Positions 1-44,475 of a stretch of 44,475 nt of DNA are shown piece by piece. This DNA comes from Acidobacteriota bacterium (GTDB lineage Bacteria > Acidobacteriota > Vicinamibacteria > Fen-336). The stretch covers positions 1-44,475 of the forward strand of contig QHVJ01000028.1 in assembly GCA_003222275.1 (NCBI GenBank), in the 5' to 3' direction. The notes under the pieces are model-generated. The model did no database searches, was not told the DNA's origin, and saw nothing but the letters and a program-made list of their open reading frames with translations. Position 1 is the stretch's first letter. Each line of letters opens with the position of its first letter. The translations under genes were made by a program, and so were the position numbers.

Positions 1-194
1 TCGATCTCCGGCTGGCGGCGCCCGGGAAGGATCACGGTGAAGACGAGGCCGTAGGTGAGGAGCTGGAGCAGCGGGTTGACGAAGCTCCAGAAGAAGCCGA
101 GGACGCTGCCGCGGTACCGCGCCTTCAGCTCCCGGCCGACCAGGCTCTGGATGAGCAGGCGGTAGCGGACGAGCGTCCGCGTCTGGGCGATCAC
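1..194 (-). CDS. ABC-2 type transporter permease, polysaccharide-export type (N-terminal fragment, runs off window start)
   Basis: Reverse-strand translation from GTG at 194: VIAQTRTLVRYRLLIQSLVGRELKARYRGSVLGFFWSFVNPLLQLLTYGLVFTVILPGRRQPE; typical start of TagG/Wzm-like permeases. Confidence 0.8.
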   Translation of the reverse strand, partial: MIAQTRTLVRYRLLIQSLVGRELKARYRGSVLGFFWSFVNPLLQLLTYGLVFTVILPGRRQPEI

Positions 195-232
195 GGGAGG
201 GATTGTGCCAGGGTTGGCTCGCGCGGAGTAAA

Positions 233-649
233 TCAGGCCCGGTGTCTGCGGGCCACGGCGAGCCGCGTGAGGGCCTTGACGAGGGCCGCCTGCGCTTCCC
301 GATAGCCCGCCTCGTCCTTGATCGCCTTCAACGCCCCCTCCGCGCGGGCCTTGGCCGCCTCCGCGCGGGCCAGGTCGATGTCCTCCGCCCGCTCGCCGAT
401 CTCGGCCAGGATGTTCACGCGGTCGGGCAGCACCTCGCTGAAGCCCCAGAAGCAGGTCAGGTGCGATTTCTCGCTTCCGCGGCGGTACGTGATCTCGCCC
501 GCGCCGAGCGTCGAGAGGAAGGGCGTGTGGCCGGGCAGGACGCCGAAGTAGCCGAGCGCGCCGGGAGCGATGACCTCGTCCACCTCCTCGCGCAGGAGGA
601 GGCCGGCGGGGGTCACCACGTCGAGCATCAGCTTGGTGGGAAGAAGCAA
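233..649 (-). CDS. atpC: F0F1 ATP synthase subunit epsilon
   Basis: LMLDVVTPAGLLLREEVDEVIAPGALGYFGVLPGHTPFLSTLGAGEITYR; follows atpD. Confidence 0.95.
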   Translation of the reverse strand: MLLPTKLMLDVVTPAGLLLREEVDEVIAPGALGYFGVLPGHTPFLSTLGAGEITYRRGSEKSHLTCFWGFSEVLPDRVNILAEIGERAEDIDLARAEAAKARAEGALKAIKDEAGYREAQAALVKALTRLAVARRHRA

Positions 650-655
650 GCGCGA

Positions 656-2965
<2,310 letters not shown>

Positions 2966-2979
2966 CTACTTGCGCCATC

Positions 2980-3104
2980 CGCGTATGAGAGCGTCCGGCG
3001 CGCGCAGCGGAGCGTCTCCTCGGCCGTGTGGCGGCGGATTCACTCCGTCGCCACACGTTTCATGACGGCCTGCGCGAAGCGGAGCGCGCCGCATCCGGAC
3101 TCAG
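2980..3104 (+). repeat. Dispersed intergenic hairpin repeat, family A copy R1 (core hairpin 3025-3057, loop TTCAC)
   Basis: About 115-125 bp clearly similar to 15756-15879; core cgtgtggcggcgga-ttcac-tccgtcgccacacg. Confidence 0.85.
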
Positions 3105-4669
3105 TGGGCCGGCTTCGCGGGCGCTTCCGTCTTCGCCGGCGGCGCCTCGGGCTCCTCGGTCCGGACCTGGAAGACCTCGGCGAACTCGTTGAGCGCGGCC
3201 TTGAGCTTCTCGGTCGGCTCGCCTTTCAGGTCCTTCTTCTCCGCGAGCTCCTTGAGCAGCGCCGCGTATCTCGCGTCCAGGAACGCGTACAGCTCCTTCT
3301 CGTAGCGGCGGCATTCCGACACCGGGTACCGGTCGAGGTAGCCGTTGGTGGCGGCGAAGATGATGACGACCTGCTTCTCCATGGGCAGCGGCTGATACTG
3401 GTCCTGCTTGAGGATCTCGGTCAGCCGCTCCCCCTTGGCCAGCATCTGCTGGGTGGCCTTGTCGAGGTCGGACCCGAACTGCGAAAAGGCGGCCAGCTCA
3501 CGGAACTGGGCCAGGTCCAGCCGGAGGCGGCCCGCGACCTGCTTCATGGCCTTGACCTGGGCCGACCCCCCGACGCGGGAGACGGAGTTGCCCACGTTGA
3601 TGGCGGGGCGGATCCCGGAGTTGAACAGGTCGCTCTCCAGGAAGATCTGGCCGTCCGTGATCGAGATGACGTTGGTGGGGATGTAGGCCGAGATGTCGCC
3701 GGCCTGCGTCTCGATCACGGGGATGGCGGTGAGGCTGCCCCCCCCCTTCTTGTCGTTGAGCTTGGCCGCCCGCTCCAGCAGGCGGCTGTGCAGATAGAAG
3801 ACGTCGCCGGGATAGGCCTCGCGACCGGGCGGACGCCGCAGCAGCAGCGAGACCTCGCGGTAGGCGGCGGCGTGCTTGGAGAGGTCGTCGTAGATGCAGA
3901 GGGCGTGCTGGCCGTTGTCCCGGAAGTATTCGCCGATGGCGCACCCCGCATAAGGCGCGATGTAGAGGAAAGGGGCGGGCTCCGAGGCGGAGGCGGACAC
4001 GACGATCGTGTGCCCCATCGCATCGAAGTCCTCGAGCGTCTTCACGACCTGCGCGACCGTGGAGCGCTTCTGGCCGATGGCCACGTAGATGCAGATGACG
4101 CCCTTGCCCTTCTGGTTGATGATCGTGTCGACGGCGAGGGCGGTCTTCCCCGTCTGCCGGTCGCCGATCACCAGCTCGCGCTGGCCCCGTCCGATGTTGA
4201 CCATGCTGTCGATGGCCTTGATGCCGGTCTCGAGCGGCTCCCGCACCGGCTGGCGTTCCACCACCCCGGGCGCGATCCGCTCGATGGGGGAGTATTGCTT
4301 CGTCGCCGCCGGACCGCGGCCGTCCACGGGAAGGCCGAGCGCGTTGACGACCCGCCCCACCAGCTCCTCCCCCACCGGTACCGACATGATCCGGCGGGTG
4401 CGCTTGACCTCGTCGCCTTCCTTGATCTCGCTCGACTCGCCGAGGAGCACCGCTCCCACCGAGTCCTCCTCCAGGTTGAGGGCGATGGCGGTGACGCCGT
4501 GGGGCAGCTCGAGCAGCTCCCCCGCCATGCAACGCTCCAGCCCGTGGAGCCGCGCGATGCCGTCTCCCACCGAGAGGACGGTGCCGACCTCGGCCACGTC
4601 CACTCCCGCGGAGAATCCGCCCAGCTGCTCGCGGATGATCCGGCTGATCTCGTCGGCACGAATGTCCAT
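3101..4669 (-). CDS. atpA: F0F1 ATP synthase subunit alpha
   Basis: [19 protein letters not shown]..., [20 protein letters not shown], full-length homology by eye. Confidence 0.98.
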
Positions 4670-4675
4670 GATCCG

Positions 4676-5227
4676 CTAGCTCCTGGTCTCGCCTTTGAGC
4701 GTGCGGCGCAGGGCCTGCAGGCGGCCCCGGACCGTGCCGTCATAGATCTGGCCGCCCATCTTGAGCAAGACGCCCCCGATGACTTCGGGTTCGTTCTTCT
4801 CGCTCAGCTCGGCGGTGAGGCCGGTCGTCTTCTGGATCGCCTGCTCCAGCGCGCGCACGAGCGCCTCGTCGAGAGGCACGGCGGTCACGGCCTCCGCCGT
4901 CACCACGCCCCGCCGCGCGTTCCACTGCGCGGTATAGGAGCGCTCCACCTGCGGGAGCAGCGAGGTCAGCTCGCGCGCGACGAGCAGCTCGAGGAATCCC
5001 CGGACCAGCTCGGGAGCGGAGGCGAACACGGCGGCCACGATCCTCTTCCGGCGGTCGACAGAGAGGGCCGGGTTGGAAAGGGCGGACTGCAGCTCCGGAA
5101 GATCATGGAGCGCGCCCACCGCCTGCCGCAGGCCGGTCTGGACCACCGCGGCCGCGTCCTTCTTCTCCGCCACGTCGAGCAGCGCCCGCGCCATGCGCCG
5201 GGCCGCCGCCGGCCCGCCCGTTCTCAC
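4676..5227 (-). CDS. atpH: F0F1 ATP synthase subunit delta
   Basis: ARRMARALLDVAEKKDAAAVVQTGL...IGGVLLKMGGQIYDGTVRGRLQALRRTL; upstream of atpA. Confidence 0.93.
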   Translation of the reverse strand: MRTGGPAAARRMARALLDVAEKKDAAAVVQTGLRQAVGALHDLPELQSALSNPALSVDRRKRIVAAVFASAPELVRGFLELLVARELTSLLPQVERSYTAQWNARRGVVTAEAVTAVPLDEALVRALEQAIQKTTGLTAELSEKNEPEVIGGVLLKMGGQIYDGTVRGRLQALRRTLKGETRS

Positions 5228-5366
5228 GTCGACCTTCCGTGGTGGTTGAGCATCGGTCGCTATCCTCTGGCCTGGGCTCTCAAAACCGGGCGTGGGTATT
5301 CGATAAAGCGCGGGAGGTTATCACGCGGCGCGCGCGCGAGTCAAAGCTTCGCGTGCGCGCGGAAAC

Positions 5367-6413
5367 TCAGACGATCACGACCTGTCGGTGACTGCGCGCG
5401 AGGGCGCGGCCGACGGTGCGAGCCTCGGGCAGCTCGGCGAGGAGCGCCGATGCTTCCGCCTCCGGGAGAAGCAAGAACAGGCCGCCCGAGGTCTGGGGGT
5501 CGTAGAGCAGCGCCTTCATCTCGTCGCCGGGATCGACGCGGTACTCCACCTCCGGCTCGAACTGCCGGCGGTTGGCCTTCAGTCCCGCGGGCTGGAAACG
5601 AAGGGCCAGATCGCCGGCGCGCGGCAGGAGCGGCAGGTCGGAGGCTCGGATCTCGAGCGTCAGCCTGCTCTGCCGCGCGACGGCCGAAGCGTGCCCGACG
5701 AGCCCGAAGCCGGTGATGTCGGTGGCGGCGGTGACGCCGTGGCGCAGGGCGGCCGCGGCCGCGTCGCGGTTCAAGCGGGACATGCTGTCCGTGGCCGCCG
5801 TCACCGATTCCTCCGGGGCCTTTCCCGCCTTGAGCGCGGTCGCGATCACGCCGGTGCCCAGCGGCTTGGTGAGGACCAGGATCTCTCCCCCCCGGCCGCC
5901 CGCGTTGGTCAGGATCCGCTGCGGGTCGATGAGGCCGGTGATCGCGTAGCCGAACTTGATCTCGGGGTCGCGCACGCTATGGCCGCCGAGGAGGGCGCAG
6001 CCCGCCTCGGCGAGCTTTATCGCGCCGCCGCGCACGATGGCCGCCGCCCATTCGGCCGGGAAGTCCGTCTCCGGGAACGCGGCGATCGAGAGGGCGGAGA
6101 GCGGCCGCCCGCCCATCGCGTAGACGTCCGACAGCGCGTTGGCGGCCGCGATCGCCCCGAACGCCTCGGGGTCGTCCACGACCGGCGTGAAGAAGTCCAC
6201 CGTCTGCACGAGCGCCGTCTTGTCGTCGAGCCGGAACACACCGGCATCGTCCCCGGTGCGGTGGTCGATCAGCACGCGGGGGTCGTCGTTGACGGGAAGG
6301 GCGCTCAGGACCTGAGCGAGCTCAGCGGGGCCGAGCTTGCTCGCTCAACCGGCGCACGACACGCGCTCGGTCAGCCGGCGGATCCGCTGCCGGTCGTCGG
6401 CCGAGTCGGCCAT
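5367..6413 (-). CDS. selD: Selenide, water dikinase with in-frame UGA read as selenocysteine at codon 23
   Basis: The ORF track shows only 5367-6275. Upstream in the same frame: ATG(6411-6413) MADSADDRQRIRRLTERVSCAG[TGA]ASKLGPAELAQVLSALPVNDDPRVLIDHRTGDDAGVFRL..., with the TGA at the catalytic Cys/Sec position of SelD. Confidence 0.93.
6313..6347 (-). promoter_or_regulatory. Putative bacterial SECIS hairpin directly at the selD UGA
   Basis: Minus strand TGAGCGAGC-AAGCTCGGCCCCGCTGA-GCTCGCTCA: perfect 9-bp inverted repeat starting with the TGA. Confidence 0.75.
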
Positions 6414-6448
6414 CGCGACCTCCTATAGAAAGTACTATATTCAGAAGG

Positions 6449-6865
6449 TCAGGAGCGGCGGTCGGGCCCCCCGGCGAGTACGACCGAGGGCAGGGGGAGG
6501 ATGGAGCTGGAGGCCTTGGGCAGCCCCCCCATGTCGCACTGCCCCGAGAAGATCGCTCCCTCCTCGATGACGAGCTTCGGGGAGACGAGGCTGGCCTGGA
6601 CCTTGGACCCTGCGAGCAGCTCGATGCGCTGGCGGCCGTTCACGCGGCCGGTGACGGTGCCTCGGATCGACACCACGCCGCAGTCGATCTCGGCGTCGAC
6701 CTTGCCCGACTCCCCCACGATGAGGGTGTGCTCGGAGACGACCTTGCCCGTGAGCCGGCCGTCGATGCGGAAGGTGTCCTGGAAGCGCAGCTCGCCGTGG
6801 AACTCCGTGCCTTCGTCCATGAAGCCATTGAGGTCCTCGCTGGGCAATCCCTTCAGCTTGATCAT
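6449..6865 (-). CDS. Bactofilin family cytoskeletal protein
   Basis: EFHGELRFQDTFRIDGRLTGKVVSEHTLIVGESGKVDAEIDCGVVSIRGTVTGRVNGRQRIELLAGSKVQASLVSPKLVIEEGAIFSGQC. Confidence 0.93.
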   Translation of the reverse strand: MIKLKGLPSEDLNGFMDEGTEFHGELRFQDTFRIDGRLTGKVVSEHTLIVGESGKVDAEIDCGVVSIRGTVTGRVNGRQRIELLAGSKVQASLVSPKLVIEEGAIFSGQCDMGGLPKASSSILPLPSVVLAGGPDRRS

Positions 6866-6870
6866 TAGAT

Positions 6871-6942
6871 CGCTCGCGCGGAGTGAATCCGCGCTCGCTC
6901 GTTTAAGCCGGGGGGCACCCTGCGGTCCCCCCCGGACCCCCC
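6871..6942 (+). repeat. Dispersed intergenic hairpin repeat, family B copy R3
   Basis: 72 nt, about 67 positions identical to the reverse complement of 8646-8716; core hairpin gcgcgga-gtgaa-tccgcgc at 6876-6894. Confidence 0.9.
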
Positions 6943-6976
6943 ACGGTCCGCAGGTAAGAAGGTTAGCACGCCCGCC

Positions 6977-7831
6977 CTATCTTCCGCGCCCGGCGCGGAG
7001 CAGCAGCTCGTAGATACGCTGCAGCTCGGCTTCCGTCGCGAACGAAACGCGAAGCGTACCCGCCTTGCCCCGCCGCACGATCTGGACCCGCGTCCCCAGC
7101 GCCGCCCGCAGGCGCTCCTCGGCCGCCCGCGTGTTGGGGTCGCGGTGGCCGCTCCGGCGCGAGCGCGGCGCGCGCTGCAGGGCCACGCGGCGTTCGACCT
7201 CCCGCACCGACAACCCCTTGCGCACGGCTTCCCGGGCCAGGGCGAGCTGGTCCTCGGTCCGCTCGAGGGCGAGGAGCGCCCGGCCGTGTCCCGCGTCGAG
7301 GCGGCCGCCGGCGATCATCTCCCTCACCTCCGCCGGGAGCCGGAGCAGGCGCACGGTATTCGCGATCGTGGAGCGGTCGCGGCCGACCTTGCGCGCGACG
7401 TCCTCCTGGGTGAGGCGGAACTCGTCGTGCAGGCGCTGGAAGGCCTGGGCCTCCTCGAGCGGCGACAGCTCCTCGCGCTGGATGTTCTCGACGAGGGCCA
7501 GCTCGAGCAGCCGGTCGTCGGGCACGTCGCGTATCACCACCGGAACCGTGGCCAGCCCCAGGCGCTGCGCGGCCCGCCACCGCCGCTCGCCGGCGATGAT
7601 CTGGTAGTGCCCTCCGGCGCGGCGGACGAGCAGCGGCTGGATCATCCCGCTCTCGCGGATGGACGCGGCCAGCTCCTCGAGCCGGGCCGGCTCCATCACC
7701 GTGCGCGGCTGGAAGGGATTGGCCTCCAGCCGGTCGGGGCTGACGTGGAGCGTCGCCTCCTCGACGGACGGCGACGGCTCAGGATCGGGCAGGAGAGCGG
7801 AGAGCCCCTTGCCCAGCGCCTTTCTTTTCAT
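6977..7831 (-). CDS. parB: Chromosome partitioning protein ParB
   Basis: MKRKALGKGLSALLPD..., NPFQPRTVMEPARLEELAASI, GERRWRAAQRLGL, VARKVGRDRSTIANTVRLLRLP. Confidence 0.97.
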   Translation of the reverse strand: MKRKALGKGLSALLPDPEPSPSVEEATLHVSPDRLEANPFQPRTVMEPARLEELAASIRESGMIQPLLVRRAGGHYQIIAGERRWRAAQRLGLATVPVVIRDVPDDRLLELALVENIQREELSPLEEAQAFQRLHDEFRLTQEDVARKVGRDRSTIANTVRLLRLPAEVREMIAGGRLDAGHGRALLALERTEDQLALAREAVRKGLSVREVERRVALQRAPRSRRSGHRDPNTRAAEERLRAALGTRVQIVRRGKAGTLRVSFATEAELQRIYELLLRAGRGR

Positions 7832-8585
7832 GGGCCATCACTTCCTTGGCCAGCTCCAGGTACGCCTCGGCGCCCCGCGAGCGGATGTCATAGAGGAGGA
7901 TCGGCTTGCCGAAACTGGGGGCCTCCCCCAGCCGGATGCTCCGCGGGATCACGGTGCGGAAGACCTTGTCCTTGAAATGGAGACGGATCTCGCCCGCCAC
8001 CTGCTGGGTGAGGTTGGTGCGGTCGTCGACCATCGTGAGCAGCACGCCCTCGACGTCGAGGGCGGGGTTGAGCGAGCGCTGGACGCGGCGCAGCGTGTTC
8101 ATCAGCTCCGAGATGCCTTCCAGGGCGAAGTACTCGCATTGCAGCGGCACGAGCAGGCGGTCGGCGGCGGCGAGCGCGTTCACCGTCAGCAGCCCCAGGC
8201 TCGGCGGGCAATCGATGAAGACGTAATCGTAACGCGCGGCCACCGGAGCGAGTGCCTCCTTGAGCCGATACTCCCGCGCCAGCATCGGAACCAGCTCCAC
8301 TTCGGCGCCCGTGAGGTTGCGGTCGGAGGGCGCGAGCGTCAGGTGGGGAAGGTCGGTCGGCAGGAGGATGTCCTCCAGCGGGTGCTGATCGATGAGGGCG
8401 CTGTACAGGCTGGGGCGTTTCTCGGCCGACCGCCGGCCCAGCCCCGAGGTGAGGTTGCCCTGGGGATCCGCGTCGACGACCAGCACCTTGCGCTCGGCCG
8501 CGGCCAGGCTGGCCCCGAGGTTGATGGCAGTGGTGGTCTTTCCCACCCCACCTTTCTGGTTGGCCACCGCGATGACGCGTCCCAC
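7779..8585 (-). CDS. parA: Chromosome partitioning ATPase ParA (Soj)
   Basis: MGRVIAVANQKGGVGKTTTAINLGASLA...DADPQGNLTSGLG; overlaps the parB start by about 53 nt. Confidence 0.97.
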   Translation of the reverse strand: MGRVIAVANQKGGVGKTTTAINLGASLAAAERKVLVVDADPQGNLTSGLGRRSAEKRPSLYSALIDQHPLEDILLPTDLPHLTLAPSDRNLTGAEVELVPMLAREYRLKEALAPVAARYDYVFIDCPPSLGLLTVNALAAADRLLVPLQCEYFALEGISELMNTLRRVQRSLNPALDVEGVLLTMVDDRTNLTQQVAGEIRLHFKDKVFRTVIPRSIRLGEAPSFGKPILLYDIRSRGAEAYLELAKEVMAHEKKGAGQGALRSPARS

Positions 8586-8588
8586 GTG

Positions 8589-9119
8589 CTAACCCTTTCG
8601 GCCTCGCCGACCCGCCGTCTTGGCCCCGGCGCGCGCCAAGGCGGCGGGGGGTCCGGGGGGGACCGTAGGGTACCCCCCGGCTTGATGAGCGAGCGCGGAT
8701 TCACTCCGCGCGAGCGGAAGATCGATCCGGTAGCGCTCGCACATGGAGCGGAAGCGCTCGGCCGCGTAGTCGTCGAGACGGGGCAGATGGTCGCTCACGA
8801 GGGGCACCAGGATGCGGCGCAAGAACTCGCCGCGCGCCATCCACTGGTAATAGTACCGTCCTCCGTGGTGGTAGGGTCCGTACAAGCGGCCCTCGGGGAA
8901 CATCCGCTGCAGCCACCGGAAGAGCTTCTCGTGGCGGACGTGCATGCGAAGCGTGACCTGGGGCTGCCGGCCGTCGCCCCCGAAGTGCCCTTCGCCGACG
9001 AGGAGGCCGATGAGGAACCCGGCCGAGAAGTCGTCGGGCGGTCCGCTCTCCCCCACGGGCCCGAAGGATCCCACGCCCGACGTTTCACCGTCAAGTTTCC
9101 CGTGGAACAAGTGTTTCAC
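8589..9119 (-). CDS. Small LAGLIDADG-homing-endonuclease-like protein (start uncertain)
   Basis: FSAGFLIGLLVGEGHFGGDGRQPQVTLRMHVRHEKLFRWLQRMFPEGRLYGPYHHGGRYYYQWMARGEFLRRILVPLVSDHLP; the track's 9191 start lies inside rsmG, so the GTG in the parS-like repeat (VKHLFHGKLDGE...) is preferred. Confidence 0.6.
   Translation of the reverse strand: MKHLFHGKLDGETSGVGSFGPVGESGPPDDFSAGFLIGLLVGEGHFGGDGRQPQVTLRMHVRHEKLFRWLQRMFPEGRLYGPYHHGGRYYYQWMARGEFLRRILVPLVSDHLPRLDDYAAERFRSMCERYRIDLPLARSESALAHQAGGYPTVPPGPPAALARAGAKTAGRRGRKG
8646..8716 (-). repeat. Dispersed intergenic hairpin repeat, family B copy R4 (inverted relative to R3)
   Basis: Core gcgcgga-ttcac-tccgcgc at 8693-8711; reverse complement aligns to R3 with about 5 differences. 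Confidence 0.9.
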
Positions 9120-9139
9120 CGTCAAGTTTCCCGTGAAAC
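9082..9139. promoter_or_regulatory. Tandem degenerate parS-like sites (two 31-bp repeats)
   Basis: gtttcaccgtcaaGTTTCCCGTGGAACaagtgtttcaccgtcaaGTTTCCCGTGAAAC; cores at 9095-9108 and 9126-9139 match parS GTTTCACGTGAAAC / GTTCCACGTGGAAC with one or two mismatches, plus two GTTTCAC half-sites. Confidence 0.7.
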
Positions 9140-9690
9140 GGTCGTGTGCCGGAAGACGTGGAGCCCGGCCGAGCCGTTCTCCTCGTGCCACCCGGCCTCG
9201 ATCGGCCGGGGCCGGCCAAAGACCAGCGCGCGCCCTCCCTCGGCCACGAGCGGAGCGAGGGCGGACAGCGGAAGGTCGAGGCCGCGCAGGGTGACGGTCG
9301 TGGCCGCGGGACCGGTGTACTGGTCATGGCGCTCGCGAAGAACGTCGACGTCGGGCCGGCCCGCGGCGCGGCAGGCCTCCCTCAGGAATGCCCACCGACG
9401 TTGCCGCGGCTCCAGGAGGACGACGCGCAGCTCGGGACGGACGAGGGCGAGGACGAGCCCCGGCGACCCGTTGCCGGACCCCACGTCGATCAGCCGGCCC
9501 GGAAGCGCGTGCGGGGCGGCGGGAAGGACGTCTTTCACGAGCAGGGCCACCCGCTCGTCGGGCGTGCGCGCGCCGGTGAGGTTCACCCGCGGGCTCCAGG
9601 CGGCGAGCAGGTCGAGATAGCGCTCGAGGCCGGGGCGGGCCGTCTCCGGCAGCGCCAGCGCGTCGAGGGGCGGCCGGTGCAGGCCCGCGG
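9122..9690 (-). CDS. rsmG: 16S rRNA (guanine-527-N7)-methyltransferase RsmG (start uncertain)
   Basis: LERYLDLLAAWSPRVNLTGARTPDERVALLVKDVLPAAPHALPGRLIDVGSGNGSPGLVLALVRPELRVVLLEPRQRRWAFLREA; C-terminus ...HTTVSRET*. Confidence 0.9.
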
Positions 9691-10395
9691 CTAGCCTCCC
9701 CCGGCCGGCTCCTCCGGCTCGCCTTCCGCAGCGCGGGGGGCCACCGTCACCCGGCGGTTGCCCTCCTCGCCGACGCTGTAGGTGCGAATCCCGGGCTCGG
9801 CGGCGAGGGCGACGTGCACCACCCGGCGCTCGTAGGAGTTGAGGGCGCGGGTGGTCCGCGGCACGCCGTCGCGCCGGACGGCCTCCGCCAGTTCCTGCGC
9901 GGTCCGGCGCAGGCCCTCGTCGCGCTCCACCCGGTGGCCCTCGCACGTCACGACCAGGCGCCGCGGGTCGAGCGCGCGCTGGTACATCCGCTGCAGCAGG
10001 TGGTCGAGGCCCTCGAGGACGTCGGCGTCGTCGTCGAGGAAGAACGCGACGTCCTTGCCTTCGATGCGGACGGTGAGGGTGTCGGGCGCCTCCTCGATCT
10101 CCGCCCCCACCTCCAGGCCGGCCGCCTCCGCGATCGCGCGCACCATGGCGCGCGCGCCGGCGCGCGGATCCTTCTCGGCCCGGGGACCCGGATCGGGCGG
10201 GGCCGGGGGCGGCGGCGGCGCGGTGCGGTCCATCAGCACCGCCACCCGGGCCGGCTGGGCGTTGAGCCCGCGTGCGGACGTCGCCCCCGCGTCGAGCACG
10301 ACGTAGTGGAGCCTCTCCCGGGGCACTCCGAGCGCCTGGCTCGCCGTCGCCAGCGCGTCCTCCACGTCCCGGCCGGAGAAGACCTGGTCCTTCAT
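9691..10395 (-). CDS. jag: RNA-binding protein Jag/KhpB (KH-R3H)
   Basis: MKDQVFSGRDVEDALATASQALGVPRERLHYVVLD...R3H-like RRTAQELAEAVRRDGVPRTTRALNSYERRVVHVALAAEPGIRTYSVGEEGNRRVTVAP. The 805-aa track ORF is an artefactual upstream extension. Confidence 0.9.
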   Translation of the reverse strand: MKDQVFSGRDVEDALATASQALGVPRERLHYVVLDAGATSARGLNAQPARVAVLMDRTAPPPPPAPPDPGPRAEKDPRAGARAMVRAIAEAAGLEVGAEIEEAPDTLTVRIEGKDVAFFLDDDADVLEGLDHLLQRMYQRALDPRRLVVTCEGHRVERDEGLRRTAQELAEAVRRDGVPRTTRALNSYERRVVHVALAAEPGIRTYSVGEEGNRRVTVAPRAAEGEPEEPAGGG

Positions 10396-12062
10396 TTCCG
10401 CCTCCCTTCCGGCCGGGCCCTCTCCTCGCGCGACTTCAGGATGCGCAGGGTCACCGCCTGCTGCATGATCGAACAGACGTTGGAGGCCAGCCAGTACAGG
10501 TTGAGACCGGCGGGAGCCCACAAGAACATGCCCACGAACATGAGGGGCATGATCATCATGACGCGCTGCTGCGCGGGGTCCATGGCGGTCGGCGTCATCC
10601 GCTGCATCACGAACATCGAGATCCCCATCAGGAGGGGGGTGACGAAGTAGGGATCCTTCTGCGAGAGGTCGGGGATCCAGAGGAACGGCGCACCCCGCAG
10701 CTCGATCGACACCGACAGCACCCGGTAGAACGCGATCAGGAAGGGCATGGTCAGCAGGATGGGCAGGCAACCCACCGTCATCTGCGTGCTCATGCTCATG
10801 CCGTGGCGCCCGTAGAGCGCGGCCACCTCCTTCTGCATCTCCTGGCGGCGCGGGTCGAGGGCGGGAACCTTGCGATACCGGTCCTGGATCACCTTCATCT
10901 CGGGGGCGAGCTTCGCCATCTTGACGCCGTTGGCGATGCTGTAGTGCCGCAAGGGGGCCATCACCAGGTTGATGAGCACGGTCAGGAGGACGATGGACCA
11001 CCCGTAGTTGCCGACGTGGCCGTGGACCCAGCGCAGAAGGGCCATGAGGGCCACGACGATGGGCCCGATCCACTCGCCGACCGGCACCACGCGCTGCAGG
11101 TCGTGATCGAGCTTGGACAGCATCAAATAATCCTTGGGACCCACGTACAGCGTCGCCGGCGCGTCGCCGCCGAGGACGACCCCGGCCTGGACGCCGACTC
11201 GAGGCTTGCCGTCCTCGCCGGGCGGCAGCGCGACCCCGCGCAGCTCGGCGGTGCCGGGCGGCGGCGGGATCCACAGCGCCGTGAAATGGGTGCCCTCGAC
11301 GCCGGCCCACCGCGCGGGGGAGACGGTCTGCGTGGGGCCGACCTTCGGCGCCGGGATCCGCTCCACGCCGCCGGGCCCGAGATAGACCGCCTGGGGGGCG
11401 TGGTACCCCTGCACCTCCATCTCGGCGGCGGTCGGGTTGCCGATCCCGGGACCCCAGAAGACGCGCACGGGCAGGTCGCGTCCCGCCTTGCGGGCGGCGC
11501 CGCGGACGCTCACCAGGTAGCCCCGCGGCTCGAAATGCAGCGTCTTTTCCGCCTCGATGTCCCCGTCCGCGTACGTGAATCGCAGGTCGGAGGAGTCCCC
11601 CGGGAGCGTCATGCTCTCCGCCGAGGGCTTGAAGAGGGCGTCCTTGAGCCGAGCATCGATGGCCGCGTCCCCCGTCTCGAGGTCGAGGGGCCGAGGACCG
11701 CCGACGACGGCCTGGACCATCTCCTCCGGCCGGCCGCGGGGGTCCGCGAAGTGAAGGAGCCGCCAGGACAGCAGCCGGGCCCCCCGGTTCGAGAAGGCGA
11801 CGGCGACGTCCGGGGTCTGGACCTCGACCCGCCGCTCCTTGTCGTCGGCAACCTGCGCCACCGCCGGCGCGGGCACCGGAGAGCGGGGGCCCGGGCGAGG
11901 GCCCGGAACGAGGGACGGGGAGGGCGCGGGGAGGGGCGGCACGGCCGAGGCGGCCGGCGTCGGCGAGGCCCGCGGCTTCGGCGGGGGAGCGAAGAGGAGC
12001 TGGTAGGCCGTGAGGACGAGAAGCGACAGGGCAACGGCCAGCAGAAGGCGTTTTTCTTCCAT
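10392..12062 (-). CDS. yidC: Membrane protein insertase YidC
   Basis: MEEKRLLLAVALSLLVLTAYQLLF..., GNYGWSIVLLTVLINLVMAPLRHYSIANGVKMAKLAPEMKVIQDRYRK. Confidence 0.97.
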   Translation of the reverse strand: MEEKRLLLAVALSLLVLTAYQLLFAPPPKPRASPTPAASAVPPLPAPSPSLVPGPRPGPRSPVPAPAVAQVADDKERRVEVQTPDVAVAFSNRGARLLSWRLLHFADPRGRPEEMVQAVVGGPRPLDLETGDAAIDARLKDALFKPSAESMTLPGDSSDLRFTYADGDIEAEKTLHFEPRGYLVSVRGAARKAGRDLPVRVFWGPGIGNPTAAEMEVQGYHAPQAVYLGPGGVERIPAPKVGPTQTVSPARWAGVEGTHFTALWIPPPPGTAELRGVALPPGEDGKPRVGVQAGVVLGGDAPATLYVGPKDYLMLSKLDHDLQRVVPVGEWIGPIVVALMALLRWVHGHVGNYGWSIVLLTVLINLVMAPLRHYSIANGVKMAKLAPEMKVIQDRYRKVPALDPRRQEMQKEVAALYGRHGMSMSTQMTVGCLPILLTMPFLIAFYRVLSVSIELRGAPFLWIPDLSQKDPYFVTPLLMGISMFVMQRMTPTAMDPAQQRVMMIMPLMFVGMFLWAPAGLNLYWLASNVCSIMQQAVTLRILKSREERARPEGRRK

Positions 12063-12065
12063 TAC

Positions 12066-12329
12066 CTATGGGACCGGGTCGAAGCCACCGGGATGGAGAG
12101 GATGACAACGGAGCAGACGACGCACGACCAGGATCGAGCCGCGGCGCGCGCCATGCCGTCGAACCGCCTCGGCCGCGTAGAGGCTGCAGCTCGGCACGAA
12201 CCGGCAGTAACCCCCGACGAGGGGAGCGAGCAGGGCGCGGTACGCGTCAATCGCGAGGAGCAGGGCCCGCGCGGCGGGCCGGGGCCGGGCCGCGGGCGGC
12301 AAGGCGTCGCAGGCGCTCCCTGTACTCAC
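12066..12329 (-). CDS. yidD: Membrane protein insertion efficiency factor YidD (start approximate)
   Basis: LLLAIDAYRALLAPLVGGYCRFVPSCSLYAAEAVRRHGARRGSILVVRRLLRCHPLHPGGFDPVP. Confidence 0.9.
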   Translation of the reverse strand: MSTGSACDALPPAARPRPAARALLLAIDAYRALLAPLVGGYCRFVPSCSLYAAEAVRRHGARRGSILVVRRLLRCHPLHPGGFDPVP

Positions 12330-12624
12330 GCTCGACCTCTGCCTGGGAACAGGCGGTGATCTCGGGCTTGGCGACCAGAACCAGGTCAACGGCCGGCAGC
12401 CCGCTCCGGACGTTTCGGCGGAACGCTTCCCGGAGCAGCCGCTTGGCCCGGTTGCGCCGGACGGCGCCCCCGAGCTTCCGGCTCACGGCCAGCCCCAGGC
12501 GATCTTGACCCCGGTTGCTCGCCGCCGCGACGAGGAGGAATAGCGGACCGTCGATCCGGTTCCCGCGGCGGAAGGCCCGCTGGAACTCGGCGGGGGAGCG
12601 AAGACGCTGCCAGGGCCGGAAACG
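12247..12624 (-). CDS. rnpA: Ribonuclease P protein component (no canonical start codon found)
   Basis: Manual translation RFRPWQRLRSPAEFQRAFRRGNRIDGPLFLLVAAASNRGQDRLGLAVSRKLGGAVRRNRAKRLLREAFR...; the track ORF starts only at an internal GTG (12486). Confidence 0.88.
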   Translation of the reverse strand, partial: RFRPWQRLRSPAEFQRAFRRGNRIDGPLFLLVAAASNRGQDRLGLAVSRKLGGAVRRNRAKRLLREAFRRNVRSGLPAVDLVLVAKPEITACSQAEVEREYRERLRRLAARGPAPARRAGPAPRD

Positions 12625-12643
12625 TGCTCCGGCCGCGGGCGCC

Positions 12644-12778
12644 CTAGGCTCCGATCCGCTTCCGTCCCTTCCGGCGGCGCCGCTTGAGGACGAGACGACC
12701 CCCCTTGCTCCGCATCCGGACCAGAAAGCCGTGTGTCCGCTTCCGCTTCCGGTTGTTTGGTTGAAATGTCCGCTTCAT
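12644..12778 (-). CDS. rpmH: 50S ribosomal protein L34
   Basis: [44 protein letters not shown]; not in the ORF track. Confidence 0.98.
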
Positions 12779-13099
12779 CGTGGGTTGCCCTTCGTCCGGC
12801 GGGCCGCGTCAAGGCCGGCCTGTCCCGGGGAAAGGGGTAAGTCTACTGGCCACGCCGGGTTCGTGTCAAACCCGCGCCACGTTTGCCCCCGCTTCGTCTT
12901 GTCGCGGTCGTCGCCCGTGTGATAGCCTAGGCGCTTGGAGCAACGCGACCCGCTCCCAACCTTTTTCCGTGTTCAGGCTTGGCTTTTCCACAGCTGTTGA
13001 AATCTCTGTGCAAAAGGGCTCTGGGCGAGAAGTGGTGCGGCCAAAATGATTGCCGTATCATATAAGTAGTTATAAACAAAAGACTTAGATATATCAGGC
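12779..13099. other. oriC: Candidate chromosomal replication origin (oriC), rpmH-dnaA intergenic
   Basis: Convergent DnaA boxes TTTTCCACA (12984-12992, +) and TTTTGCACA (13007-13015, -), then an AT-rich stretch at 13043-13096; divergent rpmH and dnaA flanks. Confidence 0.75.
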
Positions 13100-14401
13100 A
13101 TGAACCTCTGGGACGAGGTGCTGGCCAAGGTCGAGGCCAAGGTCAATCGGCATAGCTTTGCGACCTGGTTTCGCCCGACGACGTTCCACGCCCTCCACGG
13201 GTCGAGCCTGCTCGTCCAGGTGCCGAATCCCCAGTTCAAGGATTGGCTCGCACGCAACTACCAAGGGATCATCGCCGAGTCCCTGCACGACCTCGGCCGC
13301 GCGGAGGTCCAGGTCGTCTTCGAATGCGAGGCGGCGGCGGCGGCCGCGCCCGACGCCGGGAGCGACCGCGAGGCCGTCGCGGTCTCGACCGCGCTCAACC
13401 CGAAGTACACCTTCGAGAGCTTCGTCGTCGGCTCGTCCAACCAGTTCGCCCACGCGGCCGCGCGGGCGGTGGCCGAGATCCCGAGCAAGTCCTACAACCC
13501 CCTCTTCCTCTACGGAGGCGTGGGGCTCGGCAAGACGCACCTCATGCATGCGATCGGGCATTACATCCAGGCCCGCAACCGCCACCTCAATCTCGTCTAC
13601 ATCTCCTCCGACCGCTTCATCAACGAGATGATCAACGCCATCCGCTTCGACCGCCTGCCCGCCTTTCGCCAGAAGTACCGGGCGGTGGACGTGCTGCTCG
13701 TGGACGACATCCAGTTCATCGCGGGCAAGGACCGCACCCAGGAGGAGTTCTTCCACATCTTCAACGCGCTCCACGACGCGCAGAAGCAGATCGTGATCTC
13801 CAGCGATTGCCCGCCGCGCCAGATCCCGACGCTCGAAGAGCGGCTGCACAGCCGCTTCGAATGGGGGCTCATCGCCGACATCCAGGCCCCCGACATCGAG
13901 ACCAAGGTCGCGATCCTCCGCAAGAAAGCGGAGGCGGAGCGGGTGGAGATCCCCGAGAACGTCGCGCTCTTCATCGCGAGCAAGGTCCGCACGAACATCC
14001 GCGAGCTGGAGGGGAGCCTCATCCGGCTCATCGCCTATGCGAGCCTGACCGGCCGCGACATCGACCTCACCCTCGCCCAGGAGATCCTCCGCGACCTCCT
14101 CCATACCGAGGACAAGCCCATCACGATCGAGATGATCCAGAAATTCGTGGCCGACCAGTTCGGCGTCAAGATCACCGAGCTCAAGGCCAAGAACAACTCG
14201 AAGACGGTGGCCGAGCCCCGCCAGATCGCCATGTATCTCATCAAGAACCTGACCGCCGCCTCGCTGCCGGAGATCGGCAAGGCCTTCGGGGGCAAGCACC
14301 ACTCGACGGTCATCCATTCGGTGCGCAAGATCGACACCTTGCGCAAGCGCGACCCCGAATTCGACCGCCGCATCAACAGCTTTGTCCAAGCGTTCCGATG
14401 A
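13100..14401 (+). CDS. dnaA: Chromosomal replication initiator DnaA
   Basis: NPKYTFESFVVGSSNQFAHAAARAVAE, LFLYGGVGLGKTHLMHAIGHY, GGKHHSTVIHSVRKID. Confidence 0.99.
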   Translation: MNLWDEVLAKVEAKVNRHSFATWFRPTTFHALHGSSLLVQVPNPQFKDWLARNYQGIIAESLHDLGRAEVQVVFECEAAAAAAPDAGSDREAVAVSTALNPKYTFESFVVGSSNQFAHAAARAVAEIPSKSYNPLFLYGGVGLGKTHLMHAIGHYIQARNRHLNLVYISSDRFINEMINAIRFDRLPAFRQKYRAVDVLLVDDIQFIAGKDRTQEEFFHIFNALHDAQKQIVISSDCPPRQIPTLEERLHSRFEWGLIADIQAPDIETKVAILRKKAEAERVEIPENVALFIASKVRTNIRELEGSLIRLIAYASLTGRDIDLTLAQEILRDLLHTEDKPITIEMIQKFVADQFGVKITELKAKNNSKTVAEPRQIAMYLIKNLTAASLPEIGKAFGGKHHSTVIHSVRKIDTLRKRDPEFDRRINSFVQAFR

Positions 14402-14629
14402 GGTTGCCCTGGTTTTCCACCACGGCGGGCCGCCCGTCTGCATCCGCGGGCGCGGGGCCCTCCGCCATCCGCAGCGGGAAGCGCCGTCACCCTCGGACGT
14501 CCACACGTCCGCCCACAGGCCAAGCCTCCGCGGTGGAGCGAGTTGGCCGCCTTTTCGCGGTTTCCGCACCCTCTCTTTTCATCCTTCAATGGACATCCGG
14601 GAGAAGAGAGGAGAGGAGGTAGAGCGCTG

Positions 14630-15733
14630 ATGGAGATCACGGTCCGGAAGAACGACCTCGTGCGAGAACTGCACCTCGTGCAGGGGATCGTGGAGAAGAA
14701 GAACTCGATCCCGATCCTCTCCAACGTGCTCGCGGAGGCCAAGGGGAAGGAGCTGCGGATCTCGGCCACCGACCTCGACGTCTCGCTGCGGTGCGGATGC
14801 CCGGCGGAGATCGCGGACGAGGGCGCGATCACGCTGGCGGCCAAGAAGCTCTATGAGATCGCGCGATCGCTGCCGGAGGCGGACGTCAAGATCAAGGTCC
14901 TGCCCGACGCGTGGGCCTCGATCGAGTGTGAGCGGGTGACCTTCAAGATGGCCGGGCTGCCCAAGGAGGACTTCCCGTCGCTGCCCGAGGCCAAGGGAAA
15001 AGGGGGAGTGGAGGTGCCGGGCGAGGTGCTCCGGGAGCTGATCGCGCGCACCGCTTTCGCGATCACGGCCGAGGACGCCCGCTACTACCTGGCCGGGGCC
15101 CTCATGATCCTGGACAAGGACGGCGTCGCGATGGTGGCCACGGACGGGCACCGTCTCTCGTACGCGCATCGCCAGAGCGCGCTGAAGCTCGCCGACCCCC
15201 AGCGCGTGCTGGTGCCGCGCAAGGCGATCCACGAGCTGGCGCGCCTTCTCGAAGAGGAAGAGACGGTGAGCTTCCAGCAGGTGGAGAACCACCTCGTCTT
15301 CGTCGTCGGCGGCCGGACGCTCGCCTCCAAGATGATCGAGGGCCAGTTCCCCGCCTTCGAGAAGGTCATCGCGGTGACGGGGGACAAGGTGGTGAATCTC
15401 GGCCGCGAGGAGCTGGGGACCGCGATCCGCCGGGTCAGCCTGCTCTCTTCGGAGCGGAGCCGGGCCGTGAAGCTGTCGCTCAACCCCGACCGCCTCGATC
15501 TGGCCGCTTCCTCCCCCGACCTCGGCGAGGCGCGCGAATCCCTCGCCGCCGAATACAAGGGGGACTCGGTGGAGATCGGCTTCAACGCGCAATACCTCCT
15601 CGATTTCCTCGGCGTGGCGGGGACGGAAGCGGTGCGCATGGAGCTGAAGGACCACGAGAGCCAGGGGGTCTTCCGGCCCCAGGGCTCGGCGGAGACCGAT
15701 TACCGCTACGTCGTGATGCCGATGCGTCTATAG
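14630..15733 (+). CDS. dnaN: DNA polymerase III subunit beta
   Basis: MEITVRKNDLVRELHLVQGIVEKKNSIPILSNVLAEAKGKELRISATDLDVSL...YRYVVMPMRL; start after GGAGG RBS. Confidence 0.98.
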   Translation: MEITVRKNDLVRELHLVQGIVEKKNSIPILSNVLAEAKGKELRISATDLDVSLRCGCPAEIADEGAITLAAKKLYEIARSLPEADVKIKVLPDAWASIECERVTFKMAGLPKEDFPSLPEAKGKGGVEVPGEVLRELIARTAFAITAEDARYYLAGALMILDKDGVAMVATDGHRLSYAHRQSALKLADPQRVLVPRKAIHELARLLEEEETVSFQQVENHLVFVVGGRTLASKMIEGQFPAFEKVIAVTGDKVVNLGREELGTAIRRVSLLSSERSRAVKLSLNPDRLDLAASSPDLGEARESLAAEYKGDSVEIGFNAQYLLDFLGVAGTEAVRMELKDHESQGVFRPQGSAETDYRYVVMPMRL

Positions 15734-15755
15734 AGAGCAGATGCTGAGGAATCCT

Positions 15756-15879
15756 ACGCATGTGAACGTCCGGCGCGCGAAGCGGAGTGTTTCCTCTGCC
15801 GGATGGCGGCGGATTCACTCCGCCGCCGTCCGCTTGTTGAAGGCGCGCGCGGAGCGAAGCGCGCCGCATCCGGTTTAAG
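15756..15879 (+). repeat. Dispersed intergenic hairpin repeat, family A copy R2 (core hairpin 15800-15832)
   Basis: cggatggcggcgga-ttcac-tccgccgccgtccg; flanks gtccggcgcgcg...gcgcgccgcatccgg shared with R1. Confidence 0.85.
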
Positions 15880-15895
15880 CGTGTGGGTGGCGAGG

Positions 15896-16951
15896 ATGGA
15901 GGTACGGGACCTGCGTAACGTGAAGGAGGCGAGCCTGGAGTTCGCACCGGGGCTGAACGTGCTGGTGGGGCGCAACGCGCAGGGCAAGACGAGCCTGCTC
16001 GAGGCGGTGGGCCTGCTCGCGCGCGGCCGCTCGTTCCGCACCGAGGATACCGAGACCCTGATCCGGCGGGGCGCGGGAGTACTGCGCGCGCGGGGAACCG
16101 CGACGGCGCCGGACCGCCGCACCTGCCTGGAAGTCGAGATCGCCCCCGGCACGAGGCGCCTGCGCGTCGACGGACGGGAAGTGCCGCCACGCGAGTACCA
16201 CGGCCGCCTCGAGGTGGTGGTCTACTCGACCGACCGCCTGCGGGTCGTGCGCGGCCCGATGCGCGAGCGCCGGCAGTTCCTCGACCGCTCCGGCTCGGCG
16301 CTGTGGCCGGCGTATCGGCAGACGGTGCGGGACTTCGAGCGCGTGCTCGGGCAGCGCAATGCGGCCCTGGAGGCGGGGGCCAGGGATCTCGACACGTGGA
16401 ACGAGCGCTTCGTGGAGCTGGGCGCGCGGCTGCGCGACCGGCGGGCGTCCTACGTCGAGCGGCTGCGGGTGGCCTTGCGGCATGGGTTCCACCCGGAGGG
16501 CGAGCGCTACGACGTCGTGCTCGTCCCCGCGCCGCTCGCCGGCGGGGTCGAGGCGGAACGACCCCGGCTCGTGGCCGAGATGGAGGGCCGCCGGCGGGAC
16601 GAGGGCCGCACCCGGCGGAGCCTCGTCGGCCCGCATCGGGACGAGGTGCTGTTGCTGGTGGATGGCGAGGAAGCGGGCGTCGCCGCCTCGTCGGGCCAGG
16701 CCCGCAGCCTCCTGCTCGCGCTCGCGCTGGCGACGCTCGAGGTCTACCGGCAGGAGACGGGCAGCGCCGCGGTGGCGCTGCTCGACGACCTCGACTCCGA
16801 GCTGGACGAGGCGCGCGCCACCGAGCTGTGCCGCGAGGTGAGCCGCCGGGGGCAGGCCCTCGTCACCACCGCCCACGCGGGCTGGGCGCGCCGCCTGGCC
16901 GATGGAGGGCGGCTCTTCGAGGTGGAGGCGGGCGAGGTGCGAGCGGCTTGA
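15896..16951 (+). CDS. recF: DNA replication/repair protein RecF (start may be 15887 GTG)
   Basis: MEVRDLRNVKEASLEFAPGLNVLVGRNAQGKTSLLEAVGLLARGRSFRT...LLDDLDSELDEARATELC. Confidence 0.95.
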   Translation: MEVRDLRNVKEASLEFAPGLNVLVGRNAQGKTSLLEAVGLLARGRSFRTEDTETLIRRGAGVLRARGTATAPDRRTCLEVEIAPGTRRLRVDGREVPPREYHGRLEVVVYSTDRLRVVRGPMRERRQFLDRSGSALWPAYRQTVRDFERVLGQRNAALEAGARDLDTWNERFVELGARLRDRRASYVERLRVALRHGFHPEGERYDVVLVPAPLAGGVEAERPRLVAEMEGRRRDEGRTRRSLVGPHRDEVLLLVDGEEAGVAASSGQARSLLLALALATLEVYRQETGSAAVALLDDLDSELDEARATELCREVSRRGQALVTTAHAGWARRLADGGRLFEVEAGEVRAA

Positions 16952-19414
<2,463 letters not shown>

Positions 19415-19415
19415 C

Positions 19416-21905
19416 ATGGCGGGACCCGAGCAAGATCCGGTAGCCTTCCAGAAGATCCCCACGAACATCGCGGACGAGATGCGCCAGTCCTACATGGACT
19501 ACGCCATGTCCGTGATCATCGGCCGCGCCCTGCCCGACGTGCGGGACGGCCTCAAGCCCGCGAACCGTCGGGTGCTCTTCGGCATGCACGAGATGGGCCT
19601 CCAGCCCGGGAGACCCTACAAGAAGAGCGCGCGGGTCGCCGGCGACGTGATGGGCAAGTACCACCCGCACGGCGAGGGGGCGATCTACGACACCCTCGTG
19701 CGCATGGCCCAGGACTGGAACATGCGCGCGCCGCTCGTGGACGGCCAGGGCAACTTCGGCTCCGTCGACGGCGACCCGCCGGCGGCGATGAGATACACCG
19801 AAGCGCGGCTCTCGCGCGTGGGCGCCTCGATGATGCTGGACATCGACAAGGACACCGTCGATTTCCAGCCCACCTACGACAACGAGTCGAAGGAGCCGAC
19901 GGTCCTTCCCACCGTGCTCCCCAACCTGCTCGTCAACGGAGCGGAGGGGATCGCGGTCGGCATGGCCACGAAGATCCCGCCCCACAACCTCGGGGAAGTC
20001 GTCGACGGGCTCACGTTCCTCATCGAGAACCCGGACCTCACGCCCGACGAGCGGCTGGAAGGGCTCATGGAGCGGATCGCGGGCCCCGACTTCCCCACCG
20101 CCGGCTTCATCTGCGGCCGGGCCGGCATCCGCCAGGCCTACCGCACCGGGCGGGGATCGGTCGTGATGCGGGCGCGGGCGGAGATCGAGACCCGCAAGGG
20201 GGACAAGGAATCGATCATCGTCACCGAGATCCCCTACCAGGTCAACAAGTCGCGCCTCATCGAGAGGATCGCCGAGCTCGTGCGCGAGAAGCGGATCGAC
20301 GGCATCGCCGACATCCGCGACGAGAGCTCCCGGGAGGGCATGCGGATCGTCATGGACATCCGCAAGGGCGAGCCGAGCCAGGTGATCCTGAACAACCTCT
20401 ACAAGCTCACGCCGCTCCAGGACACGTTCGGGATCATCATGCTCGCGATCGTCGACCAGCGGCCGAAGGTCCTGAACCTGCTCGAGGCCGCGGAGCTGTT
20501 CGTCGAGTTCCGCCGCGAGGTCGTGCGCCGGCGGACGGCCTTCGAGCTGCGAAAGGCCGAGGCGCGGGCCCACGTCCTCGAAGGCCTCGTCATCGCCCTC
20601 GACCACCTCGACCAGGTGATCGCCCTCATCCGCGAGGCGAAGACGCCGCCGGAGGCGCGCACCGGCCTCATGGGCCGCTTCGGCCTCAGCCAGATCCAGG
20701 CCGACGCGATCCTGGAGATGCAGCTCCAGCGGCTCACCGGCCTCGAGCGGCAGAAGATCGTCGACGAGCTGAAGGAGATCAAGGTCCTCATCGCGGACCT
20801 GAAGGACATCCTCAGCAAGCCCCGGCGCATCGACCAGATCGTCGCCGACGAGCTGAAGAAGGTCCGCGACGACCACGGCAACCCGCGCCGCACGGTGATC
20901 GTGGACGCGGTGGAAGACATCACCGTGGAGGACATGATCGCCGAGGAGGACGTGGCGATCTCGATAACGCACGGGGGCTACATCAAGCGCACCTCGATCT
21001 CCTCGTACCGCGCCCAGCACCGCGGCGGGCGCGGCCGGATGGGCATGCGCACCAAGGACGAGGACTTCGTGGACCAGCTCTTCATCGCCTCCACGCACTC
21101 CTACGTCCTGATCTTCACCGACCGCGGCCGCGTCCACTGGCTGAAGGTCCACGAGATCCCCGAGGTGGGGCCGCAGGGCCGGGGCAAGGCCGTCGTCAAC
21201 CTCGTCCAGTTGCACCCCCAGGAGAAGATCGCCGCCTTCGCCGCGGTCAAGGAGTTCGCCTCCGGCCGCTACGTCCTGCTCGCCACCCGCAAGGGCATCG
21301 TGAAGAAGACGGAGCTCTCCGCCTTCGCGAACCCGCGCGCGGGAGGCATCATCGCCCTCTCGGTGGAGGACGACGACGCGCTCATCGAGGCGGTGCTGAC
21401 CTCCGGCGCGGACGAGGTCCTCCTCGCCACCCGCGACGGGATGGCCATCCACTTCAGCGAGGACGACGTGCGGCCGATGGGGCGGGCGGCCTACGGCGTG
21501 AAGGGCATCGAGCTGGAGACGGGGGACGAGGTGGTCGCGCTCGAGGTCGTGGCCGCCGGCGGCACCGTGCTCACCGTGACCGAGAACGGCTACGGCAAGA
21601 AGACCTCCCTCGACGAGTACCGCGTCCAGAGCCGCGGGGGCAAGGGCCTCATCAACATCAAGACCTCCGGCCGCAACGGGAAGGTGGTGGGGGTCAAGTT
21701 CCTGAAGGGCGACGAGGGCGTGATGCTCATCACCGAAAAGGGTATGATCATCCGCCTGAACACGGCGGACATCTCGACCATTGGCCGGAACACCCAGGGG
21801 GTGCGCCTCATACAGCTGGAGGAGGGGGACCACCTGGTGTCGGTGGCCCGCCTCGCGGAGCGCGAGGAGGGCGAGGACGCACCTCCCGCGGGGGGAGAGG
21901 CCTGA
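19416..21905 (+). CDS. gyrA: DNA gyrase subunit A
   Basis: [48 protein letters not shown] region; beta-pinwheel C-terminus. Confidence 0.99.
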
Positions 21906-21960
21906 GCCACCAACCCCCCCCGGGGGCGGCAGCGCGCGGAGCGGCGAAAGGAGGACGACG

Positions 21961-22617
21961 ATGAGGAGTGTCATCCGGCACCTGTTGGTCTTGACAGGCC
22001 TCGGCCTCGCGCTGGCGGCCTGCGGCCACCGCGACCAGAGACTGGTCGACCAGTACTTCAACGCCGTCAACTCGAAGGACAACCAGACCCTGGGCAGTTT
22101 TGCCGCCGTGGGGTTCGACAAGAAGGTGGACCGCTGGCGGATCGCGAAGGAGAGCGACGAGGAGAAGGCTCCCATCCCGCTGACCGACCTGATCGCCAAG
22201 CAGAAGGAGCTCGAGAAGGCGGTCGCGGAGAACAAGAAGGCGGCCACGGCCTACTCCATGGACCACTACGCGGAGGTCGATCAGGTCCGCGAGGGGCGCA
22301 AGGCGGGCAAGCCCGTCCCCGCGAAGCTTCAGGCGGTGGCCGCAGAGTGGGACAAGTACAACCAGAAGGACCGCGACCTCAAGAAGGCGCTCGCCGACGC
22401 CACCGCCGCGGTGGAGAAGGAGAAGCGAAACCTCGAGCGGTCCCTCGGACCCACGGAGAACGCCGAGGGGCTCAGCGGTGACATGGTGACCAAGCGGCTG
22501 GACCTCGTGCTCACCATCAACGGCGAGGACCAGCCCTACGTGATGACGCTGCGGAAGTACGACATCAAGGGCAGCGCCCGCCCGCGGTGGGTGGTCCAGG
22601 ACCTGAAGCCGGCCTAG
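21961..22617 (+). CDS. Putative lipoprotein, coiled-coil rich, unknown function
   Basis: MRSVIRHLLVLTGLGLALAACGHRDQ: signal peptide with lipobox LAAC; Lys/Glu-rich middle. Confidence 0.75.
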   Translation: MRSVIRHLLVLTGLGLALAACGHRDQRLVDQYFNAVNSKDNQTLGSFAAVGFDKKVDRWRIAKESDEEKAPIPLTDLIAKQKELEKAVAENKKAATAYSMDHYAEVDQVREGRKAGKPVPAKLQAVAAEWDKYNQKDRDLKKALADATAAVEKEKRNLERSLGPTENAEGLSGDMVTKRLDLVLTINGEDQPYVMTLRKYDIKGSARPRWVVQDLKPA

Positions 22618-22635
22618 GAGAGACGGCCGAGGTCG

Positions 22636-24846
22636 TTAAACCAGCTCCAGGCCCGCGTAGCGGGCCACCAGCCGCTTCGCTCCGACGCCGGGGAACGAGA
22701 CCGTCACCTTCAGATCCTCGCCCGTGGCTTCGCTCCGCAGCACGGTCCCCACCCCGAAGAGCGGGTGGCGCACGCGGGCCCCCGGCCTCAGCTCCTTGAG
22801 GGCCTCGGGCGAAGGCGCGGGAGCGGGGGTGAAGCTGCGGTCGGTGCCGAAGCGGCGGCGGGGGGCGGAGGCGGCGATCACGGGCCGGCGGCCGTCGGCG
22901 GTCTCCTCCACCTGGTCGCGGGGGATCTCCAGGAGGAACCGGCTCGGCTCGCTGAGGCGGCGCTGGCCGAACACCGAGCGGCTCTGGGCCCAGGTCAGGT
23001 GCAGCCGCTCGCGGGCCCGCGTCATTCCCACGTAGCAGAGGCGGCGCTCCTCCTCGAGCGCGTCCCCGCGGGCGAGGCTGCGCGCGTGGGGGACGAGGCC
23101 CTCCTCGAGGCCGACGAGGAAGATCGCGTCGAACTCGAGCCCCTTGGCTGAATGAAGCGTCATCAGGACCACCGGCGCGTCGTCCTTGGCCTTGTCGACG
23201 TCGGAGAGCAGGGACACGCGATCGAGGAAGCCCGCGAGGGACGGGCTGTCCTCGCGCGCCTGATAGTCGGCCGCCGCGGACAGCAGCTCGGCCAGGTTCT
23301 CGAGCCGGTCCTGGCTCTCGTGGCTGTCTTCCTGGGCCAGCGCCGCCGCGTATCCGGTCACCTCGAGGACGCGGGTCAGCAGGTCCTTCAGCCCGAGGCT
23401 CGGCGCCTCCGCGCGGAGCGCTTCCACCATCTCCCGGAAGCGGCGAAGAGGCTGGGTGGCCCGCGCCGGCAGCAGCGCCTCGCCTTCCACGACCGCGACG
23501 GCTTCCCAGGTCGAGGTCCCGCGCTCCCTCGCCACCCGCTCCAGCTCCTGCACCGTGCGGTCCCCGATCCCTCTCGGCGGCACGTTCACCACCCGGCGCA
23601 GGGCCATGGGATCGCGGGGGTTCGCGATGAGCCGCAGGTAGGCGAGGACGTCCTTCACCTCCCGGCGCTCGTAGAAGCCGACGCCCCCCCACACCTCGTA
23701 GGGCACGCCCGCCCGCATGAGGGCCTCCTCGAACAGCCGGCTCTGGGAGTTCATGCGGTAGAGCACCGCCGCCCGGCCCCCGTCCCGCCGGCCGGAGATG
23801 CGGGAGACGACCCACGCCGCCTCCTGGAACTCGTCCCCCGCCTGATGCAGACGCACGGGGTCCCCGGCCGTCTTCACCGCGCGCAACGTCTTGCCCTTGC
23901 GCTTCTCGTTGTGGGCGACGAGCCCGGAAGCGGCGTCGAGGATGGCCGGTCGCGAGCGGTAGTTCTCCTCCAGCCGTAGCACGCGCGCGCCGGGGAAGTC
24001 GGCCTCGAAGTCGAGGATGTTCCGGATGTCGGCGCCCCGCCACGAGTAGATCGATTGGTCCTCGTCGCCGACCACGGTGATGTTGCCGTGGGGACCCGAC
24101 AGGTGGCGCACGAGCTCGTACTGCGCGCGGTTGGTGTCCTGATACTCGTCGACCAGGACGTACTGGAACCGCTGCCGGTAGCTCTCCCGCACGGCCTCGT
24201 TCGACTCGAGCAGGGCCACCGTGCGCAGCAGCAGGTCGTCGAAGTCGAGGGCGTGGGCCGCCTCCAGCGTCTGCCGGTATCGCTCGGCGACGCGGGCGAG
24301 CTTGACCGCCGCCTCCGACTCGGAGTCGTTCTCCTGCTCGGGGTCGCGCCCCGCGTTCTTGGCCGCCGAGATGCGGGCGAGGAGGCGGCGCGGGGGATTC
24401 ACCTTCTCAGGCATGTCGAGCGCGCGCAGCGCCTCGCGCACCGCCTGCAGCTGGTCCTCGTCGTCGTAGATCACGAAGTCCCGGGGCAGGCCGGCCGCCA
24501 CCGCCTCCCGGCGGAGGATGCGCACGCACAGGCTGTGGAACGTCGAGATCCAGCTCTTGACGGCGTGGCCGGGGAGCAGCGCCTCCGTGCGCGCCTTCAT
24601 CTGCCCCGCCGCCTTGTTGGTGAAGGTGACGGCCAGGATGCGCTCCGAGGGCACGCCCTGGTCGAGGACGAGGTGGGCGATGCGGTGGGTGATGACGCGG
24701 GTCTTGCCGCTCCCGGCGCCGGCGAGGATGAGGACGGCGCCCTCGCTCGCGAGCACCGCCTCGCGCTGCTGCGGGTTCAGCCCCTCGAGCAGCGGGGACT
24801 CCTGGATCCCAGGTTCAGAGGAGCCGGAATTGCTCAACGGATTCAA
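22636..24846 (-). CDS. pcrA: ATP-dependent DNA helicase PcrA/UvrD (TTG start uncertain)
   Basis: LLEGLNPQQREAVLASEGAVLILAGAGSGKTRVITHRIAHLV; DEYQDTNRAQYELVRHL; GDEDQSIYSWRGAD. Confidence 0.95.
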   Translation of the reverse strand: MNPLSNSGSSEPGIQESPLLEGLNPQQREAVLASEGAVLILAGAGSGKTRVITHRIAHLVLDQGVPSERILAVTFTNKAAGQMKARTEALLPGHAVKSWISTFHSLCVRILRREAVAAGLPRDFVIYDDEDQLQAVREALRALDMPEKVNPPRRLLARISAAKNAGRDPEQENDSESEAAVKLARVAERYRQTLEAAHALDFDDLLLRTVALLESNEAVRESYRQRFQYVLVDEYQDTNRAQYELVRHLSGPHGNITVVGDEDQSIYSWRGADIRNILDFEADFPGARVLRLEENYRSRPAILDAASGLVAHNEKRKGKTLRAVKTAGDPVRLHQAGDEFQEAAWVVSRISGRRDGGRAAVLYRMNSQSRLFEEALMRAGVPYEVWGGVGFYERREVKDVLAYLRLIANPRDPMALRRVVNVPPRGIGDRTVQELERVARERGTSTWEAVAVVEGEALLPARATQPLRRFREMVEALRAEAPSLGLKDLLTRVLEVTGYAAALAQEDSHESQDRLENLAELLSAAADYQAREDSPSLAGFLDRVSLLSDVDKAKDDAPVVLMTLHSAKGLEFDAIFLVGLEEGLVPHARSLARGDALEEERRLCYVGMTRARERLHLTWAQSRSVFGQRRLSEPSRFLLEIPRDQVEETADGRRPVIAASAPRRRFGTDRSFTPAPAPSPEALKELRPGARVRHPLFGVGTVLRSEATGEDLKVTVSFPGVGAKRLVARYAGLELV

Positions 24847-24957
24847 CGCAGAGGCCGCAGAGAGCGCGCAGAGATCGCAGAGGGGCCAGTACAGCTGGAG
24901 AACACATCAGATTCTAATCTCTGCGGCCTCTGCGTGTCCTCTGCGGCCTCTGCGTGG
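24844..24957. repeat. Long imperfect palindrome built from GCAGAGGCCGCAGAG units (family C, copy 1)
   Basis: aacgcagaggccgcagagagcgcgcagagatcgcagagg ... ctctgcggcctctgcgtgtcctctgcggcctctgcgtgg. Confidence 0.9.
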
Positions 24958-24962
24958 AAAGG

Positions 24963-26807
<1,845 letters not shown>

Positions 26808-26823
26808 GTCAGCCGCCCTCTTT

Positions 26824-26896
26824 CGCTCGCGCGGGAATGAATCCCGCGCTCGCTATCCAAGCTGGGGGGTCCTCTTCAGGCCCCCCCAGGCCCCCC
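26824..26896 (+). repeat. Dispersed intergenic hairpin repeat, family B copy R5
   Basis: cgctcgcgcgggaatgaatcccgcgctcgct...aagctggggggtcctcttcaggcccccccaggcccccc aligns to R3; core gcgcggga-atgaa-tcccgcgc at 26829-26849. Confidence 0.82.
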
Positions 26897-28306
26897 GCGT
26901 GATCCCTTGCCGGCCCCGGCCTTCTGCTGCCGGCGCGCGTCCGCCCAGCCCTTCTTGATCACCTGGCGGGCGCGGCCGAGGGCGAGGGCCCCCGCGGGGA
27001 CGTCCTCCGTGATCGCGCTGCCGGCGGCGATGTACGCGCCCTCGCCGATCGTGATGGGGGCGACGAGCGTCGTATCGCTGCCGACGAAGACGCCGGCTTC
27101 GATCCGCGTCGGGTGCTTGTCGACGCCGTCGTAGTTGCAGGTGATCGTGCCGGCGCCGATGTTCACGCCCGGCCCGACGGTGGCGTCGCCGATGTAGGAG
27201 AGATGCGGCGCCTTCGAGCCGTCACCGAGGTGGGTCTTCTTCAGCTCGACGAAGTTTCCGACCCTCGCCCCCGCGCCGATCCGGGTCTCCGGCCGCACGT
27301 GCGCGAACGGCCCCACGGTCGCCCCTTCCTCCACCACGCACTCGCGGAGCAGGCAGTGGTCGAGGATCTGCGTCCCGGGTCCCACTTCGCAGTCCACGAT
27401 GCGCACGAACGGTCCCACCACCGCGCCCGCCGCCACCTTCGTCCGTCCCTCCAGGACGGTGAAGGCGCGCAGCACGGCGTCGGGGGCCACCTCGACCTCC
27501 GGGCCCACGAACGTCGTTTCGGGGTCTTCGATGCTCACGCCGGAGGCCATCAGGGCCTGGCACCGTCTCTGGCGGAGGAGCCGGGCCGCCGCCGCCAGCT
27601 CCGAGTGGCTGTTCACGCCCAGTACCTCGTGGCTGTCGGGCGCGGTCACGACGTCGACGCGCTTCCCCGCCTTGCGCAAGAGGCCGATGACGTCGGTCAG
27701 GTAGTACTCCCCCTGCGCGTTCTGCGGCCGGAGCTGCGCCAGCGCTTCCAGGAGGCGTCCGGGCTGGAAGGCGTAGATCCCGGCGTTGATCTCCCGGATT
27801 CGTTTCTGCTCCAGGCTCGCGTCCTTGTTCTCGACGATGGCACGCACGGAGCCGTCGGCCTCGCGCACGATGCGGCCGTATTCGGCGGGGTCGTCGAGGA
27901 CGACGCTCAGCAAGGTCGCCGCCGCTCCCCCGGAGCGATGGGCGTCGAGTAGCCGGCCGAGCGTCTCCGGCCGCAGGAGCGGCAGATCGCCGTAGAGGAC
28001 GAGCACGGTCCGCTCCGGATGGACGGCGATCCGCTCCCGCGCCGCCAGCACCGCGTGGCCGGTGCCGAGGGGAGGTTCCTGCCGGGCGAACGCGAGGCCG
28101 CGCCCGCGGAACGCCGCCTCCACCGCTTCGGCCTGATGCCCCACCACGACCGTGATCGGATCTACGCCGACGGACTGGACCGCGCGGACGACGTGGTCGA
28201 GGAGCGGGACGCCGAGGAGCGGATGGAGCACCTTCGCCCGCGCGCTCCTCATCCGCGTACCCTTGCCCGCGGCGAGGATCACCGCCTGCGCGTCGAGAGG
28301 TGTCAC
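26876..28306 (-). CDS. glmU: Bifunctional UDP-GlcNAc diphosphorylase / glucosamine-1-phosphate N-acetyltransferase
   Basis: AVILAAGKGTRMRSARAKVLHPLLGVPLLDHVV; left-handed beta-helix with YIGDATVGPGVNIGAGTITCNYDGVDKHPT. Confidence 0.98.
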   Translation of the reverse strand: MTPLDAQAVILAAGKGTRMRSARAKVLHPLLGVPLLDHVVRAVQSVGVDPITVVVGHQAEAVEAAFRGRGLAFARQEPPLGTGHAVLAARERIAVHPERTVLVLYGDLPLLRPETLGRLLDAHRSGGAAATLLSVVLDDPAEYGRIVREADGSVRAIVENKDASLEQKRIREINAGIYAFQPGRLLEALAQLRPQNAQGEYYLTDVIGLLRKAGKRVDVVTAPDSHEVLGVNSHSELAAAARLLRQRRCQALMASGVSIEDPETTFVGPEVEVAPDAVLRAFTVLEGRTKVAAGAVVGPFVRIVDCEVGPGTQILDHCLLRECVVEEGATVGPFAHVRPETRIGAGARVGNFVELKKTHLGDGSKAPHLSYIGDATVGPGVNIGAGTITCNYDGVDKHPTRIEAGVFVGSDTTLVAPITIGEGAYIAAGSAITEDVPAGALALGRARQVIKKGWADARRQQKAGAGKGSRGGPGGA

Positions 28307-28336
28307 GTTTCGATGTTAGCACCCCCCCGCGGCTCG

Positions 28337-28870
28337 TCAGCTCGCCTGCGGGTATACGATCTCGATGAACTCCTCGTCTTCCCGGATGGGGTCGAAATCC
28401 GAGTCGCTGCGGGCCTGGGCCCGGTTGGCCGGACTGGCGGCGACCGCAGAGCGCAGGGCCTTCAGCGCGCTCGCGGTGTCGCCGGCCCGCGCCGCGGTGG
28501 CGGCCAGGCAGTACAGCACGTGCTCGTTCTTCGGGTGGATCTCGGCCGCCTGCCGGAGCACCTTCAAGGCCTCCGCGTACTCACCCCGGTTGTGGAGGTA
28601 GACACCGTGGTTGAGGAGATCCTCGAAGCCCTTGGGACGGAAAGCCGTCCGCTTCGATTCGGCGATCGCCCGCTCGCACAGGGCCCGGTACGAGCGCGCC
28701 CGCTCCAGCAGCTCGCGCTCGTCGGAGTGGCTCGCGATGAGGGCGTCGAGGTGGTCCCGGGCCCGGTCGTAATCGCGCTTGCCGACCGCCTTGACCGCCT
28801 TCTCGTAGAGCTCGAGAGCGGCGCTCGACCTGCGTGCGGCCGGGGCCGGGGCCGTCTTCTTCGCGCTCAT
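28337..28870 (-). CDS. Tetratricopeptide-repeat protein
   Basis: KAVKAVGKRDYDRARDHLDALIA; NHGVYLHNRGEYAEALKVLRQAAEIHPKNEHVLYCLAATAARAGDTASALKALRSAV. Confidence 0.85.
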   Translation of the reverse strand: MSAKKTAPAPAARRSSAALELYEKAVKAVGKRDYDRARDHLDALIASHSDERELLERARSYRALCERAIAESKRTAFRPKGFEDLLNHGVYLHNRGEYAEALKVLRQAAEIHPKNEHVLYCLAATAARAGDTASALKALRSAVAASPANRAQARSDSDFDPIREDEEFIEIVYPQAS

Positions 28871-28885
28871 TCGTCTCCTCCTCAT

Positions 28886-29038
28886 TGAGCCGGGGGGTGC
28901 TAGCGGCGCACCCCCCGAACCCCCCGCTCGCGTCTTCCGCGGCTGCGAAGTGAATTCGCCGCCGCTCATCATACGGTCCGCTTCGCGGCCCCGGGGCGAA
29001 TGAATCGCGCTTCGCTCGCAGCCGCTGGAGTCGAGGGC
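28886..29038. repeat. Degenerate/composite hairpin repeat region R6
   Basis: Tail-like gagccggggggtgctagcggcgcaccccccgaacccccc, then hairpin gcggc-t-gcgaa-gtgaa-ttcgc-c-gccgc (28939-28965) and a weaker gcga-atgaa-tcgc (28996-29008). Confidence 0.65.
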
Positions 29039-29138
29039 TAAACCGCAGAGCATACCAGCCTGCGCGGCGGGCCGCAAGCGGCCCCCATCACACGCGGCCG
29101 CGGCGCCTTTGATAGAATGCGGTTTTGGTCCAAGCGCC

Positions 29139-31958
<2,820 letters not shown>

Positions 31959-31986
31959 CCGCCGGGGAACCCTCGGGCCGCGCTTG

Positions 31987-33177
31987 ATGGAAGACCCCCT
32001 TCTTTCCTGGCGGCCCGAGTTCCCCATCCTCGAGCGCACCACGTACCTCGTGAGCCACTCGCTGGGCGCGATGCCGCGCGCGGTCGGGAAGCGGCTCGAG
32101 GAGTACACCGACACCTGGTCCTCCCGCGGGGTGCGGGCCTGGGCCGAGGGCTGGTGGCGCATGCCGATCACGGTCGGCGACGCCGTCGGGAGGATCATCG
32201 GCGCCCCGCCGGGCAGCGTGGTCATGCACCAGAACGTCTCGGTGTGCCAGGCCCTCGTGCTGTCGTGCTTCGTCTTCTCCTCCCGGCGCAACAAGATCGT
32301 CTACGAGGAGCTGAACTTCCCTTCGGTGATGTACGTGTACGAGGCCCACCGCGCGCTGGGGGCCGAGGTCGTGACCGTTCCCAGCGACGACGGGATCAGC
32401 GTGCCGCTCGAGCGCTTCCTCGCCGCCATCGACGAGCGCACGCTGCTCGTGCCGCTGTCCCACGTGGTCTTCAAGAGCGCTTTCATCCAGGACGTGCCCG
32501 CGATCGTGCGCCGCGCGCACGAGGTCGGGGCCCTCGTGGTGGCCGACCTCTATCAGTCGGCGGGCACGGTGCCAGTGGACGTGGCGGCCTGGGACGTCGA
32601 CTTCGCCACCGGAGGTTCGGTGAAGTGGCTCTGCGGCGGGCCCGGCGCCGGCTACCTGTACGTCGCCCCCCGGCTGCGCAACCAGCTCGCGCCGCGGCTC
32701 ACGGGGTGGATGGCCCATCGGGCGCCCTTTGCCTTCGAGCCGGGGGCGATCGAGTACGCGGACGACGCGACGCGCTTCCTTCACGGCACGCCCGCCGTGC
32801 CCGCCCTTTACGCCGCGCAGGCGGGGTATGAGATCGTGGCCGCGGCGGGGGTGGAGGCCATCCGCGCCAAGTCGATGCGGCAGGTCCAGATGCTCGTCGA
32901 CCTGGCCCGGGAGCGCGGCTTCCGTCCCCATGTGCCCGAGCGTCCGGAGCAGCGGGGGGGGATGGTGATCCTCGACGTTCCCCACGGCCAGGCGGTGACG
33001 CGGGAGCTGCTGCGCCGCGAGGTGATCGTGGACTTCCGGCCGGGAGCCGGGATCCGCTTCTCACCGCACTTCTACTCGACCGACGCGGAGATTTCGCGGG
33101 CCCTCGACGAGACGCGCCGGATCCTCGATTCGGGGGCCTACCAAGCGCACGAGGCGATGGGTGGGACCGGCTTTTGA
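31987..33177 (+). CDS. Aminotransferase class V / kynureninase-like PLP enzyme
   Basis: RTTYLVSHSLGAMPRAV; VVADLYQSAGTVPVDVAAWDVDFATGGSVKWLCGGPGAGYLYV (PLP-Lys context); FSPHFYSTDAEI. Confidence 0.85.
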   Translation: MEDPLLSWRPEFPILERTTYLVSHSLGAMPRAVGKRLEEYTDTWSSRGVRAWAEGWWRMPITVGDAVGRIIGAPPGSVVMHQNVSVCQALVLSCFVFSSRRNKIVYEELNFPSVMYVYEAHRALGAEVVTVPSDDGISVPLERFLAAIDERTLLVPLSHVVFKSAFIQDVPAIVRRAHEVGALVVADLYQSAGTVPVDVAAWDVDFATGGSVKWLCGGPGAGYLYVAPRLRNQLAPRLTGWMAHRAPFAFEPGAIEYADDATRFLHGTPAVPALYAAQAGYEIVAAAGVEAIRAKSMRQVQMLVDLARERGFRPHVPERPEQRGGMVILDVPHGQAVTRELLRREVIVDFRPGAGIRFSPHFYSTDAEISRALDETRRILDSGAYQAHEAMGGTGF

Positions 33178-33283
33178 AGCCGGCTGTGGTCACGAAACCA
33201 CGGCGTGGCTACAGAACGCGTGGCGCATGGCCACACCGGTGAAATAGACCCTTACAGATCAATTAGTTGCGGGTGCTAGCGGC

Positions 33284-33299
33284 TGGTATATGGCTTGCA
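33284..33299 (+). promoter_or_regulatory. Sigma54 (-24/-12) promoter upstream of lpxC
   Basis: TGGTATATGGCTTGCA: GG and GC separated by exactly 10 nt, matching TGGYRYRNNNNTTGCA. Confidence 0.7.
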
Positions 33300-33318
33300 G
33301 CCCCAGGCGCGAGTTTTA

Positions 33319-34233
33319 ATGCCCTATCGAAGGACGCTGCGGAGAGCTGTGGGTTGCACGGGGATCGGCCTCCACTCCGGCAAGCCCGTCCGCCTCGAGC
33401 TGAAGCCGGCCCCGGCGGAGCACGGCATCCGATTCCTCCGCACCGACGTCGGCGTCGAGATTCCAGCCTCGATCGAGTACCTGGCCCGGCTCGACCATGC
33501 GACGACCCTCAGCCGCAACGGCGTCTCGGTGGACACGGTGGAGCACCTGCTGTCGGCCCTGCACGGCCTCGGCGTCGACGACGCCCTCGTGGAGGTCGAC
33601 GGGCCGGAGGTGCCGATCCTGGACGGGAGCGGTGCCCCCTTCGTCATCCTCATCCACGAGGCCGGCCTCAAGCCCTTGGCCGTCAACCGCCGCTACCTGA
33701 AGATTCTGAAGCCGGTGGACGTGGTGCGGGGCGCGAAATCCATCCGCATCTCCCCCGCGGACCATTTCCGCGTCAGCTACGTGATCGGCTTCGACCACCC
33801 GCTCCTCCGCCACCAGGCGGCTTCGTTCCGTGTCGCCGCCGACACGTTCGCGGAGGACATCGCGCCCGCCCGCACGTTCGGGTTCCTGCGCGAAGTGGAG
33901 ACGCTGCGAAGGAGCGGGCTCGCCCTCGGGGGCAGCCTCGACAACGCGGTGGTGATCGGAGAGACCGGCGTCCTCAACAACCGCCTGCGGTTCAAGGACG
34001 AGTTCGTCCGGCACAAGATCCTCGACGCCATCGGCGACCTGTCCCTGCTCGGCCATCCGGTGGTCGGCCACCTGGAGGCGACGCGCGCCGGCCACGCGCT
34101 CCACGCCGCGCTCTGCCAGCGGCTCTGGGAGAGCCCCGACGCGTGGACGGTGGTCACCCATCCCGAGCTGCCGGTGATGGGGCTGCCCTCGTTGCCGTTG
34201 GCCGCGCCCTCGCCCCGCCTCGCGCTGTCCTGA
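33319..34233 (+). CDS. lpxC: UDP-3-O-acyl-N-acetylglucosamine deacetylase
   Basis: MPYRRTLRRAVGCTGIGLHSGKPVRLELKPA; VEHLLSALHGLGVDDALVEVDGPEVPILDGSGAPFV; HKILDAIGDLSLLGHPVVGH. Confidence 0.97.
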   Translation: MPYRRTLRRAVGCTGIGLHSGKPVRLELKPAPAEHGIRFLRTDVGVEIPASIEYLARLDHATTLSRNGVSVDTVEHLLSALHGLGVDDALVEVDGPEVPILDGSGAPFVILIHEAGLKPLAVNRRYLKILKPVDVVRGAKSIRISPADHFRVSYVIGFDHPLLRHQAASFRVAADTFAEDIAPARTFGFLREVETLRRSGLALGGSLDNAVVIGETGVLNNRLRFKDEFVRHKILDAIGDLSLLGHPVVGHLEATRAGHALHAALCQRLWESPDAWTVVTHPELPVMGLPSLPLAAPSPRLALS

Positions 34234-34237
34234 CGCG

Positions 34238-34681
34238 CTACTTCGTTTCGGGGGACTTCGTCTCGGGGGGGGCGACCGTCGCTTCCAGCTTCAGCTCGTA
34301 CAGTCCCTTGGCGGGGTCGTTCGACTTGACGAGGACACTCTTCTGCAGCTTCCCCGAGCTCGTGCGCGTCTGCAGGGAGACGAGCAGGCGCGTGCTCGCC
34401 CCGGGCTTCACCACCTTGCTGTAGCCCTCGGCCACCGTGCAGCCGCACGACGTGGTCACGCTGTCGAGCAACAGGTCGGCGTCGCCGAGATTGCGGATGG
34501 AGAACTCCTTCTGCAGCGTCTTGTTCTGGACCGCCTTGCCGAAGTCGAACGACGGCGGCTCCACCGCGATGCGGGGACCGCCGGCGGCCGGCTTGGCCCC
34601 CTCGGGCTTGACGTCGTCCGCCCCCGCGGACAGGGCGCCACCGGCCACCATCACGGCCATCAGCACGAAGGCTCTCCTCAC
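34238..34681 (-). CDS. DUF1573 domain protein, exported
   Basis: Signal peptide; PPSFDFGKAVQNKTLQKEFSIRNLGDADLLLDSVTTSCGCTVAEGYSKVVKPGAS. Confidence 0.88.
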   Translation of the reverse strand: MRRAFVLMAVMVAGGALSAGADDVKPEGAKPAAGGPRIAVEPPSFDFGKAVQNKTLQKEFSIRNLGDADLLLDSVTTSCGCTVAEGYSKVVKPGASTRLLVSLQTRTSSGKLQKSVLVKSNDPAKGLYELKLEATVAPPETKSPETK

Positions 34682-34983
34682 AGCGCCCTCCCGGCGGTGC
34701 GCCCCCGCCCCTTCTTCTTCCCGGCGGTGAGCTTCCGCATGTATGCGTCGAGCATCTCGTTCTCGTACGTGACCGAGTTCAGGAACAGGCTCTCGACCAG
34801 GTACCGCTTGCGCTCCTCCTCGGTCATCTGGTCCACCAGCCCCTGGATCTCCTTCATCATATCGTCGAAGGACACCCGCAGCTCGTGCTTGAGCGTCACC
34901 TCGCGGTACAGGGCCTCGAGCACGCCCAGCAGGTCTCCGTCGAGGGACAGCTCGTAGCCGGAGGTCAGGCGGACCTTACGCAT
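34678..34983 (-). CDS. Small conserved-looking hypothetical protein
   Basis: MRKVRLTSGYELSLDGDLLGVLEALYREVTLKHELRVSFDDMMKEIQGLVDQMTEEERKRYLVESLF...; overlaps both neighbours on the same strand. Confidence 0.7.
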   Translation of the reverse strand: MRKVRLTSGYELSLDGDLLGVLEALYREVTLKHELRVSFDDMMKEIQGLVDQMTEEERKRYLVESLFLNSVTYENEMLDAYMRKLTAGKKKGRGRTAGRAL

Positions 34984-35347
34984 CGCCTTGCCCCTTCGCC
35001 TTGCGCGCGCCGAACGCCTCCACCGCCGCCGCCTCCTCGCGATGGATGTCCATGATCTTGTGCACGCCGGTCATGGACAGCATGGTCTCCACGCGGGGCT
35101 GCAGCCCGGAGAGCTTGAGCACCCCCCCGCGGTCCTGCAGCAGCCGCCGCACGTCCATGAGGCAGCCGATCGAGGCGCTATCGATGTAGCCCACCGCCGC
35201 GAGGTCGATGACGACCTTGCGGGCGCCTCCCTCCACGAGCTGCCGCACCTCGGCGAAGAAGGGGGCGAGGTTCGGGTAGGTGAGCTTGGGCTCCTTCACG
35301 CGGACGATCTTCACGTCGCCGCTGTCCGCCACCGCCAGCTGCATCAC
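34976..35347 (-). CDS. STAS-domain anti-anti-sigma-like protein
   Basis: KVVIDLAAVGYIDSASIGCLMDVRRLLQDRGGVLKLSGLQPRVETMLSMTGVHKIMDI. Confidence 0.88.
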   Translation of the reverse strand: MMQLAVADSGDVKIVRVKEPKLTYPNLAPFFAEVRQLVEGGARKVVIDLAAVGYIDSASIGCLMDVRRLLQDRGGVLKLSGLQPRVETMLSMTGVHKIMDIHREEAAAVEAFGARKAKGQGDA

Positions 35348-35348
35348 T

Positions 35349-35975
35349 TCACCTCCGGGCCTGGAGCCGCGCCGGGCCCCCCGCGCTTCTCCGACTGCGT
35401 CCCGGCTGCTGGGCGCGCAGCAGCAGCCGGGCGAGCTCCTCCCGTCCCCGGTTGATCCGGCTCTTCACCGTGCCCTCGGGCAGGTGGAGCTGGTCGGCCA
35501 TCTCCTGGTAGCTGAGGCCCTGCAGGTCGCGGAGCACGACCGCCTCCCGCAGCTTCGCGGGCAGGGACTCGAGGCCGCGGCGCAGGAAGCTCCGCCGATC
35601 GCGATCCTCCAGGGCCCGATGGGGGTTGCTGCCCGGCGACGCGGGCGCGAGGTCGAAGGCCACGAGGTCCTCGACCAGCACCTCCCGCTCGCGCTTGCTG
35701 GCCCGGTAGTGGTCGATGCAGTAGTTGCGGGCCACGCTGCTGAGCCAGGTCGAGAAGTCGGCGTCACGGTTGAACTTGTCGAGGCTGCGGAAGAGCTTGA
35801 TGAAGACGTCCTGGGTGAGGTCCTCCGCCTCGTCGTGCTTGCCCGTGAACTTGTAGGCGATGTGGAAGACCTTGCGCCAGTAGCGGACGACGATTCCGTC
35901 CCACGCGGCGTTGTCCTTCCGCAGGCACCGCTCGATGAGCTCGGCGTCGGGGACCGGCCGGAGGGCGTCGTCCAT
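35349..35975 (-). CDS. RNA polymerase sigma factor, ECF/sigma-70 type
   Basis: KVFHIAYKFTGKHDEAEDLTQDVFIKLFRSLDKFNRDADFSTWLSSVARNYCIDHYR; LREAVVLRDLQGLSYQEMADQLHLPEGTVKSRINRGREELA. Confidence 0.95.
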   Translation of the reverse strand: MDDALRPVPDAELIERCLRKDNAAWDGIVVRYWRKVFHIAYKFTGKHDEAEDLTQDVFIKLFRSLDKFNRDADFSTWLSSVARNYCIDHYRASKREREVLVEDLVAFDLAPASPGSNPHRALEDRDRRSFLRRGLESLPAKLREAVVLRDLQGLSYQEMADQLHLPEGTVKSRINRGREELARLLLRAQQPGRSRRSAGGPARLQARR

Positions 35976-36029
35976 GTCACACGGCGAAGCTCGATGTTAG
36001 AAGGTCGCCGGGCCTGAAGCAAATATCTG

Positions 36030-36848
36030 CTAACGGAGCTCGGGACGTCCCGCCGCGGTCCATGCCGAGTACCAGTAGCTGCCCACGTCGCCCGCGGCCT
36101 CGCTCAGGCGGTCGCGGAGGATGCGGCCCGCCCGCTGCTCGAGCATCTCGTAATAGAGCTCGGTGTAGCCGCCCTGCCCGCGGTGGGCGAGGTCCTCCTG
36201 ATAGAGCAGGTTGTCGAGCCACACGTAGGTGTCGTTGATCATCGCGAACACGTAGTCGCGCGGGTTGTCGAGGTAGCGGGCGGTCTCGGGGTCGAGCTTG
36301 AGCCGGTTCTGCATCGCCTCGGGCAGCCGCGTGCTGAAGCGCACCCACAGGCCGTGCTGCTCGGTCTTCTGCCCGTCGGCGTTGTCGGTGAGGGCGAGGG
36401 GGTTGTGGAGGTCGGCCACGAAGCCGGCGAGCTGGTCCGACTCCGCCAGGATGCGGTTCTTGTCGTTCGCCTTGAACGCGTCGACGAGGCGCTGGTAGCT
36501 CTGCTCGATGAGCCAGGGCAGGCGCCCGGCCTTCTCCCCCGCCTCGCCGAACTTCGCCTTCATGTCCGCTTCGGTATGCGGCATGTCGGCGAACGGGAAG
36601 GACATGAGCCGGTCGGCCGCGAAGCGGCGGTCCACTCCTTCCTCCGGCACCACGGCCTCCGGGGAGAGCGAGGGCATCTCCAGCCGGTGGTTCTTGTAGA
36701 ACGGCTTCAGTCCCTTGGGGAGGGTGTCGATGGCGTGGGCGTTCACGGCCTGGTGGGCGATGGGTCCCCAGGCGCGGGCCGGGCCCCCCGCGAGCATGAT
36801 CGCGGCGGCCAGGGCCGCCACCCGGAGAAGCTTCAGGGGCTGGGACAT
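36030..36848 (-). CDS. Secreted S1/P1-nuclease / zinc-phospholipase-C-like protein
   Basis: Signal peptide ending GPARA|WGPIAHQAVNAHAI (N-terminal Trp after cleavage), ...LAGFVADLHNPLALTDNADGQKTEQHGLWV. Confidence 0.7.
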   Translation of the reverse strand: MSQPLKLLRVAALAAAIMLAGGPARAWGPIAHQAVNAHAIDTLPKGLKPFYKNHRLEMPSLSPEAVVPEEGVDRRFAADRLMSFPFADMPHTEADMKAKFGEAGEKAGRLPWLIEQSYQRLVDAFKANDKNRILAESDQLAGFVADLHNPLALTDNADGQKTEQHGLWVRFSTRLPEAMQNRLKLDPETARYLDNPRDYVFAMINDTYVWLDNLLYQEDLAHRGQGGYTELYYEMLEQRAGRILRDRLSEAAGDVGSYWYSAWTAAGRPELR

Positions 36849-36865
36849 GGAAATTGGGTTCCTCC

Positions 36866-37603
36866 TCAGACGACCCGGGCGGCGGTCAGCACGCGCACCT
36901 CGGCCGCGCCCGCGGCCGCCAGCACACGGGCGCACGCCATCGCCGTGGCGCCGGTCGTGAAGACGTCGTCCACGAGCACCGCCACCCGTCCCGCCACCCG
37001 TCCCTTGCCGCGGGCGGCGAACGCGCCGGCGACGTTGGTGCGGCGGGCGGCGCCGGACAGGCCGGTCTGGGCCGCGGTGTCCTTGCGGCGCACGAGCACC
37101 TCGGCCACGGTGAGGCCGGAGCGCCGGCCCAGCTCGGCGGCGAGCAGCTCGGCCTGGTTGAAGCCGCGCTCGCGCCGGCGCCGGGGATGCAGCGGCACGG
37201 GCACGAGGACGGCGCCGGCGTCGAGGAGGCTCCGCACGTCCTCCCGCCTCAGCATCGCCTCGGCCAGTCGCGCCGCCACCCGCCGCCGGCCGCGATACTT
37301 CAGCTCGTGGAGGGCCGTGCGCAGCGGGCCCTCGAAGGGCCCCAGGCTGGCCCCGGCGCGGAAGGGGGTGAGCCCTCGCCGACACCTCGGGCAGCCGGCT
37401 TTCGCTCGGACGGCGCCGGGCAGCGGCAGCCCGCATGGGCAGGCGGGAATGACGTGGACGGGCAGGGCGGCCCAGCACGCCTCGCAAAGCGGTCCGCGGG
37501 TCGGCGAGGTCAGCTCGGCCGCGCAAGCGGGGCAGCGCGAGGGGAAGACGACGGCCAGCAGGGGATCGAAGAGCCCCTTGCGGGCCAGGGAGGCCAGGTT
37601 CAC
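36866..37603 (-). CDS. comF: ComF family phosphoribosyltransferase
   Basis: CPACAAEL...CEACW...CPRC Zn finger; LKYRGRRRVAARLAEAM; VAVLVDDVFTTGATAMACARVL. Confidence 0.93.
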   Translation of the reverse strand: MNLASLARKGLFDPLLAVVFPSRCPACAAELTSPTRGPLCEACWAALPVHVIPACPCGLPLPGAVRAKAGCPRCRRGLTPFRAGASLGPFEGPLRTALHELKYRGRRRVAARLAEAMLRREDVRSLLDAGAVLVPVPLHPRRRRERGFNQAELLAAELGRRSGLTVAEVLVRRKDTAAQTGLSGAARRTNVAGAFAARGKGRVAGRVAVLVDDVFTTGATAMACARVLAAAGAAEVRVLTAARVV

Positions 37604-37953
37604 AGGAGGCCCTGCTCCTGCTTCTCCTGACAGGAGATGCACCGCTTGGCCCACGGCACCGCCTCCAGGCGCTTGCGGTCCATCTCGTCCTCGCACACGA
37701 CGCAGACGCCGAAGCGCCGGTCGTCGATGCGGACGAGCGCCTCGTCGACCAGCTGCAACATGTCGCGCTCGTTGTTGGACAGGCTGAAGAGGAACTCCTT
37801 GGTGTAGGAGTTCGACGCCTTGTCAGCGATGTCCTGCGCGCCTTCCTCGTCGGCCTCCTTGCCGTAGGTCTTGTTCTTCTCGTACGCCTCCAGGATCTCC
37901 TTCTTCTTCTGGACCAGCTTCTCCCGGAAGAGCTTCAACTTCTTGTTTTCCAT
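37600..37953 (-). CDS. DksA/TraR-family zinc-finger protein
   Basis: MENKKLKLFREKLVQKKKEILEAYEKN...EALVRIDDRRFGVCVVCEDEMDRKRLEAVPWAKRCISCQEKQEQ. Confidence 0.92.
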   Translation of the reverse strand: MENKKLKLFREKLVQKKKEILEAYEKNKTYGKEADEEGAQDIADKASNSYTKEFLFSLSNNERDMLQLVDEALVRIDDRRFGVCVVCEDEMDRKRLEAVPWAKRCISCQEKQEQGLL

Positions 37954-37965
37954 GTTCTCTTTCTC

Positions 37966-38925
37966 TCAGGGAATCCCGTACCGCCGGCGCTTCTCCCACA
38001 GGGCCTTGCGGCTGATGCCGAGGATGGCCGCGGCCTTGGTCTGGCTGCCCGAGACCTGCTCGAGCACGTAGCGGATGTACGACGCTTCGACCTCCCGCAG
38101 CGAAGGCCGCTGCTCGCGGCCGGCCCACAGCGTCGCCGGCTGCTCCCGCACCTGCGGCGGGAGCGCCGCCGGCTCGATCAGCTCGCCCGGGCCCGGGCTG
38201 TACAGGGCCGAGCGCTCGACCGCTCCGCGCAGCTCGCGGACGTTGCCCGGCCACGGGTAGCCCTTGAGCGCGATCATCGCCTCCTCCGCGAAGCCGCGCG
38301 CCTGGGTCGAATGGCGCTCGCGCTCGCGCGCGAGGAACGCCTCCGCGAGCGGCCGGATGTCCTGCGGCCTCTCGCGCAGCGGGGGCAGCGTGAGGGGAAC
38401 GACGCTGAGGCGGTGGTAGAGGTCGTCGCGGAACGTACCCGCGGTGACCGCCTTCCGGAGGTCGAGGCGGGAGGCGGACACGAAGCGCACCTCCACCTCG
38501 AGGGTCCGCGTGCCGCCCAGGCGCTCGAAGCGCTTCTCTTCCACGACGCGCAGCAGCTTGGCCTGGAGGGCGAGGGTCAGGTCCTCGATCTGATCGAAGA
38601 ACAGGGTGCCCCCCGCGGCGAGCTCGATCTTGCCCGCCTTGGCCTGCCGCGCGTCGGTGAACGCTCCGCGCTCGTGGCCGAACAGCTCCGACTCGAGCAG
38701 GTCTTCCGGGATCGACGGACAGTGGACCTTGATGAACGGGCCGTCCCGACGAGCGCCCTTGTAGTGCAGCCAGTGGGCGAGGAGGTCCTTGCCGGTGCCG
38801 CTCTCCCCCTGGATGAGGACCGGGCTCTTGGCCTCGGCCAGCCGGACCGCGACCTGGAGCAGCTCCCGCATGGCCGGCGACTCGGCGATGACGCCGGAGA
38901 GCGCCTCGTGGACGACCGCGCTCAT
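37966..38925 (-). CDS. Sigma54-interacting transcriptional activator (AAA+ plus Fis HTH, no receiver domain)
   Basis: VLIQGESGTGKDLLAHWLHY, ESELFGHERGAFTDARQAKAGKIELAAGGTLFFDQIEDL, FRDDLYHRLSVVPLTLPPLRER, C-terminal SQTKAAAILGISRKALWEKRRRYGIP. Confidence 0.95.
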   Translation of the reverse strand: MSAVVHEALSGVIAESPAMRELLQVAVRLAEAKSPVLIQGESGTGKDLLAHWLHYKGARRDGPFIKVHCPSIPEDLLESELFGHERGAFTDARQAKAGKIELAAGGTLFFDQIEDLTLALQAKLLRVVEEKRFERLGGTRTLEVEVRFVSASRLDLRKAVTAGTFRDDLYHRLSVVPLTLPPLRERPQDIRPLAEAFLARERERHSTQARGFAEEAMIALKGYPWPGNVRELRGAVERSALYSPGPGELIEPAALPPQVREQPATLWAGREQRPSLREVEASYIRYVLEQVSGSQTKAAAILGISRKALWEKRRRYGIP

Positions 38926-39266
38926 CCCGCCACCTCGCGGCGCTCGGCCCCGCCCCACAGACGCTCGAGGTCGTAGAAGGCGCGCGTGCGCTCGGTGAAG
39001 ACGTGAACGACGAAATCCGCGTAGTCGAGGAGGATCCACTCCTGGCGCGGGTAGCCCTCCACGTGGTTCGGCCGCAATCCCGCGTCGCGCATCGTCTCCA
39101 GCACGGCGTCGGCGATGGCCAGGATCTGCTTCTGGTTCGCGCCCGAGGCGAGGACGAAGTAATCGGTGAAGGCGACCGCCTTGCGCAGGTCGAGGATCAC
39201 GACCTCACTCGCCTTCTTGCCGAGGGCAGCGCGGGCCGCGCGCTCGATGGCCACGTGCGCCTTCAC
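38922..39266 (-). CDS. rsfS: Ribosomal silencing factor RsfS
   Basis: KKASEVVILDLRKAVAFTDYFVLASGANQKQILAIADAVLETMRDAG...EGYPRQEWILLDYADFVVHVFTERTRAFYDLERLW. Confidence 0.96.
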   Translation of the reverse strand: MKAHVAIERAARAALGKKASEVVILDLRKAVAFTDYFVLASGANQKQILAIADAVLETMRDAGLRPNHVEGYPRQEWILLDYADFVVHVFTERTRAFYDLERLWGGAERREVAG

Positions 39267-39883
39267 CGGTAGAGTCCTCGCTTGGCGATGTAGTCGGCCA
39301 CGGTTTCCGGCACCAGGTAGCGGATGCTGAGGCCCTCCTTCACCCGCCGGCGGATGTCGGTGGCGGAGACGGCCAGGCCCGGGCCGGGCACGCGAACGTC
39401 TTCCGCTCGCTCTTCAATGCGGAGGGGACTCTCCGGTTGCCCCCGGCCCCCCGTCGGCGGCTGGCCATGGCCGCCGTCTTCGCGGCCGTCCTCCGGCCGC
39501 GTCACGACGGCCACCGTGCACATCCGGAGGATGCGGTCGTGATCCTTCCACGTCGGGAGCTCCGGGAACGTATCGCTGCCGACGATGAGCACGACCGCGT
39601 CGCCGGGGCGCTCGTCGCGCAGCCGGGCGATGGTGTCCACCGTGTAGCTCGGTCCCTCGCGCCGCAGCTCGAGGTCATCGGCCACGAAGAGCGGGTTCAG
39701 CGCGGTGGCCAGCGCGACCATGGCGTAGCGGTCGCGCGCCGAGCTGGCGGGGGCCGTGCGGTGCGGCGGGACCTGGGCGGGCAGGAAGCGGACCTCGTCG
39801 AGGCCGAGTCCCTCGCGGGCGTTCTCCGCCGCGCGCAGGTGGCCGAGATGGATGGGATCGAAGGTGCCGCCCATGATGCCCAC
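39263..39883 (-). CDS. nadD: Nicotinate-nucleotide adenylyltransferase, with an internal low-complexity insertion
   Basis: VGIMGGTFDPIHLGHLRAAENAREGLGLDEVRFLPAQVPPHR; VSATDIRRRVKEGLSIRYLVPETVADYI; extra EDGREDGGHGQPPTGGRGQPESPLRIEERAED. Confidence 0.95.
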   Translation of the reverse strand: MGIMGGTFDPIHLGHLRAAENAREGLGLDEVRFLPAQVPPHRTAPASSARDRYAMVALATALNPLFVADDLELRREGPSYTVDTIARLRDERPGDAVVLIVGSDTFPELPTWKDHDRILRMCTVAVVTRPEDGREDGGHGQPPTGGRGQPESPLRIEERAEDVRVPGPGLAVSATDIRRRVKEGLSIRYLVPETVADYIAKRGLYR

Positions 39884-39885
39884 CC

Positions 39886-40908
39886 TCAAGGATGAGTCTC
39901 GAGCGCGCGGACGGCCGCCTCGCGCACCAGGCGGGCGAGCGAGCGCCTCAGCTCGGCGAGCCCTTCGCCGGTGACCGCGGAGACGGGCCGGACCTCCAGG
40001 CCGAGCCGCCGCGCCTCCTCCTCCAGCGCCGCCAGCGGATCGGGCTCGCTCACCACGTCCCGCTTGGTGGCGACCACGATCTGCGGGCGCTCGAGGAGCG
40101 CGGCGTCCCAGTGCCGTACCTCTTCGCGAACCGCGCGGAGGTCGGAGACGGGGTCGCGACCGCTCGTCCCCGAGACGTCGACCACGTGCACGAGCGCCCG
40201 CGTGCGCTCCACGTGCCGGAGGAACTGCAGGCCGAGCCCCGAGCCGTCGTGGGCGCCTTCGATGATGCCGGGGATGTCGGCGACCACGAAGCCGTCGCCG
40301 TCGGTCTCCACGACGCCGAGCACCGGGGAGAGCGTCGTGAAGGGATAGTCGCCGATCTTGGGCCGCGCCGCCGAGAGGCGCGAGAGCAGCGTCGACTTGC
40401 CCGCGTTGGGGAAGCCGAGCAGCCCCACGTCGGCGATGAGGCGCAGGTCCAACCGCAGCCATCGCTCCTCGCCCTCCCCGCCGGGCTCGGCCTCGCGGGG
40501 CGCGCGGTTGCGATTGGAGAGGAAGGCCTGGTTGCCCTTCCCCCCCCGCCCGCCGTGGACGAGGAGGAGCCGTTCGCCATCGGTCAACACCTCGCCCAGC
40601 TTCTCCCCGGTGGGCTCGTCGGAGGCCATCGTGCCGGGAGGAACCGAGATGAGGATGTCGGCACCGCGGGCGCCCGTGCGGTTGGACGGCCCGCCGTGCT
40701 CGCCGCGTTCGGCGCGGTATTCGGTGTGGTAGCGCAGGGGCAGGAGCGTGTTCTGGTGGGACACGGCGTGCAGGAAGACGCTGCCGCCGTCGCCGCCGTT
40801 ACCCCCGTCGGGGCCGCCCCGGGGAACGTAAGGCTCCCGTCGGAAGCTCACGCAGCCGCGGCCCCCGTTTCCCCCCTTGACGAAGATCTTGACCCGATCG
40901 ACGAACAT
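39886..40908 (-). CDS. obgE: GTPase Obg
   Basis: MFVDRVKIFVKGGNGGRGCVSFRREPYVPRGGPDGGNGGDGGSVF; VGLLGFPNAGKSTLLSRLSAARPKIGDYPFTTLSPVLGVV. Confidence 0.98.
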   Translation of the reverse strand: MFVDRVKIFVKGGNGGRGCVSFRREPYVPRGGPDGGNGGDGGSVFLHAVSHQNTLLPLRYHTEYRAERGEHGGPSNRTGARGADILISVPPGTMASDEPTGEKLGEVLTDGERLLLVHGGRGGKGNQAFLSNRNRAPREAEPGGEGEERWLRLDLRLIADVGLLGFPNAGKSTLLSRLSAARPKIGDYPFTTLSPVLGVVETDGDGFVVADIPGIIEGAHDGSGLGLQFLRHVERTRALVHVVDVSGTSGRDPVSDLRAVREEVRHWDAALLERPQIVVATKRDVVSEPDPLAALEEEARRLGLEVRPVSAVTGEGLAELRRSLARLVREAAVRALETHP

Positions 40909-40960
40909 CGCTGAACCGATTCCGGCCCCCCGCCCTCGCGGACGGTGGCCGCGGCGCTCC

Positions 40961-41221
40961 CTACGGTGCCGCGGGGACGACGCTCACGCGCAGACCGCGC
41001 GCGCCGTGGTCCTCGAACCGGACGACACCCCCGGCCCGGGCGAAGAGGGTGTGGTCCTTGCCCACCCCGACGTTCTTCCCGGCCTTCCACTTCGTGCCGT
41101 GCTGGCGGACCAGGATGGTGCCGCCCTTGACCCGCTCGCCGCCGAAGCGCTTGACGCCGAGGCGCTGAGCATTGCTGTCCCGTCCGTTCCGGCTCGAACC
41201 CTGTCCCTTCTTGTGCGCCAT
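40961..41221 (-). CDS. rpmA: 50S ribosomal protein L27
   Basis: [61 protein letters not shown]. Confidence 0.98.
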
Positions 41222-41300
41222 GCGCCAACCTCACAAAAACATTGGAGCGGCGCCGGGGGACCCCGGGGCCGCTCGGGCCGTCGCCTTGTTTGTCCCCGGC

Positions 41301-41624
41301 TCAGAGCTCGATGGCGTCGATCCTCAGGGCGGTGTAGGCCTGCCGATGACCCTTCGTGCGGCGGTAATGCTTCCGCTTCTTGTACTTGAAGATGCGGATC
41401 TTGCGGTCGCGTCCCTCACCGACGACGGTGCCGACGACCAGGGCCTTGTCGACGAGGGGCGAGCCGAGCCTGGCCTCTCCCTTCTCGCCGCCTCCCTCGC
41501 TGACGAAGAGCACCTCACCCAAGGTGACCTTCTCTCCGACGGCGGCGGAGAGGCTCTCGAGGTAGATCGTGTCGCCCTTCTCCACCCGGTATTGCTTGCC
41601 GCCGGCCCTGACGATCGCGTACAC
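41301..41624 (-). CDS. rplU: 50S ribosomal protein L21 (GTG start)
   Basis: VYAIVRAGGKQYRVEKGDTIYLESL...KIRIFKYKKRKHYRRTKGHRQAYTALRIDAIEL. Confidence 0.97.
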   Translation of the reverse strand: MYAIVRAGGKQYRVEKGDTIYLESLSAAVGEKVTLGEVLFVSEGGGEKGEARLGSPLVDKALVVGTVVGEGRDRKIRIFKYKKRKHYRRTKGHRQAYTALRIDAIEL

Positions 41625-41721
41625 CGCAGCCTCCTTCAGCCGACTCCGCCAGAACACAAGACGGTAGCACGCCCCCGCCGCTGGCGTCAATCACGGCGAA
41701 ACAGCGGCCGCAAGCCCTTTC

Positions 41722-41816
41722 CACGCAGAGGCCGCAGAGATTACGCAGAGGCCGCAGAGAACGGATCTTGGATCCTTCTTTTCTTACTCTGCGGTCTCTG
41801 CGGTCTCTGCGTTGTA
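41722..41816. repeat. Long imperfect palindrome built from GCAGAGGCCGCAGAG units (family C, copy 2)
   Basis: ccacgcagaggccgcagagattacgcagaggccgcagagaacgg ... tactctgcggtctctgcggtctctgcgttg. Confidence 0.9.
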
Positions 41817-41824
41817 GCGTAACG

Positions 41825-44475
41825 CTAAAAGTCAAAGCCGACCCAGAAGTCGAAACGGGTCGGGGAGGCGACCTTCAGGTCGGTGAGCTTCGACCAGTCG
41901 AAATGCAGCGGATAACCGAGGAAGAAGAACTGCAGCCCGAAGCCGTACGAGGCGCGGCCGTCGATCAGGTGGTAGCCGCTCACCGCCTCGCCGAACAGCG
42001 GATCCTTGACGTACGAGATGCCCGGCTCGCTCGTGCCGAACGTATAGTTGTCGCCCTTGAAGTGCGCGCCGCCGATGCCGGCGTAGAGCGTGCCCCGCAC
42101 GGGGCCCAGGATGCCGATGGGCGTCTTCATCAAGTCGATGAGGGGCAGGCGCAGCTCGGCGTTGGCGAAGAAACCCTTGTTCCCCACGATCGAGAGGTAG
42201 GGATAGCCGCGCAGCTCCATGTTGCCGCCGAAGTAGAAGTAGTCGGGGTTCGTCCCGCTGGAGAGGAAGCCGCGGACCCGGGTGGCGAACACCACGCTCT
42301 GTCCGAGCCGGATGTACTTGCGGACGTCGCCTTCCACGGTCCGCCGGGACAGGGAGCTGCCGACGCCGGGCGCGGCCATGAAGCTCAGCGAGAACGTGTG
42401 CCCGGTGAGCGGCCCGAACTCCCGGAAGCGCGTGGTCTCGCCCACGAGGGACACGGTGATGGGAACGATGCTCCCGTTGTTGAAGAAGAGCGGCACGCCG
42501 AGAAGGGCCGCCTGCTGCTGGGCCTGCTCCGCGGCCAGCGTGTTCGCGAAGCCCTCGCTCACGCGCAGGTAGCCCGCCGACACCTCGAGGCGGCGGAACT
42601 TGTCCAGGGGGTACTGCGCCAGCGCCAGCGCTCCCGAGTAGCGCTGGGTGGCGAAGGCGCCCTCGCGCCCGAAGCCCTGCTGCAAGCCGTAGGGCGAGGC
42701 GTAGAAGAAGCGCGTGTCGTCGAAGCCCGTGAGCCCCCAGTGCAGGCGTCCGGACAGGTTCAGGTAGGTGCCCTCGTAGCTGCGGAACTCGCGCAGGGAC
42801 ATCGCCGTGAAGAGGAAGTTCTGGTCCCCGAGGACGTCGGAGAGCGCGACCTGGCTTCCGCCGAAGAAGTCCCCGCCGGAGGTCACGCCGACGTTGAGCG
42901 GCGGCCGGCCCTCGAGGAACAGCTTCTCGAAGGTGTGCTTCTTCCGCTTGTTCTGGGGGACCACCTGGTGGACGACGTCGGGCTGGAAATCGACGATCGA
43001 CTCGTCGGAGGCCACCTCGACTTCCTGGTCGACCTCCTTGAGCGGCTCGCCCGGCTCGATCGTCTGCAGCCGGTACTCGCCCTTGAAATAGCTGATGAAG
43101 GCGACCTTTTCCGGTCCCTTTCCCGTGAGGACCGCGGGGGCCATGTTGCCGCCGAGCACGTCGGTGAACTGCTTGACGACACCCGTGCGCAGGTCGAGGC
43201 TGCGCAGGTTGTAGATGTCGTCGTCCTCGGTGGAGGAGTAGTAGACGAGCTTGCCGTCGGGCGAGAAGGTGGGCGCGTTGTCGTCGAAGGTGCCGAAGGT
43301 CAGCTGCGTCTTCTTCGCGGGGTTGTCGAGGGGGAACACGTAGATCTTGTCGTGGCCGCTGATGCGTCGCGTGTAGATCACCGTCTTCCCGTCGGGCGAG
43401 ATCTGGGGATCGGAATCGAAGAAGGAGTCCTGGGTCAGGTTCTTGTGGTCGCCGCTGTTCAAGTCGAGCAGGTAGATGTCCGAGACGCCGTCCTTGATGG
43501 CGGCGAGCAGGGCGTGGCGGTTGTCGGGAAGGAGGCAGGGCGCCTGCGCCTGGTCGAGGTCCAGCGGGATGCTCTTCAGGATCTTGCCCGTGAGCGGGGA
43601 GACGAGGAACAGGGTCCGGCGCTTCCCCTTGCGGGCGAAGAACGCGACCGCGTCCCCCTTCGGGTCGAAGCTGATCGAGCGCCCGGCCACGAACGTGTCG
43701 CCGTTGTAGGTGATGTTCTCGAACTTCTCCGTATAGCCCCGGGTGAGGTTCTCGATCACCGTCCCGTCCTTGGCCGAGAGCAGGATGAGGTCCAACTCCC
43801 CCTCCGCGCGGTTCCCGCTCAGGGCGGCCACCACTTCCCCGGAGGGGCTGGGGCTGAAGGCGAAGACCTGCGTGTAGCTCGATTTCTCCGAGTCGGGGGC
43901 GAGGTCCTTGCCGTAGTCGCTCGGCCGCTGCTTGTCCCGGAAGGGCTTGAAGCGCTCCTTCAGCCACTTCTCGAAGGCCTCGTCGAACTCCTCGGGCTTG
44001 ATCCGGAAGGCCTGCTGGTAGATGTCCTCCATCGCGCCGCCGACGATGTTCTTGCGGAAGGTGTAGAGGAACTGGCGGATGCCTTCCTTGCCGTAGCGGG
44101 CCGCGATGTACTCGAAGGCGGCGTGGCCGAGGTTGTAGACGAGGCGCGGGTTGGGGCTGTCGCCGTACTCCTCGAAGCGCGACAGCTTGGGGATCTGGTC
44201 CGTGACGGCGGCGTCACGCACCGACATCAGATCGAGGTTGTCCCAGAGCCCGCGCTCGTAATCGGCGAGTCCCTCGTCCACCCACAGGGGCACCTGGCGG
44301 TGGACGAAGTTGCGCGGGATGAGGTCGAACTCGAAGACGTGGGTCAGCTCGTGGGTGATGAGGCCCTGCAGCCGATCGGGCGGCTCGTCGATGGGGACCA
44401 CCATGCGGTCGCGCGACGGCTCCGTGAAGGCGGCCACGCCTTCGGGCACGAAGCCCCCGAAGAGGTTGGTCTGCT
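41825..44475 (-). CDS. Gluzincin-like peptidase + TolB/PD40 beta-propeller + Omp85/BamA-like barrel (5' end beyond window)
   Basis: LQGLITHELTHVFEFDLIPRNFVHRQVPLWVDEGLADYERG (HExxH with downstream Glu); repeated SPDGK propeller motifs; C-terminal GNMELRGYPYLSIVGNKGFFANAELRLPLID...RFDFWVGFDF with terminal Phe. Confidence 0.88.
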   Translation of the reverse strand, partial: QTNLFGGFVPEGVAAFTEPSRDRMVVPIDEPPDRLQGLITHELTHVFEFDLIPRNFVHRQVPLWVDEGLADYERGLWDNLDLMSVRDAAVTDQIPKLSRFEEYGDSPNPRLVYNLGHAAFEYIAARYGKEGIRQFLYTFRKNIVGGAMEDIYQQAFRIKPEEFDEAFEKWLKERFKPFRDKQRPSDYGKDLAPDSEKSSYTQVFAFSPSPSGEVVAALSGNRAEGELDLILLSAKDGTVIENLTRGYTEKFENITYNGDTFVAGRSISFDPKGDAVAFFARKGKRRTLFLVSPLTGKILKSIPLDLDQAQAPCLLPDNRHALLAAIKDGVSDIYLLDLNSGDHKNLTQDSFFDSDPQISPDGKTVIYTRRISGHDKIYVFPLDNPAKKTQLTFGTFDDNAPTFSPDGKLVYYSSTEDDDIYNLRSLDLRTGVVKQFTDVLGGNMAPAVLTGKGPEKVAFISYFKGEYRLQTIEPGEPLKEVDQEVEVASDESIVDFQPDVVHQVVPQNKRKKHTFEKLFLEGRPPLNVGVTSGGDFFGGSQVALSDVLGDQNFLFTAMSLREFRSYEGTYLNLSGRLHWGLTGFDDTRFFYASPYGLQQGFGREGAFATQRYSGALALAQYPLDKFRRLEVSAGYLRVSEGFANTLAAEQAQQQAALLGVPLFFNNGSIVPITVSLVGETTRFREFGPLTGHTFSLSFMAAPGVGSSLSRRTVEGDVRKYIRLGQSVVFATRVRGFLSSGTNPDYFYFGGNMELRGYPYLSIVGNKGFFANAELRLPLIDLMKTPIGILGPVRGTLYAGIGGAHFKGDNYTFGTSEPGISYVKDPLFGEAVSGYHLIDGRASYGFGLQFFFLGYPLHFDWSKLTDLKVASPTRFDFWVGFDF

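Follow-up and report, generated by a model that had tools for sequence, protein, structure and literature searches.

The selD locus and its reading frame

The window, by which we mean the entire 44,475-nucleotide stretch of acidobacterial DNA analyzed here, is contig C79 of a 6.76-Mb, 628-contig MAG with a completeness of 94% and a contamination of 3.4%. This MAG is Vicinamibacteria-like, the named genomes closest to it being Vicinamibacteria/Acidobacteria MAGs. The selD block of the window (3101-8585, minus strand) has chromosome-partition-like genes (parA and parB) and a bactofilin-like gene on one side of selD and atpH/atpA-like genes on the other, all named from sequence; the Rfam search returned no match in the window. 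The features considered below are:

3101-4669, minus strand: atpA-like gene, after the atpH-like gene; named from sequence
4676-5227, minus strand: atpH-like gene, downstream of selD, syntenic in L020-L031 and other relatives; named from sequence
5367-6413, minus strand: selD, selenide water dikinase (selenophosphate synthetase), 348 aa with a predicted Sec at residue 23, from TIGR00476 and translation with TGA as U
6302-6318, minus strand: predicted SECIS hairpin (site B), CGCUCAG-GUC-CUGAGCG, 7 bp, loop GUC at +33 nt, -9.1 kcal/mol, identified by covariation
6313-6347, minus strand: 9-bp stem of the original prediction, a real complementarity and not a conserved structure
6319-6337, minus strand: hairpin AGCUCGGC-CCC-GCUGAGCU, the second with covariation, which separates the UGA from the SECIS and is proposed to act as a spacer
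6345-6347, minus strand: in-frame UGA, predicted Sec23, aligned with Cys17 of E. coli SelD
6419-6424, minus strand: Shine-Dalgarno sequence AGGAGG, from sequence, a good match 5 nt 5' of the ATG at 6413
6449-6865, minus strand: bactofilin-like gene, upstream of selD, syntenic in L020-L029; named from sequence

The order parA-parB-bactofilin-like-selD-atpH-atpA is kept in the close relatives L020-L029, and the order parAB...selD...atpHA recurs in many other relatives, including those with a Cys-bearing SelD (L021, L069 and L081).

On the minus strand the selD frame opens with an ATG at 6411-6413, continues through a single TGA, codon 23, at 6345-6347 and closes with a TGA stop at 5367-5369, with the residues ...LTERVSCAG-U-ASKLGPAEL... 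surrounding the read-through position. Sequence and translation thus agree with the original prediction that the frame extends through this TGA to the upstream ATG. Its claim that standard gene callers truncate selD at 6275 is likewise borne out by the mechanical ORF (translation table 11), which spans 5367-6275, starts with GTG and encodes 302 aa. A genome-wide reassignment of UGA is rejected because selD itself terminates with TGA.

The UGA occupies the catalytic site of SelD

The read-through protein is recognized over its full length by the TIGR00476 selD model with 350.7 bits (cut-off 125; E 6.6e-105), and it also matches the Pfam AIRS and AIRS_C domains. The closest solved chains are 3u0o and 2yye from the PDB: the alignment matches residue 23 to residue 17 of 3u0o (AGCGCK), which we take to be the catalytic Cys17 of E. 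coli, and K26 to K20. The N-terminal loop accordingly holds the catalytic Cys/Sec position together with the Lys that follows it, and the UGA falls where it had been predicted to fall. The protein shares with Sec-containing SelD/SPS2 (EC 2.7.9.3) the TIGR00476 equivalog assignment, the AIRS domains, a UGA at the catalytic Cys site, a Lys three residues after Sec, a bSECIS within the coding sequence and the existence of Cys orthologs; it differs in that the apical loop of the SECIS lies +33 nt from the UGA, with another conserved hairpin ahead of it. Among prokaryotic selenoprotein families, Sec-containing SelD is described as second in how widespread it is (PMC13188914), its bSECIS is already well described (PMC4561486, PMC13188914), and acidobacterial selenoproteins were counted as early as 2006 (PMC1794560). 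A literature search by titles among open-access papers found no study of the selD SECIS of this clade.

Of the 73 aligned relatives that cover the site, 59 have TGA, 10 have TGC and 4 have TGT. This mixture, in which a UGA aligns with Cys in homologs, is the alternation of Cys and Sec that a selenoprotein should show, and about 10 changes are needed to account for the Cys label on a 92-row SelD tree. SelD genes with a single TGA are also present in genomes of the same genus (G001) and of the same family. A reading of the UGA as a real stop, or as a frame-breaking mutation or error, with the protein starting at GTG 6275, would accord with the 302-aa ORF predicted under table 11 and with the lack of a recognizable tRNA-Sec in the assembled MAG (see below). 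However, the TGA is shared with those 59 relatives and with the same-genus genome, the residues on either side of it are conserved, the Shine-Dalgarno sequence precedes 6413 and the short form is devoid of the catalytic loop; we consider this reading extremely improbable.

Several relatives, including L122 and L123, have long SelD frames (~750-1200 aa) without a UGA, which are probably the known NADH-dehydrogenase-type SelD fusions; one genome (G012) has a UGA-containing SelD besides such a long frame. Acidobacterial-type SelD was also observed in MAGs labeled as Pseudomonadota, Burkholderiaceae/Burkholderiales or Woeseiaceae (L032, L048, L051, L092 and L093), reflecting either horizontal transfer or mis-binned contigs.

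Selenocysteine machinery and other predicted selenoprotein genes

Family, DNA and pattern searches of the MAG looked for the Sec-decoding machinery and further selenoproteins, a check that the original prediction had proposed. These recovered selA on contig C370 (E 1.2e-132) and one full-length selB on contig C574 (E 1.8e-102) with a SelB-wing_3 winged-helix domain. A second SelB-like match (C217:42-911), next to an EF-G-like frame, looks like EF-Tu by sequence and was not counted as SelB. The selU gene was not found in the MAG; of the two uses of selenophosphate, Sec and selU, this leaves Sec as its likely destination.

Among the genes found by the same searches are two of the formate dehydrogenase alpha type whose Sec motif contains a UGA, namely C31:1234-4170 (L153), with the motif ...TQARV-U-HGPTVASLAATFGRGAMTN, and C518:165-953 (L154), with the motif ...NQARI-U-HSSSVPGLGTRLGRGAATM, each then followed by a potential hairpin. 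As no formate dehydrogenase match in the MAG reaches the TIGR01591 cut-off, they are described as FDH-type genes and not as certified equivalogs. With selD, this brings the predicted selenoprotein genes of the genome to at least three. The C31 and C518 genes share the ARVUHG-type motif of FdhA formate dehydrogenase selenoproteins and would use the same decoding machinery as SelD; they differ from selD in that their putative SECIS loops, as read from the sequences, lie ~18-19 nt after the UGA. Against this evidence it may be held that, at 3.4% contamination, the contigs with selA, selB and fdhA could in principle be foreign. Separately, the MAG has three different tRNA-Ser(UGA) genes (L002, L003 and L004, on C306, C430 and C328), which hints that the bin includes some foreign contigs.

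The component that was not recovered is tRNA-Sec (selC): neither the covariance model nor a pattern search for the anticodon and T-loop found one in the MAG, and eight weak candidates were all assigned by ARAGORN to tRNA-Ser or tRNA-Leu. The same-genus genome G001 does encode a tRNA-Sec (72.8 bits, ARAGORN anticodon tca), which adjoins an M48-type peptidase gene and an integrase-like frame (both named from sequence reading). The peptidase region of G001 is carried by contig C581 (17,089 bp) of our MAG, where the match ends at 17,053, and this contig stops ~240 bp before the place matching the G001 tRNA-Sec. Based on this synteny, the absence of tRNA-Sec is most likely an assembly gap. The integrase-like frame (L103, G001:C45 1-1160) lies directly beside the tRNA-Sec in G001, which may be an integration site there; an integration at this tRNA could have caused the assembly break in the genome of the window. 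Across 60 genomes, with tRNA-Sec called at 59 bits or more, a cut-off immediately over a range (53 to 59) in which no scores fell, the tRNA was present in 40 of the 47 genomes with SelD as against 2 of the 13 without it (Fisher p 5e-6).

The failure of both searches would also agree with a true loss of selC, with another tRNA reading through the UGA or with its decoding in decay. Against such a loss, C581 breaks off just short of the syntenic site, selA, selB and three UGA-containing genes are present and the same-genus genome has the tRNA, making it exceedingly unlikely in our estimate. A complete genome lacking selA, selB or selC, named at the outset as an observation that would overturn Sec decoding, is not what we have here: the MAG has no recognizable tRNA-Sec, but it is incomplete, and synteny points to an assembly gap as the likeliest cause.

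A covarying putative SECIS hairpin downstream of the UGA

Under the bSECIS model, the hairpin has a loop of 3-9 nt, a stem of 4-16 bp and a G in the first two loop positions (PMC13188914); it lies 16-37 nt from the UGA and has an energy of at most -7.5 (PMC13188914). The hairpin at 6302-6318 agrees with this on each count (loop GUC, 7 bp, 33 nt, -9.1 kcal/mol), and sits ~30 bases beyond the element originally proposed. That element was a perfect 9-bp stem in the 35 nt starting at the UGA (6347-6313), and the complementarity, TGAGCGAGC-N17-GCTCGCTCA, is indeed there; as a SECIS, however, it breaks the bSECIS rules, with a 17-nt loop beginning with AA, no G at its start and a distance of 6 nt from the UGA.

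The two structures were compared in an alignment numbered with the T of the UGA as column 0, the coding sequences being gap-free in this region. In the hairpins 10-17/21-28 (6319-6337) and 30-35/39-44 (within 6302-6318), 94.4% of cells are paired, a percentage inflated by the choice of the members of this set (A1) partly for at least 5/6 pairs in the 30-44 hairpin, and the two hairpins show 29 double changes against 8.9 in shuffles; their covariation score was reached by 0 of 500 shuffles. Set A1 also includes L124 (4 pairs) and omits L091, which has its first hairpin displaced by one; except for this L091 row, the 10-28 hairpin played no part in the selection. This choice has less bearing on the compensatory changes and on the poor showing of the overlapping stem. 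Without prompting, RNAalifold recovered the core of both hairpins along with a further pair 29-45, which brings the SECIS hairpin to 7 bp. The key pair 32-42 of the SECIS (6315/6305) is UA, CG or GC, with the CG state requiring at least 4 separate changes on the tree: an Ala codon GCU, GCC or GCG pairs with a Ser, Gly or Arg codon four codons on (AQVLS, AQVLG or AQVLR), so that the amino acid shifts in step with a synonymous change of the Ala codon. In the second hairpin, the pair 6331/6325 covaries between CG and GC.

The stem 0-8/26-34, on the other hand, shows no covariation beyond shuffles (344 of 500 score at least as high), and its pair A(6345)-U(6315), at columns 2-32, which uses the A of the UGA, is broken in 13 of 32 sequences. 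Aside from its perfect complementarity in the window, it is favored by being complete in 16 of 39 site-B sequences, where synonymous-codon shuffles average 0.05; this excess is explicable by the columns that it shares with the two covarying hairpins, one of which it excludes, columns 31-35 being common to both. We consider a SECIS formed by the stem at the UGA very improbable.

Single-sequence folding near the UGA, another proposed check, gave energies only moderately below those of dinucleotide shuffles (z -1.78 for the 71-nt region and -2.81 for the 35 nt from the UGA alone), and neither fold has the 9-bp stem as its minimum-energy structure. Speaking against the site preferred here, the SECIS hairpin at 6302-6318 is also not the minimum-energy structure in the free 71-nt fold; it becomes so when the 5' nucleotides are withheld, and the second hairpin folds together with it once the initial nucleotides that follow the UGA are left out.

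A bSECIS-type hairpin also tracks the codon. In a less selective test, a mechanical scan for hairpins of at least 6 bp with a loop of 3-9 nt, a G in the first two loop positions and a spacing of 16-37 nt detected one in 72 of 73 UGA orthologs versus 3 of 19 Cys orthologs (p 5e-14, which is only indicative as the orthologs are related). Within the clade of this selD, the Cys orthologs (L021, L069, L081, L132, L139 and L128, the last matching L021 at all 51 nt compared) retain only 2-4 of the 6 pairs of the 30-44 hairpin.

In E. coli fdhF, the SECIS lies in the coding region downstream of the UGA, with a small apical loop preceded by G, and is read by the C-terminal winged-helix domains of SelB; the base of the hairpin is ~11 nt after the UGA. 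The selD hairpin shares this location, a small G-preceded apical loop (CAGGUC.., giving an fdhF-like apical GGUC) and a SelB with C-terminal winged-helix domains, and differs in that its base is 26 nt after the UGA, with an extra hairpin in between.

Two SECIS registers across acidobacterial clades

Among the 73 UGA rows on the tree, 39 place the hairpin at columns 30-44 (Vicinamibacteria and others) and 30 at columns 16-32 (Terriglobia/Bryobacterales type), where the loop of the same gene is +20 nt from the UGA, unlike in the selD studied here, and the hairpins are of the form GUCCAAA-GGU-UUUGGAC or GUCCGGC-GGU-GCUGGAC. Full hairpins number 34 and 19 in these registers, as against synonymous-codon shuffle means of 1.3 and 0.04, all these counts being subject to the same caution on selection as set A1. 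The two registers follow the SelD tree. As judged from these sequences, the placement of the SECIS at +20 or +33 nt in the same gene by different acidobacterial clades appears to be mildly novel.

Only one SelB gene was found in the genome, while the FDH-type hairpins lie ~18-19 nt and that of selD 33 nt from the UGA, which suggests that the extra hairpin at 6319-6337 may act as a foldable spacer. By extension, the Vicinamibacteria-type selD SECIS may be a two-hairpin unit, in which the hairpin with the G-less loop folds away ~19 nt for a SelB that also reads the FDH-type genes, the functional SECIS having moved between the +20 and +33 registers across clades; we offer this extended model tentatively, as a possibility that is somewhat unlikely to hold in full.

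Proposed decoding of selD and its implications

We conclude with high confidence that this gene encodes a standard Sec-containing SelD, in which Sec23 is specified by the UGA and directed by the SECIS hairpin at 6302-6318. The decoding of this UGA as Sec, as originally predicted, is strongly supported by the alignment, the UGA/Cys alternation, selA and selB, the tRNA-Sec of G001 and the UGA-containing FDH-type genes; the lack of a tRNA-Sec in the MAG itself is a point that counts against it. Translation would start at the ATG at 6413. From the arrangement of codon and hairpin, we infer that SelB-GTP-Sec-tRNA-Sec bound at the SECIS (6318-6302, apical GUC) competes with release factor at the UGA (6347-6345), with the hairpin at 6337-6319 probably shortening the effective 33-nt distance between them, and that Sec23 is inserted in the selenium-binding loop AG-U-ASK. 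The finished SelD is predicted to convert selenide and ATP to selenophosphate for SelA, which would thus serve the synthesis of SelD itself and of at least two Sec-containing FDH-type enzymes.

These observations correct the annotation of selD, as its standard truncation removes the catalytic residue. They further indicate that Sec decoding of the selD UGA probably extends over several classes of the Acidobacteriota, a phylum abundant in soils, and that switches between Sec and Cys recur on the SelD gene tree. The ortholog set, in which the SECIS is kept with UGA and usually lost with Cys, is a natural test of the tolerance of SelB for the distance between codon and hairpin.
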